64,000 nucleotides of DNA, from assembly GCA_937888365.1 (NCBI GenBank), contig CALBFA010000074.1, positions 1-64,000 on the forward strand, in the 5' to 3' direction. Numbering within the stretch: the stretch's first letter is position 1; every line of letters begins with the position of its first letter. The notes below the pieces were generated by a model. The model saw nothing but the letters and a program-made list of their open reading frames with translations. It had not been told where the DNA came from and ran no database searches. Positions 1 through 64,000 of this stretch are shown one piece after another. Both the position numbers and the translations under genes were made by a program. This DNA is from an uncultured Fidelibacterota bacterium (lineage in GTDB: Bacteria; Fidelibacterota; UBA8477; JABMPR01).

Positions 1-89
1 CATACTCCATTTGTAACATCAATAATAACAACAACTAGCCTTGGACTCATAATCCTCTGTTTCAGGATTCAAATCCCTGTGGATCCACA
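1..89 (+). repeat. tRNA(CAT)-like 3'-half remnant, copy 1 (att-like)
   Basis: Positions 41-89 read as the 3' half of a tRNA. There is an anticodon stem-loop with loop CTCATAA (anticodon CAT, as in tRNA-Met or tRNA-Ile2), a T arm with TTCAAAT in the loop, and an acceptor-like 3' strand ending in CCACA. Positions 1-40 are AC-rich and do not form a D arm. The first 55 nt are identical to 4204-4258, and the full 89 nt align without gaps to 4204-4292 with 7 differences, all in the variable, T-arm and acceptor part. An intrinsic terminator follows. I read it as a displaced tRNA 3' end left by site-specific integration; a degenerate tRNA gene is the alternative. Confidence 0.5.
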
Positions 90-94
90 ATTAG

Positions 95-129
95 AACCCT
101 CGTAATTCTTAGACTTACGAGGGTTTTTT
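95..129 (+). terminator. Intrinsic terminator after tRNA-like copy 1
   Basis: An 11-bp perfect stem (95-105 with 115-125), a 9-nt loop and a run of T. It sits just downstream of the tRNA-like remnant, where a tRNA terminator would be. Confidence 0.85.
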
Positions 130-160
130 GTATTACAAATACATCGATTACGTTACAAAT

Positions 161-195
161 AAAAAGCCCCTGAGTTTTATGCTCAGAGGCTTTTT
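161..195. terminator. Bidirectional intrinsic terminator
   Basis: A 14-bp stem (161-174 with 182-195) with one mismatch, flanked by A-run and T-run so that it can work in both directions. It lies 60 bp beyond the stop codon of the minus-strand gene ending at 255 and probably ends that operon. Confidence 0.8.
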
Positions 196-254
196 ATTCA
201 TTTCAAAAATTAAAGGTAGTATGTTCTACTGTGTCTTGCTAAATCTACACTTTA

Positions 255-1940
255 TTACTTCAAGAATGATCCAAAACTTACCTTCTCTTTGTTAGGACTC
301 GTCATTTTTCGTGGCGTAGTCAAGTTAGCAATTAGGTAACTTTTTTCACTCCCAGGCATAATTGGAATCACAGCGTTTTCAAAACCGTCTCTAATAATTC
401 TAAAAGATCCAGAGAAATCTTCCGATACACCCATGATGTGTAATTCACCGACCACAGAAATAACGGTGAACGGTACATTTGACTCATCAACATATAACCT
501 ATACTCTTCATTTTCTGACACAGGGAAAGGATTGAAGTAAATTATTACTTCTCTCCCCGCAAATTTGGAGATGGTTGGAATTTTAATTTCAGAAGCTTTT
601 TTCGACGAACTAATAGTCACGGTATCTGTATACGAATAAATGGTTACATACTGCTTTCCTGGAAATGATTCTTCAGCTCGCCCAAAAGTGTTAATTACAT
701 ATTCTCCTTTTGGTAGCCCTTTATATATAACAGATTTTTTACTATTAGATATAACACTACTGATACTGTTATCAAGAGTGTGTTTTATTTCGTCATTTTC
801 GTAATAACCTGTAATAATTCTCTCCGTATGAGTTGAATCAGAGCTATAATATATTTCATATTCTAGACCATTTTGCAAGTTGTCTAGCCTTATATCACCT
901 ATGATTGGAGGAGGAGGAGGAGGCAATGGTGGAGCTGGAGGAGGAGGAATTAGCTCAATGGCAAAATCTTCATTTCGTAGAGCTATCACTGATATTATTT
1001 GCTCGTAATTATCAGCCTTTTCATACCCGATTAACTGCACATTTATTTTGTAATCTCCTTGGAGAAATGAACCAGTCATTTTTCTGCCAAAATTAGAAAA
1101 AATATATCTGTATTCTTTAGGTGTAGAGCCAGCCTTCAAGGCATATTCTGGAACGGAATAATTAAGAGTCTCGAAGGATGTACTTGAAACCATTTCAATA
1201 TCCTTATCAGTCGTTTCAATGACTTTCCCTGCAGCTTTCGTACGAATTTGCCGAATTGTTAATGTATTCCAAGCTATCTTTCCAATGCTTGTAGAATCTG
1301 CATATAAAATAATGGAAGAAGTAAATGGATTTAGTATATCAGCCATGATTTCATCTACTGTAGATTCTATTCTACTTCTAATAGTGTTTAACTGGTCAAA
1401 CGGAATTGAGATTGATACGGAGCTCAAAATATCTTGGGTTGATACATCAAGTACTTTCAAATCGATTTCGAATTGTAATCCTCCAATGTTCAAACTGGGT
1501 CCTGTTTGACTATTAGGTAATACCTGCCCTCCCCCCACGACATTCAGTTCTCCAATCATCACAAAATCTGTTTCTTGCGGATATGATGATTCCTTTACTA
1601 GCTCAAGAACATTCACAGTCGAAATTCGGTTCTGAATAGATTCACCTGCAATTTTCATTTGCTTATATTTTGCTAGCGAAGAGGTCACCATTGCAGAAAC
1701 TATTTTAGGATGTATCTGCTTCATTAGTATAAGATTATCCTGAGTTTGTATCCTAGTATTAGAAATAGGGCTTGTTGGTTGAGATTCAGTTATTGTCTTC
1801 TCATTCCAAAGAAAAAAAGTGGAATCATAACTAACAAAATGATGAATGTATATCATTGGAGGGTCAGATGTAGTAAAAGTATTTGACCCAAATAGAATGT
1901 TGACTAATACTATCAGTAAAACTAATGCTTTCAGTTTCAT
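255..1940 (-). CDS. Exported protein with TolB/CsgG-like N-terminal region and Pro-rich linker
   Basis: A 561-residue protein with a signal peptide (about residues 1-19, hydrophobic core ALVLLIVLVNILF). Residues of about 25-220 resemble the N-terminal fold of TolB/CsgG-type proteins: an amphipathic helix region, the phrase TDFVMIGELNV and a strand ending DVSTQDILSSVSISI. A polyproline linker (IELIPPPPAPPLPPPPPP, around residue 335) precedes a beta-rich C-terminal half of unknown type. The start is preceded by GAGGAGAT at good spacing. The ATG overlaps the stop of the upstream gene as ATGA, so the two are translationally coupled. I do not recognise a specific function; an envelope or outer-membrane assembly role is inference only. 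Confidence 0.8.
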   Translation of the reverse strand: MKLKALVLLIVLVNILFGSNTFTTSDPPMIYIHHFVSYDSTFFLWNEKTITESQPTSPISNTRIQTQDNLILMKQIHPKIVSAMVTSSLAKYKQMKIAGESIQNRISTVNVLELVKESSYPQETDFVMIGELNVVGGGQVLPNSQTGPSLNIGGLQFEIDLKVLDVSTQDILSSVSISIPFDQLNTIRSRIESTVDEIMADILNPFTSSIILYADSTSIGKIAWNTLTIRQIRTKAAGKVIETTDKDIEMVSSTSFETLNYSVPEYALKAGSTPKEYRYIFSNFGRKMTGSFLQGDYKINVQLIGYEKADNYEQIISVIALRNEDFAIELIPPPPAPPLPPPPPPIIGDIRLDNLQNGLEYEIYYSSDSTHTERIITGYYENDEIKHTLDNSISSVISNSKKSVIYKGLPKGEYVINTFGRAEESFPGKQYVTIYSYTDTVTISSSKKASEIKIPTISKFAGREVIIYFNPFPVSENEEYRLYVDESNVPFTVISVVGELHIMGVSEDFSGSFRIIRDGFENAVIPIMPGSEKSYLIANLTTPRKMTSPNKEKVSFGSFLK

Positions 1941-3547
1941 TTGTCATCTCCTCTCAAGTTTGACAATTCACCTACATGGATGACATCTCCAGTATTAAGG
2001 TCAATTACTCTGTACGTTATAGCAATTTTCGAATAGGCTTCATTGCTGGAAGTTATTTCTTCATAGGGAATTAGATTGTTATAAAGTACCAAAATATCCA
2101 CACCAAAATCTCTTATTTGTTTCCATTCATCTAAATAAAGTGGATTTAGATTGAATATTTTATTTTCATACATCCATGGACGCTTTAAGTAGAGCGTCTT
2201 TAGTTTCTCATAAACAGAAAACTGCTTTTCTCCCCCTCTTTTTACAAGCGCAGAAAGCATTCCTTCCTCAAGTGCAAGATGCATCTCATTATATTTCTGA
2301 CGGTTTTCACCATACTTTTGAGCCTCTACCGCCTGTCTATCGCCATCAACAATCATCAATTTTTTACCATTCAGCAATTCATAATTGAAGGAATAGTTGA
2401 ATTTTTCAGCAACAATATTGTGATTTGAGAAAACTCCAGAATTCATTGTGTTTTCAAAAGGGATAACATCAGAAAAGAATATTTTCCCATTATTCGTTGC
2501 GTCCAACATACGGATATAGATACCCTCTTTAGGGATGTAACGATACATAATCAATTCTGTACAGCCAGTTGCGCTGATGAATTCTGACCACTCCTCATAG
2601 AGTAGAGGATTGGTATTAAAAACAATACTATTATACACTGCCGGATACTTGAGTTTAAATCCGGTAGATTTCTCAATCATAAATGGCGGTAATCCTTTAT
2701 AATCTTTATTTTCAATTAATCCAGAAATCAACCCATTCTCAATGGCCATCATGCTTTTTGAAGGTGCGTTTGAATAGCCACTACCAATATTTAAGATATC
2801 CATATCTAATACTGCTGCTTTAGATAGCTTAGAGAAAATATTTCCTTGGAAATCAAAGTTGCTAATAGCAGAATATGTCTGATCGAATTTAGAAATATTC
2901 TCCTGATTTAACTGCTCATATGAAAGACCACCCTTTATCACTGTTGAGCCAAGAATTCGCATTGATTTTAGATCCACTAGTCTAAAATAAATAATTGCAG
3001 ACATCCTTACTTCCGAGAATTCTATTACCTGATATTCTAAAAGTAGTGAAGAATTATAATCCTTTGTAATAATGCTATGCTCATTAAGATTAATTCCATG
3101 CATATAAAACCCTTGTTGAGGGGACGTCCCAACAAATTCACCAGCGTCTCTTGGAGATATAAAATCCAACTTTTCTGCAATCTCATATTCACTCGACAGA
3201 AGTCCTTTTATCAATCCATTCTCTAAAGCTAAATCCCACTGATTCATCTTTTTATAAGCTGAGCCTATCCCAAATTCATCAACTCGAGCAACAAATATTC
3301 TCTCGTTTACATACTTAGGGGGTATTTTTGAAAGGAAAGTAATAAAACCATCTGAGTCGATTACTTGTTTACCTAAAGTCCCTACATCTAAAAACCTTTT
3401 CGAATTTTCAAGTATTGCGTTAGCAATTTCAGTTGGGGTCTCTTCTGGAATGGCCTCTTTTTTTAGAAAGCTTGTATCAATACACCCTGTGATTATTAAA
3501 ACTAGAACCACAATCCAAAATCGAATTTTGGAATTACTTTTTCGCAT
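1937..3547 (-). CDS. Lipoprotein with three tandem CsgG-like modules
   Basis: The start at 3547 is chosen because GGGGTGAAGG precedes that ATG, and the protein then begins MRKSNSKIRFWIVVLVLIITGC, a clean lipoprotein signal with Cys as residue 22. An in-frame ATG at 3589 would put 14 unnatural residues in front. The mature part (about 515 aa) contains three related modules whose helices read ALENGLIKGLL, AIENGLISGLI and ALEEGMLSALV. The second and third also share an NxNPLxxxEW motif and a strand ending in a hydrophobic run plus Y. These recall CsgG/LpoB-type lipoproteins, which are usually single-domain. It is the first gene of a two-gene operon with the 255-1940 gene and lies between the tRNA-like repeats. 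Function unknown. Confidence 0.8.
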   Translation of the reverse strand: MRKSNSKIRFWIVVLVLIITGCIDTSFLKKEAIPEETPTEIANAILENSKRFLDVGTLGKQVIDSDGFITFLSKIPPKYVNERIFVARVDEFGIGSAYKKMNQWDLALENGLIKGLLSSEYEIAEKLDFISPRDAGEFVGTSPQQGFYMHGINLNEHSIITKDYNSSLLLEYQVIEFSEVRMSAIIYFRLVDLKSMRILGSTVIKGGLSYEQLNQENISKFDQTYSAISNFDFQGNIFSKLSKAAVLDMDILNIGSGYSNAPSKSMMAIENGLISGLIENKDYKGLPPFMIEKSTGFKLKYPAVYNSIVFNTNPLLYEEWSEFISATGCTELIMYRYIPKEGIYIRMLDATNNGKIFFSDVIPFENTMNSGVFSNHNIVAEKFNYSFNYELLNGKKLMIVDGDRQAVEAQKYGENRQKYNEMHLALEEGMLSALVKRGGEKQFSVYEKLKTLYLKRPWMYENKIFNLNPLYLDEWKQIRDFGVDILVLYNNLIPYEEITSSNEAYSKIAITYRVIDLNTGDVIHVGELSNLRGDDK

Positions 3548-4203
3548 AACCTTCACCCCTTTTTTGTTTAATGTTTTGATTAATTTCAAAACATCCTTTT
3601 TACTAATTCAGTACTCAAGTTTAGAACGGTGATAATGTAGATGCACACCTAATTGGTGCAACTGAAAACTGCTGTTTAGCCTCCCAAACTCTTTCAGCTT
3701 CAAAAACATAGTATATGTCTAAAAATCATACACTTACACAGTTATTTAAATTTTGACAATAATTATCATGATTATCGGTTAAGCAAGCCGAGGAAACGAT
3801 TTTGGCTGATTATGCGAAAATGGGGCAAATTTTGGACATGCATTTTTTCATCATTTTCTCAGCTTTTTGAATTTGAAAAAAACAACTCAAAAAAATATTT
3901 TCACGTCAAAAGGTAAATTTGTTGTAACTCACGCAAGAAAAATGGTAACCGAGATGATTTATTCTATTCCCAGTAAACACAACAATATGTGACTTCTGAA
4001 TACATCGTCACAGCAGATACTTTTTTAGCAGCTAATAGATTGAATCTCATGTGACGTCGTTCTAGCCAGCTTTAAATAAAAAACTATTTGACTCAACGTG
4101 TACTATAGAATACTATAAACGTCTAAGCCATTGTTAATCTTATCTATCCAGTCGCTGTAACACTCAAAATAAGGCACTAAAAATCGAGTAGGCACATCAT
4201 GGG
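3548..4203. other. Non-coding AT-rich stretch
   Basis: No credible gene. It must hold the promoter of the minus-strand lipoprotein operon. Two GATAAT hexamers 3 nt apart (minus strand, about 3762-3776) form a small palindrome that loosely resembles a Fur-type box; this is weak. The right end, up to the second tRNA-like repeat, shows no recognisable integrase remnant. Confidence 0.5.
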
Positions 4204-4292
4204 CATACTCCATTTGTAACATCAATAATAACAACAACTAGCCTTGGACTCATAATCCGCAGGTTCGGGGTTCAAATCCCTGTGGGCCCACA
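4204..4292 (+). repeat. tRNA(CAT)-like 3'-half remnant, copy 2 (att-like)
   Basis: The second copy of the 89-nt unit found at 1-89. Its tRNA part is better preserved: anticodon stem-loop around CTCATAA, a T stem CGGGG/CCCTG with one G-T pair, and an acceptor strand TGGGCCC followed by ACA. The upstream GGGCATA at 4201-4207 could pair with most of that acceptor strand, but 43 nt separate it from the anticodon stem and no D stem is visible, so it does not fold as a normal tRNA. It is followed by its own terminator, different in sequence from that of copy 1. Confidence 0.5.
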
Positions 4293-4297
4293 GTTTT

Positions 4298-4333
4298 ATC
4301 CCTTATAGTTCAGCGAATTATAAGGGATTTTTT
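4298..4333 (+). terminator. Intrinsic terminator after tRNA-like copy 2
   Basis: A perfect 10-bp stem (4298-4307 with 4319-4328), an 11-nt loop and a six-T tract. It has the same layout as the terminator after copy 1 but unrelated stem sequence. Confidence 0.85.
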
Positions 4334-4516
4334 GTTTCGGTGAGTTAAATCCAAATATGTAAAAATAGTATGCGCTTTTGAAGCTGAGCAACTGTAAACA
4401 GAATTCCTTCCCTTCAAATTCCAATAATAAAATAATTCCAGATTTTCCATTAATACACGATAAAATACATCTCATTATTAGCTTGACATCTATTTATTTG
4501 ATATTTAATTATTGCT

Positions 4517-4969
4517 ATGAGCACACATTATAAAGGAAGCCCACGCGAAAATCTTGTACTCGATACCTATATTAAGTTTTCTAGAGCTAATAATACGCTA
4601 AACAATATCATGCGACGCAATATAGAAGACCAAGGAAACACCTTATCTCAATTCGGCGTCCTTGAAATTCTAGCGCATATCGGTCCCCTTTCCGTAAAAG
4701 ACATCAGCCAAAAAATTCTATTAACGACTTCGAATCTCGTCACCGTTATTGATAACCTCGTTAAACAAGAAATGGTGTTACGTGTACCCTGCGAACATGA
4801 TCGCCGCTCTGTTATTATTCATCTCTCCCCCAAAGGTGCAGAGACAATCCAACCCATATTTAGAAATCATCTCGATGAGTTGATGCAATGTTTTTCAACT
4901 TTTGATGATACGCAACTCAAAACCCTCGGATCTCTTTCCAAAGATCTGGGATTAAACCAAAACACATAA
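4517..4969 (+). CDS. MarR family transcriptional regulator
   Basis: 150 residues, the usual MarR length. The winged-helix core is clear: LSVKDISQKILLTTSNLVTVIDNLVKQ is the helix-turn-helix, and the wing carries the conserved D-R-R of the family (CEHDRRSVIIHLSPKG). MarR proteins bind palindromic DNA as dimers and often respond to phenolics or redox stress. It is the first gene of a compact operon with a DoxX membrane protein (12 bp downstream) and a pirin, a combination seen with redox or quinone stress responses, so local autoregulation is likely. A TTGACA at 4483-4488 could be its -35 element, but no good -10 is seen. Confidence 0.9.
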   Translation: MSTHYKGSPRENLVLDTYIKFSRANNTLNNIMRRNIEDQGNTLSQFGVLEILAHIGPLSVKDISQKILLTTSNLVTVIDNLVKQEMVLRVPCEHDRRSVIIHLSPKGAETIQPIFRNHLDELMQCFSTFDDTQLKTLGSLSKDLGLNQNT

Positions 4970-4981
4970 GGAAATAATATT

Positions 4982-5341
4982 ATGAAAAATTTAAAAACAA
5001 TCGGACGTTACGTATTTGCAATGCCATTTGCAATTTTTGGTCTCATGCATTTTACCAATGCCTCGGCTATGGGTGGGATGGTCCCTAGCTTTGTTCCTGG
5101 TGGCGTTTTCTGGGTATATGTAACAGGGCTGGCATTGATGGCTGCAGCAGTGAGTTTTGTAATCGAAAAACATACCTACCTCGCTGCACTATTAACAGCT
5201 GTCTTAATGCTTGTTTTCGTACTCACCATTCATTTGCCCGCCGTAATCGGTGGCAATATGATGTCAATGGGAAGCCTACTTAAAGATTTCGGCCTAGGCG
5301 GTGGTGCATTGTTATTGGCGTCATTTTACCAAGAAGACTAA
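4982..5341 (+). CDS. DoxX family membrane protein
   Basis: 119 residues with four predicted transmembrane helices, the size and topology of DoxX/DoxD-like proteins. The first helix has the family-type phrase FAMPFAIFGLMHF. The start follows GGAAATAATATT with modest ribosome-binding complementarity and lies 12 bp after the MarR stop. DoxX proteins are linked to thiol and oxidative stress or quinone metabolism; the substrate here cannot be told from sequence. Co-transcription with MarR and pirin is likely. Confidence 0.8.
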   Translation: MKNLKTIGRYVFAMPFAIFGLMHFTNASAMGGMVPSFVPGGVFWVYVTGLALMAAAVSFVIEKHTYLAALLTAVLMLVFVLTIHLPAVIGGNMMSMGSLLKDFGLGGGALLLASFYQED

Positions 5342-5348
5342 AAATACT

Positions 5349-6062
5349 TTGATCAACGTCATTCCATTTCAGTCGTTAGGAAGAGCCAATCATGGATGGC
5401 TTGATGCGCGGCATCACTTCAGTTTTGCTCGATATTACAATCCTGAGCGAGTTGGCTATATGCCGCTTCTGGTATGGAATGACGATTTAATTAAGCCTGG
5501 AACAGGCTTTGGTATGCATCCACACGACAATATGGAAATCATAACCTATATTCGAGAAGGTGCTATTACGCACCGCGATAATATGGGAAATGAGGGTCGA
5601 ACCGTCGCAGGTGATGTACAAGTTATGTCAGCTGGCTCAGGTGTTTTTCATAGCGAACACAATGAAGGATCCGTTGATACTGTGTTGTTTCAGATTTGGA
5701 TTCATACAGCAGTTCGTGATGTAAAACCGCGTTGGGAAACAAAGACATTCCCCCAAAATACTCAAAACAAACTCGTCCCATTTGTGAGTGGTCGTAAGAT
5801 TCACCAAGATGACGATGTCCTGTCTATTTATCAGGATGCCGCTATTTTTGCCGGTGTTATCAAACAAAACAAAATATTTACTCAAATTTTAGAACCAGGC
5901 CGCCATGTCTATATGGTGCCTTCAAAAGGTACAATTGAGATTAACGGGCAAATTGCTCACCCACGAGATGGCATTTACATTAAAGATGTGAATGAAATTA
6001 TCATCACGGCTATTTCGGATGCAGAAATAGTATTGGCGGATCTCCCACTTTTTACAAATTAA
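5349..6062 (+). CDS. Pirin family protein
   Basis: About 237 residues from a TTG start at 5349, chosen because pirins begin with the pattern I-x-V-I-P shortly before HGWLDARHHFSF. The earlier in-frame ATG at 5301 lies inside doxX. The N-terminal cupin shows the iron ligands H-P-H-D-N-M-E-I and a later His in SAGSGVFHSEHN, followed by QIWIH. Bacterial pirins are metal-binding cupins; some (YhhW type) act as quercetinases. The start is 8 bp after the doxX stop. Last gene of the MarR-DoxX-pirin operon. Confidence 0.9.
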   Translation: MINVIPFQSLGRANHGWLDARHHFSFARYYNPERVGYMPLLVWNDDLIKPGTGFGMHPHDNMEIITYIREGAITHRDNMGNEGRTVAGDVQVMSAGSGVFHSEHNEGSVDTVLFQIWIHTAVRDVKPRWETKTFPQNTQNKLVPFVSGRKIHQDDDVLSIYQDAAIFAGVIKQNKIFTQILEPGRHVYMVPSKGTIEINGQIAHPRDGIYIKDVNEIIITAISDAEIVLADLPLFTN

Positions 6063-6421
6063 TCGTAATGCTTAGTGTTTACAAAGCGCAGATTTTGTTA
6101 CATTATTTCGACTCTTACTATTAAATAAGAAGATAAATTATTTAGATTTAATGCACCTTATCATATTATTTTATATGTACTTATAAAATAGTGCATTTTT
6201 CGGATGACGATTGGCTATACAATGGTCATGAAGAAGAAATTAGATTTTCACGATAAAATGCTTCTATTAATGATTCTGTGAAAACGGTCTCATATTAAAA
6301 TTACTGCAGAGTCGGCTTGTTTAGACAACGAAAACATGGATATAAGTCTCAGGATACAGGTAAATTTTTAAGAATAACAGCTGATTATTGTCATGAAAAT
6401 AAGCTAAATTAAGTTCTCCTA
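6063..6421. other. Non-coding stretch with possible pirin-operon terminator
   Basis: No credible gene. At 6150-6201 two nested stems occur: AATGCAC (6150) with GTGCATT (6191), and an inner 8-bp TATTTTAT/ATAAAATA, followed by TTTT. This may be a weak terminator for the pirin operon; the long bulge lowers confidence. The rest is AT-rich with nothing recognisable. Confidence 0.4.
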
Positions 6422-6652
6422 ATGATGAATTTAACTGAGTATTTATCTGCAAATTCAGCTTATAATGTCGCCCCTCATCCCAGCGAGTTTGGATGGTTCA
6501 GAAAAGTAACTCGCGCCTTGTTGATGAGAAAAAAAGAAACTCGTTTAGACAATTACTTTACAGAGGAAGTTGTCACAAATCGAGGATATCGTATGAAGGT
6601 TTTAACAACGAGCAACCCTCAAAATGGCTGCTTAAAAATTAGGAGAAAATGA
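6422..6652 (+). CDS. Small hypothetical protein
   Basis: A 76-residue reading frame whose stop overlaps the ATG of the next gene (ATGA at 6649). It is basic, with no signal peptide and no motif I recognise. There is no good ribosome-binding site before its ATG ATG start. The overlap with the following gene is the main support. It may be a chance frame. Confidence 0.35.
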   Translation: MMNLTEYLSANSAYNVAPHPSEFGWFRKVTRALLMRKKETRLDNYFTEEVVTNRGYRMKVLTTSNPQNGCLKIRRK

Positions 6653-7281
6653 TGACATCTTTAAAGACCCTCTTATTATTCGTTACGGTATTAAGTGTAA
6701 GTTTTGGTCAAGTCGGTATAAGCGGTTCATTGGGTATGGGATATCCCTACCAATGGCGGGGATCAAACTTAGTTGAATCAGTAGTCGTATCTCCAGATTT
6801 AACTCTCGAATTGGAAGAGACAGGATTATGGTTTGATGTTTGGGGAGCTTTCGCTAGAGATTATAAAGAAATTGACTTAACAGTTGCGTGGGATTATGAT
6901 TTTAATGATAACTGGGGAATGGAAATAGTTGGTGTCAGTTATCTATATCCCGGCGATGAATTTGAATATTCAATAGAACCAGGAATTGCACTATTCTCCT
7001 ATAGTTTACCAATGGAACCTTCTTTATTCATGGCTTATGATTTGAATGTAAAAAGCTTCTATACAGAACTAGCTGCAGCCGAGAGTTTTGGGTTACCATT
7101 TGAAATCGGCCTAAACTACGGTTTTTACTCTGATAGCGATTGGAATGATAGTCACATTTCACTTTCGCTTACTTCAGAATTCACGGTTGGCTCCATGACA
7201 ATGACCCCAACACTTGGATATGCTTTAAATTTAAGTGATGGTGATAATGTACCTTTTTTGAACATTATTTTAGGAATGTAA
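6649..7281 (+). CDS. TorF-like putative outer-membrane porin
   Basis: 210 residues with a signal peptide ending in VSFGQ. The first strand carries Y-x-W-R-G (PYQWRGSNL), the hallmark of the short TorF/Gcw_chp-type barrel proteins. Repeated amphipathic strands follow (DVWGAFARDYKEIDLTVAWDY, IEIGLNYGFYSDS-type) and the protein ends in an aliphatic/Met pair. AGGAGA lies just upstream of tandem ATG codons at 6649 and 6652. The family is often found near periplasmic redox systems; no such genes are adjacent here. Confidence 0.7.
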   Translation: MMTSLKTLLLFVTVLSVSFGQVGISGSLGMGYPYQWRGSNLVESVVVSPDLTLELEETGLWFDVWGAFARDYKEIDLTVAWDYDFNDNWGMEIVGVSYLYPGDEFEYSIEPGIALFSYSLPMEPSLFMAYDLNVKSFYTELAAAESFGLPFEIGLNYGFYSDSDWNDSHISLSLTSEFTVGSMTMTPTLGYALNLSDGDNVPFLNIILGM

Positions 7282-7736
7282 TTTTTAAAATAGAAAAGTT
7301 TGCAAATAGTACGTGTTGAATGACCAAAAGACTCCAACACGAGCTTTGATTGAATTGATATACGATACAAGAAATTGGTTGTTACTATTTATAATTTTCC
7401 TAAGACTTTTAAAAATTATATCTTAGTGATGAATCTCGAGTAAATCTTAGACGAATTGGTTCAAAACACGATTTAACACTTCTCAGTAGAAGAGGAGCTC
7501 AAATAGGTTTCTCTTTTTCAATCCTCAAGTCGTGAAAAATATTGAGCTAAATCATAAATATGCGACCAAAGTATTCTTAAAGCCGTGTTTGTTTTTGAAT
7601 CCATTATTTTTACATTCATACCAATATTTGAAACGATTTATTATTGAATTTCGTTTCGAAGAAAAAATGAAAATATTTACAAAACACTTTTACAAAGACG
7701 AAAGAAATTGAATTCAATTTCTTTGAGGAGCGCAAA
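7282..7736. other. Non-coding stretch
   Basis: 455 bp, AT-rich, no credible gene on either strand. A 7-bp stem CGTGTTG/CAACACG occurs around 7311-7341 without a T tract. The last 20 bases contain the GAGGAG ribosome-binding site of the next gene. Confidence 0.5.
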
Positions 7737-8783
7737 ATGAAAACTAGAATTTTAATGTTCATCCTATTGTCAATATCGACGTTTGCTGCAACAGATATCC
7801 AAACAATATCAATTGCTGTAACGAATAATGATGTTGATTGGTGCAACTTTCAATATCCAGATTCTACAGGATTTGAAACAGGCAGTGAATTTTTAGTTTT
7901 TGCACAGGTTCACGAACCTGGCGTTACAGATGCAACTGGTGAAGGTACTGCGATTTCCGCATGGATTGGGTATTCAAATACCAATAATGATCCAGCAAGC
8001 GAAGGCTGGACATGGGCTCCCGCTACCTATAATGTAGATTCAGGAGCAAATGATGAATACAAATTGGATTTGGGTGCTCAAATAACATCTGCTGGGACAT
8101 ATTACGTCGCCAGTCGATTTTCTCTCGATGACAGCACTTATAAATATGGTGGCTACAATCCAAGCGGTGGTGGTTTTTGGGACGGCATAAATAACGTCAA
8201 TACGCCCTATACTGTAACTGTCAACACGGCACCTGAGTTGGCTTTGATAGGGAATCAAGAACTTACGGAAGATACGCCCGTTTTTATCGTTCTCTCTTCT
8301 ACCGACTTAGAAAATAATACTATAACATATAGCGCGAGTGGTGGGAGCAATGAAACAATCGTTACAACAATCAGTAATGATACATTATTTTTAACTCCCG
8401 CGAGTGACTTTTTCACAACAACGCCTATCCCCCTTACCATCACAGCTGAAGATGGGCATGGTGGCTCTGATTTCGAAGTTATTGACGTTACAGTAGTGGG
8501 TGTAAATGACAACCCAGCTATCACAAGCATTACAGACCAAACAGGTACAGAAGGACAAGCGCTGACATTCACATTAACAGCAACGGATGTCGATAATGAT
8601 TCGCTTTCATGGAGTTCTCAAAATTTACCAAATGGCGCCTCTTTTACCGACAATAGTGATGGAACGGCTGATTTTTCTTGGACACCTTCCTATAATCAAG
8701 CTGGTACCTATACGGATATTCAATTCATAGTCAATGACAATCAAGGCGGTCTTTCTTTACTACGCATTGGAAAAACTCGATAA
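7737..8783 (+). CDS. Secreted protein with cadherin/Ig-like modules (probably truncated T9SS cargo)
   Basis: 348 residues with a signal peptide (ILMFILLSISTFAA). Residues of about 20-160 form a beta-domain with VDWCNFQYPDS, AQVHEPGVT and AWIGYSNTNNDPA, a module I associate with secreted proteins of Bacteroidetes-like bacteria. Two cadherin/Ig-like repeats follow (NTAPELALIGNQELTEDTP and ITDQTGTEGQALTF). The protein stops after NDNQGG, where such proteins usually run into a short linker and a T9SS sorting domain. That sorting domain is found 100 bp later in the same reading frame (8787-9221), so this looks like the 5' part of a gene interrupted in frame. GAGGAG precedes the ATG. Confidence 0.7.
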   Translation: MKTRILMFILLSISTFAATDIQTISIAVTNNDVDWCNFQYPDSTGFETGSEFLVFAQVHEPGVTDATGEGTAISAWIGYSNTNNDPASEGWTWAPATYNVDSGANDEYKLDLGAQITSAGTYYVASRFSLDDSTYKYGGYNPSGGGFWDGINNVNTPYTVTVNTAPELALIGNQELTEDTPVFIVLSSTDLENNTITYSASGGSNETIVTTISNDTLFLTPASDFFTTTPIPLTITAEDGHGGSDFEVIDVTVVGVNDNPAITSITDQTGTEGQALTFTLTATDVDNDSLSWSSQNLPNGASFTDNSDGTADFSWTPSYNQAGTYTDIQFIVNDNQGGLSLLRIGKTR

Positions 8784-8786
8784 TAA

Positions 8787-9221
8787 ATGGGTTTAGCATT
8801 GAATTTTGTACCTTATATTTTTAGAATACTGAGATACAACCGCTGGTTAATAGTCTTGATATTGCTATTCAATTCCGCGCTCTTTGCGAATAGCGATACC
8901 CTGTCTATCAGCATTACCATTCAAGATGCTGTTTCCACTGAAGATGTTTTTATCCCAGCAGAATATGCGCTTCACGCGCCTTTCCCGAATCCCTTCAATT
9001 CGGAAGTTAATTTCGTCATCGATATTCCTGAAAATACAATGGGCCAAATTGTCATATTAAATTTGTTGGGTCAAGAAATAGCAATTTTGCATGATGGCAA
9101 TTTACCACCTGGCCGATTTGCCTTTGCATGGAACGCGTCAAACTCTTCGTCTGGGATTTATTTCATCCAAATTAGATCGATTGCTTTCAATCGTGTGGAA
9201 AAAATTTCGCTGATTCGATAA
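8787..9221 (+). CDS. T9SS sorting-domain fragment with signal-like N terminus
   Basis: 144 residues in the same frame as the preceding gene, separated only by two stop codons. From about residue 36 it reads SDTLSISITIQDAVSTEDV, the kind of linker that ends Ig-like repeats, then a complete type A sorting domain: LHAPFPNPFNSEVNF, LLGQEIAILHDG, SGIYFIQIRS and a basic end. The first 35 residues contain a hydrophobic stretch (RWLIVLILLFNSALFAN) resembling a signal peptide. It is either the 3' part of the 7737 gene after a roughly 135-bp insertion or rearrangement, or a stand-alone tiny secreted protein. No good ribosome-binding site precedes the ATG, which favours a broken gene. Confidence 0.5.
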   Translation: MGLALNFVPYIFRILRYNRWLIVLILLFNSALFANSDTLSISITIQDAVSTEDVFIPAEYALHAPFPNPFNSEVNFVIDIPENTMGQIVILNLLGQEIAILHDGNLPPGRFAFAWNASNSSSGIYFIQIRSIAFNRVEKISLIR

Positions 9222-9259
9222 TATCAGTAAATATTCTTGGTTTATTCGTCTCATTTTGC

Positions 9260-9287
9260 TTGAAGCTTCCTTCACTTTCTTTATAAT
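9260..9287 (+). promoter_or_regulatory. Sigma-70-type promoter for greA-like gene
   Basis: TTGAAG (9260-9265), a 16-bp spacer and TATAAT (9282-9287), about 67 bp upstream of the ATG at 9354. Confidence 0.5.
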
Positions 9288-9353
9288 ACAAGCCTGCAAA
9301 TAACTAATGCTTATAGTGGCAGAAATTGACAACTCAAATTAAAGGCAATCCTA

Positions 9354-9812
9354 ATGATTTTTAGAAAAACATATAATTACATCACTAAAAAAATTGATAT
9401 GACCCAAGAGGACATTAAACAAAATTCAGCCGACATAAAGCGAGCTGCCGATCTAGGTGATTTGAAAGAAAATGCCGAGTATCATGCAGCGAAAGAAAGA
9501 CAAATTTTATTACATCACAATTTACAGCGTTTAGCAAACCAACTCAGTAATGAAGTAGTTGAACCTGAAGATATTGATACATCTATCGTTTCTTTCGGAA
9601 CGCGTGTTACTTACACAGATGGAACAACTAATATTACGGTTTCAATTGCGGGTTCAGCTGAATATGATCTAGATTTATTCAAGAATATCGTCACCGCTAC
9701 CTCTCCTTTTGCGAAAAAAATCCTTGGCAAAAAAGTGGGTGACTCAATCACCATGGATTTGCCTGCCGGTGAAAAAACATTCACTATTTTGGAAATTGCC
9801 CTTTTAGACTAA
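9354..9812 (+). CDS. greA: GreA/GreB-family transcription elongation factor
   Basis: 152 residues. The coiled-coil tip signature GDLKENAEYHAAKERQ is present with the acidic residues that enter the RNA polymerase secondary channel and stimulate transcript cleavage. The C-terminal FKBP-like domain ends with SPFAKKILGKKVGDS and FTILEI as in GreA. The N-terminal helix is shorter than in typical 158-residue GreA and lacks the usual LTxEGxxxLxxEL opening, so it may be a paralogous Gre factor. It is flanked by its own promoter and a terminator at 9848-9877. Confidence 0.85.
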   Translation: MIFRKTYNYITKKIDMTQEDIKQNSADIKRAADLGDLKENAEYHAAKERQILLHHNLQRLANQLSNEVVEPEDIDTSIVSFGTRVTYTDGTTNITVSIAGSAEYDLDLFKNIVTATSPFAKKILGKKVGDSITMDLPAGEKTFTILEIALLD

Positions 9813-9847
9813 CTGACATTCCACCCATAGGTGCTTGAGTAGCATTG

Positions 9848-9877
9848 AATAACGATGTAGAATACGTCGTTATTTTT
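9848..9877 (+). terminator. Intrinsic terminator after greA-like gene
   Basis: A stem AATAACGA (9848-9855) with TCGTTATT (9867-9874) running into a T tract, 36 bp after the stop codon. Confidence 0.7.
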
Positions 9878-9949
9878 AATGGTAGGTTCCACGATCTACG
9901 ATGTCTTTTATTCGATTTTTTCATTTCTCTAAAATTTACCCTTAATTAT

Positions 9950-9977
9950 TTGACTTTCATGTTCCCTGTGTTATATG
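9950..9977 (+). promoter_or_regulatory. Sigma-70-type promoter for ABC-F gene
   Basis: TTGACT (9950-9955), a 16-bp spacer and TATATG (9972-9977), 50 bp before the ATG at 10028. Confidence 0.45.
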
Positions 9978-10027
9978 AGCGCTAATGATACTAAATTCTA
10001 ACATTATTACATATTTAAGGACTTCAA

Positions 10028-11611
10028 ATGATTAGCACAAGTAATATAGGACTCACTTTTGGAGGCCGAAAACTATTTGATGAAGTTAATATCAAATTTA
10101 CACCTGGAAACTGCTATGGACTCATTGGCGCAAATGGAGCAGGCAAATCGACGTTTTTAAAACTTCTATCAGGAGATATTGAACACCAAGTCGGCACTGT
10201 TAACATTACACCGGGTCAACGATTGTCTGTTTTAAGACAAGACCATTTTGCCCATGAAGAAGAGACCGTAATTGATACAATTTTAATGGGAAACGATAAG
10301 TTGTTTAGCATCATGAAAGAAAAAGATACGATTTATATGAAACCCGATTTTTCTGACAAGGACGGGCTTCGTGCTGCTGAATTGGAAGGCGATTTTGCGG
10401 AAATGGGTGGATGGGAATCTGAAGGCGAAGCTTTAACATTGTTGGCTGGCTTAGGTTTAGGCTCTGAATATTCCGAAAAACGGATGAAAGAGTTAACAGG
10501 GCCTGAGAAAGTTAAAGTGCTACTTGCCCAAGCTATAAATGGTGACCCCGATATTTTACTGCTCGATGAACCAACCAATAACCTCGATATCAACGCTATT
10601 CAATGGCTTGAGAATTTTCTCCTCAAATTTAAAAATACGGTTATTGTTGTTTCTCATGATAGACATTTCTTAAATAAGGTTTGTACACATATCGCAGATA
10701 TTGATTACGGAAAAATTACAAGTTATACGGGAAATTATGACTTTTGGAGAGAGTCCAGTGCCCTCGCCGCAAGCCTACGAAATAATCAAAATAAAAAAGC
10801 TGAAGAAAAAGCAAAAGAACTCAAAGCATTTATTAGTCGATTTTCCGCAAATGCTTCCAAATCAAAACAAGCGACGTCTCGACAAAAACAACTGGATAAA
10901 TTGGAACTCGATGATTTACCAATCTCTACTCGTAAATACCCATTCGTTCATTTTGATGCGGAACGTGAAGCCGGAAAAGATGTTTTAACCGTTTCAGGTC
11001 TTACGAAATCAATCGATGGCGTAAAGATTCTCGATAATCTCAGCTTTACCATTTATAAAGGTGACAAGATTATTTTCTTAGGTGGCAATGATGTCGCACA
11101 AACGACCCTTTTTCAAATCTTAGCGGGTGAGATGGAACCTGATTCTGGGATTGTGAAATGGGGTGTCACGATTACCACCTCTTATTTCCCAAGAGATAAT
11201 GCCCAATTCTTCCAATCGGATGATCGCAATCTTATTAGCTGGCTTCGTCAATATTCGGATGATCAACATGAACCTTATATCCGCGGACTTCTAGGAAGAA
11301 TGCTATTTTCTGGAGATGATGCCCTTAAAATGATTAACGTATTGTCTGGAGGGGAACGCGTGAGATGTATGCTTTCAAAAATGATGATTTCAGGCGCTAA
11401 TGTTCTAATACTCGATGGGCCTACTAACCATCTTGATCTTGAAAGTATCACCGCCGTTAATGAGGGTTTGATTCGTTTTAAGGGAACCATATTATTTTCC
11501 TCCCATGACCACGAGTTTAATCAAACAGTCGCAAACAGAATCATCGACATTAATAGCCAAAAAACGGATATCACCTACACAACCTATGACGACTATCTAG
11601 GTTTAGAATAA
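10028..11611 (+). CDS. ybiT: YbiT-like ABC-F ATPase with degenerate second ATP site
   Basis: 527 residues with two ABC domains and no membrane segments, as in ABC-F translation factors that act at the ribosomal E site. It matches YbiT closely: YGLIGANGAGKST (Walker A, K40), LLLDEPTNNLD (Walker B, E181), the linker phrase FISRFSANASKSKQATSR, and a non-canonical first signature (ELTGPEKVK) that YbiT also has. The second domain keeps a normal signature LSGGERVR, but its Walker A reads GGNDVAQTT (Q358 for Lys) and the residue after the Walker B Asp463 is Gly464, not Glu. Site 1 therefore looks intact and site 2 catalytically dead. It has its own promoter and a strong terminator. Confidence 0.9.
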   Translation: MISTSNIGLTFGGRKLFDEVNIKFTPGNCYGLIGANGAGKSTFLKLLSGDIEHQVGTVNITPGQRLSVLRQDHFAHEEETVIDTILMGNDKLFSIMKEKDTIYMKPDFSDKDGLRAAELEGDFAEMGGWESEGEALTLLAGLGLGSEYSEKRMKELTGPEKVKVLLAQAINGDPDILLLDEPTNNLDINAIQWLENFLLKFKNTVIVVSHDRHFLNKVCTHIADIDYGKITSYTGNYDFWRESSALAASLRNNQNKKAEEKAKELKAFISRFSANASKSKQATSRQKQLDKLELDDLPISTRKYPFVHFDAEREAGKDVLTVSGLTKSIDGVKILDNLSFTIYKGDKIIFLGGNDVAQTTLFQILAGEMEPDSGIVKWGVTITTSYFPRDNAQFFQSDDRNLISWLRQYSDDQHEPYIRGLLGRMLFSGDDALKMINVLSGGERVRCMLSKMMISGANVLILDGPTNHLDLESITAVNEGLIRFKGTILFSSHDHEFNQTVANRIIDINSQKTDITYTTYDDYLGLE

Positions 11612-11613
11612 AC

Positions 11614-11652
11614 GCTAATAAAAAAGGGGCAAACGGCCCCTTTTTTATTAGC
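11614..11652. terminator. Bidirectional terminator between convergent genes
   Basis: A perfect 17-bp stem (11614-11630 with 11636-11652) with a 5-nt loop, and A and T runs on both sides. It lies between the ABC-F gene (plus) and the lipoprotein gene ending at 11669 (minus). Confidence 0.9.
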
Positions 11653-11668
11653 ATTATTTTTAGGAAAT

Positions 11669-12298
11669 CTAGGGCGTTATCGTTGAATCAGTCTTTGTTT
11701 CTTCTGCAGGAATAACCTCATCCTCTTTTTCAAGAGGGATAATGTCTGGCTCCGTTTCTAAAATTGGTGCTGTTTTCACATCTTCTTCAACTTTATTAGG
11801 TTTTGCCTGAAGCTCATCAAGATAGGGTTTTGGTCTATAACCACTAAGTGCCGTTATTATTGTTTCTAAACTAATATTAGGTACCGCTCGAACCGCTCTA
11901 TATAACTTATCTTGTACGGTTGAGTAATACTGTAAATCTTCATTTATGGTGATAATACTATTTTCATTATTTTGAATACTGTTATTAATAAGTTCAATAT
12001 CTTCATATAATTTTTTCTGCATGACCTTGCTCTCTTCCAACAAAGCAAAAACATCCTCCTGAGCTCTTAATAAGCTGTCAGCTACATTATTAACAATCAG
12101 AGTCACTTCTACAATAACGCTATCAATTTTTTCATCTAATGCGCCAGCAATTAAAGAATCAACTCTTTCAGAAATTGTATCATCTACGTACTTTTCACTT
12201 GCCAAAACATATTGTGGCGGTAATGGGATTGGAATATACGTACAGGAAATACTACCCAGGCTTAGCGATACTAGCAATAATACTTTTATTTTACTCAT
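11669..12298 (-). CDS. Small coiled-coil lipoprotein
   Basis: 209 residues from the ATG at 12298, which is preceded by GAGGGT; eight extra residues would be added from an ATG at 12322. The N terminus is a lipoprotein signal ending LGSISC. The mature part has long helical stretches rich in Ile/Leu and Asp/Glu (SLIAGALDEKIDSVIVEV, YEDIELINNSIQNNENSI), likely coiled coil, and an acidic Pro/Glu-rich tail that may be unfolded. I do not recognise a family; a periplasmic structural or tethering role is conceivable. It converges on the ABC-F gene. Confidence 0.75.
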   Translation of the reverse strand: MSKIKVLLLVSLSLGSISCTYIPIPLPPQYVLASEKYVDDTISERVDSLIAGALDEKIDSVIVEVTLIVNNVADSLLRAQEDVFALLEESKVMQKKLYEDIELINNSIQNNENSIITINEDLQYYSTVQDKLYRAVRAVPNISLETIITALSGYRPKPYLDELQAKPNKVEEDVKTAPILETEPDIIPLEKEDEVIPAEETKTDSTITP

Positions 12299-12567
12299 GT
12301 TGACCCTCTTTCTCATTTTCAAATTTTATACCCTCGAGAACCTAAAAAATATAGGTCCTTATAAAACAATAATTTTTTAAAAAATTATAATTCGTTTCCT
12401 TTAAACACAATGATAAAAACAATATCAGATTCGAAACTGCTCCTTTAATGAAAATTAGGGTCGAACCCGATAAAGCAATTATTACCCACTATCTTATCAA
12501 AAATTATGCAACAAAAGATTGATGACTTGATACCACTTTCTCTTATGTTATCCCAAAAGCGAAAAAC

Positions 12568-15500
12568 GTGAAAAACTATCATAAATTACATAAAATAATT
12601 AATCAAAAAATTCTCGTTCTAGATGGCGCTATGGGAACGATGATTCAATCTTACCAGTTTAAAGAAAATGACTATCGTGGCCAATTATTCCGTAAACATC
12701 CTATTGACCTAAAAGGAAATAGCGACGTCTTGAATCTGACTCAGTCTGACGCCATCAAAGCCATCCATCGGGCGTATCTTGATGCTGGGGCAGATATTAT
12801 TGAGACTAATACATTTAATGGAACAGAAATTTCTCAAAGAGAATATGGTCTTCAGCATAAAGTCAATGAGATGAATTTTCGCGGTGCTCAATTGGCTCGC
12901 CAAGCCCTTGACCAATATCTCATCGAGTTCCCTTCTGAACAAAAGTTTGTTTGCGGATCAATGGGACCCACCAGTACAACGGCGTCTTTATCGCCTGACG
13001 TAATGAGACCCGCTCATCGCACTATCACCTTTGATGAATTATATGACGCATACAAAAATCAAGCTGAAAATCTCATTAAAGGCGGTGTCGATGTCTTAAT
13101 GGTGGAAACCATTTTTGATACGCTAAATGCAAAAGCCGCACTTATGGCAATTCAGGATTATAAACAAGAAAATAATATTAATATTCCGGTGATGGCTTCT
13201 GTCACGGTTTCAGATGGAAGCGGTCGAACGCTTTCAGGACAGACTTTAGAAGCTTTCTGGACGTCGATTCGTCATTTCGACCTATTTTCCGTAGGCTTAA
13301 ATTGTAGTTTTGGTGTTGAACTCCTCAAACCCTATCTCAGAACCTTTAACAAACTAGCGGAAACGCGCATCAGCATTCATCCAAACGCCGGACTTCCAAA
13401 TATTATGGGAGAGTATGATGACTCACCTCGCTATATGGCAGAATCAATAGCTGATTTTGCACAAGAAGGTTGGGTCAATATTGTGGGAGGATGCTGTGGC
13501 TCAACACCTAAACATATTTCCGCCATAAAAAAGGCTGTCGAAAATCTCAACCCTAGGCCTCTTCCATCTAAAAACCATACAAGCGTTTTGAGTGGATTAG
13601 AACGATTATTTCTCGACGAATCGAGTAATTTCTTTAATATCGGTGAACGGACCAATATCGCCGGATCATCTCAATTTAAAAAACTCCTGAAAAATAATGA
13701 CTTTGAAAAAGCAAGCAATGTTGCCCGACAACAAATCGAAAATGGCGCTCAAATCATTGATATAAACGTCGATGATGATCTACTTGATGGATTAACAACG
13801 ATGGAAACGCTTATTCGTACCTTCTCCTCCGACCCTGCTGTCGCTCGTGTACCCTTTATGATTGATTCGTCCAATTGGGAAATTATTGAATGCGCGTTAA
13901 AAAATATTCAAGGGAAAACCATCGTAAATTCCATCAGTTTAAAGGACGGCGAAGAAGCTTTTCTGGAAAAAGCACGTCGTGCTAAAAAATTTGGTGCCGC
14001 CGTTGTTGTAATGGCTTTTGACGAAAAGGGACAGGCTGACACATACGAAAAACGTGTCGCCATTTGTAAACGAGCTTACGAATTACTTGTAAATCAAATC
14101 AATTTCTTAGCCGAGGATATTATTTTTGATGTCAATGTTTTTGCCATTGCAACAGGCATCCCCGAACATGACCATTATGCAAAAGATTTTATAGAAACCG
14201 TCCGCACGCTCAAAGCGCTCTTTCCGCTTGTTCATTTTAGTGGAGGCATTTCGAACCTTTCTTTCTCTTTTCGACAAAATCCTCCCATTCGAAAAGCCAT
14301 GCACTCCATTTTTCTTTATCATGCGATTCAAGCGGGTCTCGATATGGGGATTGTGAATCCAGGGCAACTCTGGATTTATGATAAAATCCCAAATGACATG
14401 AAAATTATTATTGAAAATGTAGTTTTGGGTAAATCAAAAACACCCGCGGAAGATTTGATTGCATTAGCAAATGGACAAATGGACATTCAGGCAGATAAGA
14501 TCGACGCAGCTGTTTGGAAAAATTTAGACCTTGAAGAACGAATTCATTATCAATTAGTCGAAGGTTTGAGCGATCAAATTGAAAATGATGCCCTTGCCGC
14601 ATACGAAAAACTCAAATCAGCCCTCGCTGTTATCGAAGGCCCTCTCATGTCTGGCATGAATCAAGTGGGCGATTTATTTGGCTCTGGAAAAATGTTTCTT
14701 CCTCAAGTCGTCAAAAGTGCACGTGTGATGAAAAAGGCTGTCGCCGTTTTAGAGCCCTTTATGTTGGACGGCGATGATGAGAACGCGAATAAACCTGTCA
14801 TTGTAATGGCGACTGTGAAAGGCGATGTCCACGATATTGGGAAAAATATCGTTTCTGTCGTTTTAAGCGCGAATGGTTTCGCGATTCACGATCTAGGCGT
14901 TATGACATCGCTTGACTCTATTCTAAAAGCGATTCAAAATCCAAATGTCGTAGCCCTCGGATTAAGCGGACTTATTACGCCTTCCCTGTTTGAAATGATT
15001 GACGTTGCGAAAGAACTGGAGAAAATTGGATCAAAAATGCCATTATTAATTGGAGGAGCAACAACGTCAAAAACACACACAGCTGTGCGGATTGACAAGG
15101 AATATTCGGGTCTCGTTGTGCATGTAAAAGATGCCAGTCGCGCAATTCCTGTGCTTCAATCCATACAAACCAAGAGCCAGTATGATGACTATCTTCGGAG
15201 CACAAAATCAACTTATCATAGGCTTCGCCATCAATATCTCAATTTAGAGAAGCAAAAAGTTTTGGCGACCTTCAACCAAATTCAAAACCAAAAATTCAAC
15301 CCCGTAAAAGCCGAGGATGTTTCGGTACCTAAAAATATTGGGATGCAAGTTTGGGAATCCATTCCTCTCGAAACGCTGGTCGATTTTATTGATTGGACGC
15401 CTTTTTTCCTGAGCTGGAATCTAAAAGGAAAATATCCGAAAATCCTTAATCATGACGAATATGGTAAAGAAGCTCAAAAAATTAAAATGGATGCTGACGC

Positions 15501-16224
15501 ATTAATTAAAGAACTTATACTTAAGAAACTGGGCGGGATTTCAGCCGTCGTCGGTATTTTCCCAACTCAAAAAAGTGGTGATGATGTTATCATAATGGCC
15601 GAACATGGACAAAGCGAGTTGGGTATATTTCACTTTTTACGACAACAAGAAATACGATCGACTGATCAAAAATATATTTCATTATCAGACTACCTTTTCG
15701 ACAATGACTTCATCGGCTTTTTTACATCAACGGCTGGTTTGGGACTGGAAATACTCATTTCCGAAAGCCAAAATAGTGGCGATGATTATCGTGTTATGAT
15801 GCTTAAAGCCTTGGGTGATCGCCTTGCAGAAGCGGCGACGGAATGGCTTCATTATAAAGTCAGGACAGAGCTTTGGGGCTTTTCTCCCAATGAGAGTTTA
15901 TCAATCGATGAATTAATTTTGGGGAAATATCAAGGCAGCCGCCCCGCCGTTGGTTATCCTTCTTGTCCCGACCATACAGAAAAAGAGCTCATTTGGAAAC
16001 TTCTCGATGTTAAAAATAATACAGGCGCGTCCCTAACGTCATCCTACGCTATGACGCCTCAAGCAACAGTTTCAGGATGGATATTTTCACATCCAAAGGC
16101 ACAATATTTCAATTTAGGAAAAATTGGAGTGGATCAATTTTCGGACTATGCAAAGCGCAAAAATATGCCCAAAGACGAGTTGACTAAATGGCTCGCACCT
16201 CATTTAATTGATAATGATTCATAA
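12568..16224 (+). CDS. metH: Cobalamin-dependent methionine synthase
   Basis: 1218 residues from a GTG start, close to E. coli MetH (1227). Domains in order: homocysteine methyltransferase barrel (about 1-330) with zinc ligands C246 (GLNCSFG) and C309/C310 (GGCCGST); folate-binding barrel (about 345-640, starting NIGERTNIAGS); cobalamin cap and Rossmann domain (about 650-890) with H755 in DVHDIGKN, the lower axial ligand to B12; and the SAM-binding activation domain (about 900-1218, with RPAVGYPSCPDHTEK). It transfers a methyl group from methyltetrahydrofolate to homocysteine. metF follows 41 bp downstream and supplies the folate substrate. I looked for a cobalamin or SAM riboswitch upstream and saw none. 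Confidence 0.97.
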   Translation: MKNYHKLHKIINQKILVLDGAMGTMIQSYQFKENDYRGQLFRKHPIDLKGNSDVLNLTQSDAIKAIHRAYLDAGADIIETNTFNGTEISQREYGLQHKVNEMNFRGAQLARQALDQYLIEFPSEQKFVCGSMGPTSTTASLSPDVMRPAHRTITFDELYDAYKNQAENLIKGGVDVLMVETIFDTLNAKAALMAIQDYKQENNINIPVMASVTVSDGSGRTLSGQTLEAFWTSIRHFDLFSVGLNCSFGVELLKPYLRTFNKLAETRISIHPNAGLPNIMGEYDDSPRYMAESIADFAQEGWVNIVGGCCGSTPKHISAIKKAVENLNPRPLPSKNHTSVLSGLERLFLDESSNFFNIGERTNIAGSSQFKKLLKNNDFEKASNVARQQIENGAQIIDINVDDDLLDGLTTMETLIRTFSSDPAVARVPFMIDSSNWEIIECALKNIQGKTIVNSISLKDGEEAFLEKARRAKKFGAAVVVMAFDEKGQADTYEKRVAICKRAYELLVNQINFLAEDIIFDVNVFAIATGIPEHDHYAKDFIETVRTLKALFPLVHFSGGISNLSFSFRQNPPIRKAMHSIFLYHAIQAGLDMGIVNPGQLWIYDKIPNDMKIIIENVVLGKSKTPAEDLIALANGQMDIQADKIDAAVWKNLDLEERIHYQLVEGLSDQIENDALAAYEKLKSALAVIEGPLMSGMNQVGDLFGSGKMFLPQVVKSARVMKKAVAVLEPFMLDGDDENANKPVIVMATVKGDVHDIGKNIVSVVLSANGFAIHDLGVMTSLDSILKAIQNPNVVALGLSGLITPSLFEMIDVAKELEKIGSKMPLLIGGATTSKTHTAVRIDKEYSGLVVHVKDASRAIPVLQSIQTKSQYDDYLRSTKSTYHRLRHQYLNLEKQKVLATFNQIQNQKFNPVKAEDVSVPKNIGMQVWESIPLETLVDFIDWTPFFLSWNLKGKYPKILNHDEYGKEAQKIKMDADALIKELILKKLGGISAVVGIFPTQKSGDDVIIMAEHGQSELGIFHFLRQQEIRSTDQKYISLSDYLFDNDFIGFFTSTAGLGLEILISESQNSGDDYRVMMLKALGDRLAEAATEWLHYKVRTELWGFSPNESLSIDELILGKYQGSRPAVGYPSCPDHTEKELIWKLLDVKNNTGASLTSSYAMTPQATVSGWIFSHPKAQYFNLGKIGVDQFSDYAKRKNMPKDELTKWLAPHLIDNDS

Positions 16225-16265
16225 AGATATTATTTTAACTACCATAATTCGACATAGGAAACAAA

Positions 16266-17210
16266 ATGAAAGTTATTGAACATCTTGATCGTGCGAAAAA
16301 TCCTCTTTTTTCCTATGAAATAATTCCGCCAATTAGAGGACGCAATGCAAGTGAACTCATCGAAATTGTATCGGCTCTCGAACCTTTGCACCCGCCTTTT
16401 ATCGACGTAACAAGCCACTCCGCCGAAGCCCAATACGAAGAGTTGCCCGATGGAACGATTCATCGGAAAATAAAGAAAAAACGGCCTGGTACCGTATCGA
16501 TATGTGGCATTATACAGAATCGATTTAAAATTGACACCGTCGCCCACCTTCTCTGCAATGGTTTTACACGTGAAGAAACGGAAGATGCAATCATTGAGTT
16601 GAATTACCTTGGAATTCAAAACGTATTAGCCATCCACGGTGACGCTGTTAATTACCGAAAGAAAATTGCTGATGATCGAAGCGTTAATCAATATACTTCT
16701 CAACTAGTGAAGCAAATATCGGATCTTCGCAAAGGGCAATTTTTAGACGAAATTGATGACGCCGACCCAATAGATTTTTGCATCGGTGTTGGTGGATATC
16801 CTGAAAAGCATTTTGAATCACCGAATCTCAACATGGATCTTCGATATTTAAAAGCAAAAATCGATGCTGGTGCTGATTATATCGTGACTCAAATGTTTTT
16901 TGATAATCAACATTTTTTTGATTTCGAAAAACGATGTCGTGAAGCAGGCATTACAGTGCCAATAATTCCAGGCTTAAAAATTTTGAGCAATTCCAAACAA
17001 TTGACGTCGATTCCAAAATATTTTCATATCGATATCCCTGATACGTTTACGAAAGAAATCCTCGAGAATAGACAATATTCAAAAACAATAGGACTTGAAT
17101 GGGCAACAAAACAAGTCGCTGATCTTTTGGCTCATGGGGTAAAAAACGTTCATTTTTATATCATGAATTCAACAAAGTCTGTATCTCAACTTGTTAAAAC
17201 TTTTCTTTAA
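16266..17210 (+). CDS. metF: Methylenetetrahydrofolate reductase
   Basis: 314 residues; single FAD-binding TIM barrel of the MetF family. The opening LFSYEIIPPIRG carries the catalytic Glu region, ALEPLHPPFIDVTSHS and LGIQNVLAIHGD are family phrases, and DAGADYIVTQMFFDN and ITVPIIPGLKIL complete the barrel. It reduces 5,10-methylene- to 5-methyl-tetrahydrofolate, the methyl donor for the adjacent MetH, so the pair forms the last two steps of methionine synthesis. Probably co-transcribed with metH. Confidence 0.95.
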   Translation: MKVIEHLDRAKNPLFSYEIIPPIRGRNASELIEIVSALEPLHPPFIDVTSHSAEAQYEELPDGTIHRKIKKKRPGTVSICGIIQNRFKIDTVAHLLCNGFTREETEDAIIELNYLGIQNVLAIHGDAVNYRKKIADDRSVNQYTSQLVKQISDLRKGQFLDEIDDADPIDFCIGVGGYPEKHFESPNLNMDLRYLKAKIDAGADYIVTQMFFDNQHFFDFEKRCREAGITVPIIPGLKILSNSKQLTSIPKYFHIDIPDTFTKEILENRQYSKTIGLEWATKQVADLLAHGVKNVHFYIMNSTKSVSQLVKTFL

Positions 17211-17311
17211 TTAAAATTGGTTTTTATGCAAGACATCGCGTTATCTTTTCTCACATAATATTTGTAATTGAATCATATTTTTTGCTTTACATCGGTTTTC
17301 TGATTTATATC

Positions 17312-17343
17312 TTGGAAACGATATGAATGAAATACGTTTCCAA
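17312..17343 (+). promoter_or_regulatory. Palindromic operator overlapping TetR start
   Basis: A perfect 9-bp inverted repeat TTGGAAACG (17312-17320) and CGTTTCCAA (17335-17343) with a 14-bp spacer. The right arm ends on the A of the ATG of the TetR-family gene, so binding would block initiation. This is the arrangement expected for autoregulation. Confidence 0.65.
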
Positions 17344-17960
17344 TGAACCCCGAAGAAACCAAGCAAAAAGAGTTAATCTTAAGGGAAAGCATTATTTCCA
17401 TTCTCCAAGGTGGGGTTAAAAATTTTACGATTGATTCTTTTGCGCAAGGTCTTGGAATGGCAAAAAAAACAATTTATAAATTTTTCCCTTCTAAAGAGAA
17501 TCTTATTGAATATACGCTCATGCATTATCTTAATAATTTGGTCGTAAACCGCACTCATAAACTGATGGAATCGGATGAAAACGCCGCGATTCAATTCTAC
17601 AAAGTCAATGAAATCGCTATTCAAACACTCAAATTATTATCAACGGCACGCGTTTCTGAAATTAAAGGGAAATATCCGTCAATATGGAAAAAAATAGAAA
17701 AATTTCGACAAGATCGGCGCAATGAACTACTCATCATTTTGGATAGAGCAAAAACACAAGATTTATTAATGCCAGGCGTTGACCCTGTTACCGCGGCTGA
17801 TGTCTTTGTAGGTATTATTCAAGCCACATTACAGCCCGAGGTTTTACTGCGGAACAATTTGGAGCCAGGAGAGACAGCCAAATCAATTGTAGAAATATTT
17901 ACGAGGGGTATTTTTATACCCGAAAGTTTAAAGGAGATACATAATCTTTATGAAAAATAA
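17343..17960 (+). CDS. TetR/AcrR family transcriptional regulator
   Basis: 205 residues. The N-terminal helix-turn-helix is typical of TetR: VKNFTIDSFAQGLGMAKKTIYKFFPSKENLIEY (read as two pieces around GMAKKT). The all-helical C-terminal ligand domain is unassigned. It is the first gene of an operon with an RND pump, a LolA-like protein and an outer-membrane protein; its stop overlaps the pump start by 11 bp. An inverted repeat sits exactly over its start codon, so it probably represses its own operon and is released by a hydrophobic ligand. Confidence 0.9.
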   Translation: MNPEETKQKELILRESIISILQGGVKNFTIDSFAQGLGMAKKTIYKFFPSKENLIEYTLMHYLNNLVVNRTHKLMESDENAAIQFYKVNEIAIQTLKLLSTARVSEIKGKYPSIWKKIEKFRQDRRNELLIILDRAKTQDLLMPGVDPVTAADVFVGIIQATLQPEVLLRNNLEPGETAKSIVEIFTRGIFIPESLKEIHNLYEK

Positions 17961-20262
17961 ATTCATTGAATTCATAGCAACAAAGCCTGGATTGACTATT
18001 ATCATATCACTATTAATGACATTTTTTATTGGAAGTGGAGTTCGTTTTATAATTATTGATGATGATTTAATGAACATGCTGCCGGGGAATTTGGCATCCA
18101 AGCAACTCTATGACGAGGTGATGGATGATTTTGGGAATAGCGATGTTATGTTTATTGCCTACGGTATTGAAGGCGAAAATGCACTCAATAAAAAAACGCT
18201 CTCAATCTGTTGGGACATTACCGAAGCTCTTGAAAACATCGAAGGTGTTGACGAAATTGTTTCTATCAGCAATACGAATGCAATTGAAAGTGATGATGGA
18301 TTCATGGCCGTAGGCGATCTTCAACCTAATCGTGATTTGAATGATGAAGAATTAGAAAGAATCATAGGATATCTTGATGCAAATCCTGATTTTAAATTGA
18401 GGTTTTTATCCGATGATGGATTTTACTTAAACCTTATTGTCAGGACACTGAAAGAGGGTGATTTAAACGCAATCACTCACGAAATTGACCGCATTAAAGA
18501 AACTAATTTAAATGATTATGATGTCCATATTGGTGGCCAAGCTTATGTGACAGGAATTGTTCCACAACTCATAATGGGAGATACTCAAAAATTAATGCTC
18601 GTCGGTGTTATTCTTATGGTGCTCATTTTATTGGCAAATTTGCGATCCCACCCAGCCGTAGGTTTGGTGATGGTAACGATTCTATTATCTGCCTTAGGGA
18701 TGATGGGATTTATGGGGTATATGGTTAAAATCACGGGCTCTCCTCGTTTCTATTTTACTCTTATCAATTCTCCCATGCCAATCATATTACTTACAATCGC
18801 AAACTCAGATGGTGTTCACATTATTACGCGCTTTTTTAGAGAACTTCGAAGTCATCAAGAATCTGACACCGCTATTAGACGGACACTTAAGGGACTTATG
18901 TTGCCCGTATTTTTGACGTCTTTAACAACTGCTCTGGCGTTTGTTACATTGGTCTCAGCACCTATAATGCCCGTGACTGGAATGGGATTGTCTTTGGCAT
19001 TTGGTGTTATTTGGGCCTGGGTTCTTTCAATTACTTTTTTACCGGCAGTATTAGGAAAAAAAACATGGAATCTAACGAGTAAAGCCATCACACATAAAAG
19101 CTTTTTTGAAAAAGCGAGTGCAAGTTGGGGCAATATCCTTGTTAAAAACCCCAAACTAATACTCAGTATTGGCTCATTGATTGTCCTCGTGTCTATCATT
19201 GGCGTATTTTTGGTCGAAGTAGAGGTCAATATCCTCTCCTTTTTCAAAGAAGGCAGCGACATCCGAAATTCATATGCTTTTCTAGATGACAAGATGCTAG
19301 GAACGATGACAACCGTTTTTCGTTTTGATGGCGACATCAAGGATCCGAAAGTTTTAAATGATATGGAAACGCTGCAAAACCATTTGGAAGAAAATCCAAA
19401 AGTCACTATGACTATTTCTATTGCCGATGTCATTAAACAAATGCATAAATCTGTCATGGATGACGACCCCACATACGAAGTTATTCCCAACACTAAAGAA
19501 GAAGTAAATAATTTATTCACCCTCTATGGTATGTCAGGCGATCCCGACGATTTTAGTAGTTTAGTGAGTTATGAATATGATCAAGCGATTGTTACGGCAA
19601 TGCTAAAAAGTGTTTCGACCAATGAGATTATAACGTTTGCAAATGAAACCGATGATTTTCTAAGGGGTCACCTTTCCAGTGGTGCGGATGTAAAATCGAC
19701 AGGTCTGCTGATAATCTTAAAAGATTTTGTATATCTTGTCATTAATTCGGCCATTTATAGTTTGATTGCATCCATTATTCTCATTGGTTTGCTTGGAGCT
19801 TATTTCTTTAAATCCTACAAATGGGGTGGGCTGGCGATATTACCATTAACATCCGCAGTTTTGCTCAATTTTGGATTAATGGGATTAATCGGCGTTCAAC
19901 TCAGTCATATAACGGCTTTGTTGTCATCAATTATTATTGGCGTCGGCGTTGATTTTGCCATCCATTACATAGCTGAGTTTAGGACATTATTAAAGCAAGG
20001 TGTCACAGCTAATAAAATTTCGGCTGCTGTTATAAGCGAAGTGGGCTATCCTATTTTTTTGGATGCAGCTTCGAATATGGGTTTTATTGCACTTGTTATT
20101 TCCGCCTTTTTACCCATCCAGTACATTGGCGGGCTGATGACATTTGCAATGATTTCCACATCCATCGGAACATTAACGCTCTTAGCAGCATCGACAGAAT
20201 TATTAAAAAAGAAAATCTATGCTTTTGAAAATATAAGATTACAAATTAAAGGAAACCAATAA
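17950..20262 (+). CDS. RND/MMPL superfamily transporter
   Basis: 770 residues with the two-fold RND layout: TM1 (about 12-30), a large periplasmic loop (about 35-210), a six-helix bundle (about 213-375), TM7 (about 400-420), a second periplasmic loop, then a second six-helix bundle (about 590-760). ADANSD-type motifs appear as TIANSDGVH in the first half and GVGVDFAIHYIAEF in the second, as in MMPL and HpnN-like lipid exporters. It is shorter than drug-efflux RND proteins (about 1000 aa). With the LolA-like and barrel proteins downstream, a role in moving lipids or other hydrophobic compounds to the outer membrane is the best inference. Confidence 0.9.
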   Translation: MKNKFIEFIATKPGLTIIISLLMTFFIGSGVRFIIIDDDLMNMLPGNLASKQLYDEVMDDFGNSDVMFIAYGIEGENALNKKTLSICWDITEALENIEGVDEIVSISNTNAIESDDGFMAVGDLQPNRDLNDEELERIIGYLDANPDFKLRFLSDDGFYLNLIVRTLKEGDLNAITHEIDRIKETNLNDYDVHIGGQAYVTGIVPQLIMGDTQKLMLVGVILMVLILLANLRSHPAVGLVMVTILLSALGMMGFMGYMVKITGSPRFYFTLINSPMPIILLTIANSDGVHIITRFFRELRSHQESDTAIRRTLKGLMLPVFLTSLTTALAFVTLVSAPIMPVTGMGLSLAFGVIWAWVLSITFLPAVLGKKTWNLTSKAITHKSFFEKASASWGNILVKNPKLILSIGSLIVLVSIIGVFLVEVEVNILSFFKEGSDIRNSYAFLDDKMLGTMTTVFRFDGDIKDPKVLNDMETLQNHLEENPKVTMTISIADVIKQMHKSVMDDDPTYEVIPNTKEEVNNLFTLYGMSGDPDDFSSLVSYEYDQAIVTAMLKSVSTNEIITFANETDDFLRGHLSSGADVKSTGLLIILKDFVYLVINSAIYSLIASIILIGLLGAYFFKSYKWGGLAILPLTSAVLLNFGLMGLIGVQLSHITALLSSIIIGVGVDFAIHYIAEFRTLLKQGVTANKISAAVISEVGYPIFLDAASNMGFIALVISAFLPIQYIGGLMTFAMISTSIGTLTLLAASTELLKKKIYAFENIRLQIKGNQ

Positions 20263-21017
20263 TGAATAATATTTCAATCCTGAGTTTAATCCTTTCCATA
20301 TTTATCTCTCAATCCATTGCAGATGATGGCTTTAAATTAGCCAAAGCGATGGAAGATAGACTGGCTCCAATTGATATAAAATCCGAATCAACCATGATTT
20401 TAACCAATAAGGACGGCAAAACACGAATTTCGAAACTAAAATCTTGGGCTGGTGAAGATAATAAGAAGCAAATTATCTGGTTTTTAGAGCCAAAAGATGA
20501 CAGAGGTGTTGCGTTTTTAAAAATTGAACATGAGGGTGGCGATGACGAAATGCGATTATGGCTCCCTGCTTTTAAAAAAGTTAGACGGATTTCGTCGAAC
20601 AAAAAATCGGGCTCGTTTATGGGCTCCGACATGAGCTATGAAGACATGACAACTCGTGAACTAGATGAATATGATTATTCCATTGAAGGCAGCGACATCG
20701 TCGATGGAAAAGAGTGTTTTATCTTGATTAGTATTCCGAAAGATAAAAAGGCAAATTCCTATTCAAAATTCAAAACATGGGTTACAAAAAAAGATACGCT
20801 TGCTATAAAAGAAGAAGCCTATGATAAACGAGATAAATTATTAAAGCTCAGGACAATTATATTTAAGAAATTTGACAAATACACGATTCCTGTTGAAATC
20901 TATGTAGAGAATGTTCAACAAAATCATAATACGCGCTTAAATATTGACCATATTGAAGTTGATACAAAAATAGATGATAGCGTATTTCAAGAAAAAAATC
21001 TTAAACGCATACCGTAG
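20262..21017 (+). CDS. LolA-like outer-membrane lipoprotein-sorting protein
   Basis: 251 residues with a signal peptide (LSLILSIFISQSIAD). It matches the LolA-like family often annotated 'outer membrane lipoprotein-sorting protein': KSWAGEDNKKQIIWFLEPKDDRG, RLWLPAFKKVRRIS and GSFMGSDMSYEDM are characteristic. These proteins have the half-barrel fold that carries acylated cargo across the periplasm. Its ATG overlaps the pump stop by one base (TAATG), so the two are coupled. It is the expected periplasmic partner of MMPL-type pumps. Confidence 0.88.
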   Translation: MNNISILSLILSIFISQSIADDGFKLAKAMEDRLAPIDIKSESTMILTNKDGKTRISKLKSWAGEDNKKQIIWFLEPKDDRGVAFLKIEHEGGDDEMRLWLPAFKKVRRISSNKKSGSFMGSDMSYEDMTTRELDEYDYSIEGSDIVDGKECFILISIPKDKKANSYSKFKTWVTKKDTLAIKEEAYDKRDKLLKLRTIIFKKFDKYTIPVEIYVENVQQNHNTRLNIDHIEVDTKIDDSVFQEKNLKRIP

Positions 21018-21029
21018 GGGAATTCTTAT

Positions 21030-22322
21030 ATGAAACGCTTTTTATTTTTTCTAATTCCCATTCTCTCCATAGCTCAATTTGAGGTTAGTGGAAATATAAC
21101 ACCGCGAGGACAGTTTTATTTAGATTCGTTAGATACGCATATAGATTTACCATTTCGTATCGGAGAACTTGAAGCAAATTTAAAAGCAGGCGATTTTTAT
21201 GCCATTGCAAGTTTAGCGATTGAAACACGATGGGATTCGATTAAGAATCCTGATTATGATTTACGAGAAGCTTATGTGTCATGGGTTCCAAGCTTTGGTG
21301 AAATTATGTTGGGCAAACAAATCATACCATGGGGAGCGGCAGACGGAAATAATCCGACAGATAATCTCCAACCCTATAATTTTTATTATCTCTTCAATTC
21401 AGGAACCGATCGGAAAAATGGGAGTTTTGCCTTAAATAGTAGTGTGTATCTAAATAATCTGTTAGTCCAAGCGGTAGTGCTTCCATTCCACGAATCCAAT
21501 ACACTCATTAAATCTACGGATCCTTTTCCCGAAAATTTAAAACCGCCGAGAGACTTTACAGACGATGAGATATTTTTTGTCGATGGCGCAAACGAGCTGG
21601 AACTTGGTATCCGAATCCGTTGGAGCGGTACCGACTCGGACTTCGGATTCTACTACTTTTCAGGTAATGATAGAAATCCAAGCCCTTATGAATTTGCATT
21701 TGTTCCCCTTCAGGGTCCGACGGGTCCATTATTTGAAATGCCAACAAAATTAGGATTTCGCAAAACTCTGTTTTATGGCTTAGACGGCGTGTCTTTTTGG
21801 GGTGATTTCACATTTCGTTTTGAAGGTGCATATTTTCAAACCCATAATTCAAGTGAAAGTCAATACGATTTAAGTGCTGACTATTACCAGACAGTCTTGC
21901 AACTTGAATATTCAACACCTTGGGACATCACCGTAACAGCCCAATATATACAAAGTGCAACATTGAATCTCGACTTTGAGACACACGTTTTTCCTAAGAC
22001 AAGTAGATTTGTACCTTTAGATATTGAGGATGCCTTTATGCCTGGCATGGGTACACCTTTCGCCATGATTACAAATAAATCTATTATGCTCATGAGTTCA
22101 ACGGAGCTTTTTGATAGTGATTTAGAACTAGGTTTCGCTTCGTTAATTGATTTAGAAGAAACAGGTGCAATGGTGAACATTTCCGTCAATTATTTGATTG
22201 AAGAGAAACTAGAGTTAGGTTTGGGAACGAGTTTTTTCAAAGGTGAAAATACGGAAACGAACAATTTCCATGCAATGGAATCATTTTCGAATGCTAGCGT
22301 AAATTTGAGTTTTAAATTTTAA
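21030..22322 (+). CDS. Outer-membrane beta-barrel protein of the RND operon
   Basis: 430 residues with a signal peptide (FLFFLIPILSIAQF). The body alternates short amphipathic strands and turns with aromatic girdles, for example REAYVSWVPSFGEIMLGKQIIPWGAADGNNPTD, which resembles the DUF1302-type barrel proteins found with RND-LolA operons. It ends ASVNLSFKF, a terminal Phe typical of outer-membrane insertion. It starts 12 bp after the LolA-like gene. It probably forms the outer-membrane acceptor or exit for the exported substrate. Confidence 0.75.
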   Translation: MKRFLFFLIPILSIAQFEVSGNITPRGQFYLDSLDTHIDLPFRIGELEANLKAGDFYAIASLAIETRWDSIKNPDYDLREAYVSWVPSFGEIMLGKQIIPWGAADGNNPTDNLQPYNFYYLFNSGTDRKNGSFALNSSVYLNNLLVQAVVLPFHESNTLIKSTDPFPENLKPPRDFTDDEIFFVDGANELELGIRIRWSGTDSDFGFYYFSGNDRNPSPYEFAFVPLQGPTGPLFEMPTKLGFRKTLFYGLDGVSFWGDFTFRFEGAYFQTHNSSESQYDLSADYYQTVLQLEYSTPWDITVTAQYIQSATLNLDFETHVFPKTSRFVPLDIEDAFMPGMGTPFAMITNKSIMLMSSTELFDSDLELGFASLIDLEETGAMVNISVNYLIEEKLELGLGTSFFKGENTETNNFHAMESFSNASVNLSFKF

Positions 22323-22358
22323 TGAGTGCTGCACGTGTGGAAAATTGGATGACCCAAA

Positions 22359-23318
22359 ATGATAATCCCCAAAATTTTTAAAGTAAATCCTGAGTCCATT
22401 AAGGCTTCATTTATTGAAATGAAGTTTAAATATATTGCAAAAAATATTTCAGCCTTTGAGATCCAATCCGATTTATCGGGTGTTGATTTATCTTTAGATG
22501 ACTTATTTCATTCAGGAAAAGTCAATCAATCTAGTCCACTCTTTTTAGGTAAATATTCCAGTTCTGGCATTGATATGGTAAATAAACGGTTTGGTTTTTA
22601 TCATTTAGCCAGACGAAAAGGTTTGAGAAATCTTAAAATTACAATCCAAACAAATGATCCATTTCGTCATATACTAAGAGTTTACAATAATAATGTCATC
22701 AAAGAATCAAATTTAGTATTTGAATTTATTGCTCGTTTTCAAACCTTGATTCCACCGTCGGATTCCGAACTAAAGACAAAATTTCCTGAAATTAAAGTTC
22801 TCTATATTGAGTGGCTGAATTTACAAAATCCGATCCGATCATTTTCAAAGACGCGTCCGCCTTTGCCGGGTCAAAAGTTTCCAGGTTTAGGTATGGGAAA
22901 TGAAATATTATCACTTTTTACAATTATGTCACGACATTTAAAAGTTGACGCATTACTCAATGTCCCCCAGTATTATCATACAGCCCTGATGTTCAGTAAG
23001 CGTTTCAAATTTTTTAATCCCTATACTCAGGGAAAAGTTCAAGCGATTTCAAAGAGTCTTTGGAGTAAATATCGACTTGCTGTAATCGCTTGGGCAGCAG
23101 ATTATGAATGTATTAGAGATCTTGATAGCGGAGAATATTTCACGTGGAAGGCTGAACAACAAATCGTGCCTATACATCCAAAATTAAAACAATATTTTAA
23201 TAGTGATGGCTATCAAAATTTGGTTCTAGAAACTCAGGAAAAATTACGATTTGAAATAGATGAAGTTCTATTGAAAGAAAAATTGAAAACAAATCCTAAT
23301 GATCAATTTTCGTTTTAG
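22359..23318 (+). CDS. Conserved hypothetical protein
   Basis: 319 residues, no signal peptide, no membrane segment. The middle has RPPLPGQKFPGLGMGNEILSL followed by NVPQYYHTALMFS and FKFFNPYTQG. I recall similar phrases in uncharacterised proteins of delta-proteobacteria and relatives but know no function. The protein is basic and predicted cytoplasmic. It starts 36 bp after the barrel gene, so it may be the last gene of the TetR-RND operon. Confidence 0.7.
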   Translation: MIIPKIFKVNPESIKASFIEMKFKYIAKNISAFEIQSDLSGVDLSLDDLFHSGKVNQSSPLFLGKYSSSGIDMVNKRFGFYHLARRKGLRNLKITIQTNDPFRHILRVYNNNVIKESNLVFEFIARFQTLIPPSDSELKTKFPEIKVLYIEWLNLQNPIRSFSKTRPPLPGQKFPGLGMGNEILSLFTIMSRHLKVDALLNVPQYYHTALMFSKRFKFFNPYTQGKVQAISKSLWSKYRLAVIAWAADYECIRDLDSGEYFTWKAEQQIVPIHPKLKQYFNSDGYQNLVLETQEKLRFEIDEVLLKEKLKTNPNDQFSF

Positions 23319-23382
23319 GTAAATAAAATAAAATTCAGCGAAATCGTGCTGCTGTTTGATATAGTCTTAACCCTAAATTAAA

Positions 23383-23568
23383 CTATTTAGAAAATGTAAT
23401 AACGCTACTTTTCCAGACTTCTCTTTCTTGTTTAAAAGAAGAATCGGCCTTATCACGGTTTATCAACCCCGTAATAGCAATTGAAAGAATAGTAATGATA
23501 ATTAATAATCCAGCAGGAAGTGCTATTTCCGACTTTCCTCTCTTACTGCGAAATGTTTGCATGTGCAA
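23383..23568 (-). CDS. Possible small membrane protein
   Basis: 61 residues with a basic N terminus (RSKRGKS), one hydrophobic helix (LPAGLLIIITILSIAITGLI) and a charged tail, a plausible single-pass small protein. No clear ribosome-binding site. The only coding candidate between 23319 and 23723. Confidence 0.35.
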   Translation of the reverse strand: MHMQTFRSKRGKSEIALPAGLLIIITILSIAITGLINRDKADSSFKQEREVWKSSVITFSK

Positions 23569-23723
23569 TTCAACCCAATACTCTAAAATGTTATCTCTTT
23601 CCCCACGACTTTGATAGAGATTATCAAAGCGAGGCCAATATAGAATGGGTGAGATTTATCACAAATCTTTTTTCACCAATTTTGTCTAAAGTTTATACGT
23701 TTTTAAAAAAAGTAAAAAACAAC

Positions 23724-25988
23724 TTATTGACTAAGAACCAATTCTATTAATTGCACGATATCTAAAACATTGAGAACGAGGTTATTATCCAAATCAGCAT
23801 AGAAAAAGGCATCATCGGATAAAGGATTCATACCTGTAACATGCTCAATTGCCAGTACAACGTCTGCTACATTGATAACGCCGTCCATAGAAACATCTCC
23901 TCGATCATAAGGATAATTTCGATAACCTAGAATTTTGATATTATCAACAAAAAAACCGTCGCCTTCTACGTAACCATCTGTGAGGAGCCGGAAAGCAATT
24001 TTAAAATTTTCCGAATCCTCAAAATTTGACAAATCCATAGTTTCAGTTGTCCACGTCGAAACCACACCCGCATAACCCGGTTGGCCAACAGGTTGAACTG
24101 AGGCTCCATTCCCAGGTGTTGTATGAGCTCCTTCAAGAGCCGTCCATGAATTGCCATCGTCGTTTGAAGCCATCACTTGAACAAAATCCCAACCCGCTTC
24201 CACATCCATTCTATATTCGAATTGAAGTTGTGGAGACGAGATTTCTACCAAAGAGACATTTTGAACGAGGGTCATCCAAGAATCAGCATTTGCTTGATAA
24301 TACCCATTGGGTGAATCATTGAACGAATAAGAATCAATGGCAGGATTGCTGGTTCGACCCCAATAAAGGCTATTCCAATTATTTGCATTTACTTCAGCAT
24401 TATCCGCGAATAATTCATTCATTTCACCCACGAACCAACTGAGAGTATCACTTTTCGTAAAAGAACCATTATTTAATGATACGATTAAAATCGCTTTTTC
24501 ACCGTGTAGAGCATTGATCGTAAATTGAAAAGTCTCATCGTTAATTTCAATACTTTCTTGGGCATTTAAACTTTGCAGTTCAAAGCTAGGAACGGCAATT
24601 GAGATAGATGAATCAGGGCTTGAATATTCTATCGAATTTATATTTGAAATCTGATCACCAAGACCTTTATTTTTAACAACCAAATTCCCATTATAAATGG
24701 AGTCTGTTTCTAAATATTCATCTTCTCCAAAAGAAAATGAAAGCATTTCGGGATAAGATCCTGCTACGAGAGAGAGACGAATATTCATGCTTAGATTTTC
24801 TTCGACAAGTTCATCAATGTTGTCTTCACCTGGCCAAAAACCGCCATCGTTGGAGCCACCGACTTCCGGTGTAAAATTGATGATCCCTTGGTCGCCATAC
24901 ATCCAATCAACGGCATCACCATTCGTCATATAACCGACGGTCTCAATTCCTGTCCCAAAGAGATAGCCATTATCAACGACTAAATCTTGTCCTAATTCTT
25001 GAAAAATACTTAAGTCTGGTTCTGGGGGTTCAAAATTGACATCATAGCCAAAAGGTCGGATAAGTAAATCACTATAAGTATGATAATTAAAAACGGTTAT
25101 AAAATCGTGTGCCAGAACAAAATTCTTTACTGCATTGGTTTCACGCTCACTAAACGCCGATTCTCCTCGATACGTTTCGCCACAGGGATCTGCGCTTGAC
25201 CCATTGTTATCATAACCCCATTCGTACCCATAATTTCGATTGAGATCAACGCCATTATTTGTAGAACAATTCAAATGTCGATTTTTGCGTTGCATGCCGC
25301 CACCGTTTGGGTGAGTCGCTTCGTTATAAGCATATCCGTCGGGGTTAACAACTGGCATAAACCAAATCTCACGTTCATTTACGAGGTAATTTAAGACTGG
25401 ATCTGAGTCGTAATTTTCGACAAGCTGCCAAGCAAAATATAAAATTGTCATCATTGCAGCGGGTTCGCGAGCATGTGTTAAACTATTAAAAAATACTTCG
25501 GGTTCATCTTCATCAACTTCAGGATTATCGGAAATTTTAAAGGCCCACAAATGACGACCTTGTAATGTTGTGTCGATACTAATTTTTTCACTGACTAAGT
25601 TTGGATATTGTGTAAAAAGGGAATCCATTTCATTGACAATTTCATCATAGGTTAGATATCCTCCCATGCTGCCATGGCGATATTCTCTTGATGATTGCGT
25701 CTCAGCGAGTTGCTCCTCATAAAAAGAAGCCATGTCATATTGGAGCATTTCATACTGTAGACCCGCATCATCAATATTATTAAGCTCATATTCATTGGCA
25801 AAACACTCAACAAAGACGCCATCTTTGATTCGACTGCCTTCTAAATCGATACCTGACTTATATATATGGGACATGTCGGCTTTTGAATTAAGGCGAATCC
25901 TAACTTTATGTACCAAGTTGTTGTCTGCCCATACAACTTGTGACATTAAAAGAAGTGAAAGTATGATTGTTGATATTATTTTAGGCAT
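23724..25988 (-). CDS. M14 zinc carboxypeptidase with dockerin-like tail
   Basis: About 754 residues from the ATG at 25988, which has AAGGAA before it; an upstream ATG at 26015 would add nine basic residues. After the signal peptide (TIILSLLLMSQVVWA) and a propeptide-like region comes an M14 peptidase domain. Its zinc ligands lie in LTHAREP and FNYHTYSD, the substrate Arg in DLNRNYGYEW, and the catalytic Glu in FTPEVGG. A beta-sandwich region with FVDNIKILGY (jelly-roll/MAM-like) follows. The last 60 residues contain two dockerin-type calcium repeats (DVSMDGVINVADVV and DLDNNLVLNVLDIV). It is secreted and digests peptides; it sits at the end of the starch locus but may be unrelated to it. Confidence 0.9.
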   Translation of the reverse strand: MPKIISTIILSLLLMSQVVWADNNLVHKVRIRLNSKADMSHIYKSGIDLEGSRIKDGVFVECFANEYELNNIDDAGLQYEMLQYDMASFYEEQLAETQSSREYRHGSMGGYLTYDEIVNEMDSLFTQYPNLVSEKISIDTTLQGRHLWAFKISDNPEVDEDEPEVFFNSLTHAREPAAMMTILYFAWQLVENYDSDPVLNYLVNEREIWFMPVVNPDGYAYNEATHPNGGGMQRKNRHLNCSTNNGVDLNRNYGYEWGYDNNGSSADPCGETYRGESAFSERETNAVKNFVLAHDFITVFNYHTYSDLLIRPFGYDVNFEPPEPDLSIFQELGQDLVVDNGYLFGTGIETVGYMTNGDAVDWMYGDQGIINFTPEVGGSNDGGFWPGEDNIDELVEENLSMNIRLSLVAGSYPEMLSFSFGEDEYLETDSIYNGNLVVKNKGLGDQISNINSIEYSSPDSSISIAVPSFELQSLNAQESIEINDETFQFTINALHGEKAILIVSLNNGSFTKSDTLSWFVGEMNELFADNAEVNANNWNSLYWGRTSNPAIDSYSFNDSPNGYYQANADSWMTLVQNVSLVEISSPQLQFEYRMDVEAGWDFVQVMASNDDGNSWTALEGAHTTPGNGASVQPVGQPGYAGVVSTWTTETMDLSNFEDSENFKIAFRLLTDGYVEGDGFFVDNIKILGYRNYPYDRGDVSMDGVINVADVVLAIEHVTGMNPLSDDAFFYADLDNNLVLNVLDIVQLIELVLSQ

Positions 25989-26118
25989 CTTGGATTTCCT
26001 TTTTCGTGAGTTCATCCCATAGGATAAATAATTATAGATGGAATCAAAAGAAATGCTTCTTACATCTTATTAACGATTGACGAAACCGTGTTTTAAATTT
26101 CCTTAACTTACCGCATGA

Positions 26119-29052
26119 TTATTGAATGAGCCAATCATATACACGAGACGATTCTGGCGCTTGAGCGCCTCCACCCCACCACTCGCCTGCTTCTTGGCGA
26201 ACTTCACGGAAATTACCTAATCCTGCTCCACCATGGTCATCTTGTAAGCCGACGACTACTTGAATTTCCATAGATTTTGAAGTCATCTCAAAGATATCAT
26301 TTGGCAGACTAAATTGTATTATTTTAGAATCAATATTTCCAATAGCATGACTTGGTTCAGATGGTAAATATTCTGCTATGGGAGATAATTTGTCATCCAA
26401 TATTATTATTCCGCCTGAAACATAAATACTGCAATCTGCCAAAAATCCATGCTTCCAGATGTCATTTGCATTCTTCCCAATAATTGACGAACCTTTTCCA
26501 TCATTTATATCCAAGCCAATCGCTATATAGGTTAATTGATAACCGTATTCAGGATGCCAGCCTGGATCAACAAGATTTTCCATTGCTATAGTAAATACTG
26601 TAAATTGATTCCCTCGTTTCACTTGGATTGATTGAATATCTGCGATTCCTTTTTGAAAGCTTCTATTTAATGGATAATGATACGAACCGCTTTCACCTCT
26701 GTCATCGCCAATTGCATCGATGAGTTCAATAATTTTTGTAGTTGAAACGGATGTTTTAATTTCACGAGGTGTTAAAAGTCGATGATTCGGCCCCGCTAAT
26801 GAAGGAGGGTTAAGTGTCGTATCAATTTCGCAATAAGTAAATGTATTTTCAGGATATTTGGTTGGGTAGGCCGATATCTTGATGACTTCTATGTCATCAG
26901 GAATCGTCCATTGTTTCATAAGTATTTCGTGTTTTAGGATAGCTGATTTACCGACCCAATTAATTTGAATCTCTCTTTCGACACCGTCGAGTAAAAGGTT
27001 AATGCTTAATTTTACAGGTGATATTGCGCCTCGATTAAGCATAATAATATATTGGGATTCACCCTTTAAATACTCCCCTTCTATCCAATCATTTCCCATC
27101 CGAAAACGAAATTTTATGTCGTTTAAGCCATCAAGAAGTCGAGGCGATAAATCTAATTCTATCCCCGAATCAATACTTAAATCTGGATGAATTCCGAGGA
27201 TATCCTGATTGAAAGTTCGTAGATATTCGGCAAGACTCCATGCTTGGCTATAAGTGCCAGAAAGCTGCAAATCATTATGATGTTCTCGTGGCCAAGCATC
27301 TGTCACTTCAGCGATGCCCCCTAATGCACCTCTATGCAACACGAGATTGCCTAATTCATTGAACAATGTTTCAGCCATTTTGGTTTGATTAAATTCATAA
27401 GCTTTTGAGATAATTGGGCCGCTATTCCACGTCCAAATAATGCCATTATGATACGCCTCATCTTTGACGTAACGACTTGGCAATTCGTGGTAAGGATGAA
27501 AAGCTGCATCATCTTGAGCAAGGGATAAAACACCATTTTGAGTCACAAGTTTTGAGCTTAAAAACCTAAAATCGTCAAAAGTTACAATTGATGAATCGAG
27601 AGCAGGAACTAATAAAGCGTTCGGACGGATTTGCGTGTCTACACTTCCATCTTTGTTGATATGATCCGCTAAAATGCCATTATGTGTATCCCAATAAAGT
27701 GAAATATTTGCTTCAATTCGATGAATAATATCAGCATAATCTGCATTTGAATCTAATTTTAATATTTGAGTGATTCTTTCCGTAACTTTAAGCTGATCTA
27801 ACCACAATTGTTGAATGTCGATGGCACGATTTCCACGAGGAGACCAGGGGCCATCAGCTCCTTTCGCATCCATCCACGTATCCGCATCATCGTGAATAAG
27901 AAAGCCATGTTCATCTATGTTTCGCAAAGCTCCGTCCGTTGCCATTTTTATGGATGGCCAAATTATTTCTAATAATGTTTTATCACCCGAATAACGATAA
28001 TAATCCCAAGCGGAACGCACAAACCAAGGCGTGCCATCCGTCGTATTGTAAATAATGTCAATCGGCATGGCTCGATTGGGTACACGACCATAAGTCACCG
28101 ATGCAGGATTTGTGTCCTGCAGTTCTGCGAAAGAGAGTAAAATTTCGCGAGCCGTTTCAAACTCACCTGAGACTAAAACTGTTCCCATAAAGCTAATGAA
28201 TGTGTCCCGCCCCCAATAATCGTCAAACCATGGGAGACCTGCATAAATGCCTTTGCCTAATTGATTCATCACCAATGCATCAAGGGCCGAATTGGCCCAA
28301 AAAAGAGTCGAGTCCAATGTCGAACTATTTGAAGTAACGTCGGTTTTTGCGAGTCGTTTTATCAGTCTTAATTCACGCTGTTTCTTGAATTGAATAATAT
28401 TCTCATTCGAAAATAATTTTGCATTTTCACCTAATTTAGTTGCGGAAATGACAAGCCATCCACTTTTTTCCTGATTTAAATTAAAACGAAGTATCGAACT
28501 AAAACCATTAATCGAAGCGCTTTGAGAAAACTTTATCAAATGAGACGAACTTTGAATGGTCATATCATAATTGCGCGTTTCATTTTCAAATGTTACGAAA
28601 CAATTTTTTGCTTGGTTGTAATATTGCGATATAGCAGGAAGCGTTATGGCAACGACGAGGGAATCATCTGCCTTATTCAATCGTTCATATTCAATTAATA
28701 CCGATTCCATGGTATCGAGCAATGTCCATGTTAACCTTAAATTATTCTGATTTACGTGCTCAAGACTCAATGGCGAAACCGTATAGTTTGTGATGTTGTT
28801 GAGAATATTATTATCACCTAAATAGAAATCAACACCATGGAAAATCTTTTGTTTTGAGACCGTTAATCCATGCCAAGGAGAAAAATAGGAAGTGTCCGAA
28901 GCGAGATAAAGAACAGCACGACCTTTATCCGTAAAGGCGATGCTTCGATGCGTCCCATAATTTTCAAGAATAGGCCATTTAGTTTCCGTTTTATGGCATC
29001 CTACAATAAGTAGCGAAACAACAAACGCGATACAGATGTTTTTTAAATACAT
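26119..29052 (-). CDS. Debranching-type glucosidase lipoprotein (GDE/amylo-1,6-glucosidase fold)
   Basis: 977 residues; the lipoprotein signal ends LLIVGC. The central (alpha/alpha)6 domain (about 240-640) has the phrases of glycogen-debranching enzyme C-terminal domains: GLPWFDDYWGRDTFISF, DDADTWMDAKGADGPWSPRG and YHNGIIWTWNSGP. The last 230 residues resemble the glucodextranase-type C-terminal module (DDRGESGSYHYPLN, GYQLTYIAIGLDIND, VVVGLQDDHGGAGLGNFREV). It probably trims alpha-1,6 branches or short dextrins on the cell surface or in the periplasm. A terminator at 29102-29134 separates it from the upstream barrel gene. Confidence 0.9.
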   Translation of the reverse strand: MYLKNICIAFVVSLLIVGCHKTETKWPILENYGTHRSIAFTDKGRAVLYLASDTSYFSPWHGLTVSKQKIFHGVDFYLGDNNILNNITNYTVSPLSLEHVNQNNLRLTWTLLDTMESVLIEYERLNKADDSLVVAITLPAISQYYNQAKNCFVTFENETRNYDMTIQSSSHLIKFSQSASINGFSSILRFNLNQEKSGWLVISATKLGENAKLFSNENIIQFKKQRELRLIKRLAKTDVTSNSSTLDSTLFWANSALDALVMNQLGKGIYAGLPWFDDYWGRDTFISFMGTVLVSGEFETAREILLSFAELQDTNPASVTYGRVPNRAMPIDIIYNTTDGTPWFVRSAWDYYRYSGDKTLLEIIWPSIKMATDGALRNIDEHGFLIHDDADTWMDAKGADGPWSPRGNRAIDIQQLWLDQLKVTERITQILKLDSNADYADIIHRIEANISLYWDTHNGILADHINKDGSVDTQIRPNALLVPALDSSIVTFDDFRFLSSKLVTQNGVLSLAQDDAAFHPYHELPSRYVKDEAYHNGIIWTWNSGPIISKAYEFNQTKMAETLFNELGNLVLHRGALGGIAEVTDAWPREHHNDLQLSGTYSQAWSLAEYLRTFNQDILGIHPDLSIDSGIELDLSPRLLDGLNDIKFRFRMGNDWIEGEYLKGESQYIIMLNRGAISPVKLSINLLLDGVEREIQINWVGKSAILKHEILMKQWTIPDDIEVIKISAYPTKYPENTFTYCEIDTTLNPPSLAGPNHRLLTPREIKTSVSTTKIIELIDAIGDDRGESGSYHYPLNRSFQKGIADIQSIQVKRGNQFTVFTIAMENLVDPGWHPEYGYQLTYIAIGLDINDGKGSSIIGKNANDIWKHGFLADCSIYVSGGIIILDDKLSPIAEYLPSEPSHAIGNIDSKIIQFSLPNDIFEMTSKSMEIQVVVGLQDDHGGAGLGNFREVRQEAGEWWGGGAQAPESSRVYDWLIQ

Positions 29053-29101
29053 GATTTTTTAGCTCTTAAATTTCTAATAGTTTTCACAATAATGCAAATT
29101 T

Positions 29102-29134
29102 AAAAACAAAATATTCCCCATTTAAGGGGAATAT
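29102..29134 (-). terminator. Intrinsic terminator after barrel gene
   Basis: On the minus strand: ATATTCCCC, a 6-nt loop, GGGGAATAT, then TTTTGTTTTT. It lies 50 bp after the stop of the 29185-30450 gene. Confidence 0.75.
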
Positions 29135-29184
29135 AATGTTCAATCAAACACATTGAATTGGTTGTGCAATGTTTGTAAATCGCT

Positions 29185-30450
29185 TTAGAATTTAAAATAG
29201 ATGGCGCCTAGATAAGGTTGAAAATGTATCCCAAAACGCAGCCAATCTGAATAGGCATAGATAAACCCTATGTCAAAATGTATTGGATCGATGGGTGTTC
29301 TTTCAATTGGAGATATTGAAAGCCCACTATCGTCATAATCCATTAATTGCCACCATTCGACATAGGTTGGGTCATAGAATATCTCATAATTAAAAATAAA
29401 ATTTCGTTTGACATCAACCGCGCCTGCAAAATAGATTCGGTAGTAACTTTTTTGAGAATTGCTTATATAGCCGTAGAGTGCACCGAATGTCATACTATTG
29501 CGACCCGCTCCATCACTTTTGGCGCTGGATACAGTATAGGCTGCAAAAACTTCATAAACTTGCGTTGGTTTACCTAAATTCGTATTGACATAACCTCGCT
29601 CGAAATAGTTTGATTCCGTATTATACCTCGTTGTGTCTGATCCATAACTACTATTATAATAATAACTATCGCCTAAACTCAATTCGGTTCCAATCCGATT
29701 ATAAGCGCCATAATAAGCTTTATCATAGGCAAGATGAACCCATTCATTTCGATACGTAGCTTCATTATATTCATAATAGCCTTTATCGACGACGAATTCT
29801 TGTCCTGTCCATTCATAGCGAAGTGGATTTTTACGTATGTTGTAATGAAATCCAACAGAAAGCGCTTTTTCTTTTTCGATATTGCCTGATTTATAAATTT
29901 GGAATTTGGGTCTAAAATTAAAGTTCCCCATGATATAGTCCGCCCAACGTGATGTAATTTGAACACGATCCGTAATACCAAAGCCCCATGAAAGACCACT
30001 TAAATAAAGTACACCTCTTTCAAGCGTGTAGCCAGTAGGCTCGTAAAAAATGTCAATCTGCTGTTCATTGCTCATGGAAAATCGTGATGAATTAAACAAA
30101 CGATCGGATTGACTATTTTTTAACAAATAATTAATGCTCTCAACGTCTGGTTTAGCGACTTCCATAATCCCAAAGGTTGATTTTACAATAACGGATTGAT
30201 TACTTTCCGTCATCAATTGTCCTTTAATAATATCACCCGATTTCAAAACGACCTCAACAATTTCGATTAATAAATCTTCTGAGCTTATTTCAATTTGACC
30301 GTAAGTCGTTTTAACATTCATTACTTGCGTGCTGTCGTTAATCGATATTATTTCACCTGTAATAACATCTCCTGACTGCAGTGTAAAAACACGTTGTTGC
30401 CCAAAAAGTAAGGTACTTGCCAATAAAAGTAGTGTTAAAAATCGTCTCAT
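29185..30450 (-). CDS. Outer-membrane barrel protein with duplicated N-terminal beta-module
   Basis: 421 residues with a signal peptide (LTLLLLASTLLFG). Residues 20-105 carry two copies of a small module: LQSGDVITGEIISIND...VKTTYGQIEI and LKSGDIIKGQLMTESN...VKSTFGIMEV. The remaining 300 residues are Tyr-rich amphipathic strands ending GAIYFKF, as in outer-membrane barrels. The spacing to the upstream amylase gene is 10 bp, so the pair is co-transcribed. A role in starch-product passage is inference from location; no family is recognised. Confidence 0.75.
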   Translation of the reverse strand: MRRFLTLLLLASTLLFGQQRVFTLQSGDVITGEIISINDSTQVMNVKTTYGQIEISSEDLLIEIVEVVLKSGDIIKGQLMTESNQSVIVKSTFGIMEVAKPDVESINYLLKNSQSDRLFNSSRFSMSNEQQIDIFYEPTGYTLERGVLYLSGLSWGFGITDRVQITSRWADYIMGNFNFRPKFQIYKSGNIEKEKALSVGFHYNIRKNPLRYEWTGQEFVVDKGYYEYNEATYRNEWVHLAYDKAYYGAYNRIGTELSLGDSYYYNSSYGSDTTRYNTESNYFERGYVNTNLGKPTQVYEVFAAYTVSSAKSDGAGRNSMTFGALYGYISNSQKSYYRIYFAGAVDVKRNFIFNYEIFYDPTYVEWWQLMDYDDSGLSISPIERTPIDPIHFDIGFIYAYSDWLRFGIHFQPYLGAIYFKF

Positions 30451-30460
30451 AACTCCCCCA

Positions 30461-33211
30461 TTATTTTAGCAAGGTGATCTTCGATGTCATTTTTGAATTC
30501 CCTTGCATGGTTTCAATCTCGCTAACAACAAAATATAGTCCTGATGGTACACTATTTCCATATAAATCAAGACCCTTCCACATTATTTTTTTATTTCTAA
30601 AATTTGTGTTTTCGCTCTTCGAATAGACAATTTCACCACGCAAATTATAAATATCTAAACGTAGCGATAATGCTTCTGAAGGGATATTGTACTCAATGGC
30701 AATAGATTGATTGAATGGGTTCGGATAAAGTCCTTTGAGCTCGAAACTATTAGGATTTTGGATACTTTTTTGGGCGTCATTAGGATAGATGTAGTTCGTA
30801 AAAATCATCATTCCGTAGGCAGGGATTGTTAACTCGCCGTAATTCCCATCAGCAGTCGTCAAAGAATTCGCTGGATCAATATAATTATGCCAATCTCCGG
30901 CACTCATAAAGGGAACATTTTGTACTGTTTGTGAGCTACCTGAAAAATTAGCGATAATCGTTACTTGGTCACCACGCCCAGAGAAAAAGGTATCATTAAA
31001 GCCCCAAACAATGACTCGCTCCGTGGTATAGCGCCATAAATCTTGATACGCTCCGCGCCACATGGCTGGATTATGTTTTCTCAAAGTGATTAGTTGCTTG
31101 TACAAAGCAAGATGCGATTGACCTCTTTCGGTGTCAAGTAATGACCAATCCATGGGTCTATACGAGAGTTTGTCGTTATCGCCGCCGACCCAGCCACTCT
31201 TCATTCCAAGTTCTTGACCTTGCCACATCATTGGAACACCTAAAGAAGTAAATGTCATAGCCGAATAAAGTTTGTCGCGTTGGAGTGCTATCGTTAAAGG
31301 CACGCCGCCCCATTGAACCATCTCCATAATGAGGGATTGCTCATCGTGGGTAACAATTGATTTGATGGCTTGTGTTCGATTGCTATACGATGAGCCAGTA
31401 TTACTGTACTCTCTTAATTTGATGACTTGTTCGCGCATCGTTTCCAATGATATGGGACTATATGCTTCATCATAGAGACGGTCTCTAAAACTATCATGCC
31501 AGCCTGCGTCCAATTGACTATTTGCAATTAAATAAGGGTCGGCAGGTAAGTGCTCGGCTATTTGCATGAGACTTGGATCAAAATTATTCATGGCTGTTAC
31601 CCAGCCTAAAATACCATAATCAGGTTGCGCCATGTCCCAACCAATGCCCCTCGTAAAGTCATAGCGATAGCCATCAACATGAAATTCTTCAATCCAACGT
31701 TGTTGAATAATCCGGACATGTTCTTGCATTTCATCGGTGAAATGGTCTAAATCAATCATGCCGTAAGAATTTTGAGTTTCGTTAGGTCGTAAGTCTGTCC
31801 AATCTTTGCAATATGGATTGAGTGCGAAATTTGGCTGGATTTGCCATAATGGACCTGAACTATTAACATGGTTCCATACAACATCCAATAGGATGGAAAT
31901 TCCGCGATTGTGTGCCTCATTAACAAGCGCTTTGAATTCATCAGGCGTTCCGTAAGTGGATTCGACTGCACCGTAATGTGTAGGATTGTAGCCCCAAGAA
32001 CGTTCGCCTGGGAATTCCATAACAGGCATCAATTCGATAGCATTGATCCCTAAACTTTGGAGATGATCAAGACGATTGATAAGATGTGAAAATCGACCGT
32101 TTCCGCTTCCCATCGCTGCATAATCATCAAGATGTAGTTCATAAATAATCATCGTATCTTTGGCGGGTCTTTCAAATTCTTGGTCAGTCCATGTAAATGG
32201 CGTTGCGCCTATATGAAAACGAGTTCGGTCGTTGATAACTTCCACACTATAAGGATCTGAGATACGACGACCGTCAATAAGTACATATTCTAAATCGTAA
32301 TCGCCTGCACTTAAGTTTGATTGCATCCACCATATATCGGATGTCTCAGAAGCGCGATTCATAGGTATTGCAGCGCTTGTTTCGCCAACAACACCCGCCT
32401 GCGTTATTAATGCAAGGACAACGGATTGTGCTGGTGCATAAATCAAATTGGTTACACCAGAACTTGAAATATTTTGTCCATAGGTAAGTCCATCAGGAAC
32501 AGGAGCGATATTGATGACAATGGCGGGTTGATGATAAACCTGCAGTGTGTCGCCATCAATTACAGCCAGTACTTCATACGATTCATACAGTGATTGGGCT
32601 GGTTCAACGGGATAATGAAATATGCCATCAGTGCGATGAAAGCTCAATGCGGAAACCGTATCGCCGGCAACAATGGCTAATATAGCGCTGATTGTGCTAT
32701 TGGTAAAAATGCCAACGCTCATGGCATCAACGAGCCCTGTTTCATTTAAATGACGAGAGGGTTGAAAGAACAACGGATCTTGAGCCGTAATAAGGGAATT
32801 TTGCCATCCATCTGTCGTCATGAGTGGATTGTATGGATCGGGAATCCAGGCATTTTCACTTCCCGTACTATTGTAATGGTAATGAATTTTGTACTCATGT
32901 TCGACACCCATTTCAAGGGGATATGTTCGCACATAGGAAAAAACTGATGCATCATAAATCATTTGTGAAGGAGCAGAAACGGAAATGATGCCATTATTGT
33001 TTGGGCCCCAATCAAGTGCATCGACATCTGGCATTGTTCCAGGTACATAGACTCTTAAAAACGTATCGCTGGGACGCTCCATATATCGGAATGTTACATC
33101 GAGAGTTTGGGCAGAAAGAGTTGATATACTCAAAATCAAGAAAAATAGAACGCTCGATATTTGCCCTTTCTGAGATTTTGAATACCATTTAATGTGCTTT
33201 GCGGGTTTCAT
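30461..33211 (-). CDS. Secreted GH13 alpha-amylase with T9SS sorting domain
   Basis: About 916 residues from the ATG at 33211 (AAGGAG precedes it; an ATG at 33250 is in frame but lacks one). Signal peptide, then N-terminal beta-sandwich modules (CBM48/E-set-like, HEYKIHYHYN and PVPDGLTYGQ), then a GH13 barrel: DVVWNHVN, nucleophile Asp in DGYRYDFTRG, acid/base Glu in MQIAEHLP, third Asp in IVTHDEQS. A GH13 C-terminal domain and a type A sorting domain (GLYPNPFNQSIAIEY, GEIVYSKSE, PSGLYFVVSE) follow. It is exported by T9SS and attached or released at the cell surface, where it would cleave starch. The order of domains recalls branching-enzyme/isoamylase-like GH13 members. Confidence 0.92.
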   Translation of the reverse strand: MKPAKHIKWYSKSQKGQISSVLFFLILSISTLSAQTLDVTFRYMERPSDTFLRVYVPGTMPDVDALDWGPNNNGIISVSAPSQMIYDASVFSYVRTYPLEMGVEHEYKIHYHYNSTGSENAWIPDPYNPLMTTDGWQNSLITAQDPLFFQPSRHLNETGLVDAMSVGIFTNSTISAILAIVAGDTVSALSFHRTDGIFHYPVEPAQSLYESYEVLAVIDGDTLQVYHQPAIVINIAPVPDGLTYGQNISSSGVTNLIYAPAQSVVLALITQAGVVGETSAAIPMNRASETSDIWWMQSNLSAGDYDLEYVLIDGRRISDPYSVEVINDRTRFHIGATPFTWTDQEFERPAKDTMIIYELHLDDYAAMGSGNGRFSHLINRLDHLQSLGINAIELMPVMEFPGERSWGYNPTHYGAVESTYGTPDEFKALVNEAHNRGISILLDVVWNHVNSSGPLWQIQPNFALNPYCKDWTDLRPNETQNSYGMIDLDHFTDEMQEHVRIIQQRWIEEFHVDGYRYDFTRGIGWDMAQPDYGILGWVTAMNNFDPSLMQIAEHLPADPYLIANSQLDAGWHDSFRDRLYDEAYSPISLETMREQVIKLREYSNTGSSYSNRTQAIKSIVTHDEQSLIMEMVQWGGVPLTIALQRDKLYSAMTFTSLGVPMMWQGQELGMKSGWVGGDNDKLSYRPMDWSLLDTERGQSHLALYKQLITLRKHNPAMWRGAYQDLWRYTTERVIVWGFNDTFFSGRGDQVTIIANFSGSSQTVQNVPFMSAGDWHNYIDPANSLTTADGNYGELTIPAYGMMIFTNYIYPNDAQKSIQNPNSFELKGLYPNPFNQSIAIEYNIPSEALSLRLDIYNLRGEIVYSKSENTNFRNKKIMWKGLDLYGNSVPSGLYFVVSEIETMQGNSKMTSKITLLK

Positions 33212-33279
33212 ATTTTGCTCCTTATAGCTGAATATAATATTTATTGTCATGATTAATATTTTTATAAATTTGAATCATT

Positions 33280-33336
33280 AACCCACCCTAACCCCTCCCA
33301 AGAGGGGAATGAGATATGTGGATAATTGAGTGTTTT
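33280..33336. repeat. Solo copy A of the DUF559-associated repeat
   Basis: A copy of the unit AACCCACC(C)CTAACCCC / TCCCAAGAGGGGAA followed by a tail GATATGTGGATAATTGAGTG. It lacks one C relative to the others. The core contains a hairpin CCCCTC-CCAA-GAGGGG. Confidence 0.8.
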
Positions 33337-33459
33337 GTTTTTCGTTTTCATATGATCTTCCAGTCTTTATTTGAAAGAAATTCCTAAAAAAGATAAGTTC
33401 AAGAAGACTGAAACTATTTCCTTTTTAATATGATTATTTTTCATCGGTAGATTCATTAT

Positions 33460-33909
33460 TTAACCTTGTTTCTCAAGCTCTAAGCTATTCCCCTCTTGGG
33501 AGGGGCTAGGGGTGGGTTTCTTTTCCCCCAAATCATTTTTGTGTTCATCAATCCAATAGTGTAAAGTCATGAGCACCTCATTTAAATTTTGTTTTATATA
33601 TAAATCGTCGAATCTCAAAAAACGAACACCTAATTTTTCTAGATTCTTCTGTCTTAAGGCGTCTCTTTTATCAGTGGAAATATGACGGTGATTTTCTCCA
33701 TCAATTTCAATAGCTAGTTTTAATTCTTTTGCATAAAAATCGACTATATAGTGATCAATCGGCCTTTGTCGGCTAAAATTAAATCCCGTCTTTTTTTGTT
33801 TTAATTCATTCCACAATATTGCTTCTGAAAAAGTCAATCTCTTTCGCAATTTAAGCGCTAGCGATTTGAGTTTAGGGTCGTAGGGCAATATGTATTTTTT
33901 AAAGGTCAT
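33460..33909 (-). CDS. DUF559 endonuclease-like protein, copy 1
   Basis: 149 residues of the DUF559 (VSR-like, PD-(D/E)xK fold) family. The nuclease core is visible: KRLTFSEAILWNELK, FSRQRPIDHYIVDFYA and LAIEIDGENHR, with Asp of IVDF and the E-x-D of IEIDG as likely metal ligands. The C-terminal tail GEKKPTPSPSQEGN is simply the translation of the flanking repeat. The gene is preceded and followed by inverted copies of the same repeat. It is identical to the copy at 34230-34679. The family is common in many phyla and its cellular role is poorly known; a mobile or repeat-linked nuclease is my inference here. Confidence 0.9.
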   Translation of the reverse strand: MTFKKYILPYDPKLKSLALKLRKRLTFSEAILWNELKQKKTGFNFSRQRPIDHYIVDFYAKELKLAIEIDGENHRHISTDKRDALRQKNLEKLGVRFLRFDDLYIKQNLNEVLMTLHYWIDEHKNDLGEKKPTPSPSQEGNSLELEKQG

Positions 33910-33949
33910 CTTTTTACTAACCCACCCCTAGCCCCTCCCAAGAGGGGAA
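33488..33949. mobile_element. DUF559 element, copy 1, bounded by 31-bp inverted repeats
   Basis: The left end 33488-33518 (starts TTCCCCTCTTGGGAGGGG) is the exact reverse complement of the right end 33919-33949. Both ends share the GCCCCTCC variant, while nearby solo repeats read ACCCCTCC, so the two ends belong together. The unit of 462 bp carries only the DUF559 gene, whose last codons lie in the left repeat. No target-site duplication is obvious. Confidence 0.6.
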
Positions 33950-34106
33950 TGAAATATGTGAATAATTGAGTGTTTTAATCATTAACCCACCCCTAACCCC
34001 TCCCAAGAGGGGAAGGAGATATGCGAATAATTGAATGTTTGAATCATTAACCCACCCCTAACCCCTCCCAAGAGGGGAAGGAGATATGTGGATAATTGAG
34101 TGTTTT
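33919..34106. repeat. Three-copy tandem array, 65-bp period
   Basis: Copies start at 33919, 33984 and 34049, exactly 65 bp apart. Each has the 31-bp GC-rich hairpin core and an AT-rich tail with ATAATTGARTGTTT and AATCATT. The first copy is also the right end of DUF559 element 1. Confidence 0.85.
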
Positions 34107-34229
34107 GTTTTTCGTTTTCATATGATCTTCCAGTCTTTATTTGAAAGAAATTCCTAAAAAAGATAAGTTCAAGAAGACTGAAACTATTTCCTTTTTAATA
34201 TGATTATTTTTCATCGGTAGATTCATTAT

Positions 34230-34679
34230 TTAACCTTGTTTCTCAAGCTCTAAGCTATTCCCCTCTTGGGAGGGGCTAGGGGTGGGTTTCTTTTCCCCCA
34301 AATCATTTTTGTGTTCATCAATCCAATAGTGTAAAGTCATGAGCACCTCATTTAAATTTTGTTTTATATATAAATCGTCGAATCTCAAAAAACGAACACC
34401 TAATTTTTCTAGATTCTTCTGTCTTAAGGCGTCTCTTTTATCAGTGGAAATATGACGGTGATTTTCTCCATCAATTTCAATAGCTAGTTTTAATTCTTTT
34501 GCATAAAAATCGACTATATAGTGATCAATCGGCCTTTGTCGGCTAAAATTAAATCCCGTCTTTTTTTGTTTTAATTCATTCCACAATATTGCTTCTGAAA
34601 AAGTCAATCTCTTTCGCAATTTAAGCGCTAGCGATTTGAGTTTAGGGTCGTAGGGCAATATGTATTTTTTAAAGGTCAT
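34230..34679 (-). CDS. DUF559 endonuclease-like protein, copy 2
   Basis: Identical in protein sequence, and by eye in DNA, to the gene at 33460-33909, lying 770 bp away in the same orientation. Same VSR-like core and same repeat-derived C-terminal tail. It follows the GH13 lipoprotein gene ending at 34770, so both copies separate two amylase genes that would otherwise be neighbours. Confidence 0.9.
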   Translation of the reverse strand: MTFKKYILPYDPKLKSLALKLRKRLTFSEAILWNELKQKKTGFNFSRQRPIDHYIVDFYAKELKLAIEIDGENHRHISTDKRDALRQKNLEKLGVRFLRFDDLYIKQNLNEVLMTLHYWIDEHKNDLGEKKPTPSPSQEGNSLELEKQG

Positions 34680-34719
34680 CTTTTTACTAACCCACCCCTA
34701 GCCCCTCCCAAGAGGGGAA
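34258..34719. mobile_element. DUF559 element, copy 2, bounded by 31-bp inverted repeats
   Basis: Same structure as copy 1: left end 34258-34288, right end 34689-34719, DUF559 gene in between on the minus strand. Beyond 34719 the sequence departs from the other repeat units (GGAAAGAGTGG), so the array stops here. Confidence 0.6.
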
Positions 34720-34769
34720 GGAAAGAGTGGTATCACAAAAAGGTTCTGAAATGACAAAGCACATAATTT

Positions 34770-36515
34770 CTATTTAAAGACTCCAAACTGGTTGGCTGGT
34801 AGTGTCAAGGTTTCATCATCGCTTGCTTCAAATCCGCCACCTAAAATCTTATTATAGCCTTTTGCTTTAAAACTAAACGCATTGTTCGAGAAATTAAACA
34901 TCCAGATTTGCTCGCCACGTTTGAGTCCCAAAATTTCTTTCGTATTATCTTCTAAAAAGATTTCAACCTCCTCGTGGATAACATCCCTTCGAAGTTGTAA
35001 AATTTTTGCCATTTCATTTTCGAGTTGGGGCTCTTTGTCCCAAATGACGATGTCTTTTTCAAATAAACTTGGTTTATGTGCATCGCCACGCTCTTGACCT
35101 GCATAGATCAGTGGATTACCAGGCAGCATTGCAGCCAAAGCCCAAGCTGTTAAATTTAAATTGGAATCATTGAAATTGTGCCGAGAACGTTCTTTATCAT
35201 GATTCTCTGTAAAGCGCATCCTCAAACTGTTTTTGGGATACATAAATTTTTCATTATCAATACTTTTTTTAATTTCATAAACCAAGGCGTTGTTAGAGGT
35301 GATTTCCATGAGAACTTCCCAGATATTCCAAGAATAAGTCATATCGTGACCACTGAGATGTAAGTCTGGTTTTGCACCTTCGGCGAGGAAAAAGATGTCG
35401 GATTTAATTTTCTGACATTCTGCTTTCGCCTCAGACCAAAACGTATTGGGCACTAATTCTGCAACATCAAATCGGAAGCCGTCAATATCGGTCTCCTGCA
35501 CCCACCATCGTAACATTGTTTTCATGTACGACTGCAACTCGGGGACATCGTAGTTAAAATCTGCAACGTCGCTCCAGTCATCATTCGGTGAAACTACATT
35601 TCCATCCGCGTCTTGACTGTACCAATCTTTATGGTCAACGATGAGTTGATTATCCCAAGCACTGTGATTCATTACAAAATCCAAAATAAGTTTCATATCC
35701 AGTGAATGTGCCGTTTGAACCAGCGATTTAAAGTCATCTAAATTGCCTAAATCGGGACTTATGCCGTAATAATCCTTTACAGAATAGGGACTACCTTTGG
35801 AACCTTTACGATGTATTTCACCGATGGGATGAATAGGTATGAGCCATAAAATATCGATTCCGAGCGCTTTAATCCGAGGCAAGTCGGCTTCCAATGCTTT
35901 GAATGTGCCTTCTTTTGTGTGCTGCCGAACGAAAATTTCGTAAAGTGTGGCATCTTGAATCCATTCTGCGGAAGCAGGCATAATTTCGTAACTTGCAGGT
36001 GTACGCACGAGATCCTCCTCAAAAATAAATGGAACCAACGCTACCGATTGATTGATGCCTCCGGGACCACCTGAATCATCAATGCGAACTGTCAAGGTAT
36101 GGAGGCTATCGATATAAACACGATTGGAAATATCAATAAAGAATTTTTGGCCATATCCAATATGTTCGCCAACGCGACGACCATCCAGCCATACAACGGC
36201 GTTGTCATCAACACTTTCGAAAACCACGGCAAGTTTATAACCAGCAGCCATGGGTCCAATTTGAAATGTTCTCGAGTACCATCCAAAGCCATCGTAGGAG
36301 CCATCTGGCCAAAACCCTGGAACGGCTTGATCTATCCAATCGGATCGATCGAGTTCTGGCAAATGATATCGCTTAAGTGCACCTTCGTCATTGGCGTCAT
36401 ATATAAACTTCCAATTTCCATCCAATGAAAGTGGTTTGTCCATGAGTTTTTGGCAATTGGAAAGCATGAGAAATGCAAGAATCATGAGTACGATTAATTT
36501 CAGGTGTTTATACAT
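34770..36515 (-). CDS. GH13 amylase lipoprotein with N-terminal sugar-binding-like domain
   Basis: 581 residues; the lipoprotein signal ends LMLSNC. Residues 30-165 form a jelly-roll like the sugar-binding domain of GH2 enzymes (LDGNWKFIYD, GFGWYSRTFQIG, VVWLDGRRVGEH). The GH13 barrel (about 180-500) has LILDFVMNHSAWDN, the nucleophile Asp in DGFRFDVAE, the acid/base Glu in FFLAEGAKP and the third Asp in FTENHDKER. It probably hydrolyses maltodextrins on the cell envelope. GGGAG precedes the ATG. It follows malG by 31 bp and is likely the third gene of the malEF-malG operon. Confidence 0.92.
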   Translation of the reverse strand: MYKHLKLIVLMILAFLMLSNCQKLMDKPLSLDGNWKFIYDANDEGALKRYHLPELDRSDWIDQAVPGFWPDGSYDGFGWYSRTFQIGPMAAGYKLAVVFESVDDNAVVWLDGRRVGEHIGYGQKFFIDISNRVYIDSLHTLTVRIDDSGGPGGINQSVALVPFIFEEDLVRTPASYEIMPASAEWIQDATLYEIFVRQHTKEGTFKALEADLPRIKALGIDILWLIPIHPIGEIHRKGSKGSPYSVKDYYGISPDLGNLDDFKSLVQTAHSLDMKLILDFVMNHSAWDNQLIVDHKDWYSQDADGNVVSPNDDWSDVADFNYDVPELQSYMKTMLRWWVQETDIDGFRFDVAELVPNTFWSEAKAECQKIKSDIFFLAEGAKPDLHLSGHDMTYSWNIWEVLMEITSNNALVYEIKKSIDNEKFMYPKNSLRMRFTENHDKERSRHNFNDSNLNLTAWALAAMLPGNPLIYAGQERGDAHKPSLFEKDIVIWDKEPQLENEMAKILQLRRDVIHEEVEIFLEDNTKEILGLKRGEQIWMFNFSNNAFSFKAKGYNKILGGGFEASDDETLTLPANQFGVFK

Positions 36516-36546
36516 TTTTTCTCCCAGAAGATTTCGTAATTATTCA

Positions 36547-37380
36547 TTAGCCTTTTACTGAACCCAAGGTCAGCCCACCGATAAGATAGCGTGTCAAAAA
36601 TAAAAACAAGGTGACTGCAGGTATAGAGACAATGATGGCACCAGCTGCGTAGAGTCCCCATTCTGTATTCATGTTGGCTTGGAAAGTTTTGAGTCCCACG
36701 GGAAGCGTAAAGAGTTCGTCATACCATAGAATTTGTGCGGCGACGATATACTCCGTCCATGCAGCCATAAATGAAAATAGTGCTGTAATAACCAAAGCTG
36801 GCGACGCCAAAGGCAGTATAATTTTATAAAAGGCTTCGAATCGTGATGCTCCATCAATGCGGGCTGCCTCTTCAAGAGAGTATGGAATGGTGTCGTAGTA
36901 ACCCTTCATCTGCCACACACAAAAGGGCAATGCGGTTGATGAATAAATTATAATAAGTCCCAGATAGGTATTTACGAGATGCAATTTCGACAACATGATA
37001 AACAATGGTAGCAGAAGCATTGTTGCGGGAAACATTTGCGTCACTAATAAACTCAGTAAACTGGCTTCGCGACCGGGGAATTTAAATCTAGAAAGTGCAT
37101 AGCCCGATGTTGATGCAAGGACAACACCTGTAATTACAACGACAATCGTTACAAAAATTGAATTCCCCGCCCATCTTAAAAATTGATGTTCCGTAAAGAG
37201 CTTAATGTAGTTATCAAAATTCCAATCTGATGGAATTATTGCGAGAGATTCGTTTAAAAGATTATCGCCAGGCCTTATTGAAATTGTGATAACCCTTAGA
37301 ATTGGATAAAGAGACCATGCAACGAAAAGTAGCAAAATCGAATATATTAAGATGAGCTTAAGGGGCTTATCTTTGTTCAT
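36547..37380 (-). CDS. malG: Maltose/maltodextrin ABC permease MalG-like
   Basis: 277 residues with six membrane helices. The EAA loop that docks the ATPase reads EEAARIDGASRFEAFYKIILPLASP (given in two runs: EEAARIDGASRFEAF, YKIILPLASP). It ends GGLTLGSVKG, and this GS-x-KG C terminus matches MalG proteins, whose tail reaches into the MalK nucleotide site. The start is 2 bp after the malEF stop. The ATPase subunit is not in the window and must come from elsewhere. Confidence 0.93.
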   Translation of the reverse strand: MNKDKPLKLILIYSILLLFVAWSLYPILRVITISIRPGDNLLNESLAIIPSDWNFDNYIKLFTEHQFLRWAGNSIFVTIVVVITGVVLASTSGYALSRFKFPGREASLLSLLVTQMFPATMLLLPLFIMLSKLHLVNTYLGLIIIYSSTALPFCVWQMKGYYDTIPYSLEEAARIDGASRFEAFYKIILPLASPALVITALFSFMAAWTEYIVAAQILWYDELFTLPVGLKTFQANMNTEWGLYAAGAIIVSIPAVTLFLFLTRYLIGGLTLGSVKG

Positions 37381-37382
37381 AA

Positions 37383-39662
37383 TTATGCTCCTTCCGTAAT
37401 TTTTTGTTTCTTCATAAAATAGACCGAGAATAGGACCAGCATCATAAAAATAACAAAGCTAAACGCTGCGGCATAACCATATCGATACAAATTGAATGCT
37501 GCCTGATAGACAAAACTGACAAGAATATGCGTTTGATCGCCAGGTTGACCTCCGTTTGAAACAAGCCAAACAATATTGATATTATTAAACGTCCATACAA
37601 TTCCTAAGGTAATGGCGGGAATCATCACAGGCCTCAGCAAGGGCAAAGTTATTTTCTTAAACTGTTGCCATGCGCTTGCGCCATCAATAGAAGCAGCTTC
37701 GTATAGTTCTTTTGGGATAGATTGCAATCCACCTAACGCAATAATCATCATAAAAGGAATCCCCAGCCAAATATTTGTAATAATAGCAGCAGCGAAAGCG
37801 TTAAATGGGTCTGTTAACCAAGCCGTTGGTTCTATACTAAACAATGTTTTGAGGATGACATTTATAGCGCCATAATCAGAATTAAACATTCCTCTCCAGG
37901 TAAGTGCTGTGATGTAACTTGGAACGGCCCATGGAAGAACAAGCAAAACGCGAATGATGCCTTTGCCCGGTAAAGGACGATTGAGTAAAATTGCTAGAAA
38001 AACACCGATAGATACATGAAATGCTACGTTAATACCTGTCCATAAGATTGTTTTAATGAAATAAGTATAAAAATTGGGATCGGTGAATACCTTGCCATAC
38101 TGCGAGAATCCGATAATTTTCCATGTTTTAATTGTCGTTAAACCCATGTTCGAAAGCGAGATGAGTAAATTGTAGAAGAATGGATAAACGACGACACCAA
38201 ACATTATGATGGCTGCTGGCGCAACCAACCAAACCGCAAATCGAGCGTCTTTCGTTCCCTGCAAATGTGAATTTTTCAGAAGTGGGAGGATAAAGCCTGT
38301 AAACAGTTTGTACATCGCCCAAAAGGCCAAAAGTATGCCTCCAAAATAAACGAAATAGACTGAAATCGGCGTTTCGTCACCATAAGCATCACCTTCGTAA
38401 AGTTCTGCAATTTTTTCGACGGCTAATTTTTGTTGATAAGCAGCACCTTCTTCCGGCGTCATACTGCCACCTAAAACATTTTGATAGGCTGGTCGTAAGG
38501 CGTCCCATATGGCGCGCATCTCAGGTGTAATTGGCATAGCAATACCATGCTCAACTTGGTGAATCGATGTTGCGATAATCGGATCGGCTAAAATTTCTGG
38601 ATTATTTCTCACTGAATAACGCGTTGAAATCGTCGCCAATTCCTTTGAGTAACGTAATTGTGCATCATAGCTCACAAGAAACCGGAGCAGTTTTTTTGTC
38701 TCTTCTAAAACACGACCTTTTGCAGCGGGATTGATGAAATAACCTTTTCCTGACGTCATTGGTTTAGGATATAAGCCCGTCGCATCATTTATGGGTAAAA
38801 TGGAAAGTCCAAAGTCAACATCAGGAGATTCCATATATTTTTTCCAAGCCCAAGAACCGTTGATAAGCATCCCTGCTTTACCCGAATTAAATTTAGAATC
38901 AGCAATGTCGTAGTCGCACTCACCTGGGATAATTTTATAGCTGTCACGCATATCAACAATGAGTTGGTAAGCGCTTATTGCTGCATCATTGTCGAGTGTT
39001 GGTCGCTGATGGGCGTCCATAATCTCACCACCGAATGATGTATAAAATGGAATAACAAAAAATGGTTCGGTATAATTCCAGACGAGACCATATTGATCCA
39101 TGATGCCGTCGTTATCAAAATCTTTCGTGAGGATTTGACCGTATTCAATGAGCTCAGACATGGTTTGAGGCGCGTGATCTAAACCCGCTTCTTTAAAGAG
39201 GCGTTTATTCCATACAAGGGCTAGGTGATTGCCTAATTCATCACCGATTTGGTAAAGCGAATCTTGGTAATTAATGAGACTATTGGGGTCAAAATCGGCC
39301 ATCTCTTCTTTTGAAAAGACATCATCTAAAGGTCGTACTATTCCCATCTCCACAAGGGAACCTGTAAAATCACTGGGGCCATAAAGAAGCTCTGGTCCAC
39401 CTCCCGTAAAAGCTGCCGACGCCATATAACCCATGCGTAATTCTTCGTTTTCCTTGTACAAAACAGAGACTTTGATATGTGGATTTTGGGCATGATATTC
39501 TTCGAGTAATTCGTCTAAAATAGCGCGAGATGGGGCGGGACGTTGGTGCCATAGATGGAGTTCTAGCACATCACTTTGTGCGAAGGTGAGAGAGAATGAG
39601 AATATTAGTAAAAGCATAAATAAGTACGTAAATTTCTTGTTTAGAGTTTTTTTCAATATCAT
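37383..39662 (-). CDS. malEF: MalE-MalF fusion: maltodextrin-binding protein joined to permease
   Basis: 759 residues. A signal sequence (YLFMLLLIFSFSLTFA) is followed by a complete type 1 solute-binding domain, about 30-415 (LELHLWHQRPAPSR, AFTGGGPELLYGPSDF, FNSGKAGMLINGSWAW, SGKGYFINPAAKG). A membrane helix at about 430 and then a full MalF-type permease complete the chain; the EAA loop reads YEAASIDGASAWQQFKKI. There is no large P2 loop as in E. coli MalF. The binding domain would thus be tethered to the outer face of the inner membrane. It heads the operon malEF-malG-GH13. I recall a similar fusion being described in Bdellovibrio. Confidence 0.92.
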   Translation of the reverse strand: MILKKTLNKKFTYLFMLLLIFSFSLTFAQSDVLELHLWHQRPAPSRAILDELLEEYHAQNPHIKVSVLYKENEELRMGYMASAAFTGGGPELLYGPSDFTGSLVEMGIVRPLDDVFSKEEMADFDPNSLINYQDSLYQIGDELGNHLALVWNKRLFKEAGLDHAPQTMSELIEYGQILTKDFDNDGIMDQYGLVWNYTEPFFVIPFYTSFGGEIMDAHQRPTLDNDAAISAYQLIVDMRDSYKIIPGECDYDIADSKFNSGKAGMLINGSWAWKKYMESPDVDFGLSILPINDATGLYPKPMTSGKGYFINPAAKGRVLEETKKLLRFLVSYDAQLRYSKELATISTRYSVRNNPEILADPIIATSIHQVEHGIAMPITPEMRAIWDALRPAYQNVLGGSMTPEEGAAYQQKLAVEKIAELYEGDAYGDETPISVYFVYFGGILLAFWAMYKLFTGFILPLLKNSHLQGTKDARFAVWLVAPAAIIMFGVVVYPFFYNLLISLSNMGLTTIKTWKIIGFSQYGKVFTDPNFYTYFIKTILWTGINVAFHVSIGVFLAILLNRPLPGKGIIRVLLVLPWAVPSYITALTWRGMFNSDYGAINVILKTLFSIEPTAWLTDPFNAFAAAIITNIWLGIPFMMIIALGGLQSIPKELYEAASIDGASAWQQFKKITLPLLRPVMIPAITLGIVWTFNNINIVWLVSNGGQPGDQTHILVSFVYQAAFNLYRYGYAAAFSFVIFMMLVLFSVYFMKKQKITEGA

Positions 39663-39915
39663 TCGCTTCTCTTTCTTAAATTACTAATGAGCAATGACTA
39701 ATTACTTAGTTTCTTTTTCATAGTAATTTGAATTTTTGTAATAATTTTGATGATTTCATCTAGCTTTTCAAATAGGCTATTTTTTATAAAGGTATCAATA
39801 TAAAAGGATTGGAAATCGTTTTTCTCTTGGTGCCGTGTCATTTGTAATTTGTAATTCGTCATTACACAAAAACCTTCATCAAATCCGAGGCAACTAATTT
39901 TAGCATCACCATTTA

Positions 39916-41160
39916 TTACTTATCCACACTATTCGTAGACATAGGCCAAAAATAAATAAGCGCTTCATCAAGATGGGCCCGCCAAGCTCCCCAGCTATGT
40001 CCTTCGTGCCATACTTTCCATGTATAATCTGCATTGATGGCTTGTAAGCGCGTCAAAATATCAATTGATGCATTATAGATACTTTCTTCATAAGTTCCTG
40101 CATCGAGATAAAATTTCCCCGATAAATTTTGCGCTGAATTATAGACATCACGAATATTGCCTAGCCACACCGCAGGTGAAAACGCACCGCAATTACCAAA
40201 TACTTCAGGATATTGCTCTACAAATAACAAGCTCGTTAGTCCACCTAAGCTCACACCAATTATGGCTCTTCCTGCTGCGGTTGGTTGAGTTGAATATGTG
40301 CTATCGATAAACGGTACAAACTCGCTTGTGATCATCGTTAAGTAATTATAATCATAGGCATATTCTGTGTTGCGATTGATAGGGTCAATAAAGACGCCGA
40401 TAATAGGTTGAACCTTGTTTTCGTAAATAAGATTATCGAGGACATTTGCTGCGAATCCTAGTTGAATATATTCATTCCCATCTAAGAAATATGCAACAGG
40501 ATAAGTTTCACTTTCTGAATAATTAGGCGGCAAATAGACAGAATACGTGTGGGTCAAGCCCATTGTTTCATCTTGAAAATATGACGATGAAACAGTTCCT
40601 TGCGATTCTGTATTTACTTGGATTTCAGAAGGTTGCACATAGTCAAGCATGGCACATTCGGAGTTGGGACCGTAGCCCCCACTTACTTGATGTGTATTTC
40701 GAGGATCTAGAATCCAATTGTCGTCAATTACAAGTTTATAATCAAGTCGAGCATCATTTTCAAATGTTTGAGACGCAAAGAAAAAATTAGTCCCTCCAAC
40801 ATGACTCAACATTAAAGTAGGACTCCAACCATTAAAATCACCTGCAACTTTTGCGGTTTGTGCATTTTCGCTCGTATAAATAAACCACGCTTTTTCAATT
40901 TCTATTAATGGAAAATTATCATTTTCATGGCTTGTAAGAAATGAATCGACAAGTGCTTGCCGTGAATCAGGAGCGCCAGCCGCATATAGTCTGTTGATAA
41001 ACTCAGATATGGTTTCACCATTTTCTTTCAAGTTCACATCTATCACATCTGATTTATTCTCTTTTAAACTTAGTGAGGATAAATCGGAGATGACGAGGTT
41101 TTGACAAGAAATGAGAATGATTAAGAATATGAGTAATGGTATTTTTAGGATGATTTTCAT
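39916..41160 (-). CDS. Esterase lipoprotein with CBM48-like domain
   Basis: 414 residues; the lipoprotein signal ends IILISC. Residues of about 95-165 resemble the starch/glycogen-binding module of CBM48/AMPK type (AKVAGDFNGWSP, LDYKLVIDDNWILDP). The rest is an alpha/beta hydrolase of the enterochelin-esterase-like family: the nucleophile Ser in IGVSLGGLTS and the catalytic His in WHEGHSWGAWR. It may remove acyl groups from substituted polysaccharide or act on another ester; the substrate is not visible. It lies upstream of malEF with a 253-bp gap, in the same orientation. Confidence 0.85.
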   Translation of the reverse strand: MKIILKIPLLIFLIILISCQNLVISDLSSLSLKENKSDVIDVNLKENGETISEFINRLYAAGAPDSRQALVDSFLTSHENDNFPLIEIEKAWFIYTSENAQTAKVAGDFNGWSPTLMLSHVGGTNFFFASQTFENDARLDYKLVIDDNWILDPRNTHQVSGGYGPNSECAMLDYVQPSEIQVNTESQGTVSSSYFQDETMGLTHTYSVYLPPNYSESETYPVAYFLDGNEYIQLGFAANVLDNLIYENKVQPIIGVFIDPINRNTEYAYDYNYLTMITSEFVPFIDSTYSTQPTAAGRAIIGVSLGGLTSLLFVEQYPEVFGNCGAFSPAVWLGNIRDVYNSAQNLSGKFYLDAGTYEESIYNASIDILTRLQAINADYTWKVWHEGHSWGAWRAHLDEALIYFWPMSTNSVDK

Positions 41161-41354
41161 GGGATTAATTACTTGGTTTCGTTCTCATTGAAGTTGTTCT
41201 TCTAGTTTTTGGTATTAACGATTCCACCGAAACGTGGGCATCCTTCTTTGAAAATGGATGGGGAGATATTTATCTCTTTGCGCCACATCATTTGTAATGT
41301 TACTAAATTCCGTTAGAAATTGTCCAAAATATTGATTATGAGACAAACGAGATG

Positions 41355-41369
41355 CTTCGACAGGCTCAG
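41355..41369. repeat. REP-like motif CTTCGACAGGCTCAG
   Basis: A short motif that I know as a widespread intergenic repeat in many bacterial phyla. A reverse-orientation relative occurs at 57573-57590 (CCTGAGCTTGTCGAAGGG). Confidence 0.6.
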
Positions 41370-41440
41370 CATGACAGCTTTGCAATACATAGACAGTTTT
41401 GAATAGTGTAATTTGTAATAGTCATTTTCATTCGTCTTTT

Positions 41441-41480
41441 AAAAAAAAGGGGTGAGTGAAAAAGACACTCACCCCTTTTT
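41441..41480 (-). terminator. Intrinsic terminator after the 41501 gene
   Basis: A perfect 15-bp stem (41444-41458 with 41466-41480), a 7-nt loop and an eight-T tract on the minus strand. It lies 20 bp past the stop codon and separates the receptor operon from the esterase gene. Confidence 0.9.
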
Positions 41481-41500
41481 AACAACTTAGATTCTCCGAA

Positions 41501-44500
41501 TTATTTCAGGAGCATCATTTTCTTAGTTGCTGAATAATTTCCAGCAGTAAGTGTATAGAAATACAATCCACTAGGAACGACTTGGCCATTGGCTGAAGTA
41601 CTATTCCATGACATTGTATGTGAACCTGCGTTCATTTGACCTGCATTAACGGCAAAGATTTCTTGACCAAGTACATTGAAAATAGTCAATTTAACATTTG
41701 CTGTCATTGGTAGCATAAAGTCAATATTTGTAACAGGGTTAAATGGGTTTGGATAGTTTTGAGATACAGCAAATTCTTCAGGTACAACTGGAGCATCTGT
41801 AGAAAGAGGAATCCCTAAATCATAATCCCATAGGTAATAGAAGTTAGGATTAATTGAACCCCATGATGAAGCAACTGTATAAGTAGCTTCTGCATCATTT
41901 AGGTTTTCAATATGATTTAATCCATAACCACTTTCGTTGTCGCCACCACCAATACCGAATTTAAACTCTTGGCCGATTGCTGCGTTTGCAGAATCAGGAC
42001 CATAAGTAAATTGTACAGCATAGATAGAGTCATCAGCAAAAAGGTCGCCATGAGTACCATCATCCAAAAGTTCTTTTTCCATTGTACCAGCTAACGTACC
42101 ACCCCAACCTGTCCAACCACCTGTAGCAGGACCATTCATAAAGACACCCAGTGTGTCAATTTGCTCAGTTGTTGTGATATTTAATCCGCCTTGAATATCT
42201 GCTAAGACGATATCGCTCGCAACATGATGATAAGCTGGACGTAAATCCAAAGTAAATGTTACAGTGACATCTTGAGAAACAGAATTTGTGTTACGGAATA
42301 AAGGCATACGAGATGCGTCAACATTACTATCTTGATCATCAAGAATGATTTGATTATCAGCTGTGATAACAACAAAACGACGCTCAGCTTCTGAAGCGAC
42401 GTTACCTTCATAATCAAAGTTAAAATAGATTTCGCGATATTCGCTTCCGTCTGTTCCGACTTTATAATATTGATAGTAAAGTGGTTGGTCAAAGGCGATA
42501 GTAATTGAGTCAACGGCAACGGCATAGATATTCCCAAAAAGTCCTTCTTTAACCATTGGAGCAGTATAAACAGCATCTGCGGTGCCAAAATAACCAGCAC
42601 GAACCATAACAGAGTCGCCAATTTCAAAACCGTTTGCAGCTATTGCATTCGATAAATCAGCTTTAAATGTTAGGTTTACGAGATCTGTACCACCAAAACC
42701 TTGTGGTGATAAGCCATCAAACCATGACCAATAAATAGTTGTGTCATTCCCAGTCGTTGCATTTGGAATATCAATATTAGTATTGTAAACCATATTGCCC
42801 CAATCTTCGCTTAAATCAGCGTCGGCGGAATGAACAACATATTTGAATTGAAGACCGGCAGTTGCGTATGAATATGGAACATGTATAGTTCCTGAGTAGA
42901 AATTGGAAGCATCATAAGTCGCTGAACCAGCGTTTGCATGAGGCAGTTCTTGAGAAAGAAGATAGGTAGTGCCCCAGCCTATTTCACCCGTATTTCCCCA
43001 ATCGCTCATGTTTGATCCACGAATACCAACAACCATTGACTCAGAATTAAAATCTTCCCATCCTTGCATATTAACACGAACATGGAAAGCAAAAGTTGAA
43101 TCATTTGTTGTATAAGGTGTATCATATTGATCAGCACCCGCTAAGAAACCATTCACAAATTGTAGATCAAGAGTCGTGTCAGTACCTTCAAAACCAGCCC
43201 AATCGATTGTGCGGTTTCCACCAGCTAAGTCACCTTCCCAGCCTGCGTGTTCATACTCAGCTCCACCAAAAATGGTATCGTATGAGCTTGTATAGAATTT
43301 ATACTGGATTGCACTTTCGTTCGAAAATACAGCTGAACCTTCCCAGTAGTCACCACCAACATTTGTTAGGATAACGGGAGAGTTTCCGTCCCATGTTAAT
43401 GGAGCATTACCGCCACGAACTTGAACAATACTATTGGCTGAAAGTGTATCAGGAACACCAGCGGTATTAACGCGGAAATGAACCGTAACATCTTGGATTG
43501 TAACAGGTTCTGCATCGCTATACCATACTGTTGGAATAACATTCTCGCCATCAATAACATCATAAGTACGATTTGCACCAAGACTTTCTGATGTATCCCA
43601 GTTATTATTGAGACGGTATTTATATTCAATTCCACCTGCTACGATATCAAAGACGCCTTCGTAGATTCCATCTGCATTTGCGTCCGTAAGCGTATCGCTT
43701 CCACCCCAACCATTAAATGAACCTGGAATATCTACATGATCCACTGCTGGATCAAAATTGCCAAGTGTCATTTGCCAGTTCATGTCGACTGAAAACGTTA
43801 CGGCATAAGCTGGGAATACATAAGGATGTGAACCAATACCACCGTAGAAGTTTTGATCAAAAACGAGCCATTCTGAATCATCTGCGCTTGTACCTGCAGA
43901 AGCAGCCCAGTTCGTGTTTCCACCCATGACAGATTCTTTACGAATCAAAGTATGGTTTGCCGTTGCTGTAGTAACACCAGCAACATCCCAACCTGAACCT
44001 GGGTCAACCATGTCGTAGGCACCGAATAAATCGATAACCGTCGTAAATGCACCATCAACATAGGCTAGACCACGTACATCATCACCATTAAATGATGCTG
44101 TAAACCAAGGGGCACCATAAGCAAGAGTATCGTCAGAGACATCTAAAATGTCTGCTACTGCGCCATCGTTACCAATAACAAATACATCACCAGCAGCTAA
44201 CATAGCGCCAACTGGAAAAGTATAAGCTTCACTCCAAGGGTTGCCGTTATAGTTCCCAAATACTTGAAAGTCAGCTAGATCAACTTCAGCGCCTGTTCCA
44301 TTATAAATTTCAAGAGCTTTATTGTTTGAACTACCTTCAATGTATTCTGAGAAATACACGTTTGGTACTACAAGGTTTTCTGTATAAACAACGTTGTCAA
44401 CTGTTACAACAGTTGGAACCACCGCATTGACACCAAAAATCTTGATATAACCTGCAGTATTTGCATCAGCGATACCAGAAAGTGTATAGTGAATAAAAGT

Positions 44501-44890
44501 AGCCGCTGTCGCGCCTGTATCGGGTGCGAGCAAAACAGATGGTGCCAAAGTACTTAAATCACGAACACTAAGCGTAAGGGGAAATTCTAATGTATCAGAC
44601 CATCCCGTTACTTTAATATCCATTGATAGAGTAAAACGTGTCCCAGCTGTGGCAGCCAATGGACGCAATACTCTTAGTTCTGCACCCGCATCACCAAAAA
44701 CTAATCCACCAGAACCTTCGACACCAGCAGTAGCGTCCCATGACTCAGTTGTCCAGTTATTGGTTTCGTCGTGATGACCCCAATTAGCGAGGTCCGAATT
44801 GTCCTCAAAAGTGAGGTTTAGATCATTCTGAGCAAAAGCCATTGAAAAGGCCATACTCATCACAATCAAACTTGTAAATAAGCGTTTCAT
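41501..44890 (-). CDS. Multi-module T9SS surface protein, probable starch binder
   Basis: 1129 residues from the ATG at 44890, which follows AAGGAGG; an in-frame ATG at 44926 would overlap the previous gene and has no such site. After the signal peptide come a beta-sandwich (LNLTFEDNSDLANWGH) and a lamin-tail-like domain (YFSEYIEGSSNNKALEIYNG). About five further beta-modules follow, each opening with V-T-x-x-F. One has the CBM48/AMPK-like signature (VDIPGSFNGWGG, YKYRLNNNWD). The type A sorting domain ends it (NYPNPFNPVTNIDF, PSGLYFYTL, KKMMLLK). No catalytic motif is seen, so by position and composition it is a SusE/F-like surface glycan binder; that role is inferred. Confidence 0.85.
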   Translation of the reverse strand: MKRLFTSLIVMSMAFSMAFAQNDLNLTFEDNSDLANWGHHDETNNWTTESWDATAGVEGSGGLVFGDAGAELRVLRPLAATAGTRFTLSMDIKVTGWSDTLEFPLTLSVRDLSTLAPSVLLAPDTGATAATFIHYTLSGIADANTAGYIKIFGVNAVVPTVVTVDNVVYTENLVVPNVYFSEYIEGSSNNKALEIYNGTGAEVDLADFQVFGNYNGNPWSEAYTFPVGAMLAAGDVFVIGNDGAVADILDVSDDTLAYGAPWFTASFNGDDVRGLAYVDGAFTTVIDLFGAYDMVDPGSGWDVAGVTTATANHTLIRKESVMGGNTNWAASAGTSADDSEWLVFDQNFYGGIGSHPYVFPAYAVTFSVDMNWQMTLGNFDPAVDHVDIPGSFNGWGGSDTLTDANADGIYEGVFDIVAGGIEYKYRLNNNWDTSESLGANRTYDVIDGENVIPTVWYSDAEPVTIQDVTVHFRVNTAGVPDTLSANSIVQVRGGNAPLTWDGNSPVILTNVGGDYWEGSAVFSNESAIQYKFYTSSYDTIFGGAEYEHAGWEGDLAGGNRTIDWAGFEGTDTTLDLQFVNGFLAGADQYDTPYTTNDSTFAFHVRVNMQGWEDFNSESMVVGIRGSNMSDWGNTGEIGWGTTYLLSQELPHANAGSATYDASNFYSGTIHVPYSYATAGLQFKYVVHSADADLSEDWGNMVYNTNIDIPNATTGNDTTIYWSWFDGLSPQGFGGTDLVNLTFKADLSNAIAANGFEIGDSVMVRAGYFGTADAVYTAPMVKEGLFGNIYAVAVDSITIAFDQPLYYQYYKVGTDGSEYREIYFNFDYEGNVASEAERRFVVITADNQIILDDQDSNVDASRMPLFRNTNSVSQDVTVTFTLDLRPAYHHVASDIVLADIQGGLNITTTEQIDTLGVFMNGPATGGWTGWGGTLAGTMEKELLDDGTHGDLFADDSIYAVQFTYGPDSANAAIGQEFKFGIGGGDNESGYGLNHIENLNDAEATYTVASSWGSINPNFYYLWDYDLGIPLSTDAPVVPEEFAVSQNYPNPFNPVTNIDFMLPMTANVKLTIFNVLGQEIFAVNAGQMNAGSHTMSWNSTSANGQVVPSGLYFYTLTAGNYSATKKMMLLK

Positions 44891-44925
44891 ACTTACCTCC
44901 TTTTTTTTGTTATGTTTATTTTTCA

Positions 44926-45927
44926 TTAAAATGATACCTCTAAACTATAGGTGCGAATCAGACCAAAAAAAAGGTAATCTTGCAAACTATAGTTTAACAT
45001 CATATCCATTTGATTTACATTAAATTTAACACCTGCACCAAATGTATTTTCGACATTTGATTCTTCATAACCTATGTTCTTTAATCCTGCTCTCAGGAAT
45101 AATATCTTATATAACGAAAACTCCGTTCCGACATTAAAAACTTCAACATTATCCGATGGCACAAAGGCATCAGCAAGTACAGTAAGCTCTGCAAATGATC
45201 CAAGTTTAAGTTGATGCGCCACACCCAACCTAAAAAACAAGGGCAGTGGATAGCTATCCACTTTTAATTTTGCAACGAGCGTTTCATTATTGCCAGTATT
45301 ATCTGGATCTAAATCGATGCGTTTTAATAAATCTGGACCATCGAGCATCATATCAGGTCCAAAATTGGCAATACTCATTCCAATCTGAAAGCCATCAAGT
45401 TGGGTTTTAAAAAGAACACCAATATCCAGCGCAAAAGCAGAAGCCGATTCATGCCAAATGTTCGTTTGAATCATTTTGGCTGTGCCCCCAATAGAAAAAC
45501 GATCCGTTAGCATTCGTGCATAGTTAATACTGACGGCTAAATCGGACGCCTCCCAATAAGATTGAGCGCCTTCTTGATGCAATTCGTCTGTCACTTCTTC
45601 GCGCCCATAATCCAAACTCGTATAGCTAAAACCTAATGCATCCGAACTTGATAGTTTTAATACAATCGCTCCAAAATTAAATTTTGTCCCTACAAGCCAT
45701 TGTGTGTCTGAAAATTGTATTCGGCTATTCTCAAGTTGCGCGGTAGCACCAGGATTCCAATATATGGCTGAGGCATCATTGGCAACAGCAACTTGACTTC
45801 CACCAAGAGCTGATCCAGACGCACCGACATCAATGCCCAGAAACGGAGCTGCGCTTGTTCCAACTTTTGCCTGACCCAACATAAAAATAGGAAGCAATAT
45901 TATGAACAATTTTGTAATGAATTTCAT
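44926..45927 (-). CDS. PorV/PorQ-family outer-membrane protein
   Basis: 333 residues with a signal peptide (KLFIILLPIFMLGQA). The N-terminal phrase GASGSALGGSQVAVANDASAIYWNPG (here LALGG-to-NPG region) is the hallmark of the PorV/PorQ (FadL-like, UPF0164) family, followed by barrel strands and a C-terminal Phe (SLEVSF). PorV acts as a shuttle for T9SS cargo. Its place between two T9SS-sorted proteins suggests a dedicated carrier or anchor for them. It lies 12 bp after the upstream gene. Confidence 0.88.
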   Translation of the reverse strand: MKFITKLFIILLPIFMLGQAKVGTSAAPFLGIDVGASGSALGGSQVAVANDASAIYWNPGATAQLENSRIQFSDTQWLVGTKFNFGAIVLKLSSSDALGFSYTSLDYGREEVTDELHQEGAQSYWEASDLAVSINYARMLTDRFSIGGTAKMIQTNIWHESASAFALDIGVLFKTQLDGFQIGMSIANFGPDMMLDGPDLLKRIDLDPDNTGNNETLVAKLKVDSYPLPLFFRLGVAHQLKLGSFAELTVLADAFVPSDNVEVFNVGTEFSLYKILFLRAGLKNIGYEESNVENTFGAGVKFNVNQMDMMLNYSLQDYLFFGLIRTYSLEVSF

Positions 45928-45938
45928 CTTCGCCTCCT

Positions 45939-48900
45939 TTACTTAATGATGGCTAATTTGCCAGTTTTTTGACCAAAGTCTGTGTTTACAACATAGAAAT
46001 AAACACCATAAGCGACATCTAAATTCTCTTTTGTTTTCAGGTTCCATTTGACCTGACTATTTTCAAGGGAGCCATCATTCACCAACGTTCTAACATGATC
46101 GCCACGCGCCGTAAAAATCTGAATTTCAGCGCCATTTGGAATATGTGTAAAAGTAACGCGACGCTCTCCTCGACCGGTTGTTATGCCTGGTGGCAATGGC
46201 GATTCAAAGAAACTCGCGGCAACATAGGGATTTGGCCAAACTTTTATTTGATCCAATGCATCTGAAATCACACTCTCGTCAATTGTAGGAATTTCAGGCT
46301 TAAAGATAAAAACGTCTCCATCTCTAAAAGGCTTTGTCGTAGAGATAGTCATGGTATCTCCTGCACTTAAACTAAAAGTAGAGTCTGGAAACAATACGGA
46401 TTTTTTAAAGAGTATATTCCATGTAAAGAAATAATTACCATCTTTATCAACATCAAAAACTAATAGTTTATCCAAATACGAAATAATGCCATTCTGATCA
46501 GCATCATCAAAAATGACTTGAGGTAAATAATCTTCAGTCACATTCTTTAATTTAAAATTTACGGGAATATCGACGACCTCAGCTGGGAATTCCATCCCGA
46601 AAAAATCTGTCATAAATGCTGAATCATTCATTGTGTAAATTGTGCTGTCGGCAAAAACCAAATTGTAATCAGACGGGTATTTAACCGGTACAAATAATCT
46701 ACCAACCAGAGTGAAGCTTGTGGTGCCAAATTTGGGTTCGTAACCGCCTTCAAAATTCCATCCTGTCATTGAATCGACTAATCCAACGCTCCATTCATTA
46801 TTAAATTCAATCTGAATGCCATCAAAAATATCACTGTCATAGGCTTCTGAAACGTAAGGAGAACCAAAGATAAAAGGACTTTTATAAACTGGAAAATGTT
46901 TCCCTTTAACGCTATAATTACCAAATTCTAATGGACCCACGTCACCTTTTGGTATCAGATAACCAGCTTCCGCTCGCAATCCATAGTAGTCTCTTGAAAC
47001 AATATTTCCATTAGCATCTGTAAGTAAAAAGTATTCATCGGCTATATTTATATATCCTAAATCAATAAATAATGTATCAGATACCTCTAATTCAAACGAG
47101 AATCCAGTTGTATCTAACACTGAATAGGAAGTCGTTAACCGCGCCAATTCCTGTCCATCACTAAACTCAACATTGGGTTCACCGTTTTGAGGGATTCCGT
47201 CCCCTTCCGTGCCATCGGGATCGTTTGTACCTGCAATACCGTCTTTACCGACGTCATCTGTAAGTGGATCCCAGTCGCCATCATTATCGACACCATCAGT
47301 TGCCTCATCCAAAAACGTTATTTTATAGACATGGTCTTTTAATGAAATTGGGTCAACAATATTAGCGATAAGACTTCCCGTCCCTGCAACTTCAACATGA
47401 TTAATTGGGATATCTCCATTGGATGATTCATATCCTGGAGGTGTTCCGCCGGGTGTAATCGCAAGTGTATTGATATCGAAAGTAGCTTCACCAGTCGTGC
47501 TCACATTAATTAATTTAGTGTTCTCTGAAGGAAATATATCTAGTGCTTCGTCACCTTTATCGTATGCAACGATTGCATAATAATACCTCCGCCCATTTTG
47601 CACATCATTATCTACATAAGTATGCTGAAGACCCGTATTGTCTCCAAGATAAAAGGTATAACCATCGGTTTGTTCAAATAAATCTGCACTAGGGTAAAAC
47701 GGACCGAAAACGTCATTGTCTAAATCAAATTGAGCAATGGGTTCGTAGCCTTCTATGGTGCCAAGACTATTCGTAATGGTACGAACGTCATTAAAGTTTG
47801 GATCGGAGGCGCGATAAATTTTGTAACCTTCAAAGTCTTTAATTTTTAAAACCGGGTCGATGGATTCTTCTGAGCGTCGATCCCAATACAATGTAACTTT
47901 TCCATCTCCAGGGACTGCTGAAAGAGTAGGTTTAAGAGGCGCAGTTGGGAAACGATAATCGCTATCATAGATGTCTTTAACCGTCTCAAGATTTCGCAAT
48001 AAATCGGAATGGTCATCGCCATAAATTAGCCCCACTGAGAATCGTTCTGTTTGACCAGATCGTAATGGAAAATATCCAGAGCTGTAAACAAAATCGCCGT
48101 CTTCACCCGATACTGGGATGCCATTTTGTATAGAGGCAGGTACATCAAAATAACCCGGAGCCATCATATCCCATAATTCTTCATCGTTTTTCATGGGAAT
48201 ATCGCCAGCAGGTGCAAAATAATTAAATGAACTTAGACCAATCTGGTCCGATTCATCAGGGTCCGTAATATCAAAATTGGGTTCACCCGAATCGGGCCAT
48301 CCATTGCCTTCAGTACCATCCATATCTGATGTATTTGCCACACCGTCCGTACCGACATCATCGAATTCTTCCGACCAGTCACCATCATTGTCCTCACCGT
48401 CATCACGTTTTTCATCAATCATAGCATTGAAAGTACCAAGACCCGTGATATAGTTTGCAAAAACCGTTGGATTAAGGATATCAAATAAAATATTACCATC
48501 TTCATCTTTTCGAATTTGACGATAATGAAGGTAATAATTTTCGTCAATAAGTCCATCTAAGTCATTATCGATTCCATCATAGGCATTTGGATTGACAATT
48601 TTGTCATTGGGACTATTACCATTTGGAGAAAGAATTTCGTTCCCTTCTGCTCCAAGTGTATCACCGGGTTCTAAAACCAAGGTCAAACCTCTCGTTGTAA
48701 CCGTATTGGGACCCGCTAGCATTGTATAGATTGAGCGATTGAATGCATTATCAATCAATACCAGTTCGTCTCCAATGCTTAAAACTTTTGAAGCGAAATG
48801 TGCTTCTGTAAATAAATCAGCTTGACCGAATTCAGCGGCGTCTCTATCATTATCAATACCATCATAGGGGTTTCCCGGACTTTCTAAAAATGCATAGCCA

Positions 48901-49853
48901 ACCATTCCGACGTCTGAACCAACCCAGTTAGAGTTTCGCGATACATTATTATCAAAATCGCCTGTATAGGTTAGATCTCGTTCTACATCAAAAAATGACC
49001 AGTCATCGTCATATTCACCCGGTCGATCATCGGTTCCCGTCACACCTACATAGGTTCCGACAAGCATTCCAAATACGATTTGGTCATAATCAGTTGTGGA
49101 TTTATTCGTCACTTCATAAAGCCAAAAAATAACATCTTGGGCTAAAAATTGTGACCATTGCATCCCGCGCACTTTAACTTCTAAACCAAGGCCACAACGG
49201 CTTTCATCCGTGCTATCAGGCATAAATCGGATATTATATGTATTGTATTCAGGGAAATTAAATTCTTCGTCTTTATCGTCATCCATGACAAAGTAGCTTT
49301 CCTCAGATGCATTTGGAACTTGTCCGAAATAGCCATTCCATTGCCCTGCCCAACTAGCGTTTTTATCTGGCCAAGTTGATGGCCATGAATTTGGATTTGT
49401 ACTCATAGCAACACTGCCTTGACTATCATTGGAATATCCACTAACTGGTTCAAAACCCCATCGTGTTCCTGAGGGACTTTCTTCATGTCCACCCAATGCG
49501 GGTCGGTCAACAGGCGTGACTTCAACAGAGTGAAACGTAACAAGGTTTCCTGCTGTATCCCTTGCCGTTATTTGGGCTCCCACAAATGGACTCACGTCGC
49601 CGATATATCCATTATTTTCATGAATCCAAGCCCCGCGAGGTCCTTTATCGGAAGGTTGACCCACAACGCCATAATTGCCAAAAACAGTTTTGACAAGATT
49701 GCCTTTGTGAACCCCAGACTTTCTATAAGGGCGCCCACTTTCGCCATAAACGATAGACATATTTCCCAATATTAAGAAGCACATGATTAGGATTTGAAGT
49801 GATTTTGAAGTGCGAGATTTAAGTTGTGTGTTTTTCATTTTTGATTTTTTCAT
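45939..49853 (-). CDS. Giant T9SS-exported protein with twin Asp-rich repeats
   Basis: 1304 residues from the ATG at 49853, 5 bp after the receptor stop; a TTG at 49886 would overlap the receptor gene and an ATG at 49838 is also possible. Signal peptide (ILIMCFLILGNMSIVYG). It holds two copies of an Asp-rich, calcium-site-like repeat: GEDNDGDWSEEFDDVGTDG...DGTEGNGWPDSGEPNFD and GVDNDGDWDPLTDDVGKDG...DGTEGDGIPQNGEPNVE. A fibronectin-III-like segment (PLKPTLSAVPGDGKVTLYWD) and a sorting domain (VWPNPYVAASFF, YGVYFYVVNT) follow. No enzyme motif is recognised. It is co-transcribed with the TonB receptor and PorV-like gene and is probably a surface partner of the receptor. Confidence 0.8.
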   Translation of the reverse strand: MKKSKMKNTQLKSRTSKSLQILIMCFLILGNMSIVYGESGRPYRKSGVHKGNLVKTVFGNYGVVGQPSDKGPRGAWIHENNGYIGDVSPFVGAQITARDTAGNLVTFHSVEVTPVDRPALGGHEESPSGTRWGFEPVSGYSNDSQGSVAMSTNPNSWPSTWPDKNASWAGQWNGYFGQVPNASEESYFVMDDDKDEEFNFPEYNTYNIRFMPDSTDESRCGLGLEVKVRGMQWSQFLAQDVIFWLYEVTNKSTTDYDQIVFGMLVGTYVGVTGTDDRPGEYDDDWSFFDVERDLTYTGDFDNNVSRNSNWVGSDVGMVGYAFLESPGNPYDGIDNDRDAAEFGQADLFTEAHFASKVLSIGDELVLIDNAFNRSIYTMLAGPNTVTTRGLTLVLEPGDTLGAEGNEILSPNGNSPNDKIVNPNAYDGIDNDLDGLIDENYYLHYRQIRKDEDGNILFDILNPTVFANYITGLGTFNAMIDEKRDDGEDNDGDWSEEFDDVGTDGVANTSDMDGTEGNGWPDSGEPNFDITDPDESDQIGLSSFNYFAPAGDIPMKNDEELWDMMAPGYFDVPASIQNGIPVSGEDGDFVYSSGYFPLRSGQTERFSVGLIYGDDHSDLLRNLETVKDIYDSDYRFPTAPLKPTLSAVPGDGKVTLYWDRRSEESIDPVLKIKDFEGYKIYRASDPNFNDVRTITNSLGTIEGYEPIAQFDLDNDVFGPFYPSADLFEQTDGYTFYLGDNTGLQHTYVDNDVQNGRRYYYAIVAYDKGDEALDIFPSENTKLINVSTTGEATFDINTLAITPGGTPPGYESSNGDIPINHVEVAGTGSLIANIVDPISLKDHVYKITFLDEATDGVDNDGDWDPLTDDVGKDGIAGTNDPDGTEGDGIPQNGEPNVEFSDGQELARLTTSYSVLDTTGFSFELEVSDTLFIDLGYINIADEYFLLTDANGNIVSRDYYGLRAEAGYLIPKGDVGPLEFGNYSVKGKHFPVYKSPFIFGSPYVSEAYDSDIFDGIQIEFNNEWSVGLVDSMTGWNFEGGYEPKFGTTSFTLVGRLFVPVKYPSDYNLVFADSTIYTMNDSAFMTDFFGMEFPAEVVDIPVNFKLKNVTEDYLPQVIFDDADQNGIISYLDKLLVFDVDKDGNYFFTWNILFKKSVLFPDSTFSLSAGDTMTISTTKPFRDGDVFIFKPEIPTIDESVISDALDQIKVWPNPYVAASFFESPLPPGITTGRGERRVTFTHIPNGAEIQIFTARGDHVRTLVNDGSLENSQVKWNLKTKENLDVAYGVYFYVVNTDFGQKTGKLAIIK

Positions 49854-49857
49854 TTTC

Positions 49858-52755
49858 TTATAAAGAAATAATCCAGCCGATTTCAATCCGGCGTGGTTCA
49901 GAATAAAATGTTTCGTTTAAAAACCATGCATCAACCGTATTGACAAACTCATCCAATTTTAAATTTTCTGCTTGTTGTTGATCAGGTGTAAAATCAGCGG
50001 AACCCGTTTTATCATAAACATTGGTTTGGTTTAAGTGATCAAAAAGATTTTGAACTCTTAAAAATACTTGATGTTGAAAACCCATCCCCTTAAAATTGTA
50101 ATAACTATTTAAATCGGTATTAAATGTGAAGGGTTTTGTTGCACCGTTTGTTAATAATGTATTTTCTTGCGATAAGTTCGGTGTGTAAGGAAGTCCGCTG
50201 CCGAAGTTGGCGACCAAACTTGCCCCCCAATTGTCTTTGGTAAAAGAGCCAGAAAGATTGACCGTATGTCGCTGATCCCAATTAAGAGGTCTAATATAGA
50301 CGCCAGGTTCGGCACCTCCAGCTATCGCATTTCTTGATTCCTCTGGATCTGAAGCCGTTCCTTCTGAAACTTGAAACGTATAATCTATCCCTGCATTAAT
50401 CCCAGATGGAGTCCAATAATTAAGGGCTAAAACCAGCCCTTTAATATATGCAAAATCACTATTTTCGATTTTGTTATAATGAGCAGATCCACCAAAAATT
50501 TCAATTTGCTCTGAGTTTGTACCAACTAAATTTCGAATATCACGAAAATATCCCGTAATATCGATTGTAAGGCCATCAATGAGTTCTTGCTTGAGTCCAA
50601 TCTCCCCTGAAATTGTTTTTTCGGGTTCTAAATCAGCATTTCCAACAACGCCAATGTTCCCTGTTCCACTACCCAAGTCAAAATCTGGATTTTGGTATAG
50701 AAGTTCAAATCGAGGGATTTGTAAAAAATATCCATACGATACGTGGATGACACCTTTATCGGTAATGGGAAAACTTGCTCCAAATCGAGGGCTAAATTGA
50801 CTTTTAGGAGATGCATCTTTAAACCAATAAGATTGCCGAGACTCAAGAGAACGCAATGTATCACCATCGTTGCCAAAAACGCCATTATTATCTACATCTT
50901 CATAGATATTTTGGACTTTCAGTGGTGCATAGATACTTGGGTCAGAAGGGTCAGCTAAAACAACACCATCGGGGTCAAAGTAATCCCAACGCACACCAAT
51001 GTTGATAATCAGCTCGGTTAGTTCTAGCTTATCCTGTATATAGCCTGAATACTCTACGGGATTATGTTCATATTTGCTCGTATAAGTTGTCGAAACAGGA
51101 AAAATTTGTGGATTAAGAATATTAGGATTGTCGATTAATAAATCAATAGTTGTTTTGTTTGAAGGAGGTTGAAGCGTCTTATTCGTAAGCGTTAAATTGT
51201 GTTGCCTGCCTTCAATACCAAATTTCATTAAATTCGCATTATTTATCTGACTCGTATAATCAAGTTTTAACAGATTCGTAATACTTTGACGCTCGAATCT
51301 TGAATTATTCGATCCACCTGTAAGGAAACTATAGGAATCAAATTGATTGCTTGATAGCTCCGAATAAACGATATAATCATCGGCGTTATATTCATCATAA
51401 CGCTTAGATGCATTTGAGAAACCGATACTATAGAATGATTTACTACTCAAAGTGTGCGTTAGTCTGGCAAGATAATTTTTACTTTCCGTATGTTTTGTCA
51501 ATATTCCTAAAGGATTAAGTCGATAGGCTCTGTCATAATCTTGCCATTGAAAATCAGTGTAAGACCCTTGGATGCCGAGCTTTACTTGAGGCAAAATTGA
51601 CCAATTCAATCTCGCATGGGTATATTGCTTGCGATTCCATTGCATCGGTACGATTGAGCTATCACCTAAACCGTTTAGGTGATTGTTATGAATACTCTCA
51701 TATCGAGTCAAAAATAGTTGTTCCACTAGACTGGCATATTCAGAATTACTCAGGTCGCCTTGGGCCGGAATATCCAACGTGGAAAACGCAATAATACTGT
51801 CGGTTAAAGTATTTTCACCCAGTGAATATAATTCTAAACTGTCGCCCCAATTTACAACTACAGGAACATTAGATGGATTATATCGGTGTTGTCCATTTTG
51901 CCAACCTTGCCAATAGACATTTCGGTGTGTGAGACTAATATCCACTTTATTTTTTACTAATGGTCCGTGTAAAGAAATTTCAGCGTTTTTAATGGTCATT
52001 GGATTGAAGTCCTCAATGCCAAAGTAAATATCATTATGTGAACTCAAATAATCGCCTGAGTATAAAGTAAGACTCCCGCCCCATTTCGAATATCCGGATT
52101 TCGTCGTAATATTGACAATCCCTGACATTGCTTGTCCATATTCGGCATTAAATGCACCCGACATCACTTGCAGCTCTTGCACCAAGTCTTTGGAAACTTC
52201 GACCAATTGTCCACCATCATAGACATCATTTACGGGAATCCCATCAATCCAATACGCGACTTCGCCAGAACGACCTCCACGCATGTGACCATCGACCATG
52301 CCTGCTTGCAAATCAATTATTTCACTCATTTCTGTCACGGGCATTGCAGAAATTGCTTCTGCTGAAACAATCGAGGACGTTGATGTCAAATCTTTTGTAA
52401 CAACAGCACGCTTTGCAACAACCTCGACGACTCCACCTGACTCAATAATAACGGTTGATAGCTTAAAATCTATGTTGGTCGTTAAATCAGATCTGACATA
52501 TACTTCAGAAATTTGTGTTGCTTGATATCCTATCATGCTGGCTTTAACGATGTATTCACCGGGTGATAAGCCTAAAATAATAAAGTGGCCATCCATATCA
52601 ACCGAAGCACCATAGTTGGTGCCAACGACGACGACGTTACAGCCAATAAGTCCTTCACCCGTACTGGCGTCCATTACGGTGCCTGAAATTTTTCCCGTTG
52701 TGCCAGCAAAGGTCAACGAAAAAGTTAAAAGTATCATCAAAATGGTTCGAAACAT
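49858..52755 (-). CDS. TonB-dependent receptor with carboxypeptidase-regulatory-like domain
   Basis: About 965 residues from the ATG at 52755; a TTG at 52818 would add 21 residues before the signal peptide (FRTILMILLTFSLTFA). Residues of about 20-105 form the CarboxypepD-reg-like domain (GKISGTVMDASTGEGLIGCNVVVVGTNYG, in part). The plug (VSAEAISAMPVTEMSEII, GGRSGEVAYWIDGIPVNDVY, QALSG-type AEYGQAMSGIVNI) and a 22-strand barrel follow, ending IEIGWIISL. No SusD partner lies next to it. As the first gene of the operon leading to the starch-type genes, it probably imports maltodextrins. A promoter and palindromic operator lie upstream. Confidence 0.93.
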   Translation of the reverse strand: MFRTILMILLTFSLTFAGTTGKISGTVMDASTGEGLIGCNVVVVGTNYGASVDMDGHFIILGLSPGEYIVKASMIGYQATQISEVYVRSDLTTNIDFKLSTVIIESGGVVEVVAKRAVVTKDLTSTSSIVSAEAISAMPVTEMSEIIDLQAGMVDGHMRGGRSGEVAYWIDGIPVNDVYDGGQLVEVSKDLVQELQVMSGAFNAEYGQAMSGIVNITTKSGYSKWGGSLTLYSGDYLSSHNDIYFGIEDFNPMTIKNAEISLHGPLVKNKVDISLTHRNVYWQGWQNGQHRYNPSNVPVVVNWGDSLELYSLGENTLTDSIIAFSTLDIPAQGDLSNSEYASLVEQLFLTRYESIHNNHLNGLGDSSIVPMQWNRKQYTHARLNWSILPQVKLGIQGSYTDFQWQDYDRAYRLNPLGILTKHTESKNYLARLTHTLSSKSFYSIGFSNASKRYDEYNADDYIVYSELSSNQFDSYSFLTGGSNNSRFERQSITNLLKLDYTSQINNANLMKFGIEGRQHNLTLTNKTLQPPSNKTTIDLLIDNPNILNPQIFPVSTTYTSKYEHNPVEYSGYIQDKLELTELIINIGVRWDYFDPDGVVLADPSDPSIYAPLKVQNIYEDVDNNGVFGNDGDTLRSLESRQSYWFKDASPKSQFSPRFGASFPITDKGVIHVSYGYFLQIPRFELLYQNPDFDLGSGTGNIGVVGNADLEPEKTISGEIGLKQELIDGLTIDITGYFRDIRNLVGTNSEQIEIFGGSAHYNKIENSDFAYIKGLVLALNYWTPSGINAGIDYTFQVSEGTASDPEESRNAIAGGAEPGVYIRPLNWDQRHTVNLSGSFTKDNWGASLVANFGSGLPYTPNLSQENTLLTNGATKPFTFNTDLNSYYNFKGMGFQHQVFLRVQNLFDHLNQTNVYDKTGSADFTPDQQQAENLKLDEFVNTVDAWFLNETFYSEPRRIEIGWIISL

Positions 52756-52879
52756 TCTACCCAACCTGTATTTTTTATGATTAAATAAGTGAATCAGAAA
52801 TTCGTCTCTTGTATTCAAAAGCTGTTATCCACTGTAGGAATTCTCACCTTTTTAATTTGATTTCCCCCATATTTAACTA

Positions 52880-52899
52880 GTAACCCATCTATGAGTTAC
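52880..52899. promoter_or_regulatory. 20-bp palindromic operator candidate for the starch operon
   Basis: On the minus strand it reads GTAACTCAT-AG-ATGGGTTAC, a 9-bp inverted repeat with one G-T pair. It lies about 10 bp downstream of the -10 element at 52909, in the transcribed leader of the TonB receptor gene, a position where a repressor would act. Confidence 0.5.
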
Positions 52900-52908
52900 G
52901 CATCAGCC

Positions 52909-52937
52909 AAGTTAGAATATCATGAAAATATTGTCAA
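52909..52937 (-). promoter_or_regulatory. Sigma-70-type promoter for the TonB receptor operon
   Basis: Minus strand: TTGACA (52937-52932), a 17-bp spacer, TAACTT (52914-52909). The leader to the ATG at 52755 would be about 145 nt. Confidence 0.5.
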
Positions 52938-53059
52938 GTGATTTAAACCAATATCAAGTTATCTAAAGGAATAATTATTATGACACTTCTCATGGTTTCA
53001 ATATCGCATTTTTATCAAAGAATGTTAGATTTTTTTCCCGATTCGATTATGTTTGTAAC

Positions 53060-53542
53060 ATGAAATTCAATCAAGTTACGCCTAAATCGATTCATCTTCA
53101 AAATATTCTAAATAATTCTAGAAAAATAATTATCATTTATCCTCACGAGAAGAAATACGCTCGGATTGCACGATATGTACTTCAAAGACTTTTCAATAAT
53201 CTCGGTAATTATGAAGTTTTAATCGTACTCCCTGATCTTTTTTTAGATTATAAGGATGTTCATCCTGTCCCATACATTACGATACCTGCACACACAACTA
53301 ACTCTTTCTATAATAGCTTGCTTAAGATATTAGGAGATTTTAATGCGGATATTTTGATTCAACTTGATCCAAATCCTCCGAAAGGTTTTCTTAAAACCAT
53401 TCATTTACTCCTAATTGATTTAAAAATCGGCCTGGGAGCGGATCAATCAGTATACAATGTTACACATACTTGGAATGGAAAAGGATTTTACGAAAATTAC
53501 ATAATTTCCGTATTAAGGATGTTGAATATAAAAATTAATTAA
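53060..53542 (+). CDS. Hypothetical cytoplasmic protein
   Basis: 160 residues, no signal peptide. Alternating strands and helices (KIIIIYPHEKKYARIARYVLQRLF, YEVLIVLPD, NADILIQLDPNPP) suggest a Rossmann-like or GT9-like alpha/beta fold, somewhat like the small DUF6913-type proteins of Bacteroidetes; this is only a resemblance. It is transcribed divergently from the TonB receptor gene. Its stop overlaps that of the convergent DksA-like gene within TTAA. Confidence 0.6.
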   Translation: MKFNQVTPKSIHLQNILNNSRKIIIIYPHEKKYARIARYVLQRLFNNLGNYEVLIVLPDLFLDYKDVHPVPYITIPAHTTNSFYNSLLKILGDFNADILIQLDPNPPKGFLKTIHLLLIDLKIGLGADQSVYNVTHTWNGKGFYENYIISVLRMLNIKIN

Positions 53543-53934
53543 CGATTATTTTTTCGCTGATTTGCTGTCTCTTTACAACTAACGTGGTATTTTGCAATTG
53601 GAACGGCTAGTAAACGCTCAGGTTCAATGAGTGCTTTGCATATCTCGCAGATTCCATAACTTCCATTTTCAATACTATCAAGGGCGGCATCAATCTCTGT
53701 TAAATACTTTGACTCGCGATGTGCAAATATACTTGTAATTTCCCGCTCTTGCATGTCTGTTCCCATGTCCGCCATATGATAGGTTGATGTCGACAAATCA
53801 CCGCTCTGGTCCGTCGTTGTTTTATGGAGGTCTCCTGTTTGGATTTCAAAATCAGCTAGCACTTTTTCACGTTCAGCTAGCAATTTATATTTTAATTTTT
53901 CTAGCACGTCATCGGTATGTTTTAGTTGGGTCAT
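53539..53934 (-). CDS. DksA/TraR-family zinc-finger protein
   Basis: 131 residues from the ATG at 53934, which follows GTGGAGCGAAG; longer in-frame starts give unnatural N termini. A helical coiled-coil region (DDVLEKLKYKLLAEREKVLADFE) and the typical ALDSIENGSYGICEICKALIEPERLLAVP are present. The zinc site is C-x2-C then H-x2-C (KYHVSC) rather than four Cys, so one ligand is replaced by His. Such proteins bind in the RNA polymerase secondary channel and modify promoter response, or act as small TraR-like regulators. Divergent from the zinc-ribbon gene at 54099. Confidence 0.88.
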   Translation of the reverse strand: MTQLKHTDDVLEKLKYKLLAEREKVLADFEIQTGDLHKTTTDQSGDLSTSTYHMADMGTDMQEREITSIFAHRESKYLTEIDAALDSIENGSYGICEICKALIEPERLLAVPIAKYHVSCKETANQRKNNR

Positions 53935-54098
53935 CTTCGCTCCACTTCCGTCAATTTCTTGGGCGAATATATTGGAGCTAGTGCTATAAACAAGTAATTT
54001 CATTTCAACAAAAAATGTTTGGTGAAGTTCATACCTCCGTCTATATTCGCGCCGCTTTGAAAACAAACACACACAACAATATTAAATCAGGGTGCAAT

Positions 54099-54416
54099 AT
54101 GGAAGTTATAGTATGTCCAGAATGTGGCGAAGGTTTAGATGAACAAAAATTAGCGCGTTCGCTAATTTGTCCTCATTGTCTTACGAATTTAAAAAGTAGC
54201 AAATACATGCATTTCCTAGAGTTTTTAATGGTCTCTGAAATTGTGGAAGACATCGATTTTTTTGATGAAGCTATCTATGGTGATGAATATAATCGCTACC
54301 AAGAGTCGGAATTCGACGATGTTGATCTACCCAACACTCAAAATGAGAATGTCAAGTGGCATCAACAATCGAGCGAAGATAACGACGACGAAGAAGGAAA
54401 TTCTAAACAATGGTAA
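54099..54416 (+). CDS. Small zinc-ribbon protein
   Basis: 105 residues from the ATG at 54099 (CAGGGTGC upstream). Residues 1-30 hold a zinc ribbon: VCPECGEGL ... LICPHCLTNL. The rest is acidic (DDVDLPNT, SSEDNDDEEG) and probably flexible. I know no specific family; such small ribbon proteins are often RNA- or RNA-polymerase-associated. The next gene starts 20 bp after its stop, so the two are likely one operon. Confidence 0.7.
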   Translation: MEVIVCPECGEGLDEQKLARSLICPHCLTNLKSSKYMHFLEFLMVSEIVEDIDFFDEAIYGDEYNRYQESEFDDVDLPNTQNENVKWHQQSSEDNDDEEGNSKQW

Positions 54417-54435
54417 AATAAATAGGAGACTTTTT

Positions 54436-54747
54436 ATGAGCGAACCCAAAAAGGCACAACAGATTAAAATACAAGTTACAGATAAAGTTGCTGATGGAGA
54501 ATATGCAAACTTAGCAATTGTGACTCACTCAGCGGCTGAATTCGTCATGGATTTTGTTCGCGTGATGCCTGGTACTCCTAAGGCAAATGTCCAAGCACGT
54601 GTCATTATGACACCGAGCCATGTAAAAGCGTTTTATCATGCGCTTCAACATAATATTGAAAAGTTCGAAACACAGCACGGCGAAATCCGTATGACCGATC
54701 CAAGTCACTTACCTGGTATAAAGATGGATGGTTCATTGCCAAATTAA
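54436..54747 (+). CDS. DUF3467 family protein
   Basis: 103 residues; AGGAG 10 bp before the ATG. It matches the short DUF3467 family: GEYANLAIVTHSAAEFVMDF, VMPGTPKANVQARVIMTPSH and HALQHNIEKFE are typical. The function is unknown; the family is widespread in Bacteroidetes-type and other bacteria. A terminator follows at 54775-54803. Confidence 0.9.
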   Translation: MSEPKKAQQIKIQVTDKVADGEYANLAIVTHSAAEFVMDFVRVMPGTPKANVQARVIMTPSHVKAFYHALQHNIEKFETQHGEIRMTDPSHLPGIKMDGSLPN

Positions 54748-54774
54748 TGTCAACTCGACTTGATTTGACATTTT

Positions 54775-54803
54775 AAAAACCGCTCAACATGAGCGGTTTT
54801 TTT
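54775..54803 (+). terminator. Intrinsic terminator after DUF3467 gene
   Basis: A stem AAAACCGCTCA with TGAGCGGTTTT, a 3-nt loop and a seven-T tract, 27 bp after the stop. Confidence 0.9.
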
Positions 54804-54841
54804 ATGTAATGATTTTAATTTAAAAAATATTGGTCTCTAAC

Positions 54842-55213
54842 ATGAACTATTTAGCATTAAAAAACCTGCTCCTTCAATTCCCCACCTCGTCCGAAACCTT
54901 CCCTTTTGATGCAACAACAGCAGTTTTCAAAGTAAATAACAAAATGTTCGCATTGGTATCTAAAGAAAACGACCCGCTTCGCATCAATCTAAAATGTGAT
55001 CCCAATGAAGCTCAATTACTTCGCGATATGTTCGAATCCGTAATACCAGGTTATCACATGAATAAAGAACATTGGAATACCCTTATTCTGGATGGAAAAA
55101 TTGAATTCCCCCTTATCCATAAGATGATTTATGATTCCTATTCCCTTGTGATCGTAAAATTTAACAAGAGCGAGAGAACGGCATTACTAAAAAAGCTAAA
55201 TGCTATGAAATAA
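54842..55213 (+). CDS. MmcQ/YjbR family protein
   Basis: 123 residues from the ATG at 54842. YjbR-type double-wing fold phrases are clear: FPFDATTAVFKVNNKMFALVS, INLKCDPNEAQLLRDMFESVIPGYHMNKEHWNTLIL. Members bind DNA or have unknown roles. Monocistronic by position: a terminator lies upstream and selD converges on it from the other strand. Confidence 0.88.
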   Translation: MNYLALKNLLLQFPTSSETFPFDATTAVFKVNNKMFALVSKENDPLRINLKCDPNEAQLLRDMFESVIPGYHMNKEHWNTLILDGKIEFPLIHKMIYDSYSLVIVKFNKSERTALLKKLNAMK

Positions 55214-55285
55214 TTTCTATAAATTGACTTAAATGCTCAACTACAAAATATCAATACGACTTTAAATAGATATTAAATTCTAAGT

Positions 55286-56335
55286 CTAATAAACTCTAAT
55301 TTTGGATTCTGATGCACCCATCGCGCGGCCAATGACGCTACCATGAGCATTATTTTTCTCCATATACTCAAGGACGTCTGAGACCTCATTCTTGTGGACT
55401 GAAAAAAGGAGTCCTCCGCTGGTTTGAGCATCGTAGAGAACCCATCGAATATTTTTGTCGATATCTTTATCGCCATCGACATGGGATGAATAGAAATCGC
55501 GATTTGTCACTGCGCCACCGGGAATAGTTTTCATCGCTGCGTATTTGAGTGCTCCAGGCAATAGCGGCAAGGCTTTACTGTCGATTTCAATATGCATTGA
55601 TTCGTGTTTAATCATATCCCATAAATGGCCGATTAAACCAAAGCCAGTAATATCCGTCATGGCGTGAATATTAAAAGATTCGTTCAGAGCAGAACCGATT
55701 GAATTAAGAGTAATCATCGATTTTACCATTGCATCAATATGTTCTTGTGATGCCATTTTACCTTTGATTGCCGTCCCAATGATGCCTGTACCAAGAGGTT
55801 TCGTTAGGATAAGGACATCGTCATTTTGTATCCCAATGGATGCTAATATTTTATCAGGATGAACTGTTCCTGTTACGGACAATCCGTATTTCATCTCGTC
55901 ATCTTTGACAGAATGACCGCCTGCCAATACAGCGCCAGATGCGTTGACGCGTTCAATTCCCCCTCGGAGAATTTCTTTGAGTATCCATTTTTCTTCGCGA
56001 TCTATGGGAAATGCGACAATATTCATAGCCGTAATCGGCTTGCCGCCCATTGCATAGACATCACTCAATGCATTAGCGGCCGCAATTTGACCAAACTGAT
56101 ATGGATTATCGACGATGGGTGTGAAGAAGTCCAAGGTTTGAATCAACGCTATTTCTGGCGAAATTTGATAAACCGCTGCATCGTCAGGTTTGCCTAAGCC
56201 AATTAATAAATTTGGATGCCCTTTAAACTCTAATCCACATAATATATCGTCCAAGTCCCCTGGACCAATCTTGCCGGCTCAGCCAGCGGCTTTGACTTGG
56301 GCTGTTAGATTCGCGTTTCTTAATTTATCAATCAT
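55286..56335 (-). CDS. selD: Selenophosphate synthase, selenoprotein (in-frame UGA)
   Basis: 349 residues from the ATG at 56335, reading through a UGA at 56281-56279 (residue 19). The context is KAAG-U-AGKIGPGDL, exactly where SelD has its catalytic Cys or Sec, followed one residue later by the usual Lys of the active site. Downstream the ATP-binding AIR-synthase fold is intact: DDAAVYQI, TLDFFTPIVDNPYQFGQI, LAGGHSVKDDEMKYGLSVTG, DITGFGLIGH and AQTSGGLLFSV. It makes selenophosphate from selenide and ATP for selenocysteine or selenouridine. Starting at 56254 instead would delete the active site. A SECIS-like hairpin follows the UGA. No selA, selB or selC is in the window. Confidence 0.93.
56249..56265 (-). 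promoter_or_regulatory. Bacterial SECIS-like hairpin in selD
   Basis: Minus strand: GTCCA, loop GGGGACT, TGGAC, beginning 14 nt after the UGA. The spacing and G-containing loop fit a bacterial SECIS element that recruits SelB. Confidence 0.55.
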
Positions 56336-56338
56336 GTA

Positions 56339-56383
56339 GCGAACATAATTTTTTTTCCTATGAATAAAAGAAGATGATAAGGT
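56339..56383. repeat. Direct repeat flanking higBA, selD-side copy
   Basis: Starts GCGAACATAATTTTTTT and contains AAAGAAGATGAT; a closely similar 42-bp segment lies at 57134-57175 in the same orientation. The two bracket the HigBA module. Confidence 0.6.
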
Positions 56384-56427
56384 TTTGCATGAATCAATTC
56401 ACTTAGAAATATTAAGGTATCTAGTTT

Positions 56428-56730
56428 CTATGAGGAGTAGCTATGAATGTGTTCCAATTCTTCAGCTTCTTTTGTTCTTATCCAGTATAAATCCCACCTC
56501 TGTTGGAGGTTCATCCAAAAATCAGGAGTATTTCCAAAAAACTTTGATAAGCGTAAAGCCGTACTTGGCGTAATTCCTCTTTTTCCATTTACAAGCTCGT
56601 TAACACGCTGGAAAGGGACATGTATTGCTACTGAAAGGTATTTTTGAGATATTTCCATGGGTTTCAAAAATTCTTCTAGCAACATCTCACCCGGATGTGT
56701 TGGTGTTCTATTTATTGGAATTCTAACCAT
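56428..56730 (-). CDS. higA: HigA-type antitoxin
   Basis: 100 residues. The HigA N terminus is unmistakable (RTPTHPGEMLLEEFLKPMEIS), followed by the Cro/CI helix-turn-helix (AIHVPFQRVNELVNGKRGITPSTALRLSKFFGNTPDFWMN region). It neutralises HigB and represses the shared promoter. It lies 11 bp after the toxin gene, in the toxin-first order usual for higBA. Confidence 0.95.
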   Translation of the reverse strand: MVRIPINRTPTHPGEMLLEEFLKPMEISQKYLSVAIHVPFQRVNELVNGKRGITPSTALRLSKFFGNTPDFWMNLQQRWDLYWIRTKEAEELEHIHSYSS

Positions 56731-56741
56731 TTCATTCTCCT

Positions 56742-57035
56742 TTAGTGGTAATCCACTATTTCAACATCTATTGGACCCATTTCAGTCCAACTAAAACAAA
56801 TTCGATACTGCTCATTAATACGGATACTATATTGACCTTCACGGTTGCCATGTAACGATTCAAATCTATTTCCTGGTGGAATCCGAAGTTCTGGCAGTTG
56901 AACAACTGAATCAAGTTGGTCAAGTTTTCTCATGGCTACCTTTTGTAACTTCGCAGGACATTTTTTCCGAGCAAGCATAGAGTCAACACCGTTAAAGATA
57001 TCCTCTGTGGCTGTATCTGTGAAAGAGCGTATCAT
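56742..57035 (-). CDS. higB: HigB-type toxin (RelE superfamily)
   Basis: 97 residues; RelE/ParE-fold mRNA interferase of the HigB (killer) type. Family phrases: FTDTATEDIFNG, ARKKCPAKLQKVAMRKLDQLD, RFESLHGNREGQYSIRINEQYRICF and a C-terminal VEIVDYH with the catalytic-type His. It cleaves mRNA at the ribosome. A strong promoter with a small palindrome lies just upstream. Confidence 0.95.
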   Translation of the reverse strand: MIRSFTDTATEDIFNGVDSMLARKKCPAKLQKVAMRKLDQLDSVVQLPELRIPPGNRFESLHGNREGQYSIRINEQYRICFSWTEMGPIDVEIVDYH

Positions 57036-57042
57036 CTATGTA

Positions 57043-57071
57043 ATAATAGCACGGCTCTCATGCTATGTCAA
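57043..57071 (-). promoter_or_regulatory. Strong promoter and operator of higBA
   Basis: Minus strand: TTGACA (57071-57066), a 17-bp spacer, TATTAT (57048-57043), 7 bp before the toxin ATG. The spacer holds an inverted repeat TAGCA...TGCTA, a likely HigA site. The very short leader leaves little room for a ribosome-binding site. Confidence 0.8.
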
Positions 57072-57133
57072 GAGGTTTCAAACAACTTCACTTACGCTTT
57101 TAAGTTGGTCTAAATAAAAACTTTACTCGAATG

Positions 57134-57175
57134 GCGAACATAATTTTTTTTACTCTGTAATGAAAGAAGATGATG
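57134..57175. repeat. Direct repeat flanking higBA, distal copy
   Basis: Partner of 56339-56383: the same GCGAACATAATTTTTTT start and the same AAAGAAGATGAT core, about 795 bp away. It corresponds to the leader region of selD but has no selD next to it. Confidence 0.6.
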
Positions 57176-57259
57176 AGTTATGGGAGTTTTTTCATCTCGG
57201 TACATCCTCCAACTGTCGGATACTCGATGACCGCATAAAGGTTGCCGAGTCATTTGTAA

Positions 57260-57287
57260 TTGCTAATTATTAATTAATAATTAGCAA
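57260..57287. repeat. Perfect 28-bp palindrome
   Basis: TTGCTAATTATTAA and its exact reverse complement, with no spacer. It sits at the edge of the repeat cluster. Confidence 0.9.
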
Positions 57288-57357
57288 CCCTACCACCCCC
57301 TGCCCCTCCTTATCAAGGAGGGGTGTCCCGACGCTAGGGTCGGGGCGGGGTGGTTGC
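57284..57357. repeat. Structured repeat able to form a three-way junction
   Basis: Outer stem ACCACCCC (57292-57299) with GGGGTGGT (57347-57354). Inside it are two hairpins: CCCCTCCTT/AAGGAGGGG (57303-57323) and CCCGAC/GTCGGG (57327-57344). Confidence 0.8.
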
Positions 57358-57472
57358 AGTGACAAAACGATTAAATAACAAGTATTGATGGGAATTGTTA
57401 AAAACTAGCTTTTCTTTGTGATACTCGGTGTCTCTTTGTGGAGCTTGGTGTTAGATTTTCATCACAAAGAAA

Positions 57473-57532
57473 CCTACCCCTAACCTCTACTCCCGACACC
57501 TTGGTCGGGATTTTCAACAGAAGGGGAATGAA
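57473..57532. repeat. Degenerate DUF559-type repeat interrupted by a hairpin
   Basis: Begins CCTACCCCTAACCTCT and ends AGAAGGGGAATGAAA, matching the two sides of the 33919-type unit. About 28 bp between them form a hairpin TCCCGAC (57491) / GTCGGGA (57504), the same stem type as in the neighbouring repeat. Confidence 0.5.
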
Positions 57533-57572
57533 AATAATTATCTTTTCTTTGTGGCTTAGAGGCGGCGCCTGT

Positions 57573-57590
57573 CCTGAGCTTGTCGAAGGG
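57573..57590. repeat. REP-like motif CCTGAGCTTGTCGAAGGG
   Basis: Inverse-orientation relative of the motif at 41355-41369. When translated it yields the peptide PELVEG (or STSSGQA on the other strand), known as a repeat artefact in many genomes. Confidence 0.65.
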
Positions 57591-57749
57591 TGTGAGCTTT
57601 TTTTTCGCAAGCAAGATGCTTACGTTACAATAATTCATTTCAGCGTTCACGTATGGCATCATTTATCCATAAAATCCGTTCAATCCGTGTCCCATAAGCA
57701 AACCATTATTTTTGCTGGATAAAAAATGCTTATGGATTAAGATAGCTCC

Positions 57750-59582
57750 ATGAAAATATTAATACTTTTATGCCTCACCGCTCTCATATCAATCCAATCG
57801 TGTCAAACATCAGACCCTCATAATTGGGCAGATGAGATTATCTATTTCGCCCTCATCGACCGCTTCTCTAATGGCGATACGGCCAACGATGATTTAGGTC
57901 CAATCGGCTCTCATATTCCATTCACTGGCGAAAATCCCAAAGCGCTTAAAACATATCAAGGTGGCGATATAAAAGGGCTCACACAGCAAATCGATAAGCT
58001 GGCGTCTCTCGGCATCACCGTGCTGTGGATTTCCCCTTTCTTTGATAATTCAAATACAGACTATGTGGGTTGGTGGCCGTATCATGGTTATCATCCCATT
58101 GATTTCTATAGTGTCGATGAACATTTTGGAACCATTGATGACTTGAAATTGCTCGTTTCGACGGCTCACCAACATGGTTTAAAAGTCCTTTTCGATATGC
58201 CATTTAATCAAACAGCACCAGATCATCCTTGGTTGAGTGATGACACGAAAAAAAGCACCTGGTATCATTACGATGATAATGGAAATCCTTTCGATATTAC
58301 GAATTGGTTCGATCAGGAACAGATTGAAAATGGTGAGCTCCATGGACTCCCAGATTTGGCGCAAGAAAATCCTGATGTCGCGCAATATATTTACGATTTA
58401 TCCGATTATTGGGTTCGCGAAACCAATGTCGATGGTTTCCGTCTCGACGCCGTCAAGCATATCCCCATTTCATTTTGGAAGGAATACAATCGCCACATGA
58501 AAGGAACCTTCGGTAAAGAATTTTACTTACTTGGTGAAGTTTTTTGGGGCGAAGCAAATCGCATGGAACCCTATACAAATATTGGATTTGATGGCTTATT
58601 CGATTTTTCATTCTATTATGGCGTAAATCGTGGTTTAGGGCAAGGAACTGGCATTCCTACACTCAGCAAAATGCTGCAAGAATCTCACAATTCGTTTGAT
58701 GATGTCCAACGAGTTACCTTAATTGATAATCACGACTTGCCTCGCTTTAATTCTGGAACGGCGCTTCATAATTGGACTCTCGAGAAGCTTGCACTCGAGT
58801 TTATGATGACGACTCCGGGGATTCCTATGCTGTATTATGGCACCGAAATTGGCATGTCTGGCACCAATTTTACCGCTTCTCTTCAAACTGAAACACAAGA
58901 CTATTTTAATCGCATCTCCTACCCTGAAACATTATCAAAATCAGAAATTTCTCATTTCGAAGATACGCAAAATTTAATAAGCTTACGCCTAAGACATCCC
59001 GCATTACAATGCGGAAATTTTTATGAAATATACAAAGATTTAGGCGTTTACGCTTACCTTCGTCAATGCGAAAAAGAGGCGCTTCTAGTCGTAATGAATA
59101 GCTCAGAGATTGAAGATTTCGTGGGTTTTGATTTGACTCAACAACTTGGAATTACGAAAATTGGTAAGCAAATTTATGGCGATGGCGTGTTGCGAGAAAT
59201 GGATGAAGGTCTTTATTTTAGGCTTCCATCTACAAGCCTTTCTATTTGGGAAATACAGCCCGCAAAGGATCTAGATAGCTTGAAAATATGGGTCGAATTG
59301 AATTCAAGGATTCCAAAATCGTTTCAAATGGTTGAGCTACCTATTTGGGGAATTCAGTCGGCAAATGTAAAAATCGCAGGTGATTTTAACAACTGGCAGC
59401 CTCAAGCATATAGTCAAAACAGAGTCGGTGAAAATATCATTATTTCATTTCCCCTAAAGCCAGGACGTTATGCCTATAAAATTGTCGTTGATGACACGAA
59501 TTGGCTTCCCGATAGCCATAATCCAAATTTTGAGATAGATCCATTCGGCGGGGAAAATAGTATTCTTATTATCGAAAAATAA
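57750..59582 (+). CDS. GH13 alpha-amylase lipoprotein with C-terminal CBM48-like domain
   Basis: 610 residues; the lipoprotein signal ends ISIQSC. The GH13 barrel spans about 25-430: VLFDMPFNQTAPDHPW, nucleophile Asp in DGFRLDAVKH, acid/base Glu in LLGEVFWGE, third Asp in LIDNHDLPR. A C-terminal all-beta domain follows. The last 85 residues are a CBM48/AMPK-type module (VKIAGDFNNWQP, YAYKIVVDDTNWLPD) with C-terminal placement, unusual for GH13. It resembles cyclomaltodextrinase or neopullulanase-like enzymes and probably works on maltodextrins in the envelope. Plus strand, outside the main starch operon. Confidence 0.92.
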   Translation: MKILILLCLTALISIQSCQTSDPHNWADEIIYFALIDRFSNGDTANDDLGPIGSHIPFTGENPKALKTYQGGDIKGLTQQIDKLASLGITVLWISPFFDNSNTDYVGWWPYHGYHPIDFYSVDEHFGTIDDLKLLVSTAHQHGLKVLFDMPFNQTAPDHPWLSDDTKKSTWYHYDDNGNPFDITNWFDQEQIENGELHGLPDLAQENPDVAQYIYDLSDYWVRETNVDGFRLDAVKHIPISFWKEYNRHMKGTFGKEFYLLGEVFWGEANRMEPYTNIGFDGLFDFSFYYGVNRGLGQGTGIPTLSKMLQESHNSFDDVQRVTLIDNHDLPRFNSGTALHNWTLEKLALEFMMTTPGIPMLYYGTEIGMSGTNFTASLQTETQDYFNRISYPETLSKSEISHFEDTQNLISLRLRHPALQCGNFYEIYKDLGVYAYLRQCEKEALLVVMNSSEIEDFVGFDLTQQLGITKIGKQIYGDGVLREMDEGLYFRLPSTSLSIWEIQPAKDLDSLKIWVELNSRIPKSFQMVELPIWGIQSANVKIAGDFNNWQPQAYSQNRVGENIIISFPLKPGRYAYKIVVDDTNWLPDSHNPNFEIDPFGGENSILIIEK

Positions 59583-59673
59583 TCGTCATTAACATTCTTT
59601 GGGGTTTATGTGACGTGTGCAATGTGTCTTTAATTAATCATTCACTCCCCTTAAATATTGTTTAGGTTCGCAC

Positions 59674-61779
59674 GTGAATTTTCTCAAAGTTATATCACTT
59701 ATTTTTTCCACATCATTACTTCTTTTTAGTAAACCAAGTGATACAAATTATCATTGGCCCATTGATGCATCGAAGCATTTAGCGGCTACATTTTGCGAGC
59801 CTCGATCAGGCCATTTACATGAAGGCATCGACATTAAAACATGGGGGCAAATGGGCGTGCCTTGCTTTGCAATTGGTGATGGCTATGTTGAAAAAGTCGT
59901 GACGCGTTATCGAGGATATGGCAAGTTGTTGGTCTTACGTTTAGACAATGGTGAACGCGCTATTTATGCTCATTTAGAATCGTTTGTGCACAAAATAGAT
60001 CTACAGATTCTGGCAGAACAAAAGGCATCAAAAAATTATCAAGTTCAAGTGAGGTACGAACCTAATGAATACCGCGTTTCGAAAGGTGAAATTATTGCTT
60101 ATTCTGGCACGTCTGGTACAAGCCATCCTCACTTACATTTTGAAATTCACGACACACTAGGGATTCCACAAAATCCGCTTTCATATTTCAATATTAAAGA
60201 CAGCAAAGACCCCATCATTACCCACGTAATCTTGGAGCCATTGGAAAAAATGACGCTTATTAATGGACATCCTCTGTCTGAAACACTTTATTTTTATCGT
60301 AATCCTGACCCAAAGAAACCCTTAGCCAGCATCGACGGAACCTTCGGATTTCAAATTGTCGCTTTCGACTATTCTGACGGTACCTGGAATAAATACGCCA
60401 TTTATGAAACGCAGGTTTTTGTGGATGACTCACTCGCGTATCACATCGTTTTTAATGATGCTCCTGGCAGAACGTCGCAATATCACAATGATATTTATGC
60501 CCAAAAAGAACTCGATTATCGATGGAGTCCGACAAAGCTTTATGTACCGAATTCAGGTGATGAACATTTCCTTACTTCAGATGAATTTACGGGACATTTA
60601 AATCTTAAGCGGGGCATCCATCGCTTTAAAATTGTCATATTAGATTATAAGGGAAATTTAAAAACTGCCGAATTTAGCCTCGAAAATAAAGAGCATGCCT
60701 TGTGGACAATCAATAAAGTTCAAGACAAACTTCAGTTTTCGACTCAAAATAATAAGTATCCTCTTTTTGAAAATTGGTACGACACCATCAATCAAATATA
60801 CTTTACGCCTGAAAAGACAATCATTCCTCTCGATTTTTTATTCGAAAATGGAAACGATCCTTCCGCCATGGATATACCAGCTCTCGAGACGACTTGGGGA
60901 AGTCATCAAGTTTTTCAAATCTCTAGATTGGAAAACTCGAATCAAATTTCGTATAAACTAGATTATAATAGTGGTAACATCTTGCTCAATTTTGATGCGG
61001 CACAAGCGCAGCAATTCCCGCCTTATTTACAGCTTCAATATAATGACACAACATCCATCGTAACGCTATTTCAATCAGGTGAAAATACGGCATTAACCGA
61101 AAGGATTTCCCCTCGCGATTTCTATACGGCTAACAGCATCCAAATGCCCTTTAAAGATACGACACTCATATATGAGTTACATCCTTTTGAATCTATTTCC
61201 CCGTTTGATGCTAAACACATTGAGTTCGTGAATTCTCATCTATCCGTTGACATTTCCAACCCAAGAAATCAAATAATGAATTATATAATCACGGAGGAAG
61301 ATTCATTAGAGGGTTTGAGTTTTATCCGCATTCAATCGGCTCCTTGGCAATCGGTAAAATTAGGTTTCAAAATCAATAGTACTGAAAATGAAGCGATTTA
61401 TTCTAAATCAGGTTCTTCTTGGACTCTATTGAACCGAACTATGTATACAGGATTGGACGTTGAAGCTGGACAATATACAAGTTTTAAGGATGTCACGATG
61501 CCTGAAATAGAGTTGATTTCAAATTCAAATGATTACCACACAAATGGAAGAGTTACCTTTAAAATAAGCGATGATGGCTCGCCTCTTCGGAATCCGTCTA
61601 AACAAATTGAAGCGAGTGTGAATGGGAACGTAGTCTATTTTGAATACAATTTTGAACGAAAGGAAGCAAGTTGGCAAATCCCCAAACAATTTACCTCTCA
61701 TTCCTTTCGTGTGAAACTTAAAGTGTGGGATGAAGTCGGAAACCTTACAAGGAACACGTCGATTATTTATTTAAAATAG
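59674..61779 (+). CDS. M23 family metallopeptidase (LytM-like) with beta-rich C-terminal part
   Basis: 701 residues from a GTG start. Signal peptide (LKVISLIFSTSLLLFS), then an M23 domain within the first 190 residues with the zinc ligands in HLHEGIDIK and HPHLHFEI and a typical GYGKLLVLRLDNGERAIYAHLE. The other 500 residues are beta-rich with Ig-like strands and have no motif I recognise. M23 proteins cut peptidoglycan cross-bridges or, when inactive, activate amidases; here all zinc ligands are present. Likely a periplasmic or surface enzyme in cell-wall turnover. Confidence 0.88.
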   Translation: MNFLKVISLIFSTSLLLFSKPSDTNYHWPIDASKHLAATFCEPRSGHLHEGIDIKTWGQMGVPCFAIGDGYVEKVVTRYRGYGKLLVLRLDNGERAIYAHLESFVHKIDLQILAEQKASKNYQVQVRYEPNEYRVSKGEIIAYSGTSGTSHPHLHFEIHDTLGIPQNPLSYFNIKDSKDPIITHVILEPLEKMTLINGHPLSETLYFYRNPDPKKPLASIDGTFGFQIVAFDYSDGTWNKYAIYETQVFVDDSLAYHIVFNDAPGRTSQYHNDIYAQKELDYRWSPTKLYVPNSGDEHFLTSDEFTGHLNLKRGIHRFKIVILDYKGNLKTAEFSLENKEHALWTINKVQDKLQFSTQNNKYPLFENWYDTINQIYFTPEKTIIPLDFLFENGNDPSAMDIPALETTWGSHQVFQISRLENSNQISYKLDYNSGNILLNFDAAQAQQFPPYLQLQYNDTTSIVTLFQSGENTALTERISPRDFYTANSIQMPFKDTTLIYELHPFESISPFDAKHIEFVNSHLSVDISNPRNQIMNYIITEEDSLEGLSFIRIQSAPWQSVKLGFKINSTENEAIYSKSGSSWTLLNRTMYTGLDVEAGQYTSFKDVTMPEIELISNSNDYHTNGRVTFKISDDGSPLRNPSKQIEASVNGNVVYFEYNFERKEASWQIPKQFTSHSFRVKLKVWDEVGNLTRNTSIIYLK

Positions 61780-61937
61780 AAACACAATTTCAATTTTAGG
61801 ATAAAGTTCTCGACCTAATCTTCACATTATTTTTTCAATATTCAGTTTAAAAACACTTAATGCTCCATGGGAAACAGTGTTCAAAGTACATCATTACGCG
61901 CTTGATAATCGCGTTCCATTCGTCTAAGTTCTCCGTC

Positions 61938-62330
61938 ATGAAAAACCAAACTGAACTCATATTGGCCGCACAAAATGTTAGAAAAAAAGCCTACGCTCCT
62001 TATTCCAATTTTCACGTCGGAGCGTCTGTCTCTGGTAAAAATGGAAAGATATACTCAGGCTGCAATGTCGAAAATGCTAGCTACGGTCTGACGATTTGTG
62101 CAGAGCGCAATGCATTAGCGTCAGCCATCGCCGACGGAGAATCAAAATTTGAATCTTTGGCGGTGACATCTCCAAACGGCGTTTCGCCGTGTGGCGCATG
62201 TCGTCAGGTTATTTGGGAACTTTGCGGCGATATTCCAATCATTTTGGTTGATGATGAAGGCAATACAAGTGAGACGTCATCCTCCCTTCTTTTGCCTCAC
62301 CAATTTGATAAGTCATCACTTAATATTTAA
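61938..62330 (+). CDS. cdd: Cytidine deaminase
   Basis: 130 residues from the ATG at 61938; the upstream in-frame ATG at 61860 would add 26 residues not found in the family. Zinc and catalytic motifs are intact: SGCNVENASYGLTICAERNA and SPCGACRQVIWE. It converts cytidine and deoxycytidine to uridine and deoxyuridine. It is followed by tdk and nupC, forming a pyrimidine-nucleoside salvage operon. Confidence 0.95.
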   Translation: MKNQTELILAAQNVRKKAYAPYSNFHVGASVSGKNGKIYSGCNVENASYGLTICAERNALASAIADGESKFESLAVTSPNGVSPCGACRQVIWELCGDIPIILVDDEGNTSETSSSLLLPHQFDKSSLNI

Positions 62331-62350
62331 ATATAGTTTGAGGAATAAGT

Positions 62351-62923
62351 ATTTTACCAATACCGCATAACAATCACGGCTGGATAGAAGTTATTACAGG
62401 AGCCATGTTTAGTGGCAAAACCGAAGAACTCATCAAACGACTTCGACGAGCCCAAATAGCTCGCCAAAGTGTTATCATTTTCAAACCAGAAATCGACAAT
62501 CGTTACAGTGAAGAGCATATTGTTTCCCATAGTCAGCAAAAACTAGACTCTATCAATGTAAAAAGTTCCACCGAAATATTAAAACTCGCAAAACAGTTTC
62601 AAGTTGTAGGCATTGATGAAGCCCAATTTTTTGATGAAGGAATCGTCGACGTTTGCCGAAAACTTGCTTCACAGAAAAAGCGCGTCATCGTAGCGGGACT
62701 CGACAAAGATTACATGGCAGCACCTTTTGGCCCAATGCCTTTGCTCATGATTGAGGCTGAATATGTAACGAAGAGTCATTCAATTTGCGTCATTTGCGGA
62801 AGCCCCGCTGGTTTCACTCAGCGCATTGTTTCCTCAAAAGAAAATATTTTAGTAGGAGAATCCGACTTTTACGAGGCGCGATGTCGCACCTGTTACGATC
62901 CGGAAGGAGAAGTTCATGGATAG
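62351..62923 (+). CDS. tdk: Thymidine kinase, probably with AUU start codon
   Basis: 190 residues if translation begins at ATT 62351. The first ATG (62405) lies inside the P-loop ([11 protein letters not shown]), so a start there would destroy the ATP site. The codons upstream encode [14 protein letters not shown], the conserved entry strand of thymidine kinases. Between the in-frame stop at 62339 and 62405 there is no ATG, GTG or TTG, while GAGGA (62340-62344) sits six bases before the ATT. The rest is standard: [24 protein letters not shown] and the zinc site C-x2-C (ICVICGSP) and C-x2-C (CRTC). It phosphorylates thymidine and overlaps nupC by 8 bp. Confidence 0.9.
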
Positions 62924-64000
62924 ACTTATGGGAATATTAGGCATTTTCGTCATCCTGGGAATCGGCGTTTTGCTCTCGAATAATAGGAAAGCCATCAATA
63001 AAAAGTTGGTCCTCTGGGGATTGGGATTACAAATTGGATTTGCAATTTTTATTTTAAAAACGCCTATTGGAAAACCAATATTCCTCTTTTTTGACAAAGC
63101 CGTTCGAAAGCTTCTGACCTTTTCTGATGAAGGCGCAGCCTTTGTTTTTAATGCTTTAACAATTGGTCCAGGTAATCAAGATTCACTTGGATTTTTCTTT
63201 GCTTTTCAAGTATTACCCACGATTATCTTTTTCTCGGCATTTATGGGAATTTTATATTATTTCGGTATCATGCAATTCATTGTTAAATGGTTGGCGAAAG
63301 CAATGCAAAAGACAATGGGAACTAGTGGTTCCGAAACGATGAGTGTTTCAGCGAATATTTTCGTAGGTCAAACGGAAGCACCTCTGGTTATTCGTCCATT
63401 TATAGCAACGATGACAAATAGCGAAATAATGGCCGTCATGACGGGTGGATTCGCAACAATGGCAGGCGGCGTTATAGCCATATATGTGAAATGGTTAGAC
63501 CATATTCCAAATATTGCGGGTCATTTAATGGCGGCGTCTGTGATGTCAGCGCCTGCTGCATTGGTCTTGGCTAAAATCGTTTTTCCCGAAACGAAAGAAT
63601 CCGTCACAGCTGGTAAAATTGTCGTCAACGTTAATAATGACGATGACAATGTCATGGATGCCATTTCTCGGAATGTCGGTGATGGTATAAAACTCGCTGC
63701 AAATGTTGCTGGTATGCTTATTGCCATCGTTGGTTTGGTTGCTTTTTTTAATTATACGCTTGGTTGGTTTGGATTAAGTATTCAACAAATACTAGGTTGG
63801 GTGTTCTCACCCCTCGCTTTTTTTATGGGCGTTCCCTTTGTGGACATCCAAACGATTGGCACATTAATGGGCGAAAAAATAGTTTTAACAGAACTTGTTG
63901 CTTATGGACATCTCGAGACATTGACATCAACACTCCAAGTAAAATCGCAAATTATTGCCTCTTATGCGCTTTGCGGATTTGCGAATTTTGCTTCTATAGG
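62916..64000 (+). CDS. nupC: NupC-type nucleoside transporter (incomplete at window end)
   Basis: The first about 361 residues, continuing past the window. AAGGAGA precedes the ATG. Membrane helices follow the concentrative nucleoside transporter pattern. Conserved phrases are GANFGG-type [24 protein letters not shown]-type [17 protein letters not shown] and [12 protein letters not shown]. It imports nucleosides with protons or sodium for the adjacent cdd and tdk enzymes. Confidence 0.92.

Follow-up and report, generated by a model that had tools for sequence, protein, structure and literature searches.

Tandem islands behind tRNA and tmRNA genes, including integrase-less ones, are already known, as are CIMEs and additive flexible islands. 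CIMEs and their tandem accretion have been described for the ICESt1-related elements (reviewed in PMC5704250), and 15 islands without integration modules at the ssrA gene of Dehalococcoides have been proposed to be CIMEs (PMC3146451). The locus described here lies in an uncultured bacterium of the Candidatus Neomarinimicrobiota, at the start of a 64,000-nt stretch of DNA (the window). Its first segment, positions 43 to 4245, is very probably a 4203-bp integrase-less, CIME-like cassette in a tandem array of elements integrated site-specifically at a tRNA-Met(CAT) gene.

Like a CIME, the segment lacks integration and transfer genes and is bounded by att sites, and it is probably stacked with an integrase element where the target gene ends (PMC5704250). 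Arm and core are present on both of its sides, and recognition by the resident integrase is predicted from a shared motif. The cassettes here differ in being 0.9-8 kb long with one common arm, in their association with integrase elements that look phage-like rather than conjugative, and in that their movement is putative. The Dehalococcoides locus is similar in that many tandem islands lie behind one RNA gene, the 3' end of which is repeated at the island borders, but a serine recombinase and tmRNA operate there, as opposed to a tyrosine recombinase, tRNA-Met and a core in the anticodon loop here (PMC3146451). The additive flexible islands of Methylopumilus (PMC10872708) and Alteromonas (PMC5217437) likewise consist of cassettes gained and lost largely by site-directed recombination; in the present case, which is from another phylum, an arm specific to the integrase can be told apart, together with the sites that the integrase probably binds.

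Tycheposons of Prochlorococcus and other marine bacteria are cargo elements at tRNA genes, tRNA-Met among them, that have tyrosine recombinases (PMC10872708, PMC11389934, PMC10803314). The window segment differs in that it carries no recombinase with its cargo at the tRNA border, although the presumed neighbor on contig C68 has one, and in that replication and satellite genes were not found. Islands of the type detected by Islander have ends marked by a regenerated tRNA and a displaced 3' fragment, and include an anticodon-centered attP class (PMC4383910). Islander calls tandem arrays only where every island has its own integrase (PMC4383910), so arrays such as this one, in which the integrase lies beside the intact C68 tRNA and not inside 43-4245, would be missed. 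The C68 integrase is not of the IntI type found in integrons (44 bits against a cut-off of 265), and the sites here are recognized by a conserved arm plus a tRNA core. A literature search for such islands in the Marinimicrobia yielded two papers, both on viruses. What is new is the phylum, together with the many small integrase-less cassettes that share one arm.

Repeats and cargo of the first segment

The direct repeats occupy positions 1-129 and 4204-4332 and are 84% identical over 129 nt. The initial annotation had described a two-gene segment bracketed by duplicated tRNA(CAT)-like 3' halves within 89-nt direct repeats; the pair is real, with a tRNA half in each copy and no mismatch over the first 55 nt (1-55 and 4204-4258) in the repeat comparison. 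Those 55 nt had also been taken to be entirely non-tRNA. They divide instead into a 42-nt non-tRNA arm (1-42 and 4204-4245), which in copy 2 extends leftward to about 4186, and the 13 nt GGACTCATAATCC (43-55 and 4246-4258), a portion of the anticodon arm. From GGACTCATAATCC onward each copy continues as the anticodon-to-acceptor half of tRNA(CAT) (43-89 and 4246-4292), decayed in copy 1 and identical to the intact gene in copy 2, and is followed by a hairpin terminator of its own, as had been annotated; the first hairpin was found by eye and the second by scan as well (Table 1).

Table 1. Features at the left end of the window.
Feature	Position	Strand	Basis
Attachment arm belonging to the left-hand element, cut short where the contig begins	1..42	+	Identical to 4204-4245; arm model match G000:C74:1-55, E=3e-11
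Displaced tRNA-Met(CAT) 3' half, copy 1, decayed; left end of the 4203-bp cassette	43..90	+	85% identity to intact gene
Hairpin terminator behind copy 1, CCCTCGTAATTCTTAGACTTACGAGGG + T run	98..130	+	Sequence; terminator of the intact tRNA is similarly placed
Another hairpin terminator, AAAAGCCCCTGAG..CTCAGAGGCTTTT, which faces the operon's end	158..198	.	Terminator scan
Cargo gene 1, exported-looking protein, 561 aa, family-less	255..1940	-	ORF; homologue always beside gene 2
Cargo gene 2, lipoprotein-like, up to 550 aa, family-less	1937..3589	-	ORF; in 10/245 phylum genomes
Cassette's own P'-type arm, two putative arm-type sites, AGTAGGCACAT and CATGGGCATAC, 11 bp apart	4186..4245	+	Arm model E=5.6e-15
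Core GGACTCATAATCC, anticodon loop, inferred strand-exchange region	4246..4258	+	Conserved block in alignments
Displaced tRNA-Met(CAT) 3' half, copy 2	4246..4293	+	First 47 nt identical to intact tRNA on C68
tRNA terminator behind copy 2	4298..4334	+	Half tRNA + terminator 92% over 93 nt vs those of the intact tRNA

Elements stacked in this way run from a tRNA half to the next arm, and the unit is therefore 43-4245 rather than the 1-4333 proposed at first. Contig C74 (109,172 bp) begins at position 1 of the window, which means that the left part of the array is cut off. No complete tRNA was found inside the window or within the repeats, the Rfam matches in the window were merely sub-threshold tRNA-like and terminator-like ones (a trpB match at 158..198 fell below the gathering score), and no third copy of the arm was found in the window's genome (G000).

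Copy 1 begins exactly at the contig end, which would suit a repeat produced there by segmental duplication or misassembly. Such an origin is highly improbable, however: the tRNA halves and terminators differ between the copies, the same arrangement occurs in 11 other genomes, and repeats of this kind lead one to expect contig ends at these sites. Among the 26 arm sites on contigs of known size, 8 lay within 150 bp of a contig end, compared with 0.5 expected from rounded contig totals. Chance is excluded as well, because there are 29 arm sites in the family, a reversed-pattern control gave 0 matches in 245 genomes, and identity drops outside the conserved block. The repeat observation is thus confirmed.

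The cargo consists of two overlapping leftward genes whose products both look exported, in keeping with the exported-protein operon of the initial annotation; gene 2 more likely starts at an in-frame ATG, at 3547. Neither protein had convincing relatives in Pfam, NCBIfam, PADLOC or the PDB. Gene 1 was adjacent to gene 2 in all ten genomes of the phylum that had gene 2, and the pair was conserved as a unit across three families of Neomarinimicrobiota. The operon was found in 3 of the 20 genomes of the window's family and was absent from 17, as expected of a unit that should be missing in some relatives. In G010 its neighbors are ordinary metabolic genes and there is no att site on the visible side, which indicates that the operon also lives outside arrays. 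The two genes probably form an accessory surface operon that can be exchanged. ORF and family searches of 43-4245 found no integrase and no integration or transfer genes, in agreement with the earlier reading, and base composition did not clearly set the cassette apart.

The intact tRNA gene and its flanks

An intact tRNA-Met(CAT) gene sharing the displaced 3' half was found in the same genome at C68:71902-71975. Directly behind it, and facing it, is a 341-aa tyrosine recombinase (Phage_integrase); both a gene of this kind and an integrase had been set out as things to look for. ARAGORN called the tRNA Met, and with a CAT anticodon Ile2 is a possible alternative identity. C68 stops about 2.4 kb past the tRNA, the far end of the integrase element was not found, and the rest of the element gave one weak match only, at 29%, to a protein on C57. 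The intact tRNA and the displaced 3' fragments of the window's genome are thus on different contigs, and the assembly holds no join between C68 and C74; we infer that C74 lies downstream of C68 and that the window is linked to the C68 tRNA. An intact tRNA and a displaced fragment in the same orientation were found on one contig in G006:C72, G015:C89 and G019:C160.

Comparison of the flanks at the genus level, with no second genome from the window's own genus in the set, showed that the 4 kb upstream of the tRNA (the dnaG-like side) were 70-95% shared among nine relatives, compared with 0-16% for the 4 kb downstream in the relatives with enough sequence. The sizeable downstream sharing came from the integrase element itself (G000, G010, G011 and G019) and from the pair formed by G016 and the second tRNA of G010. 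No empty site can be shown for the window's genome, the flanks of which are not syntenic with the other genus, and the pirin-like gene downstream of copy 2 was not near tRNA-Met in other genomes. Rows of such cassettes at the same tRNA in relatives, a conserved 5' flank, a 3' flank almost unshared among the nine relatives compared, and a cargo in only 3 of 20 family genomes indicate that this locus is a genuine gene-swapping hotspot of a known general type. Serial integration at a tRNA gene, which the initial annotation had suggested, is largely right, given the intact tRNA, the adjacent integrase, the unshared 3' DNA and the 29 arm+core sites described below.

Arm sites and cassettes in the family

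Matches to the tRNA half were found in 18 of the 20 family genomes, and the arm model identified 29 arm sites in 12 of the 20. The arm+core loci belong to Candidatus Neomarinimicrobiota MAGs; a strict arm+core pattern was present in 8 of 245 genomes of the phylum, all but one in the window's family, and the arm pattern was not found in viral contigs. Counted from the core, identity among the arm+core sites was 0.6-0.9 between -60 and +12 and fell to about 0.26 beyond these limits. Two or more sites stood in tandem on single contigs (G007:C64, G007:C222, G006:C72, G016:C21 and G010:C62).

Integrase elements were located at the tRNA in G000, G010, G011 and G019. In G002 the element lies behind a displaced core, as does the fragment of one in G008. 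The integrases of G002, G010, G011 and G019, with the G008 fragment, were 61-64% identical. In these elements a series of four or five TGGACA/TGGGACA/TGGGCACA repeats, spaced at about 11 bp, lies some 80-125 nt beyond the tRNA, and the C68 element has tandem sites of the TGGGCACA type at the same spacing. The window arm shares this motif, its AGTAGGCACAT and CATGGGCATAC being 11 bp apart and placed as are TATGGACACTT and TTTGGGCACAC in L046. A repeat layout of this kind is expected of integrase arm-type sites from established integrase biology, and the repeats are likely to be such sites. A prophage in G015 has a 28%-identical integrase and the same core but ends in a different arm, which indicates that the core is a property of the tRNA, and that the arm goes with the integrase. 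That the displaced 3' end retains the arm of its element, another part of the initial annotation, is borne out by the 29 sites in 12 genomes and by arm types that differ with the integrase.

The G015 prophage itself (G015:C89:5730-41898; L044, L045) is about 36 kb long, is inserted in the same tRNA-Met, and has tail genes and, at its far end, the different integrase. An AbiE cassette follows it, and the second arm type accompanies the prophage.

Fourteen complete cassettes, delimited on either side, were 0.9-8.3 kb long and had unrelated cargo; no integrase was detected in any of the fourteen. Cargo included MntA/HepT-type toxin-antitoxin and AbiEi/AbiEii systems, a COX1-family (NO-reductase-like) protein with a Crp regulator, an alcohol dehydrogenase with a cNMP-binding regulator, sensor/regulator pairs, large exported proteins, and an alkaline phosphatase with a glycosyltransferase. 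The MntA/HepT cassette was reused among genomes, being 79-84% identical over about 720-830 bp in four of them with different neighbors. At G007:C64:9816-9930 (L041) the arm adjoins a 3' half that comes from another CAT tRNA (GGGCTCATAAGCCGTCGGTCACAGG...). G007 yielded no intact copy of that tRNA, which suggests that this junction arrived from another host.

The tRNA halves were lost or interrupted at several sites, the half in copy 1 of the window is decayed, and an integrase fragment survives at G008:C164. All three would be expected if serially integrated prophages or islands had lost their integrase and core genes by deletion, leaving the repeats as fossils and the two cargo genes as ordinary chromosomal genes. 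We consider this somewhat unlikely, since decay of the tRNA half has left the arms in front of it conserved (42 of 42 positions identical in the window's genome), cassettes with unrelated cargo have the arm in common, and the MntA/HepT cassette recurs beside different neighbors.

Several small inserts were also seen at the att sites. REP-like palindromes of roughly 33-60 nt (GCGTCTTCGCC..GGCTACGCCGGCACACG) directly follow GGACTCA(T) in five of them (L048:14354 and 15533, L049:~14200, L059:~6043 on the minus strand and L042:~8900 on the minus strand), the insertion point being the anticodon loop of displaced tRNA halves, and the palindrome resembles a small element with a specific target. In several other displaced tRNA halves it is the T-arm that is interrupted, by a related insert, ATTCGGAACAAGCTGCCAGTGGCAGGTTGTGGAGAAAGGCGAGAGCGGAGCTCGCAGCC, at L041:475-556, near 6390 in L064 and near 14230 in L049. 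IS110-family transposases adjoin arm+core sites at L042:9010-9693 and L064:5175-6233; insertion at recombination sites is known for the IS110 type.

Proposed movement of the cassettes and its implications

In the mechanism that we favor, serial integration at the tRNA gene, a phage-type tyrosine integrase of the C68 type would cross over in the anticodon loop, at CTCATAA within GGACTCATAATCC. The incoming element would bring a 3' half and a terminator that make the tRNA whole again, and the previous 3' half would come to lie behind the arm of that element. The window unit has neither an integrase nor P-side sites, and it would therefore move by accretion with an integrase-bearing neighbor, be moved by an integrase acting in trans, or no longer move. 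Either of the first two routes would account for movement of the cassettes in general. Several observations run against this explanation: copy 1, which its position would lead one to expect to be the younger, is more decayed than copy 2, C68 and C74 are unlinked, the window's genome offers no syntenic empty site, and the operon of G010 stands in an ordinary chromosomal context. The identical arms beside the decayed tRNA half hint at continued use or at a recent exchange of arms, in a comparison of two copies only.

The integrase might instead excise and insert each cassette singly through pairs of arm+core sites, as in an integron, which would make the array a cassette-capture system. The small size of the units, down to about 1 kb, the MntA/HepT cassette common to genomes in which its neighbors differ, and the within-array arm that adjoins part of a different CAT tRNA, its 3' half, for which no intact source gene was found in that genome, all point in this direction. 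The cassettes have only P'-type sites, however, and a P-side cluster was found only with the integrase elements; given this, a cassette may excise by itself only inefficiently or not at all. The data can also be explained by accretion with an integrase element or by homologous recombination from arm to arm, and we regard single-cassette capture as unlikely. It is quite unlikely that the family uses a phage-type tyrosine integrase, with a core in the anticodon loop of tRNA-Met, as an integron-like platform on which integrase-less cassettes of about 1-8 kb, each with one P'-type arm, a regenerating tRNA 3' half and a terminator, would be picked up and shuffled one by one in trans.

Island finders that require each island to have an integrase would overlook such arrays. 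With a defined arm, core and integrase, movement of single cassettes and accretion of integrase-less cassettes can be directly distinguished using purified parts. For this uncultured marine phylum, the arrays indicate that a single tRNA gene can accumulate accessory genes, among them defense modules, sensors and exported proteins, as small cassettes that have only a putative integrase-binding arm in common.

Follow-up and report, generated by a model that had tools for sequence, protein, structure and literature searches.

Can a small nuclease gene that lies between inverted copies of a short palindrome be the agent that copies the palindrome? Few repeats of bacterial genomes are commoner than the short palindromic ones, and we know of no copying agent for most of these; to our knowledge, the GTAG-REPs alone have a known partner, the RAYT. 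The window considered here, by which we mean the whole stretch of 64,000 nucleotides, lies on contig C74 of a draft genome (G000; 2.53 Mb, 110 contigs) and presents such an arrangement twice. In unit 1, a gene for a DUF559 (PF04480) nuclease of 149 aa (33460–33909, minus strand) has a left end at 33488–33518 (minus), consisting of the hairpin CCCCTCTTGGGAGGGG, the linker CTA and the tail GGGGTGGGTT, and a right end at 33919–33949 (plus), which is its exact inverted copy. The pair can be extended to 32 bp, against a longest match of 10 in 100 shuffles. Unit 2 repeats the pattern with a left end at 34258–34288 (minus), a gene at 34230–34679 (minus, 149 aa) and a right end at 34689–34719 (plus), and the two 462-bp units (33488–33949 and 34258–34719) do not differ in a single letter, genes included. 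The first-pass annotation had described exact 31-bp inverted repeats around both genes, with the last codons of the gene inside the left repeat, and both points are confirmed: the last ~18 codons are translated through the repeat (..KPTPSPSQEGN..), and the stop falls 26–28 bp beyond it. By computation, the DNA hairpin of the left end folds at −6.2 kcal/mol.

The same repeat also occurs without a gene, as had been noted: at 33280–33309 (plus), where it is 30 bp long and one C short, and at 33984–34014 and 34049–34079 (both plus), in an array of 65-bp period that starts at 33918 and has the right end of unit 1 as its first member. These lone copies carry TAA, and all four gene-bearing ends carry TAG; the G variant that had been thought peculiar to gene-bearing ends is thus real, and it is consistent with the ends travelling together with the gene. 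The tandem duplication that had been proposed is likewise seen, as a block of 664 bp (33286–33949 matching 34056–34719, offset 770) that begins at the lone repeat at 33280 and again at the one at 34049, with a single difference, T at 33310 and G at 34080. Since the genome is a draft, this tandem copy could be an assembly artefact. Thirteen copies of the core hairpin, with at most one mismatch, are found in the 2.53-Mb genome, six of them outside this locus and in varied surroundings; a reversed control pattern has 0 copies in the same genome. Rfam matches at the repeats of the window (MIR7533, CRISPR-DR10) score far under the gathering scores and were set aside as chance. Elsewhere in the window, positions 1–129 and 4204–4332 form a direct repeat of 129 bp, 84% identical and 4.2 kb apart.

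The encoded protein matches the Pfam profile of PF04480 with 89.1 bits (cut-off 20.6, E 2e-25). Pfam and NCBIfam give DUF559/PD-(D/E)xK-like families alone, and a Y1 HUH (IS200-type) transposase is absent from the unit. An AlphaFold model has a confident core (mean pLDDT 87), and the nearest solved structures by Foldseek and HMMER are NGO0050 (3hrl), a DUF559 protein of Neisseria gonorrhoeae, and the catalytic domain of I-Bth0305I (3r3p; profile E 1.8e-4, fold TM 0.72), with Vsr (1vsr) a weaker match. The kinship to homing endonucleases of the EDxHD/Vsr type is therefore found in both sequence and fold, and the idea that DUF559 is VSR-like holds, the resemblance being closer to I-Bth0305I than to Vsr itself. 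Across 54 proteins, no variation is seen at residues E29, D57, E68, D70 and H74. On model and sequence, the protein of the window is likely to be an active nuclease. The NGO0050 gene of N. gonorrhoeae lies between ~70-bp repeat copies (L075, 1320–1390 and 1930–2000) that are direct, not inverted.

Does the unit move? In a closed genome of the same phylum, G036, two units lie 1.31 Mb apart in opposite orientation and share 639 of 643 bp (99.4%), with the homology stopping at the repeat ends. In a congener, G042, the genes on either side of one of these units are immediate neighbours, with 91–92% identity on both sides; the G036 insert is 2240 bp long and composite, with an outer repeat and a pair of genes of the nucleotidyltransferase type in addition to the unit. 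The second G036 unit occupies a site without an ortholog in congeners. A simpler case is Flavobacterium sp. AS60, with a unit of 439 bp situated between purE and a gene for an M3-family peptidase (both names read from sequence); DUF559 is absent from 29 orthologous sites of congeners, the shortest gap of which measures 5 bp, and in the AS60 genome the repeat is restricted to the two ends of the unit. A target-site duplication could be defined at neither the Flavobacterium nor the G036 junctions, where ends of the form AATTG../..CAATT would mask any. Other sites are less clean: in Pontibacter the orthologous sites include no clean empty one, the unit being common to two species and P. populi retaining the left end and gene start only. 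At the G002 locus, 3 species have a filled site and others vary, and the intergenic sequence has diverged too far for junctions to be placed to the base. The mobility that the first-pass annotation had deduced from repeats and gene is thus supported, for related units, by the duplicate in G036 and the insertion in Flavobacterium, and the comparison of filled and empty sites that it had called for gives the expected difference, with a composite insert in the case of G036. As far as sequence comparison can tell, the unit moves or gets copied whole.

Other modules visit the same sites. At the site orthologous to the G036 insert (L092, 3409–5649), genome G026 has a four-helix-bundle-like ORF between palindromic repeats (L097, 886–1501), and a third congener (L096) is empty there, which makes the site a hot spot for small modules bounded by repeats. 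G036 also has a second repeat family of ~93 bp (GAGTTGAGAGT..GATGAGT; ~40 copies, among them L092 3403–3495 and 5560–5652), with inverted pairs ~620 bp apart at 199586–200305 and 1194238–1194954. At the purE–peptidase site, three Flavobacterium species (L255, L259, L264) share a ~570-bp insert that is not DUF559 and has, by eye, a toxin–antitoxin-like ORF.

We consider it probable that the locus belongs to the REP/RAYT type, as a minimal repeat unit that propagates itself, and that its resident enzyme is the DUF559 nuclease (EDxHD/Vsr-like PD-(D/E)xK fold) and not a Y1 transposase. The main rival is that these are ordinary REP-like palindromes moved by some other enzyme and that DUF559 is a passenger or homing gene with a preference for the interior of inverted repeats. 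Such a gene would resemble its homing endonuclease kin, and it would not be alone, since the four-helix-bundle ORF and the GIY-YIG genes in CGTC-REPs also sit between palindromes.

The distribution of repeat and gene bears on this choice. Among 40 relatives, 70 repeat copies occur in the 21 genomes with DUF559 and 8 in the 19 without it (Mann–Whitney p=0.0023). Across 245 genomes of the phylum, tallied by hand, the full repeat is present in 11/74 genomes with DUF559 and in 3/171 that lack it (p=1.7e-4); of its 54 copies, 24 have a DUF559 gene no more than 1 kb away. An equal abundance in genomes without the gene, which would have spoken against the proposal of the first-pass annotation, is therefore not what is found; carriers are enriched. 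In three genomes (G001, G021 and G042; drafts, 89–94%) the repeat is present and DUF559 was not detected, and such cases favour the passenger. Against it, repeat type follows enzyme subtype, even within one genus and one genome. Pontibacter has two repeat types, AGAGGGG and TTGA, on separate DUF559 branches, and in the genome of the window a second contig, C66, has two DUF559 genes of another subtype. The C66 units are 90% identical over 643 columns and end in a different hairpin (CCCCTCCTTGATAAGGAGGGG), with an array of lone repeats of 126-bp period adjoining one of them; one unit is located in the mutL–miaA region. The two DUF559 subtypes of a single genome thus come with different repeats and different arrays. 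On the DUF559 tree, repeat type needs at least 12 changes, compared with 27 when shuffled, a match that owes something to host kinship. A point against the self-propagating unit comes from Pontibacter sp. Tf4, where the AS60-type repeat is dispersed in 33 copies and differs from the type of the DUF559 unit found in that genome. The confinement of the AS60 repeat to the two ends of its unit, and the TAG variant common to gene-bearing ends and missing from lone copies, also argue against a passenger, a reading that we regard as unlikely but still worth weighing.

How widely is the association found? A scan of 85,462 species yielded 80 loci of the DUF559 clade of the window, from more than 12 phyla, including Bacteroidota, Cyanobacteriota, Planctomycetota, Chloroflexota, Acidobacteriota, Nitrospinota and Bacillota. 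Flanking inverted repeats with a score of at least 28 are present at 60/80 of these loci and in 3/609 control windows (0.5%; Fisher p 8e-65), the controls being windows of identical geometry from other parts of these loci; with a stricter score of at least 32, the counts are 52/80 and 0/609 (Fisher p 4e-58). At the other 20 of the 80 loci there is no clear inverted repeat, which may reflect decay, degeneration or a link that is not obligatory. The ORF runs into the 3′ repeat in 25 of 49 scorable loci, with tails such as PTPSPSQEG. Arrays have a period of 65 bp in the window, and relatives show periods of 126, 105 and ~245 bp. Among named records of plasmids and chromosomes, the units are found within conserved operons, with local palindromes at both ends: one lies between sufB and sufC, and another separates the two transhydrogenase genes in Sphingomonas parapaucimobilis. 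Another DUF559 subtype (MKIPDHLLKRSR..) from the same bacterial family has no inverted repeats at 8/8 loci read; it is a natural negative control, and therefore the domain alone does not bring repeats.

These counts also dispose of most of the reading that everything here is artefact, the tandem copy being misassembled and the G/C-rich palindromes mere transcription terminators. It can point to a draft metagenome assembly in which 664 bp recur with one difference, and could apply to the tandem duplication itself only; the inverted ends recur at 60 of 80 loci, finished genomes among them, against 0.5% of the controls, and their tails follow a rule, described next, that terminators do not need. 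As a general account we find it hardly credible.

The ends share a layout, although their sequences vary by lineage: an outer hairpin with a C-rich arm, a short loop and a purine arm, then a linker, then an inner tail with a G-run. The linker usually has 2–6 nt; where it is longer, it often consists of a nested hairpin. The number of G's that open the tail equals that of the stem in 76% of ends, compared with 41% by permutation. Moreover, the tail is a mirror of the purine arm in which A is replaced by T (GGAGGGG/GGGGTGG, AGAGGGG/GGGGTGT, AAGGGGG/GGGGGTT), a rule that is obeyed at 84% of 420 positions, against 62% (maximum 69%) in permutations. The seventh position is informative: G goes with G in 30 ends, A with T in 20 and A with A in two, with none of the crossed combinations G–T and A–G, and in 13 shorter-stemmed ends it is an unpaired T. 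In the repeat of the window, there is a wobble T in the pyrimidine arm at this position, and the tail tracks the purine arm. When phylogeny is taken into account, five stem–tail pairs covary, all in the expected direction and too few for significance.

A direct-repeat or a Watson–Crick relation between tail and stem is ruled out, GGAGGGG going with GGGGTGG and not with GGAGGGG or its complement. In the purine-motif triplex code, the third strand is antiparallel, with G over G:C and T over A:T. Because the mirror rule matches this code, the simplest reading of the ends would be a fold-back of pyrimidine, purine and third strand, a putative “paperclip”. An intramolecular G-quadruplex was rejected as a general rule, four G-runs being found in the Mucilaginibacter type alone. 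The ends of that type (GGGAGGG..TGTA..GGGAGGGG; L172, L174, L196, L204, L205, L166) match the four-run G-quadruplex motif, and in L166 an A-to-C change has occurred in stem and tail alike.

If the unit is indeed self-propagating, the association suggests that the DUF559 nuclease itself may drive the movement or act on the ends. The nuclease would recognise the ends of its unit, probably when these are extruded or folded as a single strand, with the outer hairpin formed and the inner tail lying along the purine arm as a third strand. By analogy with RAYT and REP, it might then nick or cut at the folded end, after which host repair or replication would copy the whole unit, or one end, to a new place. 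Lone repeats would be the products of single-end copying, short arrays could arise when an end is re-copied or slips, and a recent tandem duplication between such repeats may account for the 770-bp block of the window. Legionella recombination hotspots include a segment with a transposase and DUF559, in three copies (PMC12308824), and Caulobacter VsrA, a DUF559 protein, is a Vsr-like nuclease which through its activity sets off the SOS response once a methylation is lost (PMC12907096). Both facts are compatible with this mechanism.

VsrA, with its ties to methylation and SOS, can also be read in favour of another rival, as can a weak PADLOC similarity of DUF559 to a methyl-directed nuclease: the units would spread purely by homologous recombination or gene conversion between existing repeats, and the nuclease would serve an unrelated role in defence or repair. 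The tandem duplication between repeats of the window, which supply the homology, fits such a process. Nevertheless, the Flavobacterium unit is present or absent as a whole, and the AS60 genome has no solo repeats and therefore no homologous target for recombination. Nor does recombination explain why this DUF559 clade is associated with ends and the other clade is not. We regard it as improbable, and the self-propagating nuclease unit remains our preferred reading.

Several known systems resemble this one. Insertion sequences and MITEs are also short units with terminal inverted repeats and gene-free derivatives, but the DUF559 unit has no DDE or other transposase, and its gene-free copies are single ends rather than end-to-end deletions; a target-site duplication, which the end sequence would hide, is not seen. 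The EDxHD homing endonucleases (I-Bth0305I) and Vsr are kin in fold and sequence; unlike those homing endonucleases, the DUF559 unit lies outside any intron or intein, is bounded by inverted hairpin repeats and has no conserved target gene.

The CGTC-tagged REPs are likewise short tagged palindromes that form inverted pairs, and they are described as having neither a transposase nor a dedicated enzyme (PMC3733652). Their sequence is different, and at the loci examined they flank GIY-YIG genes and not this DUF559 clade. By the description in PMC3733652, a CGTC-REP has a terminal CGTC and a stem of 8–9 bp starting with A/T pairs, and the repeat of the window has neither feature. DUF559 as the partner of CGTC-REPs is unsupported, the ends at the DUF559 loci read being other repeats. 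A GIY-YIG gene lies between inverted CGTC-type palindromes on both sides in 6/7 records read, a small sample without controls. Single-domain GIY-YIG cases with CGTC-REPs or related palindromes are L087 (1330–1850), L279, L280, L281, L282 and L284; the pairs are perfect over 31 bp in Novosphingobium (L279) and Sphingobium (L282) and of the dRS3 type in Neisseria (L280). In Azospirillum, a GIY-YIG unit occupies the sufB–sufC gap, which is empty in a relative. It is tempting, though speculative, to propose that DUF559 and single-domain GIY-YIG proteins are unrecognised partners of large palindrome classes (the G/C-rich “CCCCTC..GAGGGG” type and the CGTC-REPs), forming a new and broad class of nuclease-driven REPs in which the DUF559 ends would be antiparallel purine-motif triplexes read by the nuclease.

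What would this mean? A nuclease of 120–150 aa with a local repeat at its ends, present in more than 12 phyla and showing presence and absence at its sites, is a concrete and testable candidate for copying palindromes. If the proposal is true, DUF559, usually annotated just as “endonuclease domain-containing protein”, would gain a biological role, and the mirror rule in its ends makes a specific, testable prediction of DNA structure. We found no link between DUF559 and palindromic repeats in the open-access literature, to which our search was confined.

The closest parallel is that of REPs and REPINs with their RAYTs (TnpA_REP, an IS200/IS605-like Y1 transposase), the “REPtrons”. In both, one small gene lies between inverted palindromic repeats, gene-free copies are dispersed, each enzyme subtype has its own repeat, and a hairpin is accompanied by an unpaired tag; the flanking inverted palindromes also occur elsewhere in the genome, as in a REPtron. 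The differences are that the enzyme here is a PD-(D/E)xK-like DUF559 protein and not a Y1 HUH transposase, that the tag is a G-run tail mirroring the stem, and that copy numbers are low (about 2–33). The foot of the window hairpin has no GTAG/GTRG tag and reads GGGG-CTA-GGGGTGGG. Thus, the kind of element, a gene within inverted REP-like repeats, is known from the RAYTs, and what is new, as far as the open literature shows, is the enzyme, the grammar of the repeat and the breadth of its occurrence.
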